This document shows positions 1 to 64,000 of a DNA stretch of 64,000 bases, one piece after another (the stretch's first letter is position 1; each line of letters begins with the position of its first letter). This stretch comes from Micromonospora sp. M71_S20. Lineage in GTDB: Bacteria > Actinomycetota > Actinomycetes > Mycobacteriales > Micromonosporaceae. A program made the position numbers and the translations under genes. The notes under the pieces were generated by a model, which saw only the letters and a program-made list of their open reading frames with translations, had not been told where the DNA came from and did no database searches. Location of the stretch: assembly GCF_003664255.1 (NCBI RefSeq), contig NZ_RCCV01000001.1, forward strand, positions 1,612,001 through 1,676,000. Reading direction: 5' to 3'.

Positions 1-916
1 CGTTGGTCCGGGAGACCCGGTCGACGGTGACGTAGCCGCCCCGGGCCAGCGCGACGCCGTACTCGGCCAGGCCCAGGTCGGCGGTGTTGGGGATGGAGCC
101 GACCGCGATCAGCGCGTGCGAGCCGGCCACCCTGCGCCCGTCGGAGAGCTCGACCTCCACCCCGTCGGCGGTACGCCGGACCGCGTCCGCCCGGGAGTTG
201 TTCAGGATGCTCATGCCCCGGTTGCGGAAGACCCGCTCGATGGCCATGGCCGCGTCGGCGTCCTCGTGCGGCATCACCCGGTCGCGGCTGGAGACCAGGG
301 TCACCTGCACGCCCATCGCCAGGTAGGCGCTGGCGAACTCCGCACCGGTGACGCCGGAGCCGACCACGATCAGGTGCTCGGGCAGCTCCGGCAGGTCGTA
401 CACCTGGCGCCAGGTCAGGATGCGCTCGCCGTCCGGGACGGCGGTGGGCAGCTGGCGCGGGGTGGCGCCGGTGGCGACCAGCACGGTCGACGCGGCGATG
501 GACTGCTCCCCGCCGCCGTCGGTCGGGGTGACGAGCACCCGGTGGGTGTGGCCGAGGGTGTCCTCGCCTAGCCGGGCGGTGCCCGACACGAAGGTCACCC
601 CGGCCTTGACCAGCTTGGCGTGGATGTCGGCGGACTGGGCGAGCGCGAGGCGCTTGACCCGCTCGTGCACCGTGCGGGCGTCGACCGTGACCGCCTCCAG
701 CCCGTCGGAGTGCACCCCGAACTCCTCGGTGTCCCGGTAGCCGGTCACCACCTCGGAGCTGGCGATGAAGGTCTTCGACGGTACGCAGTCGGACAGCACG
801 CAGGCCCCGCCGGCGCCCTCGGCCTCCACGACGGTGACATCAGCGTCCAGCTGCGCGGCGACCAGTGCCGCCTCGTAACCGGCCGGTCCACCGCCGATGA
901 TCACGATCCGGCTCAC
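1..916 (-). CDS. lpdA: NAD(P)H-quinone dehydrogenase, flavoprotein disulfide reductase family (3' end beyond window)
   Basis: FAD enzyme of the lipoamide-dehydrogenase fold. The LpdA branch (M. tuberculosis Rv3303c) reduces quinones with NAD(P)H rather than serving 2-oxoacid dehydrogenases. The start is GTG at 916, because the nearby ATG runs into a stop after three codons. The N-terminus shows the dinucleotide motif IIGGGPAGYEA (residues 6-16), then the pair C39-x4-C44 in ACVLSDCVPSK, the typical LpdA form of the redox-active site. A second Rossmann motif, VVGSGVTGAEFA, marks the NAD(P)H domain. About 305 residues are visible; the dimerisation domain lies beyond position 1. It is transcribed away from the cyclotransferase-like gene across a 165-bp gap. 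The family is clear; the substrate is inferred from relatives. Confidence 0.88.
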   Translation of the reverse strand, partial: MSRIVIIGGGPAGYEAALVAAQLDADVTVVEAEGAGGACVLSDCVPSKTFIASSEVVTGYRDTEEFGVHSDGLEAVTVDARTVHERVKRLALAQSADIHAKLVKAGVTFVSGTARLGEDTLGHTHRVLVTPTDGGGEQSIAASTVLVATGATPRQLPTAVPDGERILTWRQVYDLPELPEHLIVVGSGVTGAEFASAYLAMGVQVTLVSSRDRVMPHEDADAAMAIERVFRNRGMSILNNSRADAVRRTADGVEVELSDGRRVAGSHALIAVGSIPNTADLGLAEYGVALARGGYVTVDRVSRTN

Positions 917-1081
917 AGGGCCATCCTTTCGTTCGCGGCTGCGGGGCTCCGCTCCGCTGCACTCCTCGCGCTCACCGTGCCCGCCCCCGACCAATGCTCA
1001 CAGTGACTTTCTTCTCCCGAACGCGTCCGACACGCTCTGTCGTATTCTCCCCCACCCCGCGGGCGGGCTATCGTCATCGCC

Positions 1082-1537
1082 GTGCGTCATCACGCCGCCT
1101 ACGGCTCTAACCTCGACCCCGCCCGCATGCGCGCCTACTGTCCGCATTCGCCGATGGTGGGCACCGGCTGGCTGGAAGGCTGGCGGCTCACCTTCGCGGG
1201 CGAGAACGTGATCGGCTGGGAGGGTGCGGTCAGCACGGTCGTCGAGTCCCCCGGCGACCGGGTCTTCGTGGCGATCTACGACATCCACCCCTACGACGCC
1301 GCCCAGCTCGACGAGCTCGAGGGGGTGACCGCCGGCACGTACCGCAAGCTGCACGTGCGCGTCTCGACCCTCGACGGCGACGTGACCGCGTGGATCTACG
1401 TCTTCGACGGGTACGAGGGCGGCCTGCCCACGGCGTGGTACCTCTCGGAGATCGCGAACGCCGCCGAGAAGGCGGGCGCACCGGACGACTACGTCACCGA
1501 GCTGCGGTCCCGCCCCACCGGCACCGCGTCGGCCTAG
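1082..1537 (+). CDS. Gamma-glutamylcyclotransferase-like (AIG2/GGCT fold) protein
   Basis: A 151-residue protein of the GGCT/AIG2 beta-barrel family, whose members release 5-oxoproline from gamma-glutamyl compounds. It begins with the glycine-rich substrate loop motif YGSNLDPARM (residues 7-16) and carries LDELEG (residues 76-81), whose last Glu (about 80) sits where the family has its catalytic acid. The start is GTG at 1082, immediately before the family motif. The short leader has no obvious Shine-Dalgarno sequence, so leaderless translation is possible. It is convergent with the GNAT gene, with a strong hairpin between them. The substrate cannot be read from sequence. Confidence 0.78.
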   Translation: MRHHAAYGSNLDPARMRAYCPHSPMVGTGWLEGWRLTFAGENVIGWEGAVSTVVESPGDRVFVAIYDIHPYDAAQLDELEGVTAGTYRKLHVRVSTLDGDVTAWIYVFDGYEGGLPTAWYLSEIANAAEKAGAPDDYVTELRSRPTGTASA

Positions 1538-1588
1538 CCCGTACCGTCGGCCCCGCGCGTATCCCACGGCCCCCAGTCTGCTCCGGCA

Positions 1589-1619
1589 CCGGGCGGGGCC
1601 CCCATCCGGCCCCGCCCGG
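1589..1619. terminator. Hairpin between convergent genes (bidirectional terminator)
   Basis: A perfect 12-bp inverted repeat, CCGGGCGGGGCC (1589-1600) and GGCCCCGCCCGG (1608-1619), with a 7-nt loop. It lies in the 91-bp gap between two genes that converge. There is no T-tract, as is usual for actinomycete terminators. Confidence 0.7.
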
Positions 1620-1628
1620 CGTCGTCAA

Positions 1629-2591
1629 TCACACACCGGCGGCCGGCACGACCAGCTCGTACATGTCGACCCGGCGCACCTCGCGCAGCCCCACCGAGCG
1701 ATAGAGCGACAGCGGGGCGGTCGGGTTGGCCAGATCGAGGCCGAGGCCGGCGGACTCCCGGCCCTTCTGCGCGTACCGGGCGAACGCGTGGCTCAGCAGC
1801 GCCGCGCCAACCCCCCGGCGCCGCTGGCCGGGCAGCACGGCCAGGTTCTTGACCCAGCCCTCGTTGCGGTCGAGCGCCTGGTCGGAGGACTGGAGCGCGC
1901 CCGCCGGCTGCCCGTCCACCTCGGCGACGAACCACTCGTCCCAGGCGGTGTCGGCCTCGAAGCGGGCCCGCCAGCGCTCGTAGGGCAGCGGCTCGTAGTC
2001 GGGGATGCTCTGGAAGGCGACGTCGTAGATCCGGTGGAAGTCGCGCAGTTCCGGCTCATCGCCGGGGCGCAGCGCACGGACCGTCACCCCGGGCGGCGGT
2101 GCCGGCGGCTCGGCGGGCAGCCCCGCCAGCGACCGGCTCATGACCTGGTAACGCTTGGCGAAGCGGAAGCCCGCGTCGACCAGCTCGCCGGCCCACCGCT
2201 GCTCGGGCGGGTAGACGGGACAGCGGACCGTCAGGGCCGGCAGGCCCCGCTCGGCGGCCCGCCCGGCCACCCGCTGCACCTGCCGGGCCAGCAGCGGCGC
2301 CCGTACCGCCGCACCCCGTTCCGGGTCGACGAACACGTCGACGAACTCCCGCCCCGAGCCGGTCGGGTTGTCGATGACCGCCCAGGCCACCAGCGTGCCG
2401 TCGGGATCGGTCACCACCCAGGAGTCGCGGGCCGGGTCGAAGAACGGCGCGGTCAGCGCGGCCGTGACGTCGTCGGCGTCGAAGTCCGGGTAGCCGATGG
2501 CGAAGGTGTCGGCGGCATGCACCACCGTCAGGATCGCCGGTACGTCGTCCAGGGTGGGGCGGCGGGCGTGCCAGCCGGCGGGAAGAGTCAC
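1629..2591 (-). CDS. GNAT N-acetyltransferase with two tandem GNAT domains
   Basis: A 320-residue acetyltransferase built of two GNAT folds, about residues 1-150 and 160-320. The C-terminal half has the acetyl-CoA loop, LAVLPGQRRRGVGAALL, with the Q/R-x-x-G-x-G/A pattern; the N-terminal half lacks a clear version and is probably degenerate. The start was set at GTG 2591 (VTLPAGWHARRP), where GNAT homology begins. The frame stays open to 3137, but that part is antisense to the next gene. The acyl acceptor is unknown; such tandem GNATs often modify small metabolites or antibiotics. It is convergent with the cyclotransferase-like gene. Confidence 0.8.
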   Translation of the reverse strand: MTLPAGWHARRPTLDDVPAILTVVHAADTFAIGYPDFDADDVTAALTAPFFDPARDSWVVTDPDGTLVAWAVIDNPTGSGREFVDVFVDPERGAAVRAPLLARQVQRVAGRAAERGLPALTVRCPVYPPEQRWAGELVDAGFRFAKRYQVMSRSLAGLPAEPPAPPPGVTVRALRPGDEPELRDFHRIYDVAFQSIPDYEPLPYERWRARFEADTAWDEWFVAEVDGQPAGALQSSDQALDRNEGWVKNLAVLPGQRRRGVGAALLSHAFARYAQKGRESAGLGLDLANPTAPLSLYRSVGLREVRRVDMYELVVPAAGV

Positions 2592-2635
2592 GGAGGCGAT
2601 CCTGACAGGCGGGCCGAGGGGCCGCCGCCGATTTT

Positions 2636-2655
2636 CCGGCCGCCCCGGCGGCCGG
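2636..2655 (-). terminator. Short GC hairpin downstream of the SCO6745-like gene
   Basis: A nine-base arm CCGGCCGCC and its complement GGCGGCCGG separated by two bases, placed 17 bp after the stop of the gene at 2672. It is a plausible terminator, but such palindromes arise easily at this GC content. Confidence 0.4.
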
Positions 2656-2671
2656 GTGCCGGCGCGTCGGC

Positions 2672-3415
2672 TCAGCCCGGGTCGGTCAGGTGGGTCCGGG
2701 TCGCGGTGAGCAGCTCCACCAGCTCGGCACCGTCGGCCGGGCCGAGCGCCGCGAACGCCGGCGAGGCCAGCCGGTCGGTCACCGCCTCGGCCCAGAGCCG
2801 CCGCCGGACCAGCGGCCCGACCGGCGGGTACGGCGGTGGCCAGCCGCAGGCGACCGCGCCCGCCTCCCCCTCCGGCCCGGCGAGCACGGCCTCCAGCGGG
2901 GTCATCCCGCTGGCCCTGACCGCGATCAGGTGGGCCCCGGCGAAGTACTCCCGGAGCAGGCGCAGGCCGACGGCCGCCCGGGCACCGGCCGTCCGGACCG
3001 GCACCGGCATGGCGCGCCAGGCGGCGAAGAGCGGCATGCCGCTGGCGTCCGCGGCGTCGACCGCGCGGCTGAGCAGGGCGGCGAGCCGGCTCACCCCGGC
3101 GAGGGCGTCGAGCCGCTCCTCGCCCCACCGGCAGCACTCAACCAGGGTGGCGGCGGCCACCTCGACCGGCGGGACGACCCGCCGGGCCGCGTCCCAGCCG
3201 TCGGCGACCGCTTCGGGGGCCAGGAAGCCGAGGGCGGCGGCGACCGTCTCGGCGCGGACGTCCCCGAGGGCGCCGGCCCGCCCGGTGACGTAGAACGCCC
3301 AGCCGGAGATGCCGAGCAGCCGCGCCCGACGCAGGGTGGTCGGGCAGCGGGTGAAGATGTCGCCGAGTTCCAGCACGACCGGTTTGCTGGCCGCGGCGAC
3401 CTGTTCCGGCGTCAT
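2672..3415 (-). CDS. SCO6745-like (SalK-like) conserved actinobacterial protein
   Basis: A 247-residue mostly helical protein. The N-terminal LGDIFTRCPTT and the LLGISGWAFYVTGRAGALGDV segment (about residues 15-55) match what I recall of the actinobacterial SCO6745 family, sometimes called SalK or helix-turn-helix protein; its molecular role is not established. The start is ATG 3415 (MTPEQVAAASK), just before the conserved block; the open frame upstream to 3490 has no family similarity. It stands alone on the minus strand between the GNAT gene and the coiled-coil gene. The family assignment is from memory and tentative. Confidence 0.55.
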   Translation of the reverse strand: MTPEQVAAASKPVVLELGDIFTRCPTTLRRARLLGISGWAFYVTGRAGALGDVRAETVAAALGFLAPEAVADGWDAARRVVPPVEVAAATLVECCRWGEERLDALAGVSRLAALLSRAVDAADASGMPLFAAWRAMPVPVRTAGARAAVGLRLLREYFAGAHLIAVRASGMTPLEAVLAGPEGEAGAVACGWPPPYPPVGPLVRRRLWAEAVTDRLASPAFAALGPADGAELVELLTATRTHLTDPG

Positions 3416-3443
3416 CCGCGCACTCCCCGTCCGTCCACAGAGG

Positions 3444-4394
3444 TCAGTCTGCCGCGCCGTCGCCCGACTCGGCATCCCCCTCTTCGGCATCGAGGGCCTC
3501 CACCGCCGCCTCGACCTCGCCGGCGCGGCGGCGCGCCGCCGTCACCACCCGTTCCGCACCGCGCCGCGCCAGCCTCGCCCGGCTCAGGTCCTGCTCGGCG
3601 ACGGCCCGGCGCCGCTCCAGCTCGGCCAGTTCCGCCTCGATCGCGTCCAGGGCGCCGGCGCCGTCGCGCTCGGCCGCCGTCGCGCCGGCCAGCTCCGCCT
3701 CGGCGCGTTCCTGGTCGGTGCGCGCCCTGGCCAGCTCCTTCTCCAGCGCCCGCCGTCGGCGCGCCCGCTCCGCCCGGGCGGCCCGTTCCGCCTGTTCGGC
3801 ACGGAGCGCGGCCCGGTCGGCGCCGCCCCGCTGCTTCCCGGTCGGCTCGGGCGGGGGCGCCGGTTCCGGCTCCTCCCCACCGGTCACCAGCCGCAGCTGG
3901 GGGCGGGGCACCTCGCCGAAGCCTGCGTAGGTGGCGGCCCGCAGCAGCCGGCCGGAGCGGACCTGTTCGGCGACGTCGGTGTCGGCGAGCGCGGCGTTGA
4001 GGGTGGCCTCCACCTCGGCCAGCGGCAGCTTCCCGGCCGGCGGGGCCCCCTCGGCCCCGGTCGCCAGCTTGCGCACCTCGGCGACGAGCGCGCCGACCAC
4101 CGCCCGCCGCTGGGTGGAGAGTTCCCGCAGCCGGGGCCCGCGCAGCTCGCGTTGGGCGGTGCGCAGCGCCTCGGCGAGCTGGGCCAGGTCGGCGACCAGC
4201 TCGGGGCGGCGGATGGCGAGCAGGTTGACCAGCCAGGCGGCCACGGTGGGCCGGCGCAGCCGGGCGATCTCCCGGGCGGCCTTCGGGTCGCCGGCGCGGC
4301 GGGCCTCGGCGACGGCCTCGTCGCGGATCGCGACGAACCGGTCCGGCGGGGTCGTGTAGAGCCGGTGCACCAGCTCTCGGGGCGGGCCGGGCAT
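3444..4394 (-). CDS. Conserved actinobacterial coiled-coil protein of unknown function
   Basis: A 316-residue protein I cannot assign to a characterised family. Residues 1-130 are helical and include LRRPTVAAWLVNLLAIRRPELV, a segment seen in uncharacterised actinobacterial proteins. Residues about 165-300 are a highly charged Arg/Glu/Ala coiled coil. ATG 4394 was chosen because it lies 5 bp after the stop of the upstream metallo-hydrolase gene, implying co-transcription and probably coupled translation. No signal peptide or membrane segment is seen, so it is probably cytoplasmic. Confidence 0.6.
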   Translation of the reverse strand: MPGPPRELVHRLYTTPPDRFVAIRDEAVAEARRAGDPKAAREIARLRRPTVAAWLVNLLAIRRPELVADLAQLAEALRTAQRELRGPRLRELSTQRRAVVGALVAEVRKLATGAEGAPPAGKLPLAEVEATLNAALADTDVAEQVRSGRLLRAATYAGFGEVPRPQLRLVTGGEEPEPAPPPEPTGKQRGGADRAALRAEQAERAARAERARRRRALEKELARARTDQERAEAELAGATAAERDGAGALDAIEAELAELERRRAVAEQDLSRARLARRGAERVVTAARRRAGEVEAAVEALDAEEGDAESGDGAAD

Positions 4395-4399
4395 CGCCG

Positions 4400-5029
4400 T
4401 CAGGCGTCGACCCGGGTGCCCGGCTCGAGCCGGCGGTACTCCACGTCGGACAGCCGGGCGAAGTTGCCGTTGAGCACGTTGAGCCCGTTGTCGTTGAGCA
4501 GCCCGTCGTGCAGCGCGTACGCCCGGCGCGGGGCGACGGCCCGGAGGAAGTCCAGCGACTCGGAGAACTTCGTCCACGGAGCGTGGATCGGCAGGAAGAG
4601 CGTGTCGACCTGCGCGTCCTCGGGGACGACGAGGCTGTCCCCGGGGTGGTAGACGACGTCGTTCAGCAGGTACGCCAGGTTGTCGACCACCGGGATGTCG
4701 GGGTGGATCACGGCGTGCCGGCCGCCGTGGACGCGTACCGGCACGCCGGCGGCCGTGAAGGACTGTCCGGGTCGGACCGCGTCGAGCGCCTCGGCGGCGT
4801 CGCCCAGGGTGCCGGCCAGCGACGCCGGGCCGTGGATGACGAACCGGCGCCGGTCGAGCTGCCGGGTGACCGCCTCGACGTCGAGGTGGTCGGGATGCTC
4901 GTGGGTGATCAGCACCGCGTCGGCCCCGTCGAGCGCAGCCGCCTCGCTGAACACGCCCGGGTCGATGACCAGCACTCCCCCGTCGTGCTCCACCCGCAGG
5001 CAGGAGTGGGCGTACTTGGTGAGCTGCAT
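4400..5029 (-). CDS. Metallo-beta-lactamase-fold metal-dependent hydrolase (UlaG-like)
   Basis: A 209-residue hydrolase of the beta-lactamase-like/UlaG type. Metal ligands are visible in ITHEHPDHLD (HxHxDH, about residues 48-57), with further histidines in GGRHAVIH, YHPGDS and ALHDG. The start MQLTKYAHSCLRVE at 5029 is the usual beginning of the family. These enzymes hydrolyse phosphodiester or lactone bonds; the substrate here is unknown. It is the first gene of a two-gene unit with the coiled-coil gene at 3444, with a 5-bp gap. Confidence 0.8.
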   Translation of the reverse strand: MQLTKYAHSCLRVEHDGGVLVIDPGVFSEAAALDGADAVLITHEHPDHLDVEAVTRQLDRRRFVIHGPASLAGTLGDAAEALDAVRPGQSFTAAGVPVRVHGGRHAVIHPDIPVVDNLAYLLNDVVYHPGDSLVVPEDAQVDTLFLPIHAPWTKFSESLDFLRAVAPRRAYALHDGLLNDNGLNVLNGNFARLSDVEYRRLEPGTRVDA

Positions 5030-5145
5030 CGTGACTCCAAGATTATCGAATCGTGATGTCCTCAGCGCAGTCTGCCGGAACCGGCGTGGTGGCGCGTCAC
5101 GTCTGAGGTATCGCCCCGCACGGGGGCGAGGACGATGGAGGCGGG

Positions 5146-6156
5146 ATGGACGGACGGGAACGGCGACGTCGGGGCGTACGACTGACGGCCGCCGCGCTGG
5201 TGGCGCTGCTCGCGCTGGCGGGCTGCGGCAGCGACGCGGGCGACAACGCCGACAGCGCGCCGGCGGCGGCCCCGGCGGATCGGGACCGGGCCGGCGGCGC
5301 GGCGGACCAGGCGGGCGGCGCGGCCGAGCGGGCCGGCGCCGCGGCCGAGAAGGGCGGCGGCAAGGCCGAGCAGGGCAGCGGCGCCGGCGCACCGGACCTG
5401 CGGGTCGACCAGCGCTCCATCATCTACACCGGCACGATGCGCGTGCAGGTGGACGATGTGGACGCGGCGGCGCGGAGTGCGATCGCCGCGGTCACGGCGG
5501 CCGGCGGTTTCGTCGGTGGTGACCAGCGGCGCAGCGTCGACGCGGACGCGCGGGCGGAGCTGGAGCTGCGCGTGCCGGCGGCGAAGTTCCACGGCGTCGT
5601 CGACGAGTTGGCGAAGCTGGGCCGGCAGCAGCGGCGGGAGATCCGCACGGAGGACGTCACCGAGCAGATGGTCGACCTGGACGCCCGGATCACCACCCAG
5701 CGCGCCCGGGTGGAGAGCGCCCGCCGGCTGCTGGCGCGGGCCACCTCGATCAGCGACCTGGTGTCGCTGGAGAACGAGCTGTCCCGCCGGGAGGCCGACC
5801 TCGCCTCGCTGGAGGCGAAGAAGGAGCGGCTGGCGGACCTGACCAGCCTGTCGACGATCACCGTGTCGCTGGTCGGCCCGGACGCGAGCACCGCCGACGA
5901 CGAGACCGAGGTCGGCTTCCTGGTGGGACTGGAGGGCGGCTGGAAGGTCTTCCTGACCTCCATGACCATCCTGCTGACGGTGCTGGGTGCGGTGCTGCCG
6001 TGGCTGCTGGCGATCGGCGTACCGCTGACGGTGCTGCTGGTGGTGCTGCGCCGGCGGCGGCGCGCGGCCCCGCGGCCGATGACGCCGGCCGGACCGGCCG
6101 CGCCGCTGCCGCCTACCGCGCCGCCGCCAGTGCCCGCAGCGCGGTCTGGACCATGA
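5146..6156 (+). CDS. DUF4349 lipoprotein with C-terminal membrane anchor
   Basis: A 336-residue envelope protein. The signal peptide ends in lipobox LAGC (Cys27), followed by a low-complexity Ala/Gly/Glu linker to about residue 85. The DUF4349 core starts at RSIIYTGTMRVQVDDV and contains a coiled-coil stretch (about residues 185-245). A hydrophobic segment at about residues 270-300 is followed by an RRRRR stop-transfer signal and a Pro-rich tail. It is probably anchored at both ends; the function is unknown. The last 44 bp overlap the convergent amidohydrolase gene, so the two messages are antisense there. Confidence 0.8.
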   Translation: MDGRERRRRGVRLTAAALVALLALAGCGSDAGDNADSAPAAAPADRDRAGGAADQAGGAAERAGAAAEKGGGKAEQGSGAGAPDLRVDQRSIIYTGTMRVQVDDVDAAARSAIAAVTAAGGFVGGDQRRSVDADARAELELRVPAAKFHGVVDELAKLGRQQRREIRTEDVTEQMVDLDARITTQRARVESARRLLARATSISDLVSLENELSRREADLASLEAKKERLADLTSLSTITVSLVGPDASTADDETEVGFLVGLEGGWKVFLTSMTILLTVLGAVLPWLLAIGVPLTVLLVVLRRRRRAAPRPMTPAGPAAPLPPTAPPPVPAARSGP

Positions 6157-7372
6157 GTCGTACGCCGACCGGGATGGCCCGTTCGTCCACGTCGAACGAG
6201 GCCCGGTGCAGGTCCACGTTCGGGCCGGAGCGGCCGACGCCCAGCCGGGCGAGCGCGCCGGGGACGTACTCCAGGTACCAGGAGAAGTCCTCGCCGCCCA
6301 TGCTCTGCGGGGTCTCGGCGACGCCCTCCGGCCCGAGCGCGGCGACGGTGGCGGCGGTCAGGACCTGGATGGCCCGGGAGTCGTTGCACACCGGCGGGCG
6401 GCCCCGCAGGTATTCCAGGTCGACCGTGGCACCGGTCGGGGCGACGACGTCGCGCACCACCTGACCCACGATCTTGGGGGCGAGCTCCCAGGTGTCGCGG
6501 TCCATCACCCGCAGGGTGCCGGAGGCGCACGCCTCGGAGGGGATGACGTTGTAACGGGTGCCGGCCGAGGCGTGGCCGAAGACCAGCAGCAGCCCGCTGT
6601 TGGCCGGCACCCGGCGGCTGACCAGGGCCGGCACCTCGGTGATCAGGCGGCCCAGCGCGTCGACCAGGTCGACGGTCAGGTGCGGGCGGGCGGTGTGCCC
6701 GCCCGGGCCGGTGAGCCGGACGGTGACGTTGTCGGCGGCGGCGGTGATCGGGCCGACCCGCAGGCCGATCTGCCCGACCGGCAGGTTCGGGTCGCAGTGC
6801 AGCGCGAAGATCTGCACCACGTCGTCCAGGCCGCCGGCCTCGATGACCTCCAGCGAGCCGCAGGGCAGGATCTCCTCGGCGGGCTGGAAGATCAGCCGGA
6901 CCCGGCCGGGCAGCTCGCCGAGGTCGGCGAGCTGGGCCAGCAGCATGCCGACGCCGAGCATCACGGTGGTGTGCACGTCGTGACCGCAGGCGTGGCAGAC
7001 GCCGTCCACCGTGGAGCGGTACGGCACGTCCTTCGAGTCGGTCAGCGGCAGGGCGTCGATGTCGGCGCGCAGCGCGACCACCGGGCCGTCCGGGCGGCCG
7101 TCGATGTCGCAGATGACCCCGTTGCCCTTCGGCAGCAGCCGCGGCCTCAGCCCGGCCAGGGTGAGCTCCCGGGCGATCAGGGCGGCCGTCTCGAACTCCT
7201 CGCCGGAGAGCTCCGGGTGCGAGTGGAGGTGGCGACGGGTGGCGATCAGCCCGGGCACCCGGAGGGCGAGCAGGTGGTCCAGCTCGAACGGCAGGGGCTG
7301 GGACCCGGACGGCGCCTCCGGCCAGGACGACGCCAGCTGGTTGCCGGTGGGCAGCGTCAACGCACTCGTCAC
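6113..7372 (-). CDS. M20D-family amidohydrolase (N-acyl amino acid hydrolase type)
   Basis: A zinc-dependent amidohydrolase of the AbgB/hippurate hydrolase group. Motifs in order are RRHLHSHPELSGEE, metal-binding ACGHDVHTT, the catalytic/metal glutamates in IFQPAEE, ALHCDP, the GPGGHTARP dimerisation-domain turn and MGGEDFSWY near the C-terminus. GTG 7372 (419 residues) was chosen because codons upstream of it lose the third-position GC bias of the gene. The frame remains open to a GTG at 7564 with a much better ribosome site (AGGAGGT), so a 64-residue longer product cannot be excluded. The substrate is probably an N-acyl or amide-linked amino acid; no neighbour narrows this. Confidence 0.82.
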   Translation of the reverse strand: MTSALTLPTGNQLASSWPEAPSGSQPLPFELDHLLALRVPGLIATRRHLHSHPELSGEEFETAALIARELTLAGLRPRLLPKGNGVICDIDGRPDGPVVALRADIDALPLTDSKDVPYRSTVDGVCHACGHDVHTTVMLGVGMLLAQLADLGELPGRVRLIFQPAEEILPCGSLEVIEAGGLDDVVQIFALHCDPNLPVGQIGLRVGPITAAADNVTVRLTGPGGHTARPHLTVDLVDALGRLITEVPALVSRRVPANSGLLLVFGHASAGTRYNVIPSEACASGTLRVMDRDTWELAPKIVGQVVRDVVAPTGATVDLEYLRGRPPVCNDSRAIQVLTAATVAALGPEGVAETPQSMGGEDFSWYLEYVPGALARLGVGRSGPNVDLHRASFDVDERAIPVGVRLMVQTALRALAAAR

Positions 7373-8162
7373 GTCGAATTCTCGTTCGCTAGAGATGGAT
7401 GGATCATCAGGAACAGCAGACAGCCTAGACCTCCGACGGTGACGCTGGGCAACCTCGTTCCGGTAGTGGTCGGACCGCGCAGCGTCACGTATGCCCTGCT
7501 CGGAGCGCTCGCAGATCTGCGGGACAGCAGGTAGATCGCGGTCGAACGCCGTCATCTGCCCCACACCTCCTACAACGCGTAACCGGACCGGCGGGCCCGA
7601 AATCGGTGTCGATCTCGAGGACCGTCGTTCCGAATTGTCGCATTAGTCGGTCAGGTGAACTGACACTCCGACAATTACCCGACCACAGCCCGACCGCGGG
7701 CACCCGAGACGGTCACACGCTCCGTCCCCGACCAACCGCACACCGTGTGCGTCCACGTCCACCCGGTCGGGTTACCCCCGAACCCGTCCGGCACACGCCT
7801 CGGCCGGTGGGCCACGGCGCTCCGCGTCGCGCGCCGAGCCCTCCGGCGGCGTCGCCGGGGCCCGCTCCGCGCGTCTGCCGCCGCCGGTCGGCGGCAGCTC
7901 CTCCTCCGACTGTAGCGCTCCGCCCGCACGCCCGCGACCAGCGAAAATGCCCCGTGGGCCGGTCGTTACCGGCACGTGGACCGGCCGGTTACGACGCGGG
8001 GGGCGAAGATCGGTCGCACCGCCGCCGTGTCGTCCTGAACCGCCGCAGTGTCGTCCCGGGACCGCCGCCGACCGCGAAGACCGCCGCCGACAGGGCGGAC
8101 CGACACCGACGGCCGCCCGCCCCCGGCGCGGCGGGAGATCGGGCGGCCGTCGGACGGGACGA
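7373..8162. other. 790-bp region without a convincing gene; contains a nested dyad at 7633-7676
   Basis: No frame has normal codon bias. Next to the amidohydrolase lies a ribosome site with GTG 7564 that reads in frame into it. Further out, AATTGTCG (7633-7640) and CGACAATT (7669-7676) form an inverted repeat enclosing a second one, GTCAG/CTGAC (7650-7654, 7660-7664). This AT-rich dyad looks like a regulator site or promoter for the amidohydrolase. The stretch 7680-8160 is GC-rich and, apart from a short direct repeat, featureless. Confidence 0.5.
8018..8056. repeat. Short tandem direct repeat, 18-bp unit with 21-bp period
   Basis: ACCGCCGCCGTGTCGTCC (8018-8035) recurs at 8039-8056 with one mismatch. 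It lies about 107 bp beyond the mutase stop. Function unknown; it may be chance in GC-rich sequence. Confidence 0.45.
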
Positions 8163-9746
<1,584 letters not shown>

Positions 9747-9912
9747 TAGCGGATGGTAGGACGCGCGACGGCGTCGGCGGGTGAGGGATACCGCACACCG
9801 GTCGACGGACATCGACGAGAGGTGAACGTTCGGGTACGTACTGTCCAGTTCGGTAAACGTCCGCCGCGTCGGGTTTCGCATCGGGCGTCGGAACCAGCAA
9901 GATAGGGGGGTT

Positions 9913-12120
<2,208 letters not shown>

Positions 12121-12168
12121 GCCCCGGGGGAAGCGCGGTGGTGATCCGCCGGCGTGCTATCAAGAGAC

Positions 12169-13893
12169 ATGCCGGCGGAAACCACTGACATCGATGACAT
12201 TCGCGAGCAAGCGCGGCGCTGGCTCGACGACGATCCCGACCCGGCCAGCCGGGAGGAGCTGCGGGCGGTGCTCGACCGCCTGCCGGCGAGCGCCCCGGAG
12301 CTGGCCGACCGGTTCGCCGGCCCGCTGACCTTCGGCACCGCCGGGCTGCGCGGCCCGCTGCGCGCCGGCCCCAACGGGATGAACCTCGCGGTGGTCACCC
12401 AGGCCGCCGCCGGGCTGGTCGGCTGGCTCGCCGCCCAGGGCGGCTCCGGCCCGCTGGTGATCGGGTACGACGCCCGGCACGGCTCCCGGGAGTTCGCCGA
12501 GCGCACCGCCCAGGTCGCCACCGGCGCGGGACGCCCGGCGCTGCTGCTGCCCCGCCCGCTGCCCACCCCCGTGCTCGCGTACGCGGTGCGCCACCTCGGG
12601 GCGGTCGCCGGGGTGATGGTGACGGCCAGCCACAACCCGCCGCAGGACAACGGCTACAAGGTCTACCTCGGAGCCGAGCTGGGCGGGGCGCTCGGCGCGG
12701 GCGCCCAGATCGTGCCGCCGGCGGACGCCGGCATCGAGGCCGCGATCCGGTCGGTCGGGCCGCTGGCCGAGGTGCCGCTCGGGCCGGCCGGGCAGGTGCT
12801 CGGCGACGACCTGGTGGCCTCCTACGTGGAGCGGGCCACCGCCGTGATCGACCCGGACGGGTCGCGTGACCTGGCGGTGGCGTACACGCCGCTGCACGGG
12901 GTGGGTGCGGCGGTGCTCACCGCGGCGTTCGCCCGGGCGGGCTTCCCCGTGCCCGGTGTGGTGCCCGAGCAGGCCGAGCCGGACCCGGCGTTCCCGACCG
13001 TCTCCTTCCCCAACCCGGAGGAACCGGGGGCCGTGGACCGGCTGGTCGCGCTGGCCGAGGCGACGGGCGCGGACATCGCCATCGCCAACGACCCGGACGC
13101 GGACCGCTGCGCGGTGGCCGTCCGGGACACCGGTCCGGCGGCGGGTACGGGGGCGGAGGTCGCCGGCCCGGCCCAGCCCGACGGGAACCCGCCCGGCTGG
13201 CGGATGCTGCGCGGCGACGAGGTGGGCGTGCTGCTGGCCGACCATCTCATGCGGCGCGGCGTGACCGGCCTGTACGCCACCACGATCGTGTCGTCGTCCC
13301 TGCTGCGGGCGATGTGTGCCGCCCGCGGCCTGCCGTACGACGAGACGCTGACCGGGTTCAAGTGGATCGTCCGGGCCGGCGGCGGGGCCGAGCCGCTGGT
13401 CTTCGGCTACGAGGAGGCGCTCGGCTACTGCGTCGCCCCCGAGCACGTACGCGACAAGGACGGCATCACCGCCGCGCTGACCGTGGCGGAGCTGGCCGCC
13501 GGGCTCAAGGCGCGGGGGCGCACCCTGACCGACCGGCTGGACGAGCTGGCCGCCGAGTTCGGCGTGCACCACACCGACCAGCTCTCGGTGCGGGTGGACG
13601 ACCTGCGGGAGATCGCCGCCGCGATGGCCCGGATCCGGGCCGCCACCCCGACGACGCTGCTCGGACAGCCGGTCACCGAGGCGCAGGACCTGCTCCCCGA
13701 GGCGGACGTGGTGATCCTGCGTACCGGCGCCGCCCGGGTGGTGATCCGCCCCTCGGGCACCGAACCGAAGCTCAAGGCGTACCTGGAGGTGGTGGAGCCG
13801 GTGACGGACGGCGACGTAGCCGCGGCCCGCACCCGCGCAGGGGACGCGATCGCCACCCTCCGCACCGAGATGGCCAACGCCCTGGGCCTCTGA
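12169..13893 (+). CDS. pmmB: Phosphohexomutase (phosphoglucomutase/phosphomannomutase, PmmB type)
   Basis: A 574-residue alpha-D-phosphohexomutase that shifts phosphate between C1 and C6 (or C5 for pentoses) of sugars. Four signature loops are present: the phosphoserine loop TASHNP (Ser154), the Mg site DPDADR (308-313), the sugar-recognition loop GYEEALGY and the phosphate-binding RPSGTEPKLKAYLE near the C-terminus. Start is ATG 12169. Mycobacterial PmmB is likewise found beside upp and deoxynucleoside salvage genes, so a phosphopentomutase-like role in nucleoside catabolism is plausible, but specificity is not readable from sequence. Confidence 0.87.
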   Translation: MPAETTDIDDIREQARRWLDDDPDPASREELRAVLDRLPASAPELADRFAGPLTFGTAGLRGPLRAGPNGMNLAVVTQAAAGLVGWLAAQGGSGPLVIGYDARHGSREFAERTAQVATGAGRPALLLPRPLPTPVLAYAVRHLGAVAGVMVTASHNPPQDNGYKVYLGAELGGALGAGAQIVPPADAGIEAAIRSVGPLAEVPLGPAGQVLGDDLVASYVERATAVIDPDGSRDLAVAYTPLHGVGAAVLTAAFARAGFPVPGVVPEQAEPDPAFPTVSFPNPEEPGAVDRLVALAEATGADIAIANDPDADRCAVAVRDTGPAAGTGAEVAGPAQPDGNPPGWRMLRGDEVGVLLADHLMRRGVTGLYATTIVSSSLLRAMCAARGLPYDETLTGFKWIVRAGGGAEPLVFGYEEALGYCVAPEHVRDKDGITAALTVAELAAGLKARGRTLTDRLDELAAEFGVHHTDQLSVRVDDLREIAAAMARIRAATPTTLLGQPVTEAQDLLPEADVVILRTGAARVVIRPSGTEPKLKAYLEVVEPVTDGDVAAARTRAGDAIATLRTEMANALGL

Positions 13894-13937
13894 CCATTAA
13901 CCCCCATCCCCACCCACACCCCACCCCGCCTCCCCAC

Positions 13938-14004
13938 CCTGTTGATCAAGAGGTTTGCGTTAGGGAATGCGTCTTCCCAGGACGCAAACCTCTTGATCAA
14001 CAGG
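13938..14004. repeat. 67-bp nested inverted repeat between convergent genes (REP-like hairpin or terminator)
   Basis: Perfect 23-bp arms (13938-13960 and 13982-14004) carry the core TTGATCAAGAGGTTTGCGT and its complement. The 21-nt loop contains a second stem, GGGAA (13963-13967) and TTCCC (13974-13978). The element is much less GC-rich than its surroundings. It sits between the 3' ends of pmmB and the GPP34 gene. No T-tract follows, so it may be a dispersed palindrome as well as a transcription barrier. Confidence 0.75.
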
Positions 14005-14109
14005 AGTCAGCGACCCGCCGTGGTCGGAGTCAGCGCCTGCGGCGGCCGGGGGCCGGGGCGGCAGCCGCCAGCAGCCGGTGGGCGGAGGGGGTGGGTCCAG
14101 CCGGGTGGG

Positions 14110-14787
14110 TCAGCGGCGGGGGCCCAGGGCGGCGTCGACGGCGCTGCCGAGGGCGGCCACGACGAGGCCGACCGAGGGACGGACCACGGAGTCGTCCAGG
14201 CTGACGGTGCCGGAGAAGCCGGCGCCGCCGGCGATCTCCTCCAGCCGCTGCCGGGCCTCCCGCGCCGCGTCACCGCTCAGGCCGAGCGCCGGCTCCATCC
14301 GCAGCACCGCGACCAGGGTCGCCAAAGCCGCCGTCCGCTCGTCGGGCAGTTCGCCGCTGGCCAGCGCCTCGGCGAGCCGGCGTCGGGTGTCCGCCTCGAC
14401 GGCGGGGTCCACCGTCGGGTAGCGGTGCACGTGGATGAAGCCCAGCTCGGTCTCGTCGACGTCACGCACGACGCCCTGGGCGCACAGGTCACCGAGGATC
14501 TTGTCGCGCAGGCCGTGCCGCAGCCGCTGCACCCAGGACGAGGGGCTGTGCGGCGTGTCGGCGGCCATGCGGGCGAGGACCCCGTCGACGATCGGCTCGC
14601 CGGTGGGCGTCGGGTCGACCACCGTCAGGGACCCCTCGGAATACACGATCCGGCCGGCCAGGGCCAGTTCGATCAGCACCGCGGCGGCCATCCCCAGGTC
14701 GAGGCTGATCCGCGGCATGGTCGCCTTGCCGGTCTCGTCGTCGTACGCGAGGAGAAGCAGCTCTTCGGCGAGCGCAACACCAGTCAT
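14110..14787 (-). CDS. GPP34 (GOLPH3/VPS74-like) family protein
   Basis: A 225-residue protein of the GPP34 family, known in eukaryotes as the Golgi phosphoinositide-binding GOLPH3; many actinomycetes carry copies with unknown roles. The N-terminus ALAEELLLLAYDDETGK and then LDLGMAAAVLIELALAGRI (about residues 27-50) are the family signature. The C-terminal half is helical and acidic. No signal peptide or membrane segment is present. Start is ATG 14787. It stands alone, convergent with pmmB and 77 bp downstream of upp on the same strand. Confidence 0.8.
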   Translation of the reverse strand: MTGVALAEELLLLAYDDETGKATMPRISLDLGMAAAVLIELALAGRIVYSEGSLTVVDPTPTGEPIVDGVLARMAADTPHSPSSWVQRLRHGLRDKILGDLCAQGVVRDVDETELGFIHVHRYPTVDPAVEADTRRRLAEALASGELPDERTAALATLVAVLRMEPALGLSGDAAREARQRLEEIAGGAGFSGTVSLDDSVVRPSVGLVVAALGSAVDAALGPRR

Positions 14788-14864
14788 GGCCGGAGACGGT
14801 AGCGGCTGCGCGCATCCCGCGCACGGACTCGCGCACGGATTCACGCGCAGCCGCGCGACGGACC

Positions 14865-15497
14865 TCAGAAGCGGGGCATGCCACCGAACTGGCGGTCGCC
14901 GGCGTCGCCGAGCCCCGGCACGATGAACATGCGGTCGTTGAGCCCCTCGTCGATCGAGGCGGTGACCAGGCGCAGCGGCAGGCCGGAGCGCTCCAGCCGC
15001 TCGATGCCGACGGGCGCGGCGAGCACGCAGAGCACGGTGATGTCGGTGCAGCCGCGGTCGGCCAGCAGCCGGCAGCAGTGCTCCAGCGAGCCGCCGGTGG
15101 CGAGCATCGGGTCGAGCACCAGCACCGGCAGGCCGCTGAGGTCGCGCGGCAGCGACTCCATGTAGGCGCGCGGTTCGTACGTCTCCTCGTCGCGGGCCAG
15201 GCCGACGAAGCCCATCGAGGACTCCGGCAGCAGGCCGAGCGCCGCGTCGGCCATGCCCAGGCCGGCCCGCAGCACCGGCACGAGCAGCGGCGGGTTGGCC
15301 AGCCGGGTGCCCTCGGTGCCGGTGACGGGGGTCTGCACCGGGTACTTCTCGACGGGGAACGAGCGCGCGGCCTCGTACACCAGCATGGTGGTGAGTTCGT
15401 GCAGCGCCGCCCGGAACGAGGAGGAGTCGGTGCGCGCGTCCCGCATGGCGGTCAGCCGCGACTGGGCGAGCGGATGGTCAATGACGTGTACGTCCAC
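14865..15497 (-). CDS. upp: Uracil phosphoribosyltransferase
   Basis: A 210-residue enzyme that joins uracil and PRPP to UMP, the pyrimidine-base salvage step. The PRPP-binding loop [11 protein letters not shown] (about residues 126-136) and the uracil-binding C-terminal segment [15 protein letters not shown] are both present, and the length is exactly that of the family. The start [16 protein letters not shown] at 15497 matches orthologues. It is divergent from deoC; both act in nucleoside salvage, and mycobacteria keep upp in a similar neighbourhood. Confidence 0.95.
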
Positions 15498-15629
15498 GAT
15501 CGCTCAACCTACCGGTCCACCCGTCGCGGCACTGCGGGTGCGGCCGGACGGGCGACCTCGCTCACCACCGAGCCGCCGACGGTGCGGTGACCAAGATCAC
15601 TGTCCGGCCGGGTGCGTAGACTTCGGGGC

Positions 15630-16589
15630 ATGACGGCGACAGCGACGTCGGCCCGGTCGGAGCTCTCCGAGTTGGGACGATCCGAGACCGCTCTGCGGAC
15701 CTTCCTGCACGGCCTGCCCGGCGTGGATCAGGTCGGCGCGGAGCAGCGGGCGGCACAGCTCGGCACCCGCTCCATCAAGACCACCGCCAAGGCCCAGGCC
15801 ATCGACCTGGCGATCCGGATGGTCGACCTGACCACCCTCGAAGGGGCGGACACCCCGGGCAAGGTGCGGGCCCTCGCGGCCAAGGCGCTGCGCCCCGATC
15901 CGGCCGACCCGTCCTGCCCGCACGTGGGTGCGGTCTGCGTCTACCCCTCGATGGTGCCCCACGTGGCCGAGGTGCTGCGCGGCTCGGGCGTGCACCTGGC
16001 CAGCGTGGCGACCGCCTTCCCGTCGGGCCAGGCCCCGCTGGAGGTCAAGCTCGCCGACACCCGGGCCGCCGTGGCGGCCGGCGCCGACGAGATCGACATG
16101 GTGATCAACCGGGGCGCCTTCCTCGCCGGCCGCTACCAGGAGGTCTACGACGAGATCGTGGCCATTAAGGAGGCCTGTGGCGACGCCCACCTAAAGGTCA
16201 TCCTGGAGACCGGCGAGCTGGCCACGTACGACAACGTGCGGCGCGCCTCCTGGCTGGCGATGCTGGCCGGCGGCGACTTCATCAAGACCTCCACCGGCAA
16301 GGTTCCGGTCGCGGCCACTCCGCCGGTGACCCTGGTGATGCTGGAGGCGGTGCGCGACTTCCGGGCCGCCACCGGGCGGCAGGTCGGCGTGAAGCCGGCC
16401 GGCGGCATCAAGACCACCAAGGACGCGATCAAGTACCTGGTGATGGTCAACGAGACCGTCGGCCCGGACTGGCTGGACCCGGACTGGTTCCGGTTCGGCG
16501 CGTCCAGCCTGCTCAACGACCTGCTCATGCAGCGCACCAAGCTGACGACCGGCACCTACTCCGGTCCCGACTACTTCACCCTGGACTGA
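15630..16589 (+). CDS. deoC: Deoxyribose-phosphate aldolase
   Basis: A 319-residue class I aldolase that cleaves 2-deoxyribose-5-phosphate to glyceraldehyde-3-phosphate and acetaldehyde. The Schiff-base lysine lies in FIKTSTGK (Lys219), and the second conserved lysine in VGVKPAGG (about 255). It is the longer actinobacterial form, with about 60 extra N-terminal residues over the E. coli-like enzyme. Start is ATG 15630. The aldehyde dehydrogenase gene follows after 6 bp; acetaldehyde disposal is an obvious reason for this operon. Confidence 0.95.
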   Translation: MTATATSARSELSELGRSETALRTFLHGLPGVDQVGAEQRAAQLGTRSIKTTAKAQAIDLAIRMVDLTTLEGADTPGKVRALAAKALRPDPADPSCPHVGAVCVYPSMVPHVAEVLRGSGVHLASVATAFPSGQAPLEVKLADTRAAVAAGADEIDMVINRGAFLAGRYQEVYDEIVAIKEACGDAHLKVILETGELATYDNVRRASWLAMLAGGDFIKTSTGKVPVAATPPVTLVMLEAVRDFRAATGRQVGVKPAGGIKTTKDAIKYLVMVNETVGPDWLDPDWFRFGASSLLNDLLMQRTKLTTGTYSGPDYFTLD

Positions 16590-16595
16590 GAGCCG

Positions 16596-18026
16596 ATGTT
16601 CGAATACGCACCCGCCCCCGAGTCTCGCTCGGTGGTGGATCTCAAGGCCTCCTACGGGCTCTTCGTCGACGGTGAGTTCGTCGACCCCACCGACGGCGGC
16701 ACGTTCAAGACGGTCAACCCCGCCTCCGAGGAGGTGCTGGCCGAGGTCGCCGAGGCCGGCGCGCAGGACGTGGAGCGCGCCGTCCGCGCCGCCCGCCAGG
16801 CGTACGAGAAGGTCTGGGGCCCGATGTCGGGCCGGGACCGGGCGAAGTACCTCTTCCGGATCGCCCGGATCATCCAGGAGCGCTCCCGCGAGCTGGCCGT
16901 GCTGGAGTCCCTGGACAACGGCAAGCCGATCAAGGAGTCGCGCGACGTCGACCTGCCCCTGGTCGCCGCGCACTTCTTCTACTACGCGGGCTGGGCCGAC
17001 AAGCTCCCGTACGCCGGCTTCGGCCCCGATCCGAAGCCGCTGGGCGTGGCCGCGCAGGTCATCCCGTGGAACTTCCCGCTGCTGATGCTGGCGTGGAAGA
17101 TCGCCCCGGCGCTGGCCGCCGGCAACACGGTGGTGCTGAAGCCGGCCGAGACGACCCCGCTGACCGCGCTGCTCTTCGCCGAGATCTGCCAGCAGGCAGA
17201 CCTGCCCGCCGGCGTGGTCAACATCGTCACCGGCGCCGGCGAGACCGGCCGCGCGCTGGTCGAGCACCCGGGCGTGGACAAGGTCGCCTTCACCGGTTCG
17301 ACCGAGGTGGGCCGGGCCATCGCCCGCGCCGTGGCCGGCACCCGCAAGAAGCTCACCCTGGAGCTGGGCGGCAAGGCGGCCAACATCGTCTTCGACGACG
17401 CCCCCGTCGACCAGGCCGTCGAGGGCATCGTCAACGGGATCTTCTTCAACCAGGGGCACGTCTGCTGCGCCGGCTCCCGGCTGCTGATCCAGGAGAACGT
17501 CGCCGACCGGGTGCTGGAGTCGCTGAAGCGGCGGATGGCCCAGCTGCGCGTCGGCGACCCGCTGGACAAGAACACCGACATCGGCGCGATCAACTCGGCC
17601 GCGCAGCTGGCGCGGATCCGGGAGCTGTCCGACGCCGGCTCCGCCGAGGGCGCCGAGCGCTGGTCGCCGCCGTGCGAGCTGCCGGAGCGCGGCTTCTGGT
17701 TCGCGCCGACGATCTTCACCGGGGTCACCCAGGCGCACCGGATCGCCCGCGAGGAGATCTTCGGCCCGGTGCTGTCCGTGCTGACGTTCCGCACCCCGGC
17801 GGAGGCCGTCGAGAAGGCCAACAACACGCCGTACGGGCTGTCGGCCGGGATCTGGACCGACAAGGGCTCCCGGATCCTGTGGATGGCCGACCGGCTGCGC
17901 GCCGGGGTGGTCTGGGCCAACACGTTCAACAAGTTCGACCCCACCTCGCCGTTCGGCGGCTACAAGGAGTCGGGCTACGGTCGCGAGGGCGGCCGGCACG
18001 GGCTGGAGGGCTACCTCAATGTCTGA
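16596..18026 (+). CDS. Aldehyde dehydrogenase, NAD(P)-dependent
   Basis: A 476-residue full-length aldehyde dehydrogenase. Cofactor and catalytic elements are VIPWNFPLLM, LKPAETTP, FTGSTEVG, general base Glu256 in LELGGK and catalytic Cys290 in FNQGHVCCAGSR. The C-terminal NTFNKFDPTSPFGGYKESG is also typical. Start is ATG 16596, 6 bp after deoC. In this operon it would oxidise the acetaldehyde released by DeoC. Its last 8 bp overlap the start of the truncated paralogue, so the two are translationally coupled. Confidence 0.92.
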   Translation: MFEYAPAPESRSVVDLKASYGLFVDGEFVDPTDGGTFKTVNPASEEVLAEVAEAGAQDVERAVRAARQAYEKVWGPMSGRDRAKYLFRIARIIQERSRELAVLESLDNGKPIKESRDVDLPLVAAHFFYYAGWADKLPYAGFGPDPKPLGVAAQVIPWNFPLLMLAWKIAPALAAGNTVVLKPAETTPLTALLFAEICQQADLPAGVVNIVTGAGETGRALVEHPGVDKVAFTGSTEVGRAIARAVAGTRKKLTLELGGKAANIVFDDAPVDQAVEGIVNGIFFNQGHVCCAGSRLLIQENVADRVLESLKRRMAQLRVGDPLDKNTDIGAINSAAQLARIRELSDAGSAEGAERWSPPCELPERGFWFAPTIFTGVTQAHRIAREEIFGPVLSVLTFRTPAEAVEKANNTPYGLSAGIWTDKGSRILWMADRLRAGVVWANTFNKFDPTSPFGGYKESGYGREGGRHGLEGYLNV

Positions 18027-18843
18027 GCGGGTCGCGGTACGCAAGACGTACAAGCTCTTCATCGGCGGGAAGTTCCCGCGCAGCGAGTCGGGACGGTCGT
18101 ATCTCGTGCAGGACTCCAACGTGTCGCTGGCCTCCCGCAAGGACGCGCGGGACGCCGTCGTCGCCGCCCGCGCCGCCGTGAAGGGCTGGGCCGGGGCGAC
18201 CGCGTACAACCGGGGTCAGATCCTCTACCGGGTCGCCGAGATGCTGGAGGGCCGGCGCGAGCAGTTCGTCGCCCTCGGCGTGCCCGGCGACGAGGTCGAC
18301 GCGGCCGTGGACCGCTGGGTCTGGTACGCCGGCTGGTCCGACAAGCTCCCCCAGGTGTACGGCGGCGCCAACCCGGTCGCCGGGCCGTACTTCAACCTGT
18401 CGGCGCCCGAGCCGACCGGCGTGGTGGCCGTGGTCGCCCCCGAGTCCCCGGCGCTGCTCGGCCTGGTCAGCGTGATCGCCCCGGCGATCGTCACCGGCAA
18501 CACCGTGGTGGTGGCGACCTCGCCGACGCAGCCCCTGGCGGCGGTGACCCTGGCGGAGGTGCTGGCCACCTCCGACCTGCCCGGCGGCGTGGTCAACCTG
18601 CTCACCGGCCGGATCGCCGAGACCGTGCCGGCGCTGGCCGCCCACATGGACGTCAACGCCATCGACCTGACCGGGGTGGCCGACGCCGAGCTGGCGACGG
18701 AGCTGGAGATCAAGGCGGCGCAGAACCTCAAGCGGGTGCTCCGGCCGGCCCCGGCCGACCACGACTGGTCCGCCGACCCGGGCATCACCCGGATGACCAC
18801 CCTGCTGGAGACGAAGACGGTCTGGCACCCCAAGGGGGTGTAA
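18019..18843 (+). CDS. Truncated aldehyde dehydrogenase paralogue lacking the catalytic domain
   Basis: A 274-residue protein homologous to the N-terminal, cofactor-binding part of aldehyde dehydrogenases: YKLFIGGKFPRSESGR, WVWYAGWSDKLPQ, VVAVVAPESPALLG and TGNTVVVATS. It ends before the catalytic half: there is no Cys nucleophile and no GGK motif, and its C-terminus (HDWSADPGITRM) is unrelated. The frame is intact with normal codon bias, so it is not a decaying pseudogene. ATG 18019 overlaps the preceding stop by 8 bp. It may form mixed oligomers with, or regulate, the active partner; that is inference. Confidence 0.82.
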   Translation: MSERVAVRKTYKLFIGGKFPRSESGRSYLVQDSNVSLASRKDARDAVVAARAAVKGWAGATAYNRGQILYRVAEMLEGRREQFVALGVPGDEVDAAVDRWVWYAGWSDKLPQVYGGANPVAGPYFNLSAPEPTGVVAVVAPESPALLGLVSVIAPAIVTGNTVVVATSPTQPLAAVTLAEVLATSDLPGGVVNLLTGRIAETVPALAAHMDVNAIDLTGVADAELATELEIKAAQNLKRVLRPAPADHDWSADPGITRMTTLLETKTVWHPKGV

Positions 18844-18859
18844 CTGTTCGCTGTCCTGG

Positions 18860-18932
18860 GGTTTTCCGGGGAGCCCCGCCCGCTCCGGGCGGTCAGGCTT
18901 GATCCCTGCGCGGGCGGGGCTCCCCGAAAACC
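18860..18932 (+). terminator. Conserved-loop 3' hairpin, copy 1
   Basis: A 23/22-bp stem (18860-18882 with 18911-18932, one bulged C) closes a 28-nt loop. It begins 16 nt after the stop of the truncated dehydrogenase. The loop contains GGCGGTCAGGCTTGATCC; a 25-nt loop block (18883-18907) recurs on the minus strand at 44996-44972 inside a different stem. Position and shape suggest a transcription terminator or 3'-end element for the deoC operon. Confidence 0.75.
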
Positions 18933-19018
18933 GTCCGTGGACAGGTTCGTCGTGGGAAAGCTCAGCTCTCAGGTGCTGCCTCGGGTGGGCTGCTGTGGTG
19001 CGGGGCGGGGCGGGTCTA

Positions 19019-19031
19019 CTACCGGGGGTAG
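19019..19031. promoter_or_regulatory. Putative BlaI operator upstream of blaI
   Basis: The dyad CTACC-GGG-GGTAG ends 9 bp before the GTG start of the BlaI-family gene. It resembles the CTAC/GTAG sites in front of cydA and fits autoregulation. Confidence 0.5.
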
Positions 19032-19040
19032 GATTGCGGC

Positions 19041-19505
19041 GTGACTCGGCTTGGTGATCTCGAACGTGCGGTGATGGACGTCTTGTGGGACTCGGTCCCG
19101 GGCACGTCGGACGGGATCACCGTGCGCGAGGTCGCCGACGCGTTGGACGGCCGCGAGCTGGCGTACACGACGGTGATGACCGTGCTCGACCGGCTCGCCG
19201 GCAAGGACATGGTGCAGCGCGAGCGGGAGGGGCGGGCCTGGCGCTACCGGGCCGCCGCCAGCCGCGAGCAGTACATCGCCCAGCTCATGCTCGACGCCCT
19301 CGACCTCGGCGGCAGCCGGGACGCCGCGCTGGTGCGCTTCGCCCGCTCGGTGACCGGCACCGAGGCCGAGGTGCTGCGCGCCGCCCTCGGGGCCGAGGCC
19401 GAAGGGGCCGGGCACGACGGGGACGCGCTGACCGGTCGCGTCGAGGCGCCGTCGGTCGACGGGGTCGGCCGACCGCCCCGGGCCGACAAGGCAACGGACC
19501 GGTAG
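19041..19505 (+). CDS. BlaI/MecI/CopY-family transcriptional repressor
   Basis: A 154-residue winged-helix repressor. Residues 1-75 (LGDLERAVMDVLW, then TVREVADAL and the recognition segment AYTTVMTVLDRLAGKDMV) match the BlaI DNA-binding domain. The helical middle (ASREQYIAQLMLDAL) is the dimerisation and cleavage region; the last 40 residues are low-complexity. Start is GTG 19041. The M56 peptidase gene follows after 10 bp, the classic sensor-protease/repressor pairing. CTAC/GTAG dyads lie in its own leader and before cydA. Confidence 0.88.
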   Translation: MTRLGDLERAVMDVLWDSVPGTSDGITVREVADALDGRELAYTTVMTVLDRLAGKDMVQREREGRAWRYRAAASREQYIAQLMLDALDLGGSRDAALVRFARSVTGTEAEVLRAALGAEAEGAGHDGDALTGRVEAPSVDGVGRPPRADKATDR

Positions 19506-19515
19506 GGCGGCGGTC

Positions 19516-20421
19516 GTGGCGTACGCCCTGCACTTCGCCGCGTCGATGCTGGCCTGCTGGCTGACCGCGCAGGTGCTGGCCCGCTCCACCTGGACGTGGC
19601 GCAGCCCCCGGGTCGCGATCGTCTGCTGGCAGGCGGTCGGGCTGGCCCTCGGGCTCTCCGCCATGGGCGTGCCGATGGCGCTGGGCCTGTCCGCGTACGA
19701 CCGCCCGACCGGCAGCGCGCTGGTCGCCCTCGCCACCGACCTCGCCCACGGCACCCTGCCCGTCGGGCTGGGCGCGCCGCACCTGGCCGCCGTCGGGGTG
19801 GGCTTCGGCATCGGCGCGGTCCTGCTGACCACGACCGTCCGCAGCATCCACGGCACCGTACGCGCCCAGCGCCGGCACCGGGACCTGCTCGCCCTGGTCG
19901 CCCGCCGGGACCCGACGGTGCCCGGGGCGCTGGTGCTCGACCACCCGAGCGCGGCGGCGTACTGCCTGCCCGGGATGAAGCCCCGGGTGGTGGTCAGCGC
20001 GGGCACGCTCGACCTGCTGGACAGCGCCGAGTTGGCGGCCGTGCTCGCCCACGAGCGGGCGCACGCCCAGGAACGGCACGACCTGGTGCTGCTGCCGTTC
20101 ACCGCGCTCAGCCGGGCGCTGCCCTGGTTCGCCTGGGTCCGCGACGCGCACGACCGGGTCGCCCTGCTGGTCGAGATGCGGGCCGACGACAAGGCCCGGG
20201 AGGCGCACGCCGACGCCCCGCTGGCCGGTGCGCTGCGCCGGTTCGCCGCGGCCGGCAACCGGGTCACTCCGGCCGGCACGCTCGGGCTGGGCGACCGGGA
20301 CCTCGACGTCCGGGTGCAGCGGCTCCTGGTCGCCGACCGGCCGCCCCGGCTGCTCGGGGCCGCCGCGCTGGCCGTGGCGACCAACGTGGCCGCCCTGCCG
20401 GTCTCCCTCTTCCTGAGCTGA
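19516..20421 (+). CDS. M56 (BlaR1-like) membrane metallopeptidase
   Basis: A 301-residue membrane zinc protease. Hydrophobic segments lie at about residues 5-22, 33-60 and 87-108, with a cytoplasmic protease domain carrying HERAH (HExxH, 179-183) and a downstream Glu in EMRADDKA. The C-terminus is a final hydrophobic helix. Unlike staphylococcal BlaR1 it has no extracellular penicillin-sensor domain, so the activating signal is unknown. Start is GTG 19516, 10 bp after blaI. By analogy it inactivates the BlaI protein in response to an envelope or respiratory signal (inference). Confidence 0.85.
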   Translation: MAYALHFAASMLACWLTAQVLARSTWTWRSPRVAIVCWQAVGLALGLSAMGVPMALGLSAYDRPTGSALVALATDLAHGTLPVGLGAPHLAAVGVGFGIGAVLLTTTVRSIHGTVRAQRRHRDLLALVARRDPTVPGALVLDHPSAAAYCLPGMKPRVVVSAGTLDLLDSAELAAVLAHERAHAQERHDLVLLPFTALSRALPWFAWVRDAHDRVALLVEMRADDKAREAHADAPLAGALRRFAAAGNRVTPAGTLGLGDRDLDVRVQRLLVADRPPRLLGAAALAVATNVAALPVSLFLS

Positions 20422-20570
20422 CCGGGCAGGCCCACCGGCGGCGCCCGAGGACCTTCCGGAACGCCCTCTCCCGCACGGTGGAGTTACCGCCGCGTGGATC
20501 GTCTCCGGACATGCTGGGGCCGGACCGCCCGCGTACGCGACCCGCCCGGCGCCCCCACCCTCCCCCACAG

Positions 20571-20640
20571 CTACTACAACTCGTCGTAGCATCGTCTACG
20601 ACGGGCCATAGTAGATATGCGTAGGGAACCTACGTGTAGG
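20571..20640. promoter_or_regulatory. Cluster of CTAC/GTAG dyads upstream of cydA (putative BlaI operators)
   Basis: Within 70 bp there are CTACTACAACTCGTCGTAG (20571-20589), a CTACG...TAGTAG pair (about 20596-20613), CGTAGG-GAA-CCTACG (20620-20634) and the overlapping CCTAC-GT-GTAGG (20629-20640). The segment is AT-rich for this genome and ends 40 bp before the cydA start, as expected for promoter plus operators. Confidence 0.6.
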
Positions 20641-20680
20641 CTCGCTACGACAAGTGAGCCAACCGTACGGAGAGCCGGCC

Positions 20681-21931
20681 ATGGACACCCTGCTCCTCGC
20701 CCGCCTGCAGTTCGCCACCACCACCTCGATCCACTTCCTCTTCGTGGCGGTGACCCTCGGCCTCGTGACCCTGCTGGTCGGTCTCCAGACCGCCTGGGTG
20801 ATCACGAACAAACCGGTCTACGAGCGGCTGACCCGCTTCTGGGGCCAGCTCTACGTCATCAACTACGTGCTCGGCATCGCCACCGGCATCGTGATGGAGT
20901 TCCAGTTCGGGCTGAACTGGAGCGGGCTGTCGCGCTACGTCGGCAACGTCTTCGGTGCGCCGCTGGCCATCGAGACGCTTGTCGCCTTCTTCCTGGAGTC
21001 GACGTTCCTCGGCATGTGGATCTTCGGCTGGCACCGGCTGCGTCGGGGCGTCCACCTCGCCCTGCTCTGGGGCGTCGCGATCACCGCGTACGCCTCGGCC
21101 TTCTGGATCATGGTGGCGAACTCCTGGTTGCAGAACCCGGTCGGCTACGAGGTACGCGACGGGGTCGCGCACCTCACCGACTTCTCCGCGCTGCTGGACA
21201 ATCCCACCTTCCGCGTGGCCTTCGGGCACGTCGTCACGGCGGCGCTGCTCGTCGGCGGAATGCTGATGGCGGCGGTCAGCGCGTGGCACCTGGTCCGGCG
21301 CACCGACGACTTCGCGCTGCACCGCAAGGGGCTACGCATCGGCCTGATCACCTCGGCGGTGGCGATCTTCTTCGTGCAGGGCTTCGGCTTCGCCCAGTTC
21401 TTCGCGATCAGCGACGTGCAGCCCACCAAGTTCGGCGACGACCCCGCCGCCGCTCCGCTGATCGCCGACTGGACCGCCCGGTTCGGCCCCGGCGACTACA
21501 CCCCGCCGGCCCTCGCCGACGTCGGCCTCGGTTTCATGATCCTCATCGGCTTCACCCTCGGCCTGCTCTGGCTGATGCTCCCGCTGCTCTGGCGGGACTG
21601 GGTGATCCGGCTGCGCGTCCCGCTGTGGATCCTCCAGTTCGCCCTGCCGCTGCCGTTCGTCGCGATGATCCTCGGCTGGATCGCCCGCGAGGTCGGCCGC
21701 CAGCCCTGGGCCGCGTACGGGCTGCTGCCCGTGGACCAGGCGGTGTCGCCGGTCAGCCCCTGGCTGATGCTCACCTCGCTGATCGGCTTCAGCCTGCTGC
21801 TCGGCGCCCTCGCCGTCACCAACTGGGTGCTGCTGGCCCGGCACGCCGCCCGGGGCGCGCACGACCCGGCCCTGGGTCGGCAACCTGACCAGCCGCCGGC
21901 CGACCCCCACCCCGAGCCCGCCTTCGCCTGA
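20681..21931 (+). CDS. cydA: Cytochrome bd ubiquinol/menaquinol oxidase subunit I
   Basis: The 416-residue haem-bearing subunit of the high-affinity terminal oxidase. Signatures are RLQFATTTSIHFLF with a haem ligand His near residue 18, AIETLVAFFLESTFLGMW, NPVGYEV, FGHVVTAALLVGGM and GWIAREVGRQPW. The quinol (Q) loop is short, as in mycobacterial and other actinobacterial enzymes. ATG 20681 with GGAGA 10 nt upstream was preferred; GTG 20654 in the same frame would add nine residues. It is first in cydABDC, behind the CTAC/GTAG cluster. Confidence 0.95.
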   Translation: MDTLLLARLQFATTTSIHFLFVAVTLGLVTLLVGLQTAWVITNKPVYERLTRFWGQLYVINYVLGIATGIVMEFQFGLNWSGLSRYVGNVFGAPLAIETLVAFFLESTFLGMWIFGWHRLRRGVHLALLWGVAITAYASAFWIMVANSWLQNPVGYEVRDGVAHLTDFSALLDNPTFRVAFGHVVTAALLVGGMLMAAVSAWHLVRRTDDFALHRKGLRIGLITSAVAIFFVQGFGFAQFFAISDVQPTKFGDDPAAAPLIADWTARFGPGDYTPPALADVGLGFMILIGFTLGLLWLMLPLLWRDWVIRLRVPLWILQFALPLPFVAMILGWIAREVGRQPWAAYGLLPVDQAVSPVSPWLMLTSLIGFSLLLGALAVTNWVLLARHAARGAHDPALGRQPDQPPADPHPEPAFA

Positions 21932-21941
21932 GGAGACGACA

Positions 21942-22949
21942 GTGGAACTCGCCTGGTACGCCCTGCTCGGCCTCTTCTTCGCCGTCTACCTGGTGCTCGG
22001 CGGCTACGACTACGGCGTCGGCCTGCTGCTCGCCCGGGGCGCCGACCCCGCCCGCCGCCGCGCCGCACTCAACGCGGTCGGCCCGTTCTTCCTCGGCAAC
22101 GAGGTCTGGCTGGTGGCCGCCGTCGGCATCCTGTTCGGCGCCTTCCCGGTGCTCGAGGGGGAACTGCTCTCCGGCTTCTACCCGGCGGTGCTCGGCGCGT
22201 TGACCGGGGTCGTCCTGGTGACCGCCGGCGTGCAGCTGCGCAGCCGCCCCGACGGGCAGCGGGCCCGCGCCTGGTGGGACCGGGTCGTGGTCGTCGGCAG
22301 CGTGCTCGCCGCGCTCGGCTGGGGCGCCGTGCTGGCCGGGCTGCTCCAGGGCGTACCGCTGCGGGCCGACGGCCACGTCGCCGGGGTGACCCACCTCTTC
22401 ACCCCGTTCGTGGCCGCCGCCGGGCTCGCCGTCGTCGCGCTGGTCGCGCTGCACGGTGCGACCTTCCTCACGCTCCGGCTGCCCGCCGCCGACGCCGCGC
22501 CGGTCGGGCGACTGGCCGCCCGGCTCGTCCCGGTGGCGCTGGCCACCGTCGGCGCGGCCACCGTCCTGGGCCTGCTCTCCGCCGACGTACGCGCCGCCGC
22601 ACGGCAGCCGGTGGTGGGCGTACTGCTGCTGTCGTTGCTGGTCGCGGCGCTGCTGACGGCCCGGGCGGCGCTCGCCCGGCGGCGGCCGGGGCTGGCCTTC
22701 GCCGCCACCTGCGCGTCCCTGGCGCTGCCGGTGGCACTGGCCGGCGCGACCATCTGGCCCTACGCGCTGGTCTCCACGGTCGACCCGGGCGCGTCACTGA
22801 CCGTGGCCGACGCGGCGGCGAGCACACCCACGCTGCGGCTGCTCGGCTGGGTGACGCTGCCGCTCCTGCCGGCCCTACTAGGCTTTCAGGCGATGTGCTG
22901 GTGGGTGTTCCGGGGACGGACCGACGGCAGGGCACCGGTGTACTGGTGA
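21942..22949 (+). CDS. cydB: Cytochrome bd oxidase subunit II
   Basis: A 335-residue polytopic partner of CydA. The N-terminus WYALLGLFFAVYLVLGGYDYGVGLLL and then GPFFLGNEVWLVAAVG are diagnostic, and the C-terminus ends in a final membrane helix. Start is GTG 21942 with AGGAG just upstream and a 10-bp gap to cydA. Its stop overlaps the cydD start by 4 bp, indicating translational coupling through the operon. Confidence 0.95.
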   Translation: MELAWYALLGLFFAVYLVLGGYDYGVGLLLARGADPARRRAALNAVGPFFLGNEVWLVAAVGILFGAFPVLEGELLSGFYPAVLGALTGVVLVTAGVQLRSRPDGQRARAWWDRVVVVGSVLAALGWGAVLAGLLQGVPLRADGHVAGVTHLFTPFVAAAGLAVVALVALHGATFLTLRLPAADAAPVGRLAARLVPVALATVGAATVLGLLSADVRAAARQPVVGVLLLSLLVAALLTARAALARRRPGLAFAATCASLALPVALAGATIWPYALVSTVDPGASLTVADAAASTPTLRLLGWVTLPLLPALLGFQAMCWWVFRGRTDGRAPVYW

Positions 22950-24622
22950 ACCGCCGTCCCTTCGACCCGCGTCTGCTGCGTCGGGTCCCGGGGGCCCGAC
23001 GCGACCTCGCCGTGCTCACGCTGCTCGGCGTGCTGGCCGCGGGGCTGGTCGTCGCGCAGGCCACGGCGCTGGCCGCGCTGCTGGCGACCGCGTTCGAAGG
23101 ACGGCTCGACCGGCCCGCGCTGGCCGGCTTCGCCGCCGCGGTGGCGGCCCGATCGCTGCTGGTCTGGGCGCAGGGCACGGTGTCGGCGCGGGTCGCGGCG
23201 ACGGTCAAGGCGGCGCTGCGGGCCGACCTGCTCGGGGCGGTCGGCCGGCACGGCCCCGGCTGGGTCGCGGGTCAGCGCGCCGGGCAGCTCGCCACGCTGA
23301 CCGGGCGCGGGCTGGACGCGCTGGACGCCTACTTCACCGGCTACCTGCCGCAGCTGGTGCTCAGCGTCACCGTGCCGCTCGCCGTACTGGCCCGGATCTT
23401 CGTCGCCGACTGGAGCTCGGCGCTGATCATCGCGGTCACCCTGCCGCTGATCCCCATCTTCGGCGCGCTGCTCGGCTGGCAGGCGCAGGCCGCCACCGAG
23501 CGACAGTGGCGGCGGCTCTCCCTGCTCGGCGGGCACTTCCTCGACATGGTCGCCGGGCTGCCCACACTGCGCGCCTTCGGCCGGGCCCGGGCGCAGACCG
23601 AAGTGGTCCGCCGGATGGCCGACGGCCACCGGGCCGCGACCATGAAGACGCTGCGGATCGCGTTCCTGTCCGCCCTGGTGCTGGAGCTGGTCGCCACCCT
23701 CTCGGTGGCGCTGGTCGCCGTGCCGGTCGGCGTGCGGCTGCTCGGCGGCGGGCTGACCCTCCAGACCGCGCTGCTGGTGCTGCTGCTCACCCCCGAGGCG
23801 TACCTGCCGCTGCGGGCGGCCGGCGCCCGGTTCCACGCCAGCATGGAGGGGCTCACCGCGCTGGACGAGGCGCTGACCCTGTCGGCCGCCGCCCCCGCGC
23901 CGACGCCCGGCGCGGGCGCGGCCGTCCCCGACGGCCGCGGCGAGCTCCGGTTCGAGGCGGTGACCGTGGCGTACGAGCGGACCACCGCCCTGCGCGACGT
24001 CACGCTGACCATCCGGCCGGGCGAGCGCGTCGCCGTGATCGGGCCGAGCGGCGCCGGCAAGAGCACCCTGCTCGGCCTGCTGCTCGGCTTCGTCACCCCG
24101 ACCGCCGGCCGGGTCACCGTGGGCGGGGTGGACCTGGCCGACGCCGACGCCGACGGCTGGCGCCACCAGGTGGCCTGGGTGCCGCAGCGGGCCCACCTCT
24201 TCGCCGCCTCGCTGGCCGACAACATCCGGCTCGGCGCCCCCGACACCCCGGACGCCGCGCTCGCCACGGCGGTCCACGACGCCGCCCTGGACGACGTGGT
24301 CGCCGGGCTGCCCGACGGGCTCGCCACCGTCCTCGGCGAACGCGGGCACGGCCTCTCCAGCGGGCAGCGGCAGCGGGTCGCGCTGGCCCGCGCGTTCCTG
24401 CGGGACGCGCCCGTGGTGCTGCTCGACGAGCCGACCGCCCGGCTGGACACCGCCGCCGAGGCGGTCGTCCTCGACGCCACCCGCCGGCTGGTGGCCGGGC
24501 GGACGGCGCTGCTGGTGGCGCACCGGCCGGCGCTGCTCGCCGACGCGGACCGGATCCTGCGCATCGAGGACGGCCGGGTCACCGAGCTGACGCCCACGGC
24601 GGCCGGGGAGGCGACCCGATGA
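22946..24622 (+). CDS. cydD: ABC exporter CydD for cytochrome bd assembly
   Basis: A 558-residue half-transporter: an ABC membrane domain (about residues 15-310), then a nucleotide-binding domain with Walker A GPSGAGKST, signature LSSGQRQRVALARAF and Walker B VVLLDEPTARLD. CydDC exports thiols or moves haem and is needed to mature cytochrome bd. GTG 22946 lies inside the cydB stop (GTGA), the only start giving a full membrane domain. It is coupled to cydC by a 4-bp overlap. Some actinobacteria fuse CydD and CydC; here they are separate. Confidence 0.93.
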   Translation: MNRRPFDPRLLRRVPGARRDLAVLTLLGVLAAGLVVAQATALAALLATAFEGRLDRPALAGFAAAVAARSLLVWAQGTVSARVAATVKAALRADLLGAVGRHGPGWVAGQRAGQLATLTGRGLDALDAYFTGYLPQLVLSVTVPLAVLARIFVADWSSALIIAVTLPLIPIFGALLGWQAQAATERQWRRLSLLGGHFLDMVAGLPTLRAFGRARAQTEVVRRMADGHRAATMKTLRIAFLSALVLELVATLSVALVAVPVGVRLLGGGLTLQTALLVLLLTPEAYLPLRAAGARFHASMEGLTALDEALTLSAAAPAPTPGAGAAVPDGRGELRFEAVTVAYERTTALRDVTLTIRPGERVAVIGPSGAGKSTLLGLLLGFVTPTAGRVTVGGVDLADADADGWRHQVAWVPQRAHLFAASLADNIRLGAPDTPDAALATAVHDAALDDVVAGLPDGLATVLGERGHGLSSGQRQRVALARAFLRDAPVVLLDEPTARLDTAAEAVVLDATRRLVAGRTALLVAHRPALLADADRILRIEDGRVTELTPTAAGEATR

Positions 24623-26352
24623 CCGCCGAGCGGGCCGTGCTGCGGCTGGCCCGGCCGTACCTGAACCGGCTGCTCGGCGCGGGGCTGCTCGCCGCCGCCA
24701 CCGAGTTCGCCGGCCTCGCCCTGATGGCCACCGCGACCTGGCTGCTGATGAGCGCCGCCGGCCAACCCCCGTTGGACCGCCTCACCGTGGCGATCGTGGC
24801 GGTCCGGGCGCTCGCGATCAGCCGGGGCGTGCTGCGCTACACCGAACGGCTCGCCGGGCACGACGCCGTGCTGCGGCTGATCACCGACGTCCGCGCCCGG
24901 GTCTTCGGCACCCTCGCCGCCCGCCCGACGGCACGGCAGCGCTCCGGCGACGCGCTGAGCCGGCTCGTCTCCGACGTGGAGGCCGTCCAGGACCTGCTGC
25001 TGCGGGTGCTGGTGCCGGCCTCGGCGGCGGCGCTGGTCAGCGTGCTCGCGGTCGGCGGGGCGGCGCTGATGTCGCCGGCCGCCGCCGGGGTGCTCGCGGT
25101 CGGGCTGCTGGTCGCCGGGGTGGCGCTGCCCGCGCTGGCCACCGCGCTGACCCGGCGCGCCGCCGCCGAACTGGCGCCGCTGCGCGGCGCCCTCGCCACC
25201 GACGCGGTCGACCTCACCCACGGCGCCGCCGACCTGGCCGCGTTCGGCGCCACCGGGCACGCGCTCGAGGCGGCCGGGGTACGGGCCCGACGGCTGGCCC
25301 GGTTGGAGCGGCGGCTGGCCGCCACGGGCTTCGCGGTCGACGCGGCCGGGGTGCTGGTGGCGGGGCTTACCGCCGGTGCGGTGGTGCTCGCCGCGCTCGC
25401 CGACGACGTGGACGGGGTGCTGGTCGGCGTCCTGGCGGTCGGCACGCTCGCCGCCGTCGAGATCGCGCTGGCGCTGGTCGGGGCCGCCCGGCAGTGGACC
25501 CAGCTGCGCACCGGCCTGACCCGGGTCGCCGCCCTGCTGGACGCCCCGGCCGGTCCGGCCACCTCCGACGGCGCGGAGGTCGGCCCCGGGCCGTACGACG
25601 TCCGGTTCGAGGCGGTCACCGTCCGGTACCGGGAGGGCGCCCCGCCCGCCCTGGACGGGTTCAGCCTGGACCTGCCGCCCGGCCGCCGGGTCGCGGTGGT
25701 CGGGCCCAGCGGCGCCGGCAAGAGCACCCTGGCCGCCGTCCTCACCGGCGCGGTGCGCCCCGCGCACGGACGGGTCGCCCTCGACGGGCGGGAGCTGTCG
25801 GCGTACCGGGCCGACGACCTGCCGCGCGCCGTCGGGGGACTGCTCGCCGAGGCGTACGTCTTCCACGCCTCGGTGCGGGAGAACCTGCTGCTCGGGCGGC
25901 CCGCCGCCGGCGAGGAGGAGCTGGCGGCGGCGACCGCGGCGGCCGGGCTGCTGGACTGGGTACGCGAGCAGCCCGACGGCTGGGACACCGTGGTCGGCGA
26001 GGAGGGCGGCCAGCTCTCCGGCGGTCAGCGGCAGCGGCTCGCGCTGGCCCGGGCGCTGCTCGCGGCGCCGGGTGTGCTGGTGCTCGACGAGCCGACCGAG
26101 GGGCTCGATCCCGCCGCCGCCGACGCGGTGCTCGCCTCCGCGCTGGCGGCCACCCCGACCGGGCACTCCGTGCTGCTGATCAGCCACCGGCTCAGCGGGC
26201 TCGCCGAGCTGGACGAGATCGTGGTCCTGGACGGCGGGCGGGTGGCCCAGCGCGGCCGGCACGCGGAGCTGGTCGCCGCCCCCGGCTGGTACCGGGACCA
26301 GTGGCTGATCCAGGAGGCCGCCGAACGCGGATACCTGGCGCTGCGCCCCTGA
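24619..26352 (+). CDS. cydC: ABC exporter CydC for cytochrome bd assembly
   Basis: The 577-residue second half of the CydDC heterodimer. The membrane domain occupies about residues 15-290, and the ATPase domain shows Walker A GPSGAGKST, signature LSGGQRQRLALARALL, Walker B VLVLDEPTEGLD and switch His in LISHRLSG. ATG 24619 overlaps the cydD stop (ATGA). It ends the operon; no strong terminator hairpin is evident in the 90 bp before the next gene. Confidence 0.93.
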   Translation: MTAERAVLRLARPYLNRLLGAGLLAAATEFAGLALMATATWLLMSAAGQPPLDRLTVAIVAVRALAISRGVLRYTERLAGHDAVLRLITDVRARVFGTLAARPTARQRSGDALSRLVSDVEAVQDLLLRVLVPASAAALVSVLAVGGAALMSPAAAGVLAVGLLVAGVALPALATALTRRAAAELAPLRGALATDAVDLTHGAADLAAFGATGHALEAAGVRARRLARLERRLAATGFAVDAAGVLVAGLTAGAVVLAALADDVDGVLVGVLAVGTLAAVEIALALVGAARQWTQLRTGLTRVAALLDAPAGPATSDGAEVGPGPYDVRFEAVTVRYREGAPPALDGFSLDLPPGRRVAVVGPSGAGKSTLAAVLTGAVRPAHGRVALDGRELSAYRADDLPRAVGGLLAEAYVFHASVRENLLLGRPAAGEEELAAATAAAGLLDWVREQPDGWDTVVGEEGGQLSGGQRQRLALARALLAAPGVLVLDEPTEGLDPAAADAVLASALAATPTGHSVLLISHRLSGLAELDEIVVLDGGRVAQRGRHAELVAAPGWYRDQWLIQEAAERGYLALRP

Positions 26353-26442
26353 CCCCGCCCGCCCGTCGCGCCCGCCCGGTTCCGGGTCGGGCCAGGGTTG
26401 TCCCCGAGGATGTCCGGCGGCGGCCCGTGACAGGGTGGGGCC

Positions 26443-27102
26443 ATGCGGGGCGAGGACGACGCGACGATGGTGGAGGAACGGCTGCGGGAGCTGGGCGCGC
26501 ACCTGCGGGGCTCGCGCCGGCTGAAGTCCGACCTGCTAACCGAGGCACGGCACGGGCTGCTGGACGCCGTCGACGCGTACCGGGCGGACGGGCTGCCGGC
26601 GACGGAGGCGCAGCGCCGGGCGGTGGCCGAGTTCGGCTCCCCGGCACAGCTCGCCCCGACCTACCAGGCGGAGCTGGTGGCGGGCGCGCTGCGCGGGCTG
26701 TCGCTACGGGTCATCGCGCTCGCCACGGTCGCGTTCGTCGCCGGCGACCTCACCTGGCAGGGGTCGAGCTGGGGCGGATCCCCGCCGCCGGCCGGCTACC
26801 AGGTGCTGTCGGCGTCGGTGGGCTGGGTCTGGGCGGCGGCGTTCGTGCTGGCCGCGGCGGGGCTGCTGCTGGCCGGCCGCTCGGCGCTGCGCGGCGGTGC
26901 CGCCGACCGGGCGGTGGGGGCGGCCCTCACCGGGGTCCTCGCCCTCGGCGTACTGACCGGCTCGGCCCTCTTCGCGTGGTCGATCGGCCTCTGGGAGGCC
27001 GCGCTCACCTGGCCCCCCATGATGATCGGTGCGACGGTGGCCGCCGCCGGCTATCTCTGGCTCGGCCGGGCCGCCCGCACCTGGCTGCTCGCCGCCCGCT
27101 GA
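26443..27102 (+). CDS. HAAS/permease-prefix-domain membrane protein
   Basis: A 219-residue protein. Residues 1-75 form the helical permease-prefix/HAAS domain (LRELGAHLRGSRRLKSDLLTEARHGLLDA and EAQRRAVAEFGSPAQLAPTYQAEL), followed by four hydrophobic segments at about residues 85-100, 120-142, 153-180 and 188-210. Genes of this type usually accompany PadR regulators, and a PadR gene lies directly downstream in convergent orientation. The exact role is unknown. Start is ATG 26443. Confidence 0.72.
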   Translation: MRGEDDATMVEERLRELGAHLRGSRRLKSDLLTEARHGLLDAVDAYRADGLPATEAQRRAVAEFGSPAQLAPTYQAELVAGALRGLSLRVIALATVAFVAGDLTWQGSSWGGSPPPAGYQVLSASVGWVWAAAFVLAAAGLLLAGRSALRGGAADRAVGAALTGVLALGVLTGSALFAWSIGLWEAALTWPPMMIGATVAAAGYLWLGRAARTWLLAAR

Positions 27103-27169
27103 TCCCCGCCGTGGGTCGGCTCCACCGCCGTGGCCGCCCTCCGCCAGGCGGCACCACCGGCGGTCCCGG

Positions 27170-27511
27170 TCAGGCCGGCGCGGCCGGCGGGGAGTCGGTG
27201 TCGAGGAACCGGCCGACGGTGGAGCGGAACTCGTGCCACCCGGACCGCTCGCCGGCCAGCGCCCGCCGGCCCTCGTCGGTGAGTTGGTACGTCCGCCGTT
27301 CCCGCCCGTTGACGGTGCTCCAGGTGCTGGCCACGTGGCCGGCCCGCTCCAGGCGGCGCAGCGCGGGATAGATGGTGCCGGTCGGCAGGTCGAGCTGCCC
27401 GTCGCTGCGGTTGCGCAGCGCCTCGATGATCGCGTAGCCGTGCAGCGAACCCTGCTCGAGCACCGCGAGCAGCAGCGCGTCGAGGTGTCCGTGCAGCGCC
27501 TGGGCCTTCAT
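27170..27511 (-). CDS. PadR-family transcriptional regulator
   Basis: A 113-residue winged-helix repressor of the short PadR subfamily: LDALLLAVLEQGSLHGYAIIEAL, PTGTIYPALRRLERAGHVAS and ERRTYQLTDEGRRAL are the family blocks. ATG 27511 was chosen because orthologues begin just before the LDALLL helix; the longer open frame to 27583 is not family-like. A GTAGC/GCTAC dyad sits 2 bp upstream of the start. Its probable partner is the convergent HAAS-domain membrane protein. Confidence 0.87.
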   Translation of the reverse strand: MKAQALHGHLDALLLAVLEQGSLHGYAIIEALRNRSDGQLDLPTGTIYPALRRLERAGHVASTWSTVNGRERRTYQLTDEGRRALAGERSGWHEFRSTVGRFLDTDSPPAAPA

Positions 27512-27513
27512 GT

Positions 27514-27526
27514 GTAGCAACGCTAC
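27514..27526. promoter_or_regulatory. Putative PadR operator
   Basis: The dyad GTAGC-AAC-GCTAC lies immediately upstream of the padR-like start codon, the usual place for autorepression. It would overlap the ribosome-binding region of that message. Confidence 0.4.
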
Positions 27527-27658
27527 TTGTCGGCGGCCCGCGCCGCCACCGGGGTGCGGGCACGGTCTCCCGGAGACGCCCACTAGGGTATGTGCCCAGA
27601 GTCACTCGCCGGCGGCGGACGCCGGCGGGTGGGCAACCCGAAGCACACGGAGGTCAGC

Positions 27659-28579
27659 GTGGCCCGCCAGTCGCCCCAACGGCCCGACGCCGACGAGCCC
27701 GAGCTCGACGACGCCGACGCCCCGGCCGAGTCCGGCACCGCAACCGTCTCGGCCGAGGCCGCCCGCGCCCTCTGGGACGAGCTGCGGATCGACCCGGTGG
27801 AGATCGCGCTGCCCGCCGGCACCGGCTACACCCTGCGGGCCTACCGGCCGGCGCGGGAGCTGACCCCCACCGACGTCGCCGAGCGCGACCAGGACGACCC
27901 GTTCCTGGCCCGTCGCCAGGTGACGGAGGTCGACGAGGAGGACGACGACGAGGCCGTCGTCATCCTCGACGAGGAGGTCGCCCAGGAGTTCGCCGAGAGC
28001 GACGAGGAGGAGGCCAAGGGCCGCCGCCGCGACGCGACCGACGACGAGGACGGCGAGACCGCCGCCGAGGAAGACGAGGACGAGGCGGGCGACGAGGAGG
28101 TGCCGGTCTTCCTCAGCCACCGCGGAAGACTGCTGCTCTTCAAGACGCCCGAGTCGCTTGTCAGTTTCATCCGTTCCGGGGCACCCAACGACCTGTCTCA
28201 GCTGGACAGTTGGAATGAACTGTCCGAACGGGTGGAGCCGGCCGACATCGCGCCGCTCGACGAGGACATCTACGAGCTCGACCTGGTGGTGGAGAACCTC
28301 CGCGGCGGGCACGACACCTGGGACCCGACGCTGCTCATCGAGGCCGGCGAGGTGGCCCGCGACCTGGCGTACGCGCTGCGGCTGCCCGCGGTGCTGGACA
28401 TGCTCTCCGCCGGCTCCAGCCTCGACGACCTGGACGAGGCGCTGCGCGCCACGGTCGACGGCGGCGTCGGCGGGTTCTTCGGTCGGCGCCGCCTGAAGAA
28501 AATCGGGGCACAAACCGCAAGTCTGGGTTGGCGCACCATTGTCGGGAAGATCTCTGCGACGGTGGACTGGCGCGACTGA
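27659..28579 (+). CDS. Acidic protein of unknown function conserved in actinobacteria
   Basis: A 306-residue protein I do not recognise functionally. Residues 1-35 are acidic and disordered. A short ordered block (RALWDELRIDPVEIALPAGTGYTLRAY) precedes a long Glu/Asp-rich linker (about 90-155). The C-terminal half looks globular: VPVFLSHRGRLLLFKTPESLVSFIRS and DIYELDLVVENLRGGHDTWDP. Start is GTG 27659 with GGAGG in front; the frame upstream is shadow. No membrane segment or signal peptide. It lies 64 bp before, and on the same strand as, the 845-residue protein, so they may share a message. Confidence 0.65.
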   Translation: MARQSPQRPDADEPELDDADAPAESGTATVSAEAARALWDELRIDPVEIALPAGTGYTLRAYRPARELTPTDVAERDQDDPFLARRQVTEVDEEDDDEAVVILDEEVAQEFAESDEEEAKGRRRDATDDEDGETAAEEDEDEAGDEEVPVFLSHRGRLLLFKTPESLVSFIRSGAPNDLSQLDSWNELSERVEPADIAPLDEDIYELDLVVENLRGGHDTWDPTLLIEAGEVARDLAYALRLPAVLDMLSAGSSLDDLDEALRATVDGGVGGFFGRRRLKKIGAQTASLGWRTIVGKISATVDWRD

Positions 28580-28643
28580 CCCTTTACGGGGAGCATCAGT
28601 CTCTGGCAGTGAAAGCCTTGTGTCCCGGGAGGAGGACGACGCC

Positions 28644-31181
28644 GTGGCGCTCGTGCGCGTGTACTGCGGTCTGGCCTCGGCGGATCCGGCCGACCGACCG
28701 GTCTCGGCCGGTTCGACGCTGACGTCCGCTGTGGTCGACGACGCAGGCCGTCTGCTGCATGTCTGCGAGATCGGCGACGACCCCGCTGGCTACGCCCAGC
28801 TGGTCGCGCTGCTCGTGGAGCGGTCGGGCGGGCCGAGCGGTGCGGCCATCGCCGCCGACAGCGACGACCACACGGTCACCTCGCTGCTCAGCGCCGCCGG
28901 GCGTCCACTGGCGATCGCCGACGACGACTCCGTCGACGACTTCGCCGAGCGCTTCGCCGACGACGACTCCCTGGAGGAGATGCAGTCGCCCCCGGCCGAG
29001 CGGCGCGCCGTCGGCCTGGCCCGCGCCCTGCAGGCCGGCGCCCTCTCCGCCGTCACCCTCCCGGCCCCCCGGGACCTCGCCGGCTACAAGCAGGTCCTCG
29101 CCGCGCACGCCGCCCTGTCCAGCGGCCGGCACTCCGCCGCCGTCGCGCTGCGGGAGGTGCTCCGCGAGCTCTACCCGGCCGCGTTGCGGGCGTACCCGGA
29201 CCCGGCCGAGCCGGTCTCGCTGGCCGTGCTGGACGCCTTGCCCGAGCCCGGGATGCTCAGCGGCACCGTGGGACGCGGCGACGACGCCCCGGTCGCCGCC
29301 GAGGCGGTCGCGGCGCGTCTCGCCGCCGACGGGGTCGCCGACGCCGACGAACTCACCTCAGCGGTGACCGCCCTGCGGGTGGCCATCAGCGAGACACCCC
29401 GGCGCGCCACCGTCAACCGCGCCCTCACGTCCGCCGTGGCGGACACCGTGCGGCAGGCGGTCGCCTCCGTCCGGGCCTGCGACGCAGGCTGTCAGGCGCT
29501 GGTCGGCGCGCTCAACGACCGGGTCGGCGCGCCCGCCACCCCGGCCCCCGGGCGCCGCGCCGCGATCCGACACGGCGAATCCCTCGGCGACGCGCCCGGC
29601 CACACCCCCACCGGCGGTGCGCTGCCCGGCCTCAGCCCCACCGGCGGTGGCCTGCGTGCCCTCCGGCCCGCCGAGCCCGAGCCCGCCCCGGGCGGTGGCC
29701 GCCGCAGCCGGCCCGAGCCCGCCTCCGGCGCGACGCCGCCCCCGGCCCCCCGGCCGCTCGGCCCGCCGCCGGTCGCACCCGCCCCCGTCGCCCCGCCGCC
29801 GGTCGCGCCGATGCCGGTGACGCCGGCCGCGGTCGCCGGTCCCCCGGTCTCCGCGCCCCCGGCACGACCCGGATCGCTGCCGAGCCGCATCGACGGCCCG
29901 ACCAACCGCCCGGTGTCCGCGCCGCCGCCTCCGCCGCCCGGCATCACCCCCATCGCTCCGGCGCAGCGGGGCACGGTGCCGCCGGCCGAGGCGGGAGAGC
30001 CGTTCCGCCCCACCCTGACCACCGCGGCGATCCAGAACGCCCGCGCGGAGCGCCAGCGCACCGTGATCCCGCCCCGCCCGAAGACCAACGGCGAGTCGGC
30101 CACGCCCACGGGCGGCTTCAGCGCCACCGACCTCAGCGTTCCCGTGCCCACGCCACGCCCCGGCCAGGAAACCACCTCCCCGGCCGCCCGGGCGGAGCCC
30201 GCTCCCCCCGGATCCCGGGCGAACTGGCCGCTGGTCAACAACCCGGAGGACCCGGCCGACAGTTCCGCCAAGAACCCGGTCGCCAACTCCTACGGCGACC
30301 GCGGCGGGCGCGGCGTCGACGCCCCGACCGATCCGGGGGCGGAGCGCCGGGTCACCCCGCCGTGGCTGGCCGACGACCTGCCCCAGGAGCCTCCGGTGCT
30401 GCGGCTGGTCGAGCCGCCGCCGCTGGCCGACCGCGCGCTGCGTGGCGGGACGGGCCCGGCCGCCGACGCCCAGCCCGAGACGCCCCCGCTGCGGCTGGTC
30501 GACCGCGAGGAGGCCGCCCGCAGTGGCCGGTCCGCCCCTCGTGAGGAGCGGCCGCCGACCGAGTACCGACCGGCACCGCGCGACGAGCGGCCCGCGGCCG
30601 AGTACCGACCGGCAGCGCGCGACGAGCGACCCGCGCCCCGCGAGGAGCGACCGGCGGCCGAGTACCGGCCGGCACCGCGCGACGAGCGGCCGGCAGCCGA
30701 GTACCGGCCGGCGCCCCCGATGGAGCGCCGCCCGCCACCCGTGTCCGACGAGGGCGACGGCGACCTGCTGATCTTCGCCCAGGCCAAGTCCGCCTGGTTC
30801 GTGGGGCACGACGACGAGTCCGACCTGGAGTGGTCCACCACGGCCGACACCGGCTGGCAGGCGGCCGAGCAGGCCGCCCGCCCGGCGGTCGGCGCCGAGA
30901 CCCCGGCGGGGCTGCCGAAGCGGGTCCCCCAGGCCAACCTCGTCCCCGGCTCACCGCTGCGCGACGAGCGGCCACTGCGGATCGTCCGCGACGCGGCGAG
31001 CCTCGCCGAGAACACCACCGGCTACTTCCGCGGCTGGCGCCGGGGGCAGGAGATCGGCGGGTTCGCGGTCGGCGGCCGACCCGGTCGGGAGGCCGCCGGC
31101 GGCTGGGACTTCACCCGCGACACGGGTGACCGCGACGACGACCGGGAATACGAGTACCGCTCCGCCGGCTACCGCTCCTGA
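28644..31181 (+). CDS. IS110-transposase-like N-domain fused to Pro-rich linker and CvnA-like C-terminal tail
   Basis: An 845-residue protein. Residues 1-290 resemble in layout the N-terminal RNase-H-like domain of IS110-family transposases: a beta start (RVYCGLASAD), a helical middle (LAGYKQVLAAHAALSSGRHSAAVALREVLRELYPAALRAY) and a helical end. The acidic catalytic positions appear replaced (for example Cys/Gly where IS110 has Asp), so it is probably domesticated. Residues 290-700 are a Pro/Ala/Arg-rich linker with tandem repeats. The last 150 residues contain AKSAWFVGH, GLPKRVPQANLVPGS and YFRGWRRGQE, matching the CvnA tail ([28 protein letters not shown]). Start is GTG 28644 behind GGGAGGAGG. 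The transposase relation is recognised by pattern only. Confidence 0.68.
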   Translation: MALVRVYCGLASADPADRPVSAGSTLTSAVVDDAGRLLHVCEIGDDPAGYAQLVALLVERSGGPSGAAIAADSDDHTVTSLLSAAGRPLAIADDDSVDDFAERFADDDSLEEMQSPPAERRAVGLARALQAGALSAVTLPAPRDLAGYKQVLAAHAALSSGRHSAAVALREVLRELYPAALRAYPDPAEPVSLAVLDALPEPGMLSGTVGRGDDAPVAAEAVAARLAADGVADADELTSAVTALRVAISETPRRATVNRALTSAVADTVRQAVASVRACDAGCQALVGALNDRVGAPATPAPGRRAAIRHGESLGDAPGHTPTGGALPGLSPTGGGLRALRPAEPEPAPGGGRRSRPEPASGATPPPAPRPLGPPPVAPAPVAPPPVAPMPVTPAAVAGPPVSAPPARPGSLPSRIDGPTNRPVSAPPPPPPGITPIAPAQRGTVPPAEAGEPFRPTLTTAAIQNARAERQRTVIPPRPKTNGESATPTGGFSATDLSVPVPTPRPGQETTSPAARAEPAPPGSRANWPLVNNPEDPADSSAKNPVANSYGDRGGRGVDAPTDPGAERRVTPPWLADDLPQEPPVLRLVEPPPLADRALRGGTGPAADAQPETPPLRLVDREEAARSGRSAPREERPPTEYRPAPRDERPAAEYRPAARDERPAPREERPAAEYRPAPRDERPAAEYRPAPPMERRPPPVSDEGDGDLLIFAQAKSAWFVGHDDESDLEWSTTADTGWQAAEQAARPAVGAETPAGLPKRVPQANLVPGSPLRDERPLRIVRDAASLAENTTGYFRGWRRGQEIGGFAVGGRPGREAAGGWDFTRDTGDRDDDREYEYRSAGYRS
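30560..30720 (+). repeat. In-frame tandem repeats in the linker of the transposase-like/CvnA-tailed protein
   Basis: Degenerate in-frame units encode EYRPAPRDERPAA-type blocks, with EYRP occurring four times (about residues 635-695). The DNA copies differ mostly at third positions, so the repeat is old or selected at protein level. It is probably a flexible charged spacer. Confidence 0.7.
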
Positions 31182-31310
31182 CCGCCCGGAAACCGCCTCC
31201 CACCTGCGTGTTCCTGCCCACACCCGGATAATTTGACGCCACGTCGCGGCGGCCGGGAGCATACCGGCGGAACAGCCGGCGGCAGGGGTCGCCGGCTGGG
31301 AAGGCGACTC

Positions 31311-32534
31311 ATGGCGACATCGGCGAACGGCCCCTCCGTGTTCACCCGTCGGGGCCTGCTGGCCGCGACGGTCGGCACGCTCCTGCTCAGCGCCTGCGGG
31401 CGCGACGAGGCGGGCGGGGGCGATCGCGCCACGACGGTCGCGCCGGGCGGTCAGGAACTGCTGGTCGGGGTCAGCCTGGAGCTGACCGGTCCCGGCGCCG
31501 CGCTCGGCGTCCTCCAGCAGCGGGCGCTGGAGATCACCCTCGAATCGCTCAACGCCAAGGGCGTGCCGATCGGCAACCTCCGCCGGGCCGTACGGCTGGA
31601 GGTGCGGGACAACGCCGGCGACCCCGCGCTGGCGGCCCGGCAGGCCACCGCACTGGCCCGCGAGGGCGGCGTGCACGCCCTGGTCGGCGGCACCGTGTCC
31701 GAGACCTCGATGGCCCTGGCCGGGGTGGCGCAGAAGGAGCGGGTGCCGTTCCTCTCACTCGCCTTCGGCGACGGGATCGTGCTGCCGCTGGCGCAGCGGA
31801 CGTACGTCTTCAAGATGACTCCGGACGCCGGCGACATGGCCCGGCGGCTCGCCCGGCTCATCGCCTCGCAGCGGCTCTCCCGGGTGGCGCTGCTGGCCGC
31901 GGACGGCCTGCACGGCGACTCCGGCGTACGGGCCATGACAGGGGCCCTGCGTACGGCCGGGGTGGCGACGAGCACCACCACCCGGCTGCCCCGCACCGGC
32001 GCGGACCTCCGCGGGGCGGCCCGCGCGGCGACGGGTTCCCGCCCCGACGGGGTGGTGGTGTGGGCGACCGCCCCGGACTCGGCCGCCGCAGTCGGCGCGC
32101 TGCGCCGGGCCGGCTACGACGGGCCGGTGTTCCTCGACGCGGGCGCGGTCGCCGAGCAGACCCTGGAGGGCGGCAACGCGGCCCTCATGGAGGGCGCGTA
32201 CGCCGTCCACCCGACCTCGCTGGGCGGGGCGATGCTCGCCAACACCACCATGTCGGCGCTGGACCGCAAGGAGTTCGTCTACCGCTACGTCCAGCTGCAC
32301 GGCGGGTTCAGCGGCTTCGCCCCGTACGCGTCCGACGCGGTGCAGCTGGTCGCCGACGCGGCGCGGCTGTCCACCAGCGTCGACCGTGGACGGATCCGGG
32401 CGTTCCTGCAGAACCAGGTCACCGAGGGGATGGCGGGGATGTACTCCTTCACCCCCATCCGGCACGGCGGCATGGACCAGGGCTCGTTGGGCGTCTACAC
32501 CGTCAGCGCGGGTGCCTGGACGCGGGTGTCCTGA
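31311..32534 (+). CDS. Branched-chain amino-acid-type ABC substrate-binding lipoprotein
   Basis: A 407-residue periplasmic-binding protein of the Leu/Ile/Val (type I) fold. The signal has a twin-arginine-like FTRRGLLAAT core and lipobox LLSAC (Cys29). The mature protein starts with VGVSLELTGPGAALG, and the conserved ALVGGTVSETSMALAGVAQKERVPFLS follows. Start is ATG 31311 with GGAAGG. No cognate permease is adjacent; instead it is convergent with cvnD, so it may act as an extracytoplasmic sensor for the conservon rather than in transport (inference). Confidence 0.82.
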   Translation: MATSANGPSVFTRRGLLAATVGTLLLSACGRDEAGGGDRATTVAPGGQELLVGVSLELTGPGAALGVLQQRALEITLESLNAKGVPIGNLRRAVRLEVRDNAGDPALAARQATALAREGGVHALVGGTVSETSMALAGVAQKERVPFLSLAFGDGIVLPLAQRTYVFKMTPDAGDMARRLARLIASQRLSRVALLAADGLHGDSGVRAMTGALRTAGVATSTTTRLPRTGADLRGAARAATGSRPDGVVVWATAPDSAAAVGALRRAGYDGPVFLDAGAVAEQTLEGGNAALMEGAYAVHPTSLGGAMLANTTMSALDRKEFVYRYVQLHGGFSGFAPYASDAVQLVADAARLSTSVDRGRIRAFLQNQVTEGMAGMYSFTPIRHGGMDQGSLGVYTVSAGAWTRVS

Positions 32535-32535
32535 C

Positions 32536-32556
32536 CCCGCGCCGCCGTGGCGCGGG
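32536..32556. terminator. Hairpin between the lipoprotein gene and cvnD
   Basis: CCCGCGCC (32536-32543) and GGCGCGGG (32549-32556) form an 8-bp stem with a 5-nt loop directly after the lipoprotein stop. Both flanking genes end here, so it can serve in both directions. Confidence 0.6.
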
Positions 32557-32611
32557 CAGCGACCAGCGCCCGGTGGCGGCCGAGGCCGTCACCGGACGGG
32601 GGTCGCGTCGA

Positions 32612-33205
32612 TCAGGCCGGCGCCACGGCGCGCGAGCGCCGCATGGTCAGCACGTACTCGACCAGCGAGATCAGCACGTGCTTCGTCGACTCCCGGTTAC
32701 GGGCGTCGCAGGCCACCACCGGCACGTCGCCGGAGATCGCGAGCGCGTCCCGGACGTCCTGCGGGTCGTGGTACTGCATCCCGTCGAAGCAGTTGATGGC
32801 CACCAGGTACGGCAGCCGCCGGTGCTCGAAGAAGTCGATCGCCGCGAAGCAGTCGGCCAGCCGGCGGGTGTCCACCAGCACGACCGCGCCGATCGCGCCG
32901 CGGACCAACTCGTCCCACATGAACCAGAACCGGGTCTGACCCGGCGTACCGAACAGGTACAGGATCAGGTCACGGTCGATCGAGATGCGGCCGAAGTCCA
33001 TCGCCACCGTGGTCGTCGTCTTGCCCGGCACCTGCCGGGTGTCGTCGACGCCCACGCCGGCGGAGGTCATGATGGCCTCGGTCGTCAGCGGCGTGATCTC
33101 CGAGACCGAGCCGACCAGCGTCGTCTTGCCGACGCCGAATCCACCGGCGATAACGATCTTCGCCGACGTCACGCGCCCACTCGGGGTCGGCGGGCGGTGC
33201 GACAT
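32612..33205 (-). CDS. cvnD: Conservon GTPase-like protein CvnD
   Basis: A 197-residue small GTPase-like protein of the actinomycete conservon (DUF with ATP/GTP-binding P-loop). The P-loop GGFGVGKTT is at about residues 21-29; a switch-like TTTVAMDFG and LYLFGTPGQTRFWFMW correspond to the G3 region with Asp replaced in the DxxG position (FGTPGQ). AINCFDG is the base-recognition segment. ATG 33205 begins 1 bp after the cvnC stop. In Streptomyces, CvnA-D act together like a bacterial G-protein-coupled receptor system at the membrane. Confidence 0.9.
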   Translation of the reverse strand: MSHRPPTPSGRVTSAKIVIAGGFGVGKTTLVGSVSEITPLTTEAIMTSAGVGVDDTRQVPGKTTTTVAMDFGRISIDRDLILYLFGTPGQTRFWFMWDELVRGAIGAVVLVDTRRLADCFAAIDFFEHRRLPYLVAINCFDGMQYHDPQDVRDALAISGDVPVVACDARNRESTKHVLISLVEYVLTMRRSRAVAPA

Positions 33206-33206
33206 G

Positions 33207-33584
33207 TCAGAGCCTGCGAAGTCCACTCAGCACCCTCTCCAGCAGTTCAGTGCCCACCGCGTCGTCCGAGTCGTCCAGAATGGTCGGCTCGTGGACCGCG
33301 ACCAGGCCGTCCGTCGCCATGTCGGCGATGAGCACCCGGGCCACACCGAGCGGAAGCTGCATCCGCGCCGCGATCTCGGCGAGCGACTGCACACGTCCGT
33401 CACACAGCGCAGCGATGTACTGGTGCTCGCGGCCCTGACCGCCGTTGCCATTGGCAGCGGCGCGGCCGCGCACCGTCGTCTCGACGAGCGCCTCCAGCGC
33501 GATGTCGAGGCGCGGGCGGGTACGACCACGGGTAACGGCGTATGGACGGACCAACGCTCCGGTCGGTTCGTCACGATCGGCCAT
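33207..33584 (-). CDS. cvnC: Conservon DUF742 protein CvnC
   Basis: A 125-residue DUF742 protein. LVRPYAVTRGRTRP (about residues 11-24), then the winged-helix-like SLAEIAARMQLPLGVARVLIADMATDGLVAVH and ERVLSGLRRL complete the family pattern. ATG 33584 was preferred over GTG 33614 because GGGAGGTGA lies about nine bases upstream of it. A 95-bp gap separates it from cvnB; only 1 bp separates it from cvnD. Confidence 0.9.
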   Translation of the reverse strand: MADRDEPTGALVRPYAVTRGRTRPRLDIALEALVETTVRGRAAANGNGGQGREHQYIAALCDGRVQSLAEIAARMQLPLGVARVLIADMATDGLVAVHEPTILDDSDDAVGTELLERVLSGLRRL

Positions 33585-33679
33585 CTCGCCGCTCACCTCC
33601 CTCGCACCCTGCACCGGCTCCGGTGGAGCCCGTCGTCGTTGTCGTTGTCACCCCGCCGACCTCACGGGTCAACGGGTCG

Positions 33680-34084
33680 TCAGCCCAGCATTCCCGCAGC
33701 CGCACGTGGCTGCGGGGTCAACGCGTCGCCCACCCGGTCGACCAGCAGGGCCATCTCGTAGCCGACCTGTCCCACGTCGCAGCTACGGGCGGCGAGCACC
33801 GCGAACGACGAGCCGTCCGAGATGGACATCAGGAACAGGAAGCCATTGTCCATCTCCACCACTGTCTGCAGCACCGCGCCTCCCTCGAAGCAGCGGGCCG
33901 CACCCTGGGTGAGGCTGACCAGGCCGGACGCGATAGCGGCCAGCTGGTCGGCCCGGTCCCGCGGGAGGTCCCGTGACGACGCGAGGAGCAGTCCGTCCGC
34001 GGAGACGGCGACCGCGTGCGCGACACCGGGTACCCGGTCGGCGAAGTTGGCCAGCAGCCAACCGAGATCCTGCGTAGTTGTCAT
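33680..34084 (-). CDS. cvnB: Conservon roadblock/LC7-domain protein CvnB
   Basis: A 134-residue roadblock/LC7 protein, the MglB-like regulator partner of the CvnD GTPase. [31 protein letters not shown] (about 7-37), then [17 protein letters not shown] and the [21 protein letters not shown] strands are typical. Its ATG overlaps the cvnA stop (ATGA), so it is translationally coupled to the receptor gene. Confidence 0.93.
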
Positions 34085-37000
34085 CGTTCTTGCTCCTTCT
34101 GCCCGCTCCCGGCCACCGGGCCTGAGCCAGACTGCGAGGATTGCTGCCCTCCCGGAGTCGCCTCCGGGCTGGTCGGGTTGCTGTCCGACGGGTTCGTACG
34201 CCCCCGCTGCACGCCCCGATGGTAGGCCGAAAGCAGGCCTCGGACACCCTCCGGCGTACGTCGCTGCACCGAGGTGGTGGGCTTCTCCACCGCGCCGGGC
34301 ACCAACTGCGCCATCGGGGTGCGCTTGGGCAGGCCCGTCGAGGTGGTCGCCGCGACGGGCACCTCGGTCGCCGCCGAGGCGGCGCGCCACCCGTCGTCGG
34401 CCGCGGTCTGCCAACCCCCGGTCTGCTGCGCGGACCGGCGGTGACCGAAGCTGTCGGCGAGGCCGGGGCGGGCACCCCCGTTGACCGTCGGTCCGTTCTC
34501 GCGCGGCGCTCCTCCGGCCGCCGGGGTGTCTGCCATCGGTGCGCTACCTGTCGTCCCGGGTGGTGTCGGCTGCACGGCCCGACCGCCGGCGTCGACCCGG
34601 GCGAACTGCTGGGTCGGTGCACCGTTGGTCGGCGTCTTCTCGGCGGCCGGCGCCGCCTCCTCCGGCCCGGGGCGGCGGGTACGGAACCAGGCCGACTCGA
34701 GCTCCCGGAAGATCGGCAGCTCCATCGTCTCGTCCGCGTACCGCTGCCGGGTCTGGGCCGGCGGCGTGGTCGGCCGCGCCTGCGGGGCGGCCTGCGCCGG
34801 CCGCTCCGTCGGCGCGGGGGCCTGGGCCGCCGGGGTCGGCGCGCCGGAGCGCGGCACCCGCGGCAGTTCGGTGGTCATGTCCAGCGCGGCGGCCAGCCGC
34901 TCGGGCACCGGCGGGGTCGCCACGTCCCGGTCGGCACCGGCGACCGGCGGCCAGGCCGGCGGTGCCGGCGTGCTCGGCCCCTGCGTGCCGGGGCCCGGGC
35001 GCTGCGGCAGCGGGTCGGTCGACGGCGGCGAGTACGGCGGGCCGGAGTACGGCGCGGCCGAGACCGGCGGGCCGGAGTACGGGTGGCCGGAGACGGGTGA
35101 CGCCGAGACCGGCATGCCGGAGACCGGCGGGCCGGACACCGGCGGCGCGGAGTAGGGAACCGGCGGGGTGGACACGGGCGGGCCCGCGTAGGGCACGGGC
35201 GGCGCGGAGACCGGCGGGACGGAGTACGGCCGGGCCTCGGGGCTGCTGGGCAGCTGCCGCGGGACGGCCTGCTGCTGGCCCGTGGCGTCCTGGTCGTCGG
35301 CCGACCGCCGCTGCGGCAGCGGGTCGAACGGCTCGCCGTTGGACGTGCGCGGCCGGAAGGCCTCGCCGCCGTTGAAGCCGCTGGCGCCGGTCAGGTCCGA
35401 CCAGGCCGGCATGGACCGCGTCGAGCCGGCCGAGGCCGGCGTGCCGGCCCCGTTGCGCGGCGCCGGGTCGAACGGCCGGCCACCCAGGGTCACCTGGTTG
35501 CCGGACTCGCCGGAGCGCTGCGTGGGCATCGGGTTGGCCGGGCCGTTGCCGAGCGCCGGCGGCGCGCCGAAGGCCGGGGCCGGGGCCGGGGCGTACGACT
35601 GCGGGCCGGGCCCCGGCAGCGCGGACGACGACTGCGGTCGGCCGGAGAGCGCCCGGGGCACGAGCACCGAGGTCGGCATGACCACCTCGGCGACGGTCCC
35701 CCGGTCGGTGCCGGGACGCAGCTCGACCTTGACGCCGTGCCGGGACGCCAGCCGGGCGACCACGACCAGGCCCATCATCCGCGAGACGGCCACGTCCACC
35801 TGCGGCGGCGTGGCGAGCCGCTCGTTGAGGTCGTGGAGCTGGTCGGGGCTGATCCCGATGCCCCGGTCCTCCACGTAGAGCGACGCGCGGTCGCCGACGC
35901 GCCGGGCCTCCACCATGACGTGCGAGTCCGGCGGCGAGAAGGCGGTGGCGTTGTCGAACAGCTCGGCGACCAGGTGGACCAGGTCGTTGACGGCGTGCGC
36001 CGCGACCTCGATGTCCCGGTCGATCACCCCGAACTCGATCCGGGTGTAGTGCTCGACCTCGGACTGGGCAGCCCGGAGCACGTCGATCAGGGCGGCCGGC
36101 TCCCGCTGCACGCGGGTGGAGTCGGCGCCGGCGAGCACCAGGAGGTTCTCGTCGTTACGGCGCATCCGGGTCGCCAGGTGGTCGAGCTGGAACAGCTCGG
36201 CCAGCCGGTCCGGGTCCTCCTCGCCGCGCTCCAGCCGGTCGAGGTGACCGATCAGGCGGTCGACCAGGATCTGCGACCGGCGGGCCAGGTTGACGAACAT
36301 CGTGGCGACGGACGCGCGCAGCGCGGCCTGCTCGGCGGCGGTGCGGACGGCCTCCAGGTGGACGGCGTTGAACGCCTCGGTCACCTGGCCGAACTCGTCC
36401 TTGCTGCGCACCGGCAGCGGCTCGGCGATCTGGTTGGCGAGCTGTACCGGGGAGAGCTGACCGGTCACCTTGGGGTCGCGCAGCCGGGCCACGGCCTGGG
36501 GCAGGCCGTACTGGGCGATGGAGAGGGCGCCCTGACGCAGGTCGCGCAGGGAGCGGGCCATCGAGCGGGCGACCAGGTAGGCGAAGAGGATCGCCAGGAG
36601 CAGCATGCTGAGCAGCAGGCCGGTCTCCAGGAACACCTGGCGCTGCACGTCCGAGCGCAGCTTCTCGGCGCCCGCGACGACCTCGCGGTCGATCTTCGAC
36701 TCGACCGTGCGGATCAGCTTGGCGTTGGCCACCATCGCCGCGTCCCACTGGTCCGCGTCGAACGGGGCGCCGGTCAGGCTGTCGGCGGTCGTGATGCCGT
36801 TGAGCCAGCTGTTGTAGGTGTTCGCCTCGCGCAGGTCGGGGCCGGCGACCACCTGGGCGTAGTACTCCTGCTCCGGCTGGCTGGCCACCACCTGGAAGCT
36901 CTGCAGCCACTGGCTGGAGCCGGTGCTGGTGGCGATGTACTCGTTGCGCAGGTTCGGGGTGAGCCGCTGCTGGATGAACGCCCGGTGCACCACGTCGCGG

Positions 37001-37635
37001 CGGCGGGAGAGGAACTCCTTGTTCCGGGCGGTGGCGGTCGACGCGCGCATCTTGTCGCTGAGCTCGTTGTCGCCGGCGAGCTGGGTGGCCGAGTCGCGGA
37101 TGCTGATCAGGTCGTCGATCAGGCCGTCGTAGGCCTGCATGGCCGGGACGAGCCCGAGCTTGCCGTTGAAGACCTGGCTGCGGGTGCCGGGCAGGTCGGT
37201 CAGCGTCTGGTCGATCTCGCCCAGCAGGCTGTCGAGGTTGGCCGGGAGGTCCTCGACCTCGGCCCGCTGCTGCGAGTACCGCCCCTTGGCGTCGTCCACG
37301 CTGGCGTTGGCCTGCTCGTACGCCTGCTTGTAGCGGACGTTGTCCTGGCCGCGCGGCACGCCCAGCAGGCGCAGCGCGTTGGTCCGCTCGTTCTGGAGGG
37401 TGTCGACCAGGTCGCCCGAGTGGCCGACGAGGTTGGCCAGGTCGCCGGCCCGGTTGGCGTTGTTGAGGGTCTCCAGGTGGTCGACCAGACCGCTGGTGCC
37501 GACGACCACCGTGGCGATGGTCGGCACGATCATGATGAGACCGAGCTTGGACCAGATCGGCATGTCGCGGAGCCGACCGGTCGGCCGGCGCAGACGCGAC
37601 AGGAAGGAGCCCCCCGCCTTTGGCCGTTTGCTCAC
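34081..37635 (-). CDS. cvnA: Conservon sensor histidine-kinase-like protein CvnA with nitrate/nitrite-sensing domain
   Basis: A 1184-residue membrane receptor. A first transmembrane helix (about 28-50) is followed by an extracytoplasmic helical NIT-type sensor (to about 340), a second helix (about 345-368), a HAMP-like linker and an ATPase domain with N-box [18 protein letters not shown] and VEDRGIGIS. No phosphoacceptor His box is obvious, as usual for CvnA. From about residue 690 it is Pro/Ser/Val-rich with repeats and ends in [20 protein letters not shown] and YHRGVQRG. Start is GTG 37635. It leads cvnABCD and is divergent from the kinase gene at 37830. Confidence 0.9.
35030..35230 (-). 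repeat. Pro-Val-Ser repeat tract inside cvnA
   Basis: Imperfect 15-30 bp units encode PPVSGPPVS-, PPVSAPP- and PYSGPP-type peptides in the cytoplasmic tail of CvnA. Length variation between strains is likely at such a tract. Confidence 0.65.
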
Positions 37636-37829
37636 GTCACCGCCCTCGCGAAATTCTGGGACTGCGTTGCCCCTGGACAACGCCCAGCGACCGACCCCGT
37701 GGGTCGGACCATCCGAGATTCCATCACGCCACCTGCGAAAGAGAAAGCCCAGGTTGGCCGCAGCCAGCGGTGTGATGAGATGTTGGTGCAATTTGATAGC
37801 AATCCGTCTGGCCGGAGTCACTGAAGGTA

Positions 37830-38435
37830 ATGAAGCACCCCCATCGCGTTGTCCTGCTCGCCGGCCCTTCCGGTTCCGGAAAGTCGTACATAGCGCAGCG
37901 AACCGGCCTTCCGGTGCTCTGCCTGGACGACTTCTACAAGGACGGTGACGACCCCACGTTGCCGCGACAAAACGGCCTGGTGGACTGGGAGTCACCCCAC
38001 TCCTGGGACGCTGCGGCAGCCGTGGAGACCATTGCCCGCCTGGCCAGGGAGGGCAAGGCCGATGTGCCGGTTTATGCGATCGGCGCGGACCGTCGGGTGG
38101 CCACCCGGCCATTCGAGGTCGCCGGTTCGCCACTTTTCGTGGCCGAAGGGATTTTCGCGGCCGAGATCGTCGAGGAGTGCCGTCGACGGGGGGTCCTCGC
38201 CGGGGCGTACGCCCTGCGGCGGCCCCGGGGGGCGACCTTCGTCCGCCGGCTCGCCCGCGACCTCGCCGAACAGCGCAAGGCGCCCCGGGTGCTGGTGCGC
38301 CGCGGCCTGGCGCTGCTGCGCAGCGAGCCGGCGGTCCTGCGGCGGCAGACCGGCCTGGGCGCCGAGGCGGCCCGGGCGGGCGAGGTGCTGCGCGCGGTGG
38401 CCGGCATGCTCGCCGGCCACCCGCACCGCTCCTGA
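37830..38435 (+). CDS. Uridine kinase-like P-loop kinase
   Basis: A 201-residue P-loop kinase of the uridine kinase/phosphoribulokinase type. Walker A is LLAGPSGSGKSYIA (about residues 9-22), followed by VLCLDDFYKDGDDPTLPR with the DDFY motif, and LFVAEGIFAAE. It lacks the full C-terminal part of classical Udk, so the nucleoside substrate is a prediction. Start is ATG 37830. The nearby add gene (convergent) fits nucleoside salvage; upstream it is divergent from cvnA. Confidence 0.78.
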   Translation: MKHPHRVVLLAGPSGSGKSYIAQRTGLPVLCLDDFYKDGDDPTLPRQNGLVDWESPHSWDAAAAVETIARLAREGKADVPVYAIGADRRVATRPFEVAGSPLFVAEGIFAAEIVEECRRRGVLAGAYALRRPRGATFVRRLARDLAEQRKAPRVLVRRGLALLRSEPAVLRRQTGLGAEAARAGEVLRAVAGMLAGHPHRS

Positions 38436-38439
38436 CTCC

Positions 38440-38460
38440 GGCCGCCGGAACGCGGCGGCC
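38440..38460. terminator. Hairpin between kinase gene and add
   Basis: GGCCGCCG (38440-38447) and CGGCGGCC (38453-38460) form a stem with a 5-nt loop in the 33-bp gap where the two genes converge. Confidence 0.55.
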
Positions 38461-38468
38461 CGCCGTGG

Positions 38469-39548
38469 TCAGCCCAGCAGCTTGCCGTACGCGGGCTTGA
38501 TCACCTCATCGATGATCTTCAGCCGCTCGTCGAACGGGATGAAGGCGCTCTTCATGGCGTTGATGGTGAACCACTGGAGCTCCTTCCAGCCGTAGCCGAA
38601 GGCGTCCACCAGCAGGGCCATCTCCCGGGACATCGACGTGCCGCTCATCAGCCGGTTGTCGGTGTTCACCGTCGCCCGGAACCGCAGGTCCCGCAGCAGC
38701 CCGATCGGGTGCTCGGCGATCGAGGGGGCGGCGCCGGTCTGCACGTTGGATGACGGGCACAGCTCCAGCGGGATCCGCTTGTCCCGCACGTACGCGGCCA
38801 GCCGGCCGAGCACCGGCTCCGCGCCGGGCGTGATGTCGTCCACGATCCGCACCCCGTGGCCGAGCCGGTCCGCCCCGCACCACTGGATCGCCTGCCAGAT
38901 CGACGGCAGGCCGAACGCCTCGCCGGCGTGGATGGTGAAGTGGAAGTTCTCCCGCTGGAGGTACTCGAAGGCGTCCAGGTGCCGGGTCGGCGGGAAGCCC
39001 GCCTCGGCGCCGGCGATGTCGAAGCCGACCACCCCGGCGTCGCGGTGCCGGACGGCCAACTCGGCGATCTCCTGCGACCGGGCGGCGTGCCGCATCGCGG
39101 TGAGCAGGGTGCCGACCCGGATCTGCCGGCCCTCCTCGGCGGCCAGCGCGCTGCCCTCGACGAAGCCGGCCAGCACCGCCTCGACCACCTCGTCCAGGGT
39201 GAGGTCCTTCTCCAGGTGCTGCTCGGGGGCGAACCGCACCTCGGCGTAGACCACCCCGTCGGCGGCCAGGTCCTGGGCGCACTCCCGGGCCACCCGCCGC
39301 AGCGACGACGCGGTCTGCATGACGGCGACGGTGTGCGCGAACGTCTCCAGGTAGCGCTCCAGGGAACCGGAGTCGGCCGCCTCGACGAACCACCGGCCGA
39401 GCGCCTCGGGGTCGGTGGTGGGCAGCTCGTGCCCCACCTCGGCGGCCAGCTCGACGATCGTCGCCGGCCGCAGGCCGCCGTCGAGGTGATCGTGCAGCAG
39501 CGCCTTCGGGACCTTGACGATGTCCTCGTAACGGATTGTCGCGACCAT
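38469..39548 (-). CDS. add: Adenosine deaminase
   Basis: A 359-residue metal-dependent deaminase converting (deoxy)adenosine to (deoxy)inosine. Zinc ligands are His19/His21 in [10 protein letters not shown], His207 with catalytic Glu210 in HAGE, His231 in LGHGVR and Asp297. The last motif reads NTDN instead of the usual NTDD/SLNTDDP; by my recollection this Asn is common in actinobacterial enzymes. Start is ATG 39548. It stands apart from deoA and cdd by several genes but serves the same salvage route. Confidence 0.92.
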
Positions 39549-39636
39549 GCACAGACCCTAGTCGGCGCCGCCGGGCCGACCGACGGGACCGGCACGGATC
39601 GGCGCTCGGCGCGCCGCCCCGCGCCACCGGCGGCCC

Positions 39637-39672
39637 GTTCCGGCCGGACGCCCCGCGTCGCCCGGCCGGAAC
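39637..39672 (-). terminator. Inverted repeat downstream of the PPOX-type gene
   Basis: Perfect 11-bp arms GTTCCGGCCGG (39637-39647) and CCGGCCGGAAC (39662-39672) lie 12 bp after the stop of the oxidoreductase gene; likely terminator. Confidence 0.55.
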
Positions 39673-39684
39673 CGCGGGCGGGGG

Positions 39685-41275
<1,591 letters not shown>

Positions 41276-41281
<6 letters not shown>

Positions 41282-41317
41282 GTCACTCACCTTAGGGAGC
41301 AGGTTGATGACATGTCA
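41276..41317. promoter_or_regulatory. Twin TGACATGTCA palindromes in the MarR/YczE divergent promoter
   Basis: The perfect 10-bp palindrome TGACATGTCA occurs at 41276-41285 and again at 41308-41317, a start-to-start distance of 32 bp (three helical turns). They lie between the two divergent genes, the first overlapping the YczE ATG. They are probably the operator pair of the MarR protein. Confidence 0.7.
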
Positions 41318-41340
41318 ACAAGATGGTTAGGATGGCCGGC

Positions 41341-41805
41341 ATGGAGCAACCACGCTGGCTGGACGAGCGGGAGCAGCGCGCCTGGCGGGGCTACCGACGG
41401 ATGCGCCGCCTGCTCGACCTGGAGCTGGCCCGGGAGCTGATGCGTGACGCCGGGCTCTCCGAGCCCGACTACGACGTCCTCTCCGACCTCTCGGAGACAC
41501 CCGACCAGCGGCTGCGGCTCAGCGAGCTGGCCGACCGGATGCTCTGGTCCCGCAGCCGGCTCTCCCACCACCTGACCCGGATGCAGCAGCGCGGCCTGGT
41601 CACCCGCGAGGAGTGCGCCACCGACGGCCGGGGCGCGGTCGTCGTACTCACCGCCGAGGGCCGGCGCGCGATCGAGGCCGCCGCCCCCGGCCACGTGGCG
41701 GCCGTCCGCCGGCACCTCATCGACCTGCTGACCCCCGACGAGGTCGCCGCGCTGGACGCGCTCACGCACCGGGTGGTCGACCACCTCACCCGCCCCGGAG
41801 AATGA
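41341..41805 (+). CDS. MarR-family transcriptional regulator
   Basis: A 154-residue winged-helix regulator: LSEPDYDVLSDLSETPDQRLRLSELADRMLWSRSRLSHHLTRMQQRGLVTREECATDGRGAVVVLTAEG covers the DNA-binding helix and wing. ATG 41341 was chosen over 41323 and 41332 because AGGA lies about eight bases ahead. It is divergent from the YczE/FMN reductase/PPOX operon, which it likely represses, and from itself through the twin palindromes. The inducer is unknown; the oxidoreductases suggest quinones or other electrophiles (inference). Confidence 0.9.
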   Translation: MEQPRWLDEREQRAWRGYRRMRRLLDLELARELMRDAGLSEPDYDVLSDLSETPDQRLRLSELADRMLWSRSRLSHHLTRMQQRGLVTREECATDGRGAVVVLTAEGRRAIEAAAPGHVAAVRRHLIDLLTPDEVAALDALTHRVVDHLTRPGE

Positions 41806-41882
41806 GCCGGTGGACCCCGAGCGCGAGTGCGACGACGACCACCGCCGGGTACGCGCGGTGCCGAACCGTCTGGACGCCTGAC

Positions 41883-42794
41883 GTGGACCCCCGCATCGTC
41901 GACCGGCTCCGCTGCCCGGTCTGCGCCGAGCCGCTGGCCGAGGTCGCCACCGGCGGCGCCCGCGCGCTGCGCTGCCCGCGTCGGCACAGCTTCGACGTGG
42001 CCCGCCAGGGCTACGTGAACCTGCTCGCCGGCCGCGCCCCGCACACCGGGGACACCGCCGAGATGGTGGCCGCCCGCGCCGACTTCCTGGCCGCCGGCCA
42101 CTACGACCTGATCTCGACCGCCCTCACCGCCGCCGCGACCGAGGCCGTGGGCCACGTGGCGGTTCCCCGGCGCCTTCCGACCGGGGAGCCGGCCGGGGCG
42201 CGCACCGACGGGGCGTACCCCCTGGTGGTGGATGCCGGGGCGGGGACGGGCCGGCACCTCGCGGCGGTGCTGGCGGCGCTGCCGGACGCGGCGGGTCTCG
42301 CCCTGGACGTGTCGAAGCCGGCGCTGCGCCGGGCCGCCCGGGCGCACCCGCGCGCGGCGGCGGCGCTCGCCGACACCTGGCAGCGGCTGCCCCTGGCCGA
42401 CGCCGGCACGGCCGTGCTGCTGAACGTCTTCGCGCCGCGCAACGGCGCGGAGTTCCACCGGGTCCTCGACCCGGCCGGCTCCCTGCTGGTGGTCACGCCG
42501 GCCGAGGACCACCTCACCGAACTGGTCGGCGCCCTCGGCCTGCTGCGGGTGGACCCGGCCAAGGCGGACCGGGTCGCCGAGAGTCTGGGCGGGCACTTCA
42601 CCCCGGCGGCGTCCACGGTGCACCGGCGGGAGCTGGCGCTGACCGGCCCGGAGGTCGCGACGCTGGTCGGGATGGGTCCCAGCGCCTGGCACACCGACCC
42701 GGCCGGGCTCGCCGCCCGGGTGGCCGCCCTCGCCGAGCCGGTCCGGGTGACCCTCGCGGTGCGGCTGACCGTCTGGCGCCCGGCACCGCGCTGA
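41883..42794 (+). CDS. RlmA/TlrB-type 23S rRNA guanine-N1 methyltransferase
   Basis: A 303-residue SAM-dependent methyltransferase. The N-terminal zinc site is C11-x2-C14 with C31-x3-H35 (RCPVCAEPL, RCPRRHSFD), followed by ARQGYVNLLAGR, typical of RlmA. The SAM loop is VVDAGAGTGRHLAAVL, and LNVFAPRNGAEFHRVL is the family's second signature. Enzymes of this group methylate G745 or G748 in the peptide exit tunnel and can confer macrolide (tylosin) resistance in the TlrB branch; which applies here is not readable. Start is GTG 41883, 77 bp after marR. Confidence 0.85.
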   Translation: MDPRIVDRLRCPVCAEPLAEVATGGARALRCPRRHSFDVARQGYVNLLAGRAPHTGDTAEMVAARADFLAAGHYDLISTALTAAATEAVGHVAVPRRLPTGEPAGARTDGAYPLVVDAGAGTGRHLAAVLAALPDAAGLALDVSKPALRRAARAHPRAAAALADTWQRLPLADAGTAVLLNVFAPRNGAEFHRVLDPAGSLLVVTPAEDHLTELVGALGLLRVDPAKADRVAESLGGHFTPAASTVHRRELALTGPEVATLVGMGPSAWHTDPAGLAARVAALAEPVRVTLAVRLTVWRPAPR

Positions 42795-42818
42795 CCCGGC
42801 GCTACGCGCCGCCTCGGA

Positions 42819-43499
42819 TCAGGTGGAGAGGTCGACCTCTTCCCAGCCGGGGGGCTCGTCGTGGTACGGCCCGCGCAGCATCACCGCCCACTCCAGGGCC
42901 CACCGGCGCTGGCCGATGGCGTTGGCGTCCACCAGCCCCGGGGGCGTACGACCGGCCCGCTCGGTCTCCAGGTACGCCCAGTCCAGGCAGTAGTGCAGGT
43001 CCAGCAGGGCGGCCGCGTCGGCGGGGTGCTGTGGGGCGGTGAGGATCCGGGCCCGCCACTGGCCGAAGGTCTCCCCGCCGTGGATGTGCGGCATCCGCTC
43101 CACCAGCCGCTCGTCGACCGGCAGCGTCGGGTCGAGCTGCTTGGTCAGGCCGAGCACCCAGGCCAGCGCGAAGAGCGCGTCGTGGTGCAGCACGAACGAC
43201 CGGTGGTCGCCCTTGCCGCCGGTCACGAACTGGAACTCCGGCGGCGTGACCATGTCGACCAGGTGCGAGGCGAGCAGCCAGCTCATCGCCGCCTGCGGCG
43301 GCATCCCGAAGCAGCGGGCCAGGATCAGGTGCAGCACCGCTATGCGGGCCTCGATCTCCACCGTGGGTCGCAGCTCGATCTGGTCGCCCGGCTCCCACAC
43401 GAGCGGGAACTGGGCGGGCGGCAACGGGAGACGCAGCCGGGACAACTCGTCCAGGCTCGCCTCACGCACCTCCCGTGGGTCGGGGGCAGGTACGGTCAC
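42819..43499 (-). CDS. DUF4272-like protein
   Basis: A 226-residue protein. EARIAVLHLILARCFGMPP, then the helical FVLHHDALFALAWVLGLTKQLDPTLPVDE and LLDLHYCLDWAYLETERAG, match my recollection of the DUF4272 family (RAxxLxxVxxxA and WALGL patterns). No function is known. No signal peptide or membrane segment. Start is GTG 43499. It is convergent with the rRNA methyltransferase gene and 112 bp downstream of deoA on the same strand. Confidence 0.6.
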   Translation of the reverse strand: MTVPAPDPREVREASLDELSRLRLPLPPAQFPLVWEPGDQIELRPTVEIEARIAVLHLILARCFGMPPQAAMSWLLASHLVDMVTPPEFQFVTGGKGDHRSFVLHHDALFALAWVLGLTKQLDPTLPVDERLVERMPHIHGGETFGQWRARILTAPQHPADAAALLDLHYCLDWAYLETERAGRTPPGLVDANAIGQRRWALEWAVMLRGPYHDEPPGWEEVDLST

Positions 43500-43611
43500 G
43501 GCGAAAGATCCTGTCTGCTCGCGACGACTCGGCGCCGGTTGTCCCCCCTTGGCCAGGGAGGATAGCGGTCCGAGCTGGCGGGCACCATGCCCGCCCCGGG
43601 GACCGCCGCGC

Positions 43612-44892
43612 TCAGCCGATCCGCTCGATGACCAGCGGCGTCGCGGCGGGCGCGACCGGCGAGATCCGTACCGCCCGCGCGGCGTCGTCCCGCGCCGCCG
43701 GGATCCGGGCGGCGTCCTGGGCGCGCAGCTCGTAGAGCGGGTCGCCCGCCCGCACCGGGTCACCCGGGCGCCGGTGCAGCACTATCCCCGAGGGCACGCT
43801 GACCGGGTCCTCCTTGCGGGCCCGCCCGGCGCCGAGCCGCCAGGCGGCCACCCCCATGGCGTACGCGTCGATCGCCGCGACGTGGCCGTCGGCGTCGGCG
43901 CGGACCACCTCGACCTCGTTCGCGGTGGGCATCGGGGCGTCCGGATCCCCGCCCTGGGCGCGGATCATCGCCCGCCAGGAGTCCATCGCCCGGCCGTCGC
44001 GCAGGGCGGCCTCCGGGTCGGCGTCCGGCAGCCCGGCCGCGTCGAGCATCTCGCGGGCCAGTGCCAGGGTCAGCTCGACCACGTCGGCGGGGCCGCCCCC
44101 GGCGAGCACCTCGACGGACTCGGTCACCTCGACGGCGTTGCCGATGGCCAGGCCCAGCGGGGTGGACATGTCGGTGAGCAGGGCGACCGTCCGTACGCCG
44201 TGCGCGCCGCCCAGCTCGACCATCGTCCGGGCCAGCTCGCGGGCCTGCTCGACGGACTTCATGAACGCGCCCGAGCCGACCTTGACGTCGAGCACCAGCG
44301 CGCCGGTGCCCTCCGCGATCTTCTTGCTCATGATCGAGCTGGCGATCAGCGGGATGGCCTCGACGGTTCCGGTCACGTCGCGCAGCGCGTACAGCTTGCG
44401 GTCGGCGGGGGCGAGCCCCGCGCCGGCCGCGCAGATCGCCGCGCCGACGTCGCGGAGCTGGGCGGTGAACTCGTCGTTGCTCAGCGCCGCCCGCCAACCC
44501 GGGATCGACTCCAGCTTGTCGAGGGTGCCGCCGGTGTGCCCGAGGCCCCGGCCGCTGAGCTGCGGCACGGCGGCGCCGCACGCCGCCACCAGCGGGGTGA
44601 GCGGCAGGGTGATCTTGTCACCGACGCCGCCCGTGGAGTGCTTGTCGACGGTCGGCCGGTCCACGGCGGAGAGGTCGAGCCGCTCCCCGCTGGCGATCAT
44701 CGCGGCGGTCCACCGGGCGATCTCCGGACCGGTCATGCCGCGCAGCAGGATCGCCATGGCCAGCGCCGACATCTGCTCGTCGGCGACCACCCCCCGGGTG
44801 TACGCGTCCACCACCCAGTCGATCTGCGCGTCGGAGAGCACACCCCCGTCCCGCTTGACCCGGATGACGTCAACCGCCGTGAAAGCACTCAC
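43612..44892 (-). CDS. deoA: Thymidine phosphorylase
   Basis: A 426-residue pyrimidine-nucleoside phosphorylase that releases thymine or uracil and (deoxy)ribose-1-phosphate. The phosphate-binding VDKHSTGGVGDKITLPL (about 82-98), GRGLGHTGGTLDKLESIPG and DVKVGSGAFMK motifs are intact, and the length is normal. GTG 44892 gives the usual N-terminus MSAFTAVDVIRVKRDG. It follows cdd on the same strand after a 133-bp gap containing a large hairpin, so it may have its own promoter or depend on read-through. Confidence 0.95.
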   Translation of the reverse strand: MSAFTAVDVIRVKRDGGVLSDAQIDWVVDAYTRGVVADEQMSALAMAILLRGMTGPEIARWTAAMIASGERLDLSAVDRPTVDKHSTGGVGDKITLPLTPLVAACGAAVPQLSGRGLGHTGGTLDKLESIPGWRAALSNDEFTAQLRDVGAAICAAGAGLAPADRKLYALRDVTGTVEAIPLIASSIMSKKIAEGTGALVLDVKVGSGAFMKSVEQARELARTMVELGGAHGVRTVALLTDMSTPLGLAIGNAVEVTESVEVLAGGGPADVVELTLALAREMLDAAGLPDADPEAALRDGRAMDSWRAMIRAQGGDPDAPMPTANEVEVVRADADGHVAAIDAYAMGVAAWRLGAGRARKEDPVSVPSGIVLHRRPGDPVRAGDPLYELRAQDAARIPAARDDAARAVRISPVAPAATPLVIERIG

Positions 44893-44945
44893 CTTTGAGT
44901 TCCTATCAGTCGTTGTGGAACGGGCCGACGGGCCGCGACCACCGA

Positions 44946-45019
44946 GGGCTCGGGCCGACCGTGCCCGGCGGAGGGATCAAGCCTGACCGCCCGGAGCCGG
45001 GCACGGTCGGCCCGAGCCC
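44946..45019 (-). terminator. Conserved-loop 3' hairpin, copy 2
   Basis: A perfect 24-bp stem (44946-44969 with 44996-45019) and a 26-nt loop, beginning 6 nt after the cdd stop. The loop, read on the minus strand, contains GGCGGTCAGGCTTGATCC, identical to copy 1 at 18883-18907 and in the same orientation relative to the gene it follows. The two stems share no sequence. Likely a terminator or attenuator between cdd and deoA. Confidence 0.78.
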
Positions 45020-45025
45020 CAAAGC

Positions 45026-45730
45026 TCAACCAACCCAGCGGGCAGGGATCTCCATCGGCGGCTCACCCTCGCCGGCCCAGAAGATCGCCCCGGACGCGTC
45101 CACGACCACCACCCGGGGCGTACGGGCGTGGCCCCAGGCGATCGCCTCCGCCGGCTCGTCCCAGCTCGGGCCCTCCTCCAGCACGCCGGTCTCGGCGCCC
45201 TCGTTGTCGCCCGCGGACCGCTCCCAGTAGGCCGTCCAGACCTGCTGGCCGGCGGAGAGGTCGGGGTGCACGAAGACCGTGCCGCGCCCGCGCCAGGCGG
45301 CCAGCCGCTCCGGCACCACGGGCACCGGGGCCTCCCCCGTCACGGCCTCCAGGTCGGTCACGTCGAAGGCGTGCGGCAGCAGCTCGGCCATCCGCAGCGG
45401 CCCGCCCCTCGCCTCGATGAGGCACTCCGGCCCGCCCTGCTCCCAGAGCAGCTGGCGGCACCGGCCGCACGGCATCAGCGGCTCGCCGGTGGCGTCGACA
45501 CAGGAGAGGGCCACGATCCGGCCGCCGCCGGTGGCGTGCAGCGAGGAGACCACCCCGCACTCGGCGCAGAGCACCACGCCGTACGCGGCGTTCTCCACGT
45601 TGCAGCCGACCACCACCCGGCCGTCGTCGACCAGCGCGGCCGCCCCGACCGGGAACTTCGAGTACGGCACGTACGCGTGCCGCATCACCTCGGTGGCGGC
45701 GGCCCGCAGCCGCTCCCAGTCGATCTCCAT
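45026..45730 (-). CDS. cdd: Cytidine deaminase with C-terminal extension
   Basis: The N-terminal 130 residues are a standard homotetrameric-type cytidine deaminase: VPYSKFPVGAAAL, CNVENAAYG, Cys55-Ala-Glu57 with the catalytic Glu, and PCGRC (Cys88, Cys91) completing the zinc site. Usual length is about 130; here it runs to 234. The extra about 100 residues (VFVHPDLSAGQQVWTAYWE, TPRVVVVDASGAIFWAGEGEPPMEIPARWVG) are ordered-looking and of unknown function. Start is ATG 45730, 14 bp after the permease gene, last in the transporter operon. Confidence 0.92.
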   Translation of the reverse strand: MEIDWERLRAAATEVMRHAYVPYSKFPVGAAALVDDGRVVVGCNVENAAYGVVLCAECGVVSSLHATGGGRIVALSCVDATGEPLMPCGRCRQLLWEQGGPECLIEARGGPLRMAELLPHAFDVTDLEAVTGEAPVPVVPERLAAWRGRGTVFVHPDLSAGQQVWTAYWERSAGDNEGAETGVLEEGPSWDEPAEAIAWGHARTPRVVVVDASGAIFWAGEGEPPMEIPARWVG

Positions 45731-45744
45731 GCGGTACTCCCCCG

Positions 45745-47025
45745 TCAGCCCTTGATGTACGGCTTGCCGTCGGCGGCCGGCGCCCGGACCCGGCCGACCA
45801 GCCCGGCCACCGCCAGGATCGTCGCCAGGTAGGGCAGCATGGCCAGGAACTGGTTCGGGATCACGCTGTTGATGGCGCCCAGGTACGTGGCGAGCTGGTC
45901 GGCGAAGCCGAAGAAGAGCGCCGCGAGCAGCGCCCCCGTCGGGCTCCACCGGCCGAAGATCAGCGCGGCCAGGGCGATGAAGCCCTTGCCGCCGATCATG
46001 TTCTTGGTGAACGAGTAGAGCGCCAGCGTGTAGGAGGCGCCGCCGATGCCGGCGACCACCCCGGCGAGCAGCACGTTGCGGTAGCGCAGCCCGAGCACCC
46101 TGACGCCCAGGGTGTCGGCGGCGGTGGGGTGCTCGCCGACCGAGCGGGTGCGCAGGCCCCACCGGGTGCGGAACAGCGCGATGTGGATGACCAGCACCAG
46201 CAGCAGGCCGAGGTAGAGGAAGATGTTGCCCCGGAACAGCGCCGGGCCGAGCAGCGGGATGTCCGACAGCAGCGGGATCTCCCAGTTGCCGAACCGGGGG
46301 GCGCTGTTGTACTTCTGCGCGTTGGTCTGCATCAGCCGCTCGTAGAGGAAGCCGGTGACGCCGACAGCCAGCAGGTTGAGCACGATGCCCATGACGACCT
46401 GGTCGACCAGGTAGCGGATCGAGAAGACGGCCAGCAGCAGCGAGATGAACGCGCCGCCGATCGCCGCCGCGACCAGGCCCACCCAGACGCTGCCGGAGAG
46501 GCTGCCGAAGAGCGCGCCGCTGAAGGCGCCCATCAGCAGCTGCCCCTCGATGGCCACGTTGACCACGCCGGAGCGCTCGCAGAGCACGCCGGCCAGCGCG
46601 CCGAAGACCAGCGGCAGGGCCAGGATGAACGTGCCCCGGAGGATGTTGACCAGCGGCATGAAGTTCTGCCCGGCCGGCGCGTCGGAGACCTGCCAGCAGA
46701 GGAACGACAGCACGAAGCCGACCAGCCCGACGCCGAGCACGAGGGTGAACCAGCGCTTCGGCAGCCCGGCGAGCATCGCGACGCCGGCGGCGACAGCGAC
46801 GAGGCCGAAGAGGATCGCGCCGAGGGTGCCGTGGATCTCGAGCGCGGCGCCGGCGGCGTCCTCGCTCAGGGTGAAGCGGGCCTGCTCGCCGGTGGCGAGC
46901 GCCCCGAACACCACCGTCGCCAGCAGGCCGAGGGCGAGCAGCACGGCGCCGACCTTGCGGGTACGGGTCCAGAAGCCCTGGTCGACGGGGGCGACCGCGA
47001 CGTCTTCGACAGCCATGGTGGACAT
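45745..47025 (-). CDS. Nucleoside ABC transporter permease (BMP/Nup type), second
   Basis: A 426-residue permease of the branched-chain-permease fold with about ten hydrophobic segments. GALAGVLCERSGVVNVAIEGQLLMGAFSGA is the signature shared by simple-sugar and nucleoside ABC permeases, and GLRTRSVGEHPTAADTLGVRVLGLRYRNV is the cytoplasmic coupling loop. Start is ATG 47025, 3 bp after the preceding permease stop. With the other permease, ATPase and BMP lipoprotein it forms a purine/pyrimidine nucleoside importer, supported by cdd directly downstream. Confidence 0.9.
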   Translation of the reverse strand: MSTMAVEDVAVAPVDQGFWTRTRKVGAVLLALGLLATVVFGALATGEQARFTLSEDAAGAALEIHGTLGAILFGLVAVAAGVAMLAGLPKRWFTLVLGVGLVGFVLSFLCWQVSDAPAGQNFMPLVNILRGTFILALPLVFGALAGVLCERSGVVNVAIEGQLLMGAFSGALFGSLSGSVWVGLVAAAIGGAFISLLLAVFSIRYLVDQVVMGIVLNLLAVGVTGFLYERLMQTNAQKYNSAPRFGNWEIPLLSDIPLLGPALFRGNIFLYLGLLLVLVIHIALFRTRWGLRTRSVGEHPTAADTLGVRVLGLRYRNVLLAGVVAGIGGASYTLALYSFTKNMIGGKGFIALAALIFGRWSPTGALLAALFFGFADQLATYLGAINSVIPNQFLAMLPYLATILAVAGLVGRVRAPAADGKPYIKG

Positions 47026-47028
47026 GAG

Positions 47029-48360
47029 TTACCAGCCCTTCGCCAGGCTCGTCTGCAACCGGGCGGCGCGGGCGGCCCGGAGCTGGAAGATCGCCTTCAC
47101 CAGGGCCGGCGCGGCGATGAAGATGACGATCAGCGCCTGGAGCACGGTGACCAGCTCCAACGAGATCCCCGAGTACGACTGCATCCGGTTGCCGCCGGCC
47201 TGGAGCGCGCCGAAGAGCAGCGCGGCCAGCGCGACGCCCCACGGCTTCACGCGGCCGAGCAGCGCCACGAGGATGCCGTCGAAGCCGATCTGCGCGACCA
47301 CCAGCGGGGTCAGCGCGCTCGCGGTGGAGCCGAGCACCATGTTGGAGCCGCCGAGGCCGGCCAGGATCCCGGCGAAGACCATGATCAGGACGTACGTCCG
47401 GGTGACGCTGATGCCGGCGGTCCGGGCGGCGTCGGGGTTGGCGCCGACGGCGCGCAGCTCGAAGCCGAGCGTGGACCGGTTCAGCAGCCACCAGACCGCC
47501 CAGGTGGCCAGCACCGCCAGGATGATGCCGGCGTGCACCCGCAGCCCGTCGCCGAGGAGGCGGGGCAGCTGGGCCGACCCGTCCACCGGGCGGCTGATCG
47601 CGTCCGTGCGGTTCGGGTCCTGGACGCCGTTCTGCACGATGATCCAGGTCAGGAAGTACGTGGCGACGTAGTTGAGCATGATCGTGTTGATCACCTCGTG
47701 GGCGCCGGTGCGCGCCTTGAGGATGCCCGGAATGAAGCCCCAGATCGCCCCGCCGAGCGCGCCGGCGAGCACCGCGACGAGCAGGTGCAGGCCGGGCGGC
47801 AGCGGCAGCAGGAAGCCGGCCAGCGCGGCCAGGATCACGCCCATGGTCGCCTGGCCCTGGGCGCCGATGTTGAACAGGCCGCCCCGGAAGGCCAGTGCCA
47901 CCGACAGGCCGGTGAAGACCAGCGGCGCGGTGTAGGTGAGCGTCTCCGAGATCGGGCTCATCACCGCCTGGAAGCCCACGGCGTCCGGGTCGAAGATCGC
48001 GCCCTTGAACAGGTTGCCGTACGCCTCGCTGACCAGCGTCCAGCTCGCGTTGAGCGCGTCGGCCGGCCGGGCCGTGATGTAGCTGTAGGTGGCGAGCACG
48101 TCGGGGTCGGACACGATCATCAGGATCGCGCCGACGATCATCGCCAGCACCAGCGACAGCAGGGTCACCGTGAAGGTGTTGGCCGCCCAGAGGTTGTCCA
48201 GGAACAGCCGGCCCAGCGAGGGCTTCGCCTCCGGGGCGGGGCCCTTCGGGGCGGTGGCCGTCCCGGCGCGCTCGGTGTTGCCGAGCGCGGTCCGCGCGGC
48301 CTGCGCCTCGGTCGCCGGCTCCTTGTCCGGGGAGCCCGACGGGGGCTTCGGGTTGGTCAT
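47029..48360 (-). CDS. Nucleoside ABC transporter permease, first
   Basis: A 443-residue permease with a cytoplasmic, Pro/Ala-rich N-tail (1-50) and about nine hydrophobic segments. [28 protein letters not shown] and [25 protein letters not shown] are the conserved loops. ATG 48360 overlaps what should be the ATPase stop (ATGA). Because of a one-base insertion in the ATPase gene, the sequence as given reads from the ATPase into this gene without a stop, which would produce a fused chain. Confidence 0.9.
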
Positions 48361-49956
48361 GCCTCGTCCTCGTTGCCAGGGCTCTCGGCGGCGGGGGCCG
48401 CCGCGACGCCGTCGGCCGGGGTCGTGCCGGTCGTGGCGGCGGGTGCCGCGTCGGGGGTGATGCCGGCCATCAGCAGGCCGATCTCCTCGCGGGGGGGTGT
48501 CCGGGCCGACGATGCCGATGATCCGGCCGCGGTACATGACCGCGATCCGGTCGGCCAGGCCGATCACCTCGTCGAGCTCGCTGGAGACCACCATGACGGC
48601 GGTGCCGACGTCCCGCTCCCGGATGACCTGGCTGTGGATGAACTCGATCGACCCGACGTCGACGCCGCGGGTCGGCTGGGCGGCGATGAAGAGCTTCAGC
48701 GGCCGGGACAGCTCCCGGGCCACGATGACCTTCTGCTGGTTGCCGCCGGAGAGGGTGCCGACGGCCGCGTCGGCCGAGGAGGTGCGGACGTCGAACTGCG
48801 CGATCCGCTCCTTCGCCGACTTCGCGATGGCGTCCGGCTTCAGCGCCAGGCCCTTGCCGAAGGGCGGCCGGTCGTAGATGTCGAGCACCAGGTTCTCCGC
48901 GACGGAGAACTCCTTGACCAGGCCGTCGACGCTGCGGTCCTCGGGCACGTAGCCGACGCCGGCGCGGAGCACCTTCTTGGTCGACCAGCCGCTGACCTGT
49001 TGCCCGTCGAGGGTGACCGTGCCGGCGAGCGTCGGCCGCAGCCCCATGATCGCCTCGATCAGCTCGGTCTGGCCGTTGCCCTGCACGCCCGCGACGCCGA
49101 GCACCTCGCCCGCGTGCACGGTCAGGTCGACCCCGTCGACCGCGCGGATCTGCCGGTCGTCGTCGACGACCAGGCCGGAGACCTCCAGGACCGGCTTGCC
49201 GGGGGCGGCCGGCTCCTTCTCCACGGTGAGCCGCACGCTGCGGCCGACCATCAGCGCGGCCAGCTCGTCGCGGCTCGCCTCGGGCGAGGCGGTGCCGACG
49301 GTCTTTCCGCGCCGGATCACGGTGATCCGGTCGGCGATGGCCTTGACCTCGCCCAGCTTGTGGGTGATGAAGACGATCGACTTGCCGGCGGCCTTGAGCG
49401 ACCGCATCACGGTGAGCAGTTCGTCCGTCTCCTGCGGGGTGAGCACGGCCGTCGGCTCGTCGAGGATGAGCAGGTCGACGTCGCGGGTGAGCGCCTTGAC
49501 GATCTCCACCCGCTGCTGGATGCCGACCGGCAGGTCCTCGATCACCGCATCCGGGTCGACCCGCAGGTTGTACCGCTCGGAGACCTCGGCGACCTCGCGC
49601 CGGGCCCGCCGCCGGTCCAGGAAGCCGGCGATGCCGCCCCGGACCTGCTCGGCGCCGAGCATGATGTTCTCGGTCACGGTGAAGACGGGCACCAGCATGA
49701 AGTGCTGGTGCACCATGCCGATCCCGGCCGCGATCGCGTCGGACGGCCCCCGCAGCTTCAGCGGCGCGCCGTCGACCAGGATCTCGCCCTCGTCGGGCTG
49801 GTAGAGCCCGTAGAGCACGTTCATCAGGGTCGACTTGCCCGCGCCGTTCTCGCCGAGCAGGGCGTGGATCTCTCCAGGCTCCACCGTCAGATCGATGTGG
49901 TCGTTGGCGACCAGGTCACCGAACCGTTTGGTGATGCCGCGCAGTTCGAGTCTCAG
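48357..49956 (-). CDS. Nucleoside ABC transporter ATPase with probable frameshift at 48491-48497
   Basis: A twin-domain ATPase like RbsA/NupA, about 532 residues if repaired. Domain 1 has Walker [12 protein letters not shown] and Walker [12 protein letters not shown]; domain 2 has [19 protein letters not shown] and [19 protein letters not shown] run of seven G (minus-strand C7, 48491-48497) breaks the frame; with six, the C-terminus reads [11 protein letters not shown], as in relatives, and ends at a TGA overlapping the permease ATG. The start is probably CTG 49956, five bases after AGGAGG; no ATG, GTG or TTG fits, and the internal GTG 49884 would lose the first strand. Confidence 0.82.
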
Positions 49957-50044
49957 CGCAACCTCCTGGAGTGCGAAGCGATGGTGCAGCGTAGCTGCCG
50001 GTGTACCGCTCGCGGCGCGGGGCCGTCGTCGGGTGGGTGTGGAT

Positions 50045-50092
50045 CGGCCGCCCCGGCGCCGTGGGGGTTTCCCCGCGACGCCGGGGCGGCCG
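50045..50092 (-). terminator. Nested hairpin downstream of the BMP lipoprotein gene
   Basis: Outer 14-bp arms CGGCCGCCCCGGCG (50045-50058) and its complement (50079-50092) enclose an inner GGGG-GTTT-CCCC hairpin. It lies 69 bp after the lipoprotein stop and before the ATPase, so it may attenuate expression to give more binding protein than transporter. Confidence 0.65.
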
Positions 50093-50160
50093 GATCGTCG
50101 TGCTGTACCGCCCGCCGGCCTACCCTGGTGATCGTCTCACCGCGGGCGGCCGGCGGAGCC

Positions 50161-51243
50161 TCACTTCGGCTGGGCCGCGGAGGTGACGGTGACGGTGCCG
50201 GCGGCGATGTCCGCCTTCAGCTTGTCGATCTCGGCCTTCAGCTCGGCCGGGACCTTGCTGTCGAACTCGTGGTACGGGGCGAGCCCGACACCGTTGTTGG
50301 ACAGGTTGCCGAGGTAGCCCGGGGTGGCCGACAGCTTCTCGCCGCCGGCGGCCTTGACGACGGCCTCCTTGACGGCGTCCGGGATGTTCTTCTCGACGGT
50401 GGTGATGATCGCCGCGCAGTCCTGGGTGCTCTCGCAGCCGTCGACGTCCACCCAGATGGTGTTGTACTTGCCGCCCGACGCCTTCGCCGCACCGGTGGTG
50501 CCGAGGCCGGCGCCGCCGGCGACCGGCATGACGATGTCGGCGCCCTGGGCGACCAGCGCGTCGCTGACCTTCTTGCCCTCGTCCTGCTTGACGAAGTCGT
50601 TGGTGAAGGAGCCCTTCTGGGTGGCCTTGTCCCAGCCGACGACCTTGACCGACTTGCTCTTGGTCTTGTTGTAGTGCGCGACGCCGTCGGCGTAGCCGTC
50701 CATGAAGATGGTGACCGGCGGGATCGGCAGGCCGCCGTAGGTGCCCACCGTGCCGCTCTTGGACATGCCGGCGGCCAGGTAACCGGCGAGGAAGCCGGCC
50801 TGGGCGGTGTCGAACTGCATCGGGTAGACGTTGGTCTCCGGGACCTTCGCGTCGACGATGCCGAACTGCTGGTTCGGGTTCGCCTTGGCGATCTTGGAGG
50901 TCGCGTCACCCATCAGGCCGCCGACGGCCAGGATGAAGTCGCACTTCTGGTTGACGTACTGGGTCAGGTTGACCTCGTAGTCCGCCTCGGCCTTCGACGC
51001 GACGTACTTGATGTCGATGTTGTCGTTGGCCTTCTTGGCCTCCTCCAGACCCTTCCAGGCGGAGGTGTTGAACGACTTGTCGTCGATGCCGCCGACGTCG
51101 GTCACCATGCAGGCGCTGTACTTCTTGTCGCCACTGCCGGCGTTGTTGTTCTCCTCGGGAGCCTCGCCACACGCGGCGGCACTCAGCACGAGCCCACCCA
51201 TCGCGAAGACGGAGGCAATCCGCATCCCACGCACAGAGCGCAA
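50161..51243 (-). CDS. BMP-family nucleoside-binding lipoprotein
   Basis: A 360-residue surface lipoprotein of the BMP/PnrA family (nucleoside-binding component). A short signal ends at lipobox LSAAAC (Cys24). The mature part shows YSACMVTDVGGIDDKSFNTSAWKGLEEA and VPVAGGAGLGTTGAAKA, typical of the fold. TTG 51243 with AAGGAGA just ahead was chosen; ATG (MRIASV) six codons later is possible but shortens the positive n-region. It leads the transporter-cdd group but is separated from the ATPase by a strong hairpin. Confidence 0.9.
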   Translation of the reverse strand: MRSVRGMRIASVFAMGGLVLSAAACGEAPEENNNAGSGDKKYSACMVTDVGGIDDKSFNTSAWKGLEEAKKANDNIDIKYVASKAEADYEVNLTQYVNQKCDFILAVGGLMGDATSKIAKANPNQQFGIVDAKVPETNVYPMQFDTAQAGFLAGYLAAGMSKSGTVGTYGGLPIPPVTIFMDGYADGVAHYNKTKSKSVKVVGWDKATQKGSFTNDFVKQDEGKKVSDALVAQGADIVMPVAGGAGLGTTGAAKASGGKYNTIWVDVDGCESTQDCAAIITTVEKNIPDAVKEAVVKAAGGEKLSATPGYLGNLSNNGVGLAPYHEFDSKVPAELKAEIDKLKADIAAGTVTVTSAAQPK

Positions 51244-51502
51244 GACGTCTCCTTCCCATTGCACACCGCGTCCTGCACGGTGGCAGCCCTTTGAGCCGGC
51301 CTGCGCTGCGCCGCCGGCGTCCCACGTTACGGACGGGAGCGTACGCCCGCGCCCACCCACCGGCCGACAATCGTGCACGACTGTTGAGCGCCTGTTACCC
51401 CTACGTAACCCTTAGGTGGGGCAGATCACGCTCAGTGCTGGTAGGTGCGCGGCGAGGCGTCGCGGAACGTCCGGTTCTGCGCGTCGTCCCCCGCCGACGA
51501 CG

Positions 51503-51853
51503 TTACCGCCAGAAGACGGCTACCGCCGCGTTGACCAGGGTCAACCCCACGGTTGCCAGGAAGTGCCCACGGTTGACCACGTCGCGCTTCCGGGAGAAGA
51601 ACACCATGACAAAGATCAGGATGGCGAGCACCAACTTGGTAACAAGTTTCGCGGGATCGGGCTCGTCGCCGTCACGCAGGGGCGCGGAGAGGCCGATCCC
51701 GGTCGCCAGCATGATCACGGACCCCCAGAGCATGGCCGGGTTGATCCGCAGCTTCCCGCTGATGTACTGGACGATCGCGCCGCCGAGCAGCAGGGCGAAA
51801 CCGATCAGATGGACGTAGCGAAGTATCAGTCTCAGAGCTTCCACGGGCACCAT
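51503..51853 (-). CDS. Small integral membrane protein of unknown function
   Basis: A 116-residue protein with four hydrophobic segments (about 8-28, 40-55, 68-86 and 95-115). LRYVHLIGFALLLGGAIVQY near the N-terminus resembles CopD/DUF2269-like small membrane proteins, but I cannot place it firmly. Start is GTG/ATG 51853. It sits alone between the BMP gene and the GH13 gene, 42 bp before the stop of the latter, all on the minus strand. Confidence 0.6.
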   Translation of the reverse strand: MVPVEALRLILRYVHLIGFALLLGGAIVQYISGKLRINPAMLWGSVIMLATGIGLSAPLRDGDEPDPAKLVTKLVLAILIFVMVFFSRKRDVVNRGHFLATVGLTLVNAAVAVFWR

Positions 51854-51895
51854 CCTCCCCCATCAACGACGGATCGTAGTAGTGGGGCGTAGGGG

Positions 51896-53707
51896 TCAGG
51901 CGAGCCGCCAGGCCTGGAAGGTGGGGCCGTCCGCCGGGAGGGTGACCGCGCCGTCGGCGTCGGGGCGCAGGGCGGGGGCGCCGCCGTACAGGTTCTCGGC
52001 CGGCCCCAGCCCCGCCAGGCGCAGCGGCTGGCCGGCGGCGCGGCGGGCCAGCACCAGCACCGTGCCGGTCGGGGCCTCGCGCAGGAAGACCAGCGTGTCC
52101 GCGTCGGCGCGCAGCCAGCGCAGGCCGCCGTGGCGCAGCGCGGGCTCGGCCCGGCGCAGCGCGATCAGGGCGCGGTACGCGGCGAACGTCGAGTCGTCCC
52201 AGCTCTCCGGCCGGTGCCACGGCATCGGCGTACGCGAGCCCTCGCCGTTGGTGCCGGTCAGGCCCAGCTCGTCGCCCGCGTAGATCATCGGGGTGCCGGG
52301 CATGGTGGCGAGCAGGCCGGCGGCGACCTCCTGCCGGGCGGCGTCGCCGACCACCGTCCTGATCCGCGCCGAGTCGTGCGAGCCGAGCAGCTGCCACGAG
52401 TGGGTGTACGACCGCCAGGAGACCAGCGACCGGTAGGTGTCCATCGTCGCCAGCACCGCGTCCGCGTCCCGCCGGCGCACCCCGCCGGGGGTGCCGAGGA
52501 AGTTCGGCACGGGCTGGTCGCCGTGCCGCAGCCAGGACCAGACCGGATCGGTGAAGCCGACGTAGTTCATCGTGCCGTGCCAGCCGTTCCGGTCGAGGTC
52601 GCCGGTGTGGTCGTGGCCGTGCTCGGCCATCAGCAGGGCGTCGGCCCGGGTCCGGGCGACCACCTCGCGCAGCAGCGCCGCCACCTCGTGCGTGTACGCG
52701 TCGGCGCCCCGCCGCCCGGTCATGTTCGCCACGTCCACCCGCCAGCCGTCCAGCCCGTACGGCGATCGCAGCCAGCGGCGCAGCAGCGAGTCCCCGGCGG
52801 TGGCGAAGCGCCGGCGCAGCTCGGCGCTGCCCCAGTTCAACTTGGGCAGCGACTTCACCCCGTTCCAGGACTCGTAGTCCCCGGTCACCTCGTCGAAGTA
52901 GTACAGCTCCCGCTCGGGCGCGGAGGAATCGGAGGCGGCCCTGGTGAACCACTCGTGCGCGTCGCCGGTGTGGTTGCTGGTGATGTCGCCGAGCAGCCGC
53001 CAGCCCCGGGCGCGTACGGCGTCGGCGAGGCGGGCCAGGGCGGCGTCCCCGCCGAGCAGCGGGTCGACGGTGTCGAAGCTGGCGGCGTCGTAGCGGTGGT
53101 TGGAGCGGGCCGGGAAGATCGGGGTCAGGTAGACGGTGTTGACGCCGAGGCGGTCCAGGTGGTCCAGCCGCCCGGTGACGCCGTCCAGGTCGCCGCCGTA
53201 GAACTGCCGGGGGGTCTCGGGGCCGCGCCCGATCACCGGGGTGTCCCAGTCGCACGGGATAGCCCAGTCCGGCAGCTCGCGGCCCTCGGCGGCGGCGGAG
53301 CGGGCGAACCGGTCCGGGAAGATCTGGTAGATCACCGCGTCGCGGGCCCAGGCGGGCGGCGGGGCGTGGGTGACCAGCTTGAAGTCGCCGTTGTCGGGCA
53401 CGTCGTGGGCCACCACGCCGGCGGCGTTCAGCCAGCGGTAGCCCCGGCTGCCGGTGAGCATGAACCGGTAGTTGCTGACCGGGTTGCGGGCCTCGACGGG
53501 GACCCGCCACCAGACGTCGGCGCCGTCGGTGCGGTCGACGACCGCCTCGGTGAACCGGGGCTCGCCGTCGCCGGTGGTGCGCACGTGCACCTGCCGGACG
53601 TCGGCGCCGGCCGGCACCCGGACGAAGACGTCGACGACGTCGCCGAGGGCGGGCTCCTGCTCGGGGACGTACAGGGCGGAGCCGTCGTGGTGCGGCAACA
53701 GGGACAT
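51896..53707 (-). CDS. GH13 neopullulanase/maltogenic amylase-like glycosidase
   Basis: A 603-residue intracellular alpha-glucan hydrolase. An N-terminal beta-sandwich (about 1-115, CBM34-like) precedes the TIM barrel starting at WARDAVIYQIFPDRFA. Catalytic residues are nucleophile Asp325 in GWRVDVA, acid Glu362 in LLMAEHGHD and Asp445 in LLGSHDSAR. No signal peptide, so it acts on imported maltodextrin. Start is ATG 53707 behind AAAGG. It lies downstream of malEFG on the same strand after a 221-bp gap with a hairpin and so may be partly independent. Confidence 0.9.
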   Translation of the reverse strand: MSLLPHHDGSALYVPEQEPALGDVVDVFVRVPAGADVRQVHVRTTGDGEPRFTEAVVDRTDGADVWWRVPVEARNPVSNYRFMLTGSRGYRWLNAAGVVAHDVPDNGDFKLVTHAPPPAWARDAVIYQIFPDRFARSAAAEGRELPDWAIPCDWDTPVIGRGPETPRQFYGGDLDGVTGRLDHLDRLGVNTVYLTPIFPARSNHRYDAASFDTVDPLLGGDAALARLADAVRARGWRLLGDITSNHTGDAHEWFTRAASDSSAPERELYYFDEVTGDYESWNGVKSLPKLNWGSAELRRRFATAGDSLLRRWLRSPYGLDGWRVDVANMTGRRGADAYTHEVAALLREVVARTRADALLMAEHGHDHTGDLDRNGWHGTMNYVGFTDPVWSWLRHGDQPVPNFLGTPGGVRRRDADAVLATMDTYRSLVSWRSYTHSWQLLGSHDSARIRTVVGDAARQEVAAGLLATMPGTPMIYAGDELGLTGTNGEGSRTPMPWHRPESWDDSTFAAYRALIALRRAEPALRHGGLRWLRADADTLVFLREAPTGTVLVLARRAAGQPLRLAGLGPAENLYGGAPALRPDADGAVTLPADGPTFQAWRLA

Positions 53708-53751
53708 GATGGCGCCTTTCGCGTCGGTCGGACGGGAGAGAAAGGGGTCTC

Positions 53752-53781
53752 CCGCCGCGGCCGGTTCCCCGACCGCGGCGG
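53752..53781 (-). terminator. Inverted repeat between malG and the GH13 gene
   Basis: CCGCCGCGG (53752-53760) and CCGCGGCGG (53773-53781) with a 12-nt loop, about 150 bp after malG and 45 bp before the amylase start. It could end malEFG transcription or be a leader structure for the amylase message. Confidence 0.45.
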
Positions 53782-53928
53782 TCGATCCGTGACTGCTCCG
53801 GTGTACGTCGGACGCCGACGCCCTTGCCGCAGCTTTGCGGTGTCGCGGAACAGCCGGTGGGCCCGGCTGGTCGCGACGGAGCGGCACCCCTCGCCTCGAC
53901 CTCGGCGAGGAGCGGCCACCTATCCGAT

Positions 53929-54852
53929 TTATCCTTTGACGGCCCCGGCGGTGAGGCCGGAGACGATGTAGCGCTGGACCATCTGGAAGACCAGCACCGT
54001 GGGGATCGCGGTGAGCAGGGTGCCCGCCGCGAAGATCCCGAAGTTGTTGTTGCGTTCGCCGGCCACCAGGCCGAACATCCCGACCGCGAGGGTCTTCGAC
54101 TCGCTGTTGGTCAGGAAGACGTTCGCCATCAGGAACTCGTTGATGGTGCCGATGAAGGCGAGCAGGCCGGTCACCGCCAAAATCGGCGCCACCAGCGGCA
54201 GCATGATCCGGAAGAAGACCTGGGCGTGCGTGGCGCCGTCCATCGTGGCCGACTCGTCCAGCTCCCGGGGGAGCGTGTCGAAGAAGCCCTTCATCAGCCA
54301 GGTGTTCACGCCCAGCGCGCCGCCCAGGTAGAGCAGCAGCAGGCCCCACGGCGTGTTGAAGCCGATCGCCGGCCACAGGTCGGTGATCGTCGTGAAGATC
54401 AGGAAGATCGCCACGATCGCCAGGAACTGCGGGAACATCTGGATCAGCAGGAGCGAGAGCAGCCCGACCCGCCGGCCGGCGAAGCGCATCCGGGAGAAGG
54501 CGTACGCCGCCAGCGCCGACAGGAAGACCGACGCGAACGAGGCCACCCCGGCGATGAGCAGCGAGTTGAGGAACCACCACCCGAACGCCGTACGGTCGAA
54601 CAGGTTCGTGAAGTTCTCCACGGACGCCCCGGTCGGCAGCAGCTCCGTCGAGGAGAGCGTGCCGAGCGGGTTGAGCGCGGCCGAGAGCACGAACAGGATC
54701 GGGAAGAGGCTGAACGCGACGGCCAGCACGCCCACCAGGTGGCGCCAGCCGACCTGGGCGAACCACCGGTTGCGCCGCCGGCCCGCGTTGCGGTTGACGG
54801 CCGGGGCGCCGGTCGCGCCGCCCGCCGCCGGGGTACCGCTGAGCGAGGTCAC
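53929..54852 (-). CDS. malG: Maltose/maltodextrin ABC permease MalG
   Basis: A 307-residue inner-membrane permease with six predicted helices. The coupling (EAA) loop ELDESATMDGATHAQVFFRIMLPLVAP and the C-terminal QRYIVSGLTAGAVKG are typical of MalG-type proteins. GTG 54852 overlaps the malF stop (GTGA). No ATPase gene is in the operon; as in other actinomycetes a shared MsiK-like ATPase encoded elsewhere probably powers it. Confidence 0.92.
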   Translation of the reverse strand: MTSLSGTPAAGGATGAPAVNRNAGRRRNRWFAQVGWRHLVGVLAVAFSLFPILFVLSAALNPLGTLSSTELLPTGASVENFTNLFDRTAFGWWFLNSLLIAGVASFASVFLSALAAYAFSRMRFAGRRVGLLSLLLIQMFPQFLAIVAIFLIFTTITDLWPAIGFNTPWGLLLLYLGGALGVNTWLMKGFFDTLPRELDESATMDGATHAQVFFRIMLPLVAPILAVTGLLAFIGTINEFLMANVFLTNSESKTLAVGMFGLVAGERNNNFGIFAAGTLLTAIPTVLVFQMVQRYIVSGLTAGAVKG

Positions 54853-56489
54853 GAGTACACCTCCTCCTGCTTACGGGTGCGCCGGAAGCTCACCGCCGAC
54901 ACCACCGCGACGATGGTGAAGATGAAGATCGACACCGCGGCCGCCAGGCCGAACTGGGCGCCCTGCGCGCCGAAGGCCAGCCGGTACGTGTACGTGATCA
55001 GCAGGTCCGTCGCCCCCGCGGTCGGGTTGTCCGCCGGGAAGGGACCGCCCTCGGTGGTCAGGTAGATCGCGTTGAAGTTGTTGAAGTTGTACGCGAACGA
55101 CGCGATCAGCAGCGGGGAGAGCGCGACCAGCAGCAGCGGCAGGGTGACCGACCGGAACGACTGCCACGGCGACGCGCCGTCGACAGACGACGCCTCGGTC
55201 AGCTCCTTCGGGATGGCCTGGAGCGCGCCCGTGGCGACCAGGAACATGTACGGGTAGCCGAGCCAGAGCTGCACCAGGATCACCGCGATCCGGGCCGACC
55301 ACTCCTGGCCGAACCAGTCCACCCCGATCCCGAACAGGTTGTTGATCAGGCCGAAGTCGGTGTTGAACATGTCCCGCCAGACCAACAGCATCGCGAAGGA
55401 CGGCATGGCGTACGGCAGGATCAGCAGGATCCGGTAGAAGTTGGTGCCCCGCATCCGGGGCGAGTGCAGGGCCAGGGCGATGAACATGCCCAGGATGAAC
55501 GTGCCGCCGGTGGAGCCGATGGCGAAGGCGAAGTTCCACAGCAGCGTGCCGAAGAACGGCCCGGAGATGGCCGGGTCGGTGAGCACCCGGGAGAAGTTCT
55601 CCAGCCCGACGGTGACCTTCCAGCCCTGGGCCAGCCGCTCGCCGTCGGCGGCCACGAAGGCGCCGCTCTCCTCGTCCGCCGTCCAGGTCCTGCCGCTCTC
55701 GATGTCCTTGATGCAGTCACAGCCGGCGTCGTACGCCCGGATGGCCTTGCCCTCGTAGGCGCGGGACAGGCCGGCGGAGCGCAGCGCGCCCCCGGACGTC
55801 GGCACGACCAGGTCGGTGATCTCCTGGCTGCGGGCGCTGGCCTGGCCGAAGTTGAGCACCGTGTAGCCGTCGGCGGCGGTGACCTTGCCGCCCGGGGCCA
55901 CGGTGACGTCGGCCGGGTCGAGCTGGCGCAGCCCGCCGGCGTCGCCGGCCGAGACGGTGCCGGTGCCCGGGTCGCTGACCAGGAAGACGAGCGGGCCGGT
56001 CGCGGGATCGCCCTCGGTGGCGACGGAGAGGGCGTACTCGGTGGAGCCGGGCACCTGCTTGACCGACGCGGTCTGGATGGCGACGACGGCGTCTTCCTTG
56101 GTGCCGCGGTGGCCGTCGCCGAAGTTCGTGAAGGCGGTGCTCGCCGTGTACAGCACCGGGACGATCTGGAACGCGATCAGGAAGAGCGTGCCGGGGACCA
56201 GGTACTTCGCCGGGATGTGCCGGCGGGTCAGGTAGAGGTAGAAGAGTCCGACGGTGGTGGCGGCCAGCACGGCCAGCCCGATCCACTTCTCCGCCTCGAC
56301 GAGCGGGAAGGCCGCCCAGACCGCGATCCCGGCGGTCAGGCCGAGCAGGACCACCTTGACGAGCAGACCGGTCGCGGTGATCGGCGCGTGGTGCCGCGCG
56401 GTGCGGGACTTGCCCGGGAGCCCGGGGCCGACGGGCTCCCGGCCCGGGGGCTGCGTGGCAGCCCCCGGGCCGGACAGCGACGTGCTCAT
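54849..56489 (-). CDS. malF: Maltose/maltodextrin ABC permease MalF with large periplasmic loop
   Basis: A 546-residue permease. Two N-terminal helix pairs (about 45-95) and TFLIAFQIVPVLYTASTAF precede an extracytoplasmic insertion (about 130-290), as in E. coli MalF P2, here containing a CDC pair. The coupling loop is ELTEASSVDGASPWQSFRSVTLPLLL. ATG 56489 overlaps the malE stop by one base (TAATG), and the 3' end overlaps malG by four, so the operon is tightly coupled. Confidence 0.92.
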   Translation of the reverse strand: MSTSLSGPGAATQPPGREPVGPGLPGKSRTARHHAPITATGLLVKVVLLGLTAGIAVWAAFPLVEAEKWIGLAVLAATTVGLFYLYLTRRHIPAKYLVPGTLFLIAFQIVPVLYTASTAFTNFGDGHRGTKEDAVVAIQTASVKQVPGSTEYALSVATEGDPATGPLVFLVSDPGTGTVSAGDAGGLRQLDPADVTVAPGGKVTAADGYTVLNFGQASARSQEITDLVVPTSGGALRSAGLSRAYEGKAIRAYDAGCDCIKDIESGRTWTADEESGAFVAADGERLAQGWKVTVGLENFSRVLTDPAISGPFFGTLLWNFAFAIGSTGGTFILGMFIALALHSPRMRGTNFYRILLILPYAMPSFAMLLVWRDMFNTDFGLINNLFGIGVDWFGQEWSARIAVILVQLWLGYPYMFLVATGALQAIPKELTEASSVDGASPWQSFRSVTLPLLLVALSPLLIASFAYNFNNFNAIYLTTEGGPFPADNPTAGATDLLITYTYRLAFGAQGAQFGLAAAVSIFIFTIVAVVSAVSFRRTRKQEEVYS

Positions 56490-57742
56490 TACTTGATCTG
56501 GCCGGAGATGGTCTTGCCGGCTGCGGTGATCGTCTTGGCCGGGTCGGCGCCGCCGATGATGGCGGCCTCGGCCTTGCCGAACGGGTCCCAGATGGTCGCC
56601 ATGGCCGGGATCGCCGGGAGCACCTGGCCGTTCTTGCCGGCCTCCTGGAACTTGGCCAGGTCCGGGTCGGTGCCCTTGACCTGGTCGAGGGCGGCGGTCA
56701 GCGCCGGCGGGCGGGGCTCGGCGTTGTAGAGCGCCACGGCCAGCTCGGGGGTGGTGACGTGGTTGGCGACGAACTCCTGGGCCAGGGCCTTGTTCTTGCC
56801 CTTCGCGGCGACGTAGAACGCCTGGACACCCACGAACGGCTGGGCCTCCTTGCCACCGGCGAAGCCGGGGACCGGGGAGATGTCGTACTTGATGTTGGCC
56901 TTCTTGGCGTCCGCGATGGCCCACGGGCCGGAGACCAGGTAGGCGCACTTCTTGCCGGTGAACGTGGCGATCGAGTTCTCGCCGGTGATCGAGCGCTTGA
57001 GCGCGCCGTCGCCCTTCTCACCGAGCTTGGCGATTTTCTTGAACGCCTCGATCGACTCCGGCTTGCCCACGCCCAGGTCCTTCGGGTCGTAGTCGCCGTT
57101 GGCGCCCGTGCCGAAGAGGTACCCGCCACCGGAGGTGTAGAGCGGGTAGATGTGGTAGGCGTCGCCGTTCTGGCCGGACTGGAGGCAGAGGATCTCGCTG
57201 GCCTTCTTCTCGGCCTTGAGCTTCTTGCCGGCGGCGACGAGGTCCTCGATGGTCTTCGGCGCCTCGGGGGCCAGCTCGGTGTTGCGGATCAGCGCCAGGT
57301 TCTCCATGGCGTAGGGCACGCCGTAGAGCTGGCCGTTGAACGTGACGGCCTTGACGGCGGTCTCGTTGAAGCCGCTCTTCTGCTCGGCGGCGAGCTGCAC
57401 CGGGTCGATGGCGCCGTTCTGGACGAGGTTGCCGATCCAGTCGTGCGCGCCGACCACGACGTCCGGGCCGCTGCCCTGCTGCGAGGCGGTGACGAAGTTG
57501 GTCTGGAGGTCCTTGGAGACGGCCTGGACCTCGACCGTGACGCCGTTCTCCTGACCGAACTTCTCGGCGAACGGCTTGAGGGCGGCGGTGCGCTTGTCGT
57601 CGGCCCAGATCACCAGCTTGCCGCCGGCGGCGGCCTTGGTGGATTCCTTCGCGGCCGGCTCGTCGCTGCTGTCGCTGCCGCAGCCCGACGCGGCGAGCGC
57701 CAGGCCGAGGACGGCGACCACACCCGCGGTACGGATGCGCAT
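56489..57742 (-). CDS. malE: Maltose/maltodextrin-binding lipoprotein MalE
   Basis: A 417-residue extracellular binding protein. Signal peptide with lipobox LAASGC (Cys21), then KLVIWADDKRTAALKPFAEKFGQENGVTVEV, the usual start of maltose-binding proteins; VGAHDWIGNLV and SGPWAIADAK are other family blocks. ATG 57742 with AGGAGT was chosen. It heads malEFG; CTTGC/GCAAG operators lie 130-170 bp upstream in the region shared with the divergent LacI-type gene. Confidence 0.92.
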   Translation of the reverse strand: MRIRTAGVVAVLGLALAASGCGSDSSDEPAAKESTKAAAGGKLVIWADDKRTAALKPFAEKFGQENGVTVEVQAVSKDLQTNFVTASQQGSGPDVVVGAHDWIGNLVQNGAIDPVQLAAEQKSGFNETAVKAVTFNGQLYGVPYAMENLALIRNTELAPEAPKTIEDLVAAGKKLKAEKKASEILCLQSGQNGDAYHIYPLYTSGGGYLFGTGANGDYDPKDLGVGKPESIEAFKKIAKLGEKGDGALKRSITGENSIATFTGKKCAYLVSGPWAIADAKKANIKYDISPVPGFAGGKEAQPFVGVQAFYVAAKGKNKALAQEFVANHVTTPELAVALYNAEPRPPALTAALDQVKGTDPDLAKFQEAGKNGQVLPAIPAMATIWDPFGKAEAAIIGGADPAKTITAAGKTISGQIK

Positions 57743-57868
57743 CGGTACTCCTGTCGTCATGGCGGCACGCCGGGGGAAGGGCGACCCGCCAGTGGAAGCT
57801 CTGTAAGTTTCTTGCCAACCGGCGCTCGGCGTGCTGCGCCGCTGCTCTCGCGTGTTGCGGGGACGTTA

Positions 57869-57914
57869 GCAAGAGGTTGCAGAGAATGGAAGGGCTTGCA
57901 GAAGTGTACGCAAG
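57869..57914. promoter_or_regulatory. MalR-type operators between malE and the lacI-family gene
   Basis: Two dyads: GCAA-GAGG-TTGC (57869-57880) and CTTGC-N10-GCAAG (57895-57914). A further CTTGCC occurs at 57811. The same half-sites recur at 59135-59144 before the alpha-glucosidase gene, defining a likely regulon. Confidence 0.7.
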
Positions 57915-57941
57915 AACTTGCCAGTGAGCTAAAGTGCGCCC

Positions 57942-59030
57942 ATGCGCGCTCGACTGTCCGACATCGCCCAACAGGCCGAAGTCAGCGAGGCCACGGTGTC
58001 GCGGGTGCTCAACGACCGCCCGGGAGTGGCCCCCGAAACCCGGCAAGCCGTACTGACCGCCCTCGATGTGCTCGGTTACGAACGCCCGGCCCGGCTGCGC
58101 AAGCGCAGCGCCGGCCTCGTGGGTCTGGTGGTCCCCGAGCTCGACAACCCGATCTTCCCCGCCTTCGCCCAGGTGATCGAGTCGACCCTGGCGCAGAGCG
58201 GCTTCACCCCCGTGCTGTGCACCCAGACCGCCGGCGGCGTCACCGAGGACGAGTACGTCGAGATGCTGCTGGACCGGCAGGTCTCCGGAATAGTCTTCGT
58301 CTCCGGCCTGCACGCCGACACCGCCGCCAACCACGACCGCTACCGGGCCCTGATCGCCCGCCCGCTGCCCGTCGTGATGATCAACGGGTACGCGCCCGGC
58401 ATCCCCGCGCCCTTCGTCTCCTGCGACGACGGCGAGGCCACCGAGCTGGCCGTGGCCCACCTGGTGGCGCTCGGACACCGCCGCATCGGGCTGATCACCG
58501 GCCCGGACCGGTTCGTGCCGGTGCAGCGCCGGGTGGCCGGCTTCCGGGCCGCGATGGGCCGGCTGGTCGGCGTCGACGAGGCCGGCCTCGACGAACTGGC
58601 CGAGCTCTCCCTGTTCGGTGTGGAGGGTGGCGAGGCCGCCGCCGCCCGGCTGCTGGACCGCGGTGTCACCGGCATCGTCTGCGGCTCCGACCTGATGGCG
58701 CTCGGCGCGATCCGGGCCGCCCGGCAGCGCGGCATGTCGGTCCCCGGCGAGCTGTCGGTGGTCGGCTACGACGACTCCCCGCTGATGGCCTTCACCGACC
58801 CGCCGCTGACCACCATGCGGCAGCCGGTGGCCGCGATGGCCGTCGCCGCCGTCCGGGCCCTGGTCGACGAGATCAACGGGCACGCCGCCCCGCACTCGGA
58901 GTACGTGTTCCGCCCGGAACTGGTGGTGCGCGGCTCCACCGCGGTCGCCCCCACCGACGCCGCCCGGTGGGCTCCGGGCGGCGCGACCCGGCAGCGCCCG
59001 GCCCCGCCCGCCCTCGCCGTACCGGCCTGA
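57942..59030 (+). CDS. malR: LacI-family regulator of maltodextrin use (MalR-like)
   Basis: A 362-residue repressor. The helix-turn-helix LSDIAQQAEVSEATVSRVLNDRPGVAPETRQAV (about 5-37) and the hinge ALDVLGYERPARLRKR are followed by a sugar-binding domain with GLVVPELDNPIFPAF. No Shine-Dalgarno precedes ATG 57942; a TAAAGT (57930-57935) six bases upstream suggests a leaderless message. It sits between malEFG and the alpha-glucosidase gene, both preceded by CTTGC/GCAAG sites. The inducer is probably maltose or a maltodextrin by context. Confidence 0.9.
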   Translation: MRARLSDIAQQAEVSEATVSRVLNDRPGVAPETRQAVLTALDVLGYERPARLRKRSAGLVGLVVPELDNPIFPAFAQVIESTLAQSGFTPVLCTQTAGGVTEDEYVEMLLDRQVSGIVFVSGLHADTAANHDRYRALIARPLPVVMINGYAPGIPAPFVSCDDGEATELAVAHLVALGHRRIGLITGPDRFVPVQRRVAGFRAAMGRLVGVDEAGLDELAELSLFGVEGGEAAAARLLDRGVTGIVCGSDLMALGAIRAARQRGMSVPGELSVVGYDDSPLMAFTDPPLTTMRQPVAAMAVAAVRALVDEINGHAAPHSEYVFRPELVVRGSTAVAPTDAARWAPGGATRQRPAPPALAVPA

Positions 59031-59134
59031 CCGCCCCGTCTGCCCGCCCGACCGCCCTCGCCGACCTGGCCGCGGGCCCCGGAAGGGCTCACCGATCGTG
59101 AGCCGGCGGAGTCGTGGCGTGATCATTGCCATTT

Positions 59135-59144
59135 CTTGCGCAAG
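59135..59144. promoter_or_regulatory. MalR-type operator upstream of the alpha-glucosidase gene
   Basis: The perfect palindrome CTTGCGCAAG lies within the longer imperfect dyad TTTCTTGCGCAAGGAA, with further half-sites (CTTGCAG, 59157-59163) beyond. It is about 110 bp before the ATG and matches the sites near malE. Confidence 0.7.
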
Positions 59145-59252
59145 GAATGCTTGACTCTTGCAGTCGCGGGCGGCATTCTGCTCAGACACCGCCCCCGCAC
59201 CCGCACGCGCCGGGTGCCGCCGTCCCGCGCCACAGAACGGGGAACGCCACCG

Positions 59253-60887
59253 ATGACCGTCAGCAACCCCACGCCGCTGACCTCCGACGACGACTGGTGG
59301 CGTTCCGCGGTCGTCTACCAGGTCTACGTACGCAGCTTCGCCGACTCCAACGGCGACGGCGTCGGCGACCTCCAGGGCATCCGTGAGCGCCTGCCGTACC
59401 TGCGCGACCTCGGGGTGGACGCGCTCTGGCTGACCCCGTTCTACACCTCGCCGATGATCGACGGAGGGTACGACGTCGCCGACTACCGCGACGTCGACCC
59501 GATGTTCGGCACCCTCACCGACTTCGACGCCATGATCACCGACGCGCACGCCCTCGGCCTGCGGATCATCGTCGACCTGGTGCCCAACCACACCTCCAGC
59601 GCGCACCCGTGGTTCCAGGCGGCGCTGGCCGCCGGCCCCGGCTCCCCCGAGCGCGCGCGCTACCTCTTCGCCGAGGGCACCGGCGAGCACGGCGAACTGC
59701 CCCCGAACGACTGGGAGAGCATCTTCGGCGGCCCCGCCTGGACGCGGATCGACGACGGCCAGTGGTACCTGCACCTGTTCGACCCGGCCCAGCCGGACCT
59801 GAACTGGCGCCACCCGGAGGTCCGGACCGAGTTCGAGGGCGTCCTGCGCTTCTGGCTCGACCGGGGCGTGGACGGCTTCCGGATCGACGTGGCGCACGGC
59901 ATGATCAAGGCCGAGGGGCTGCCGAACGTCGGGTTCAGCTCGATGACCACCGGTCAGCGCCAGGCGGAGCTGCTCGGCAAGGGCCGGCTCCCCTACTTCG
60001 ACCAGGACGAGGTGCACGACATCTACCGCGCCTGGCGGCCGATCCTGGACAGCTACCCGGGCGGCCGGATGGCGGTCGCCGAGGCGTGGGCCGAGACCCC
60101 GCAGCGCCTCGCCCGCTACATCGGCCCGGACGAGCTGCACCAGGCGTTCAGCTTCGACTTCCTCGACGCGACCTGGTCGGCCGACTCGTTCCGCAAGGTC
60201 ATCGACACCGCGCTCGCCGAGTCGACCATCGTCGGCGCGCCCACCACCTGGGTGCTGTCCAACCACGACAAGCAGCGGCACGTCACCCGCTACGGCGACG
60301 GCGCCGAAGGGCTGCGCCGGGCGCGGGCCGCCACCCTGCTGATGCTCGCCCTGCCCGGCTGCGCCTACATCTACCAGGGCGAGGAACTGGGCCTGCCGGA
60401 GGTGCTCGACCTGCCGGACGAGCTGCGCCAGGACCCCGCGTTCCTGCGCACCGGGCAGAGCCGGGACGGTTGCCGCGTACCGATCCCGTGGAGCGGCGAG
60501 CTGGCCCCGTACGGCTTCGGGCCGCAGGGCAGCGAGCTGAGCTGGCTGCCGGCCCCCGCGACCTGGCGTGGCCTCTCGGTCGCCGCCCAGGCCGGCGTGC
60601 CCGGCTCGACGCTGGAGCTCTACCGCACCGCGCTGCGGATCCGCCGGGAACACCCGGCGCTGGCCGCCGACGCGGGCGGGGTCACCTGGTTGGAGGCCGG
60701 GCCGGGAATGCTCGCCTTCAGCCGCACCGCCGGCGACACCGTGCTGACCTGCGTGGTCAACATCAGCGGTGCGCCGGCCCTGATCGACGGGTACGGCGCG
60801 CCGATCGCCGCCAGCGAGCCGCTCACCGGGCAGGGCTCCGGCCATCTGCTCGGAGTCGACGCGGCGGCCTGGTTCGAACGGCGCTGA
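59253..60887 (+). CDS. GH13 alpha-glucosidase (oligo-1,6-/alpha-1,4-glucosidase type)
   Basis: A 544-residue cytoplasmic exo-glucosidase. WRSAVVYQVYVRSFADSNGDGVGDLQGI and DLVPNHTS are typical; catalytic residues are Asp212 (GFRIDVAHG), Glu277 (AVAEAW) and Asp339 (SNHDKQRH). VDLVPNHTSS without the long GH13 isomerase signatures points to hydrolysis of maltose or isomaltose. ATG 59253 follows ACGGGGA; the longer frame from 59136 overlaps the operator and is rejected. It completes the import-and-cleave route with malEFG. Confidence 0.92.
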   Translation: MTVSNPTPLTSDDDWWRSAVVYQVYVRSFADSNGDGVGDLQGIRERLPYLRDLGVDALWLTPFYTSPMIDGGYDVADYRDVDPMFGTLTDFDAMITDAHALGLRIIVDLVPNHTSSAHPWFQAALAAGPGSPERARYLFAEGTGEHGELPPNDWESIFGGPAWTRIDDGQWYLHLFDPAQPDLNWRHPEVRTEFEGVLRFWLDRGVDGFRIDVAHGMIKAEGLPNVGFSSMTTGQRQAELLGKGRLPYFDQDEVHDIYRAWRPILDSYPGGRMAVAEAWAETPQRLARYIGPDELHQAFSFDFLDATWSADSFRKVIDTALAESTIVGAPTTWVLSNHDKQRHVTRYGDGAEGLRRARAATLLMLALPGCAYIYQGEELGLPEVLDLPDELRQDPAFLRTGQSRDGCRVPIPWSGELAPYGFGPQGSELSWLPAPATWRGLSVAAQAGVPGSTLELYRTALRIRREHPALAADAGGVTWLEAGPGMLAFSRTAGDTVLTCVVNISGAPALIDGYGAPIAASEPLTGQGSGHLLGVDAAAWFERR

Positions 60888-60973
60888 GCGGGTAACCCGT
60901 CATCGACCTGGTCGTCCGTTGTGCCCCGCGCCGACGGGCGACTGGGCTACCGACCCCTTGTGGTGGGGGGTGA

Positions 60974-60991
60974 GGTGGCGCCGGCGCCACC
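60974..60991. repeat. 18-bp perfect palindrome downstream of the alpha-glucosidase gene
   Basis: GGTGGCGCCGGCGCCACC lies 87 bp after the glucosidase stop and is followed by CCGGAG-TCCG-CTCCGG, a second small hairpin. Possibly the terminator region for that gene, or a site for the next gene's control. Confidence 0.45.
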
Positions 60992-61064
60992 GGAGTCCGC
61001 TCCGGCGGCGCCGGCGTCCATCGGGGCACGTGTCGCCCCCGGCCCCTGCGGGTACGGCAGGCCC

Positions 61065-61436
61065 ATGGTGGTTCGCGTCGCGCAGTACACCCTCGACGTC
61101 GTCGATCTCGACCTGATGGCCGGCTTCTGGGCGGCGGCGCTCGGCTACGCCGTCGACGCCGGCGGCGACGGCAGCGCGAAGCTCCATCCCCCGGACGACC
61201 GGGTCGGGGCTCCCACCGTCTGGTTGCAGGGCTCCGGCACGCCCAAGCACGGAAAGAACCGGCTGCACCTGGACGTGGTCGCCGACGGCGATCCGGCGGA
61301 CGAGGTGAGCCGGTTGATCGGGCTCGGCGCCCGGCCCACGGACGTGGGGCAGCGCGGCGACGAGGGGTTCACGGTGCTGGCCGACCCCGAGGGCAACGAG
61401 TTCTGCGTGCTGCACAGCTCGCCCCACCGCCGCTGA
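61065..61436 (+). CDS. VOC (glyoxalase/bleomycin-resistance-fold) protein
   Basis: A 123-residue single VOC domain: QYTLDVVDLDLMAGFWAAALGY at the start, NRLHLDVVADGDPADEVSRLIGLGARP in the middle and VLADPEGNEFCVL at the end, with the metal-ligand His/Glu positions of the fold partly present. The substrate is unknown. ATG 61065 was chosen at the family start; the open frame from 60921 is Pro/Ala-rich and not family-like. Confidence 0.82.
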   Translation: MVVRVAQYTLDVVDLDLMAGFWAAALGYAVDAGGDGSAKLHPPDDRVGAPTVWLQGSGTPKHGKNRLHLDVVADGDPADEVSRLIGLGARPTDVGQRGDEGFTVLADPEGNEFCVLHSSPHRR

Positions 61437-61445
61437 CCCGCGCAG

Positions 61446-61469
61446 CCGGGCGGCCCCGGCTCCGCCCGG
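61446..61469. terminator. Hairpin between convergent genes
   Basis: CCGGGCGG (61446-61453) and CCGCCCGG (61462-61469) form an 8-bp stem with an 8-nt loop in the 39-bp gap where the VOC and acidic-protein genes converge. Confidence 0.6.
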
Positions 61470-61475
61470 ACCGGC

Positions 61476-61916
61476 TCAGGCGCCGCCGGTGAGCTTGGCG
61501 GCGATGCGCCCGAAGCCCGCCCGCAGCTCGGCCTCGGTGGGCGGGGCGAGGGGCTCCGCCCGGTCGGCCTCCTCGGCCGCCGCCTCCAGTTCCTCGTCGA
61601 TGGTGTCCTCGAAGTCGCCGTAGAGGTCGGCCTGGTCGAACTGCGCCGCCTCGTCCTCGGCGGCGACCTGTGCCGCGGCGATCTCGCCCCGGATCTCCTC
61701 GGCCGAGACCGCGGGCAGCAGCGGCTCGACCACCGCCATCAGCTGCTCCTCGGCGACGATCGCCTCGGCCAGCGCGAGGGCGTGCGGCCGCTCGTAGGGG
61801 CCGCAGACCACCGGCTCCCACTCGTCGGCGTCGCCGAGCGGGCCGAAGGTGATGATCCACGGCAGGCCGAGCATCGGCGAGTCGTCCGGCAGGTCCAGTG
61901 TCACGAGTGCGCCCAC
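61476..61916 (-). CDS. Acidic conserved hypothetical protein
   Basis: A 146-residue protein not assigned to a known family. The N-terminus LGLPWIITFGPLGDADEWEPVVCGPYERPHALALAEAIVAEEQ looks folded; from residue 75 it is Glu/Ala-rich and probably helical or disordered. No membrane or export signal. GTG 61916 is the first start; a second GTG four codons later is equally possible. Confidence 0.6.
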   Translation of the reverse strand: MGALVTLDLPDDSPMLGLPWIITFGPLGDADEWEPVVCGPYERPHALALAEAIVAEEQLMAVVEPLLPAVSAEEIRGEIAAAQVAAEDEAAQFDQADLYGDFEDTIDEELEAAAEEADRAEPLAPPTEAELRAGFGRIAAKLTGGA

Positions 61917-62006
61917 GCGCCCATCATGGTCCGTCGCGCCACGGCACAGGGAGGCATTCGCCCCTATTCACCGCCGCCGTGGCTGTCGGGATTCCGCCGC
62001 GCGGCG

Positions 62007-62393
62007 TCAGCCCGGTCGCGTCGCGTCCAACGCCGCGCGGACCAGGGCCAGCGCCGCCGCGGGCGGCACGCCCAACCGGGCGGCCTCGGCGGCGTAGTCG
62101 GCCGCCACCCGCTGCAACCGGTCCGTCGCATCATCGCGCCCGGGTGCGACGAAGGTGCCGTGCCGGCCGCGGGTCTCCAGCAGACCGGCCGTCTCCAGTT
62201 CCCGGTAGGCCCGGGCCACCGTGTTGGCCGCCAGCCCCAGGTCGGCCGCGAAGCGTCGGACGGTGGGCAGCCGCGTGCCCACCGCCAACCGGCCCGTCCC
62301 GATCAGCTCCGCGAGCTGCCCGCGCACCTGCTCGTACGGCGGCACCGCCGAGCCCTGGTCGACCGAGATCCGCACGCCCGCTCCCCCACTCAT
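62007..62393 (-). CDS. GntR-family (YtrA-type) transcriptional regulator
   Basis: A 128-residue regulator: winged helix PPYEQVRGQLAELIGTGRLAVGTRLPTVRRFAADLGLAANTVARAYRELETAGLLETRGRHGTFV, and a short C-terminal helical dimerisation tail typical of the YtrA subfamily. Its ATG overlaps the stop of the upstream YihY-type gene (ATGA), so the two are coupled and it may sense the state of that membrane protein or its operon. Confidence 0.88.
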   Translation of the reverse strand: MSGGAGVRISVDQGSAVPPYEQVRGQLAELIGTGRLAVGTRLPTVRRFAADLGLAANTVARAYRELETAGLLETRGRHGTFVAPGRDDATDRLQRVAADYAAEAARLGVPPAAALALVRAALDATRPG

Positions 62394-63313
62394 CCGGCCC
62401 CGCCCGGGGCGCCGGGATCCGTGTCCGCGTCCAGGTCCACCGGCGCCGGGCCCTCCGCCAGGTCCACCACCCGCCCGCGCGGGCTGGTCGCGGCCAGCGC
62501 CGCGCCGAAGAGCACCAACTGGTTGAGCAGGTAGAGGTAGAGCAGCAGCCCCACGGCGCCCGCCACCACCGTGTACGCCGGGTTCCGCTCGGTGCGCACC
62601 ACGTAGAAGCGCCCGACGGTGTTCAGCAGCGTGATGCCGACCGCGACCAGCAGCACCACCGGGCGCAGTCGGGCCCGGCTCATCCGCAGCCTCGGCACCG
62701 CCACCAGCAGCAGGGTGGCCAGCACCGCGTTGACCAGCACGCTGAGCACCGCGCTGACCGTGGTCAGGCCGACCGAGCCGGTGCTGCGCAGCAGGAAGCG
62801 CAGCAGCGACTCCAGGGCGTCCACCGCCGCCACCGAGACGCCGAGCAGCACGAAGATGACCACCAGCACGCCCAGGTCGACCAGGCGGCGGACCACCAGG
62901 TTGCCCGGTTGCTGGTTGAGCCCGTACATGAGCCGCTGGGAGGAGCGGATCGCCTCCACCCAGCCGATCCCCGTGAACGCCAGGATGATCAGGCCGACCA
63001 CCCCGACCGTGCCGCTGCTGTCGGCGATCTGCACGGGGTCGAGGAACGGCAGGTTCTCCCGGAGGAAGTCCGCGGCGGCCGCGCTGACCTCGTCGTTGTC
63101 CTCCAGGATGGCCCCGAAGATCGAGTACCCGACCAGCGCCAGCGCGAAGACCGCGAAGAAGCCGTAGTAGGCGATGGCGGCGGCCAGCCGCCCGCCCAGC
63201 ACGTCGTTGTAGAGCACGCCGGCCCGCCACAGGTGGTCGGCGGCGCCCCACCGACGGCGCATGGCGCTGATCCGACGGTCGATGCCCGCCTCGATGCGGC
63301 CCAGCACGTTCAC
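62390..63313 (-). CDS. YihY/BrkB-family integral membrane protein
   Basis: A 307-residue polytopic protein with six hydrophobic segments. LGGRLAAAIAYYGFFAVFALALVGYSIFG, then GIGWVEAIRSSQRLMYGLNQQPGN and AGAVGLLLYLYLLNQLVLFGAALAAT are the YihY family blocks. Function unknown; once mislabelled ribonuclease BN. GTG 63313 behind GAGGATGA was chosen; the open frame further upstream runs into the antisense of the RNA-ligase gene. Confidence 0.88.
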   Translation of the reverse strand: MNVLGRIEAGIDRRISAMRRRWGAADHLWRAGVLYNDVLGGRLAAAIAYYGFFAVFALALVGYSIFGAILEDNDEVSAAAADFLRENLPFLDPVQIADSSGTVGVVGLIILAFTGIGWVEAIRSSQRLMYGLNQQPGNLVVRRLVDLGVLVVIFVLLGVSVAAVDALESLLRFLLRSTGSVGLTTVSAVLSVLVNAVLATLLLVAVPRLRMSRARLRPVVLLVAVGITLLNTVGRFYVVRTERNPAYTVVAGAVGLLLYLYLLNQLVLFGAALAATSPRGRVVDLAEGPAPVDLDADTDPGAPGGAG

Positions 63314-63471
63314 GCCGTCATCCTCGCCGATCTCCCGCCCCCGCGCCGGCAACCGGCCGCCGGCCCGCACCGGGCGGCGGCCACGCGGCACGAGGCGGCG
63401 TCGATCGTACGGCGTGGGTCGGCGTCGGCACGGTGGACGCCGTGGCGCTCGTGGCGCACCCGGGCGACCGC

Positions 63472-64000
63472 TCAGCCGCCCAGCCGGAAGTCCCGGCGCG
63501 GCTGCCACCGGGTCTGCCCGCTGTGCGAGAAGAGGGTGAACGCCTCGACCTCGAACATGGCCGAGAAGTCGGCCAGGTCCTCGTACGCCCGGTCCAGCGC
63601 CTCCGGCGCGACGTCCTGCGCGACCGTGACGTGCGGGTGGTACGGGAAGCGTGTCTCGCGGTGCAGCTCGGGGGCGGCCCTGATCGCGGCGGCGAGCAGC
63701 TCGCACTCGCTGATCCCGGCGGCCACGGCCACGAAGACGACCTGGGTCACCGGCCGGAACGTGCCGGTGCCCCGCAGGTGCAGGGTGAACGGCAGGTGGG
63801 CGGCGGCGACCGCGCCGAGGTGCCGTTCCACCGCCGGCAGCGTCGCCACCGGGATCTCGGTCGGCCCGAGCAGGGTCACGTGGGCGGGCACGACCCGCGG
63901 GTCGCCGGCCTCGACGCGCCGCCGGGTGAGCATGCCGCCCCACGGCTCCGGGATGTCGACCGCGATGCCGATCTCGATGGTGTCGCCGGCGTCCGGCGCC
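63472..64000 (-). CDS. 2'-5' RNA ligase/cyclic phosphodiesterase-fold protein (5' end beyond window)
   Basis: At least 176 residues of the 2H phosphoesterase fold are visible. The two catalytic HxTx motifs are HVTLLGP and HPHVTVAQ, about 85 residues apart. The reading frame continues upstream of the internal ATG at 63933 to the window edge (GIAVDIPEPWGG precedes it), so the start is not in the window. Such proteins cut or join 2',5'-linked RNA or cyclic phosphates; the real substrate here is unknown. Confidence 0.8.
   Translation of the reverse strand, partial: APDAGDTIEIGIAVDIPEPWGGMLTRRRVEAGDPRVVPAHVTLLGPTEIPVATLPAVERHLGAVAAAHLPFTLHLRGTGTFRPVTQVVFVAVAAGISECELLAAAIRAAPELHRETRFPYHPHVTVAQDVAPEALDRAYEDLADFSAMFEVEAFTLFSHSGQTRWQPRRDFRLGG

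What the first reader, a model, noticed from the sequence alone, without database searches (positions are those of the whole stretch)
18860..18932. Two 3'-end hairpins share a 25-nt loop but have unrelated stems (copy 1 here, copy 2 at 44946-45019)
Seen in sequence: the loop block at 18883-18907 is identical to the minus-strand block 44996-44972 (core GGCGGTCAGGCTTGATCC), while the closing stems (23 and 24 bp) share no sequence yet each is almost perfectly self-complementary. Both start within 16 nt of a stop codon, and the loop has the same orientation relative to the upstream gene (truncated aldehyde dehydrogenase; cdd). Conserved loop plus freely varying but paired stems means structure is maintained and the loop is the recognised part. 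Inference: a family of terminators or 3'-end elements with a conserved apical loop, possibly bound by a protein or small RNA, or spread by a mobile process that copies loops into existing hairpins.
Basis: partly seen in the sequence, partly recalled or inferred. Interest (0 to 1): 0.72.

Follow-up and report, generated by a model that had tools for sequence, protein, structure and literature searches.

The report
Capped hairpins at gene ends
Two long DNA hairpins just behind two genes belong to a large, apparently undescribed family in soil actinobacteria whose tip sequence is frozen while the paired stem is rewritten again and again, which suggests that something in the cell recognises the tip.

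Summary
The window's genome holds nine hairpins with the same cap. In the genus, 137 of 151 genomes have the core. A covariance model finds matches in 128 of 250 genomes and 19 of 44 genera of the family. The cap also tops unrelated stems in Demequina, Haloactinopolyspora and Trueperella.

Of 4555 stem pairs in 191 elements 97% are Watson-Crick, although 22 of 32 model pairs changed on both sides. G-U wobbles are rarer than A-C mismatches (14 to 60), but 45 of the 60 lie 4-8 bp below the cap; further out the two are equal (11 to 9). Ordinary tandem 3' hairpins give 39 to 19, convergent ones 12 to 14. This suggests, without proving, that arms are matched at the DNA level, for example by template switching.

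Of 176 elements 130 follow a gene in sense, about 18 nt after the stop. T-tracts are rare (3 of 187). Some lie inside operons or in frame inside midA.

Best reading: a dispersed 3'-end element with a recognised cap, not a classical terminator. Recogniser and mode of spread are unknown.

The parts
18860..18883 (+). copy 1, 5' arm of the stem (24 nt)
18884..18909 (+). copy 1, conserved cap TCCGGGCGGTCAGGCTTGATCCCTGC; predicted inner hairpin GGTCA/TGATC with GGCT loop, bulged C and small internal loop
18910..18932 (+). copy 1, 3' arm of the stem (23 nt)
18019..18843 (+). aldehyde-dehydrogenase-like gene (PF00171, 274 aa); stop 16 nt before copy 1
   Evidence: cluster 3
44996..45019 (-). copy 2, 5' arm of the stem (24 nt, perfectly paired)
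44970..44995 (-). copy 2, conserved cap
44946..44969 (-). copy 2, 3' arm of the stem
45026..45730 (-). cdd-like cytidine deaminase (PF00383); stop 6 nt before copy 2
43612..44892 (-). thymidine-phosphorylase-like gene (PF00591, PYNP_C), same strand, called start 53 nt after copy 2: the hairpin lies between two genes of one apparent operon

Best explanation
Both hairpins belong to one dispersed family. Each element is an outer stem of about 22-26 bp crowned by a nearly invariant cap of about 26 nt. Shown: copy number, cap constancy, covarying and nearly perfect stems, and a position just behind stop codons in sense. Inferred: once the gene is transcribed, the RNA folds into this very stable hairpin, which marks and protects the mRNA 3' end (or trims a read-through transcript) without being a classical U-tract terminator, and a protein binds the cap. 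Also inferred: at the DNA level the fold-back cap lets a polymerase copy one arm from the other during replication (template switching). The stem sequence can then change quickly while pairing stays almost perfect, and the cap, which is what is recognised, stays fixed. Copies spread as whole elements by an unknown route.
For: Nine copies in the own genome. 137 of 151 genus genomes with the core; reversed-pattern control 0 or 1. 128 of 250 family genomes with the model. 22 of 32 pairs with two-sided changes. Orthologous cdd sites: 19 distinct stems, 13 of 24 positions with two or more Watson-Crick types, 13 non-Watson-Crick cells of 454, no G-T. 130 of 176 elements have an upstream sense gene, median gap 18-19 nt; convergent sites lie nearer the sense stop in 62 and nearer the antisense stop in 5. 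Cap letters outside the searched core are also constant: CTCCGGGC before and CT(G/C)C after it in 50 of 59 elements found by the core pattern alone. G-T 14 against A-C 60, against 39 to 19 in ordinary tandem 3' hairpins of the same loci (Fisher p = 2e-8; like contexts merged 12 to 43, p = 2e-6) and 68 to 45 in all 149 control hairpins (p = 2e-8). Outer stem positions 9-22: 2580 of 2615 pairs Watson-Crick with no preference for G-T (11 to 9). Truncated tandem copies on the 5' side in 23 of 190 elements, 3' side 9 of 190, random places 5 of 312, with examples at coaX: a sign that the hairpin disturbs replication. The mechanism is in print: fold-back template switching keeps the loop and repairs the stem (PMC8794818, abstract and passages).
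Against: No expression data, so no 3' end is shown. Some copies are antisense (10 of 71 tandem), inside midA in both orientations, or antisense between rpoB and rpoC. 14 of 151 genus genomes have no hit, so it is dispensable. The A-C excess sits mostly at stem positions 4-8 (45 of 60) and is partly shared by descent; in the outer stem G-T and A-C are about equal and do not differ significantly from the tandem control (hand count 10 to 9, p = 0.28; recount 11 to 9). Ordinary convergent hairpins also show no G-T preference (12 to 14), and many family members lie at convergent sites; against them the family differs only weakly (p = 0.01; merged 0.04). No ancestral reconstruction was done.
Confidence: 0.42

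Rival explanations
1. A non-autonomous mobile palindrome (REP-, RPE- or MITE-like): the cap is the recognition site of an unknown transposase or recombinase acting on folded single strands. The place behind genes is target choice or the result of purging, and the element has no host function.
For: Presence and absence at the same site (cdd 13 filled, 16 empty, 1 cut off, of 30; coaX 6 filled, 23 without the intact cap, 1 unresolved, of 30). 47 gene clusters for 141 elements. In-frame copies inside midA in 11 of 30 genomes. The same stem at unrelated loci (coaX and midA). Identical 22-nt cap in three further orders.
Against: No cognate enzyme found. Y1 transposase in 4 of 16 genomes with the element and 3 of 14 without, absent from the own genome. 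No terminal repeats or target duplication recognised. No exact 22-nt cap in viral contigs; no match covering 80% or more in plasmids or phages (one window copy each). Strong sense bias close to stops.
Confidence: 0.35
2. An intrinsic transcription terminator with a conserved apical loop, bound by a termination factor.
For: Position behind stop codons; 67 of 176 elements between convergent genes against 15 between divergent ones.
Against: TTTT within 16 nt after the stem in 3 of 187. Copies between cdd and deoA and between rpoB and rpoC. In-frame copies inside midA.
Confidence: 0.12
3. Pure RNA-level selection on the transcript hairpin explains the covariation; no DNA-level repair of the arms.
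For: Strong covariation and sense orientation. Outer-stem wobble counts do not differ significantly from the tandem control.
Against: G-T rarer than A-C overall (14 to 60; merged contexts 12 to 43), opposite to ordinary tandem 3' hairpins. Whole inner halves replaced at one site (cluster 6).
Confidence: 0.23
4. Loop swapping: a mobile 25-nt loop enters existing hairpins.
For: The same cap on wholly different stems in Trueperella, Demequina and Haloactinopolyspora.
Against: By eye the empty cdd sites carry no stem of this kind without a loop, apart from two arm remnants. Stems within the family align and drift in place. Flanks beyond the stem are partly shared.
Confidence: 0.04

Closest known systems
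REP sequences and REPINs with RAYT (TnpAREP)
   Same: Short, dispersed, mostly extragenic palindromes in many copies (definition in PMC12306157, passages); folded single-strand recognition is known there (PMC8266576, abstract).
   Different: In this family the stem varies and the cap is fixed. Y1 transposase is absent from the own genome and does not track the copies. A GTAG-type motif was not looked for.
Rickettsia palindromic elements (RPE)
   Same: Palindromic repeats inserted in frame inside genes (PMC10969869, passages).
   Different: RPEs are about 150 bp and are reported there as insertions in genes; here most copies follow stop codons and only the cap is constant.
SPRITE and other terminator-like MITEs of pneumococcus
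   Same: Dispersed elements that hold Rho-independent terminator-like sequences (PMC10969869, passages).
   Different: Almost no T-tracts here; no terminal inverted repeats or target duplications recognised.
Rho-independent terminators, incl. paired DNA uptake signals
   Same: Hairpins behind genes; uptake signals in terminators are treated in PMC1852404 (one-line abstract and section list seen; detail recalled).
   Different: There, as recalled, the repeated motif forms the stem; here it forms the cap, and the U-tract is missing.
Hairpins repaired by template switching (Monttinen and Loytynoja 2022)
   Same: Mirrored changes with the loop kept (PMC8794818, abstract and passages).
   Different: Described there for rRNA genes and short stems; here 22-26 bp stems of a dispersed element.
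Integron attC sites (recalled)
   Same: Folded strand with variable stem and conserved unpaired features.
   Different: No integrase, cassette array or attC core was looked for.

Membership tests
REP/REPIN with RAYT | short palindromic repeats in many mostly intergenic copies | tested here: met
   (19 of 176 inside a called gene)
REP/REPIN with RAYT | cognate Y1 (TnpAREP) transposase in the genome | tested here: not met
   PF01797 in 7 of 30 genus genomes: 4 of 16 with the element, 3 of 14 without; none in G000, G055, G058, G075, G096
REP/REPIN with RAYT | copies highly similar, with a common consensus motif (PMC12306157 passage) | tested here: inconclusive
   cap met, stem not: stems covary, cap constant
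Rho-independent terminator | stable G+C-rich hairpin behind a gene | tested here: met
Rho-independent terminator | T-run directly after the stem | tested here: not met
   TTTT in the first 16 nt in 3 of 187
Rho-independent terminator | ends transcription | not testable with these tools
   no expression data; operon-internal copies argue against it
MITE | terminal inverted repeats with target duplication and a parent transposon | tested here: inconclusive
   flank consensus weak and no clear boundaries; no parent element found, but none was searched for beyond
RPE-like | in-frame insertion in coding genes | tested here: met
   midA in 11 of 30 genomes; a minority of copies
Rfam-listed RNA | match at the curated threshold | tested here: not met
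   0 matches in the window; in 14 loci three sub-threshold hits, two of them microRNA precursor models lying on the hairpins
Template-switch-maintained hairpin | mirrored changes without G-U intermediates | tested here: inconclusive
   mirrored changes and few wobbles; outer stem not different from the tandem control; no ancestral reconstruction

The most novel reading that the evidence does not exclude
A new kind of dispersed element in which only the cap is the address: a conserved actinobacterial factor recognises the folded cap, while fold-back DNA synthesis keeps rewriting the stem. Unrelated stems in distant orders therefore carry one identical 22-26 nt cap, and the element both spreads and sets mRNA 3' ends.
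Probability: 0.25. Interest if true: 0.85.

Novelty: new variant of a known kind. Interest (0 to 1): 0.65.

Why it matters
Compensatory change is usually read as proof of RNA function. Here is a large natural set, many copies at orthologous and new sites, in which stems are rewritten with few wobble steps while the tip hardly changes. It allows direct tests of DNA-level hairpin repair and of what reads the tip. If the cap binds a protein, it points to an unknown layer of 3'-end control in a group of bacteria that includes antibiotic producers.

Tried and rejected
Rfam: nothing real. RAYT/Y1 transposase as partner: no association. Viral contigs (0 exact), plasmids and phages (only fragments up to 36% of the query at E 0.7-0.8): no carrier seen. 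Literature: the 14-mer of the cap occurs in 9 papers; by title and abstract start none concerns this element, and the texts were not opened. Word searches listed no description of the family; one search failed. Subscription papers are mostly not held, so 'undescribed' means only this. A first crude ORF-based context count (tandem 10 sense, 6 antisense) was replaced by a codon-scored one on more loci. A 3-mismatch scan of 24 other-genus genomes was too noisy to count copies, and only its fetched loci were used.

Rows dropped before counts: 5 of 196 contexts without a scoring stem, namely L017 (chance), L047, L129, L210 and L242 (these look like decayed or shifted elements). 15 of 191 elements with short flanks. 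4 of 191 (short stem or flank). G001 at cdd (contig end). G055 at coaX, although one search lists a match there. The control still holds two family members (L153, L218), seen. may include generic hairpins among its weaker matches. Of the loci from other families of the order, G443 and G455 were not inspected; of those read, L272 and L275 are clear, L273 is degraded, L271 and L274 are not convincing. The phylum hit L303 lies in coding sequence without such a hairpin. Of the 41 stretches nine loci were folded; of the five from outside Micromonosporaceae, four have a clear capped stem and L315 a poor one. L001 in the own genome has only a 13-bp stem. The odds of the best reading were lowered from 0.45 to 0.42 and those of the RNA-only rival raised from 0.20 to 0.23 after the recount by stem position.

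Full report
What is there. The window (G000:C1:1612001-1676000) carries two long hairpins with one identical 25-nt block at the tip. Copy 1 lies at 18860-18932 on the plus strand, 16 nt behind a 274-aa aldehyde-dehydrogenase-like gene. Copy 2 lies at 45019-44946 on the minus strand, 6 nt behind cdd and 53 nt before a same-strand thymidine-phosphorylase-like gene. Two hits of the 18-mer core stand against 0.12 expected. Both fold far below shuffles, and they rank first and second among the inverted repeats.

Family in the own genome. Of 20 places with at most two mismatches to the 15-mer core, nine (eight exact, one with one mismatch; L001-L009) sit at the tip of a stem, L001 on one of only 13 bp; the other eleven (L010-L020) show no such capped hairpin in the folds, by eye. 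Five of the nine (L001, L002, L006, L007, L008) lie in segments shared over about 1 kb, next to paralogues of one secreted-looking protein, so they are not independent insertions. The covariance model lists ten matches in this genome; the tenth was not examined.

Wider distribution. Core with at most one mismatch: 137 of 151 genus genomes, up to 22 places, reversed-pattern control 0 or 1. Model R1: 128 of 250 genomes of the family, 19 of 44 genera, at E <= 0.001. 22-mer with at most 2 mismatches: 68 of 397 genomes of the order, 8 of 85 genera. Phylum sample: 3 of 396, one of them a coding hit without such a hairpin. A 23-letter pattern, written so as to leave out the commonest cap variant, gave 41 stretches in the named genome collection: mostly Micromonospora, with Verrucosispora, Actinoplanes-type genera and Catenuloplanes, but also Trueperella bonasi (three), an uncultured Demequina and Haloactinopolyspora alba, which NCBI places in three other orders. 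Of those last five loci, four have a clear capped stem, with stem sequences unlike each other. The genus name Micromonospora for the window's own organism is inferred from this and was not given.

Anatomy. In 35 aligned elements (chosen by the core, so its 15 letters are nearly constant by selection) 22 of 32 predicted pairs have sequences with both sides changed. The cap letters outside the core are nearly as constant: CTCCGGGC before it and CT(G/C)C after it in 50 of 59 elements found by the core pattern alone. The cap itself is predicted to form GGTCA/TGATC around GGCT, with a bulged C and a small internal loop. Outside the stem only weak flank patterns remain.

How the stem changes. In 191 of 196 unique contexts with a scoring stem there are 4555 pairs: 3657 G-C, 775 A-T, 14 G-T, 60 A-C, 49 other; 110 stems are perfect. 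Merging identical contexts leaves 12 G-T and 43 A-C. By position the excess of A-C sits 4-8 bp below the cap (1 G-T, 45 A-C of 955 pairs); at positions 9-22 it is 11 G-T and 9 A-C of 2615. Ordinary hairpins in the same loci, found with similar scoring, give: tandem 3' sense, 66 hairpins, 39 G-T and 19 A-C; convergent, 43 hairpins, 12 and 14; other places, 40 hairpins, 17 and 12. The family differs from the tandem control overall (p = 2e-8; 2e-6 merged) but not for the outer stem alone (p = 0.28), and from the convergent control weakly (p = 0.01; merged 0.04). The copies are related, so these p values are optimistic. At single orthologous sites the stems differ and still pair: cdd 19 distinct stems with 13 non-Watson-Crick cells of 454; at one site (cluster 6) whole inner halves are replaced. 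This fits fold-back template switching, which keeps the loop and repairs the stem (PMC8794818; abstract and passages read). A plain RNA-selection model predicts a preference for G-U steps, which is not seen; but the outer-stem numbers are too small to exclude it.

Signs of trouble in replication. Short tandem copies of the 5' flank, some with part of the 5' arm, stand before 23 of 190 elements; 9 of 190 have repeats behind; 5 of 312 random places have them. At coaX 6 of 30 genomes have the element, 23 do not have it intact and one was not resolved. G058 and G121 show truncated copies before a full element, G099 only truncated pieces, and G031 keeps only the outer palindrome without the cap. 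At cdd two of 16 empty genomes (G067, G076) keep pieces of an arm. So elements are lost as well as gained.

Position. Of 176 elements with enough flank, 61 lie between two genes in sense, 67 between convergent genes, 15 divergent, 10 antisense tandem, 19 inside a called gene, and 4 in other settings. The sense stop is 18-19 nt away at the median. By gene cluster the tandem bias is 16 to 5 (p = 0.027), and convergent elements lie nearer the sense stop in 62 of 67. The loci were partly fetched as best matches, so they are no random sample. The neighbours of 141 elements fall into 47 clusters; several look by eye like core genes (sdhB, relA, clpC, adk, glmM, secA, rho), not checked by Pfam except cdd and ALDH. 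In midA, 11 of 30 genomes carry the hairpin in frame inside the gene, in two places and both orientations (Methyltransf_28). In Haloactinopolyspora it lies antisense between rpoB and rpoC.

What it does. The place behind stops and the sense bias suggest an mRNA 3'-end role. The missing T-tract (3 of 187 with TTTT) and the operon-internal copies speak against a strong intrinsic terminator. A nearly invariant tip on free stems suggests that the tip is recognised. No binder is known. RAYT transposase was tested because REP elements are the nearest relatives in kind: 4 of 16 genomes with the element have a Y1 transposase and 3 of 14 without; the own genome has none. No viral, plasmid or phage carrier was found.

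Verdict. Observation confirmed, interpretation partly supported. A real, widespread, apparently undescribed family (searches; the library is incomplete). It works like a REP-type 3' hairpin, but it fails the cognate-transposase test of REP/RAYT, keeps only the cap constant, and fails the T-tract test of terminators.

Noticed in passing
window 13938-14004: A separate perfect 23-bp palindrome (CCTGTTGATCAAGAGG...). Fetched loci of related genomes hold other long palindromes with GATC near their ends (e.g. L142, L143, L195, L212, L235, L237, L256): perhaps a second palindrome class.
   Followed up: no
L001, L002, L006, L007, L008 (own genome): Five copies lie in duplicated segments of about 1 kb beside paralogues of one small secreted-looking protein.
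   Followed up: partly
L353 about 3190-3260: Capped hairpin in the rpoB-rpoC spacer of Haloactinopolyspora alba, antisense to both genes.
   Followed up: partly
L314 2950-3074 (Trueperella bonasi): The capped hairpin stands before what looks by eye like a TPP riboswitch, and an 11-nt direct repeat (TAGGCGCTGAG) flanks the hairpin and the stretch behind it. Not checked with Rfam.
   Followed up: no
window 15630-18843 and 43612-45730: Both window copies sit by genes that look like deoxynucleoside catabolism (a deoC-like gene by eye, ALDH, cdd, thymidine phosphorylase). Chance or regulon not tested.
   Followed up: no
stem positions 4-8 of the family: A-C mismatches cluster 4-8 bp below the cap (45 of 60), more often A in the 5' arm; on the other strand they would be G-T wobbles. 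Unexplained.
   Followed up: partly
L148 about 2262 (G024, cdd-deoA spacer): Where relatives have the capped hairpin, G024 has a different long imperfect palindrome.
   Followed up: no
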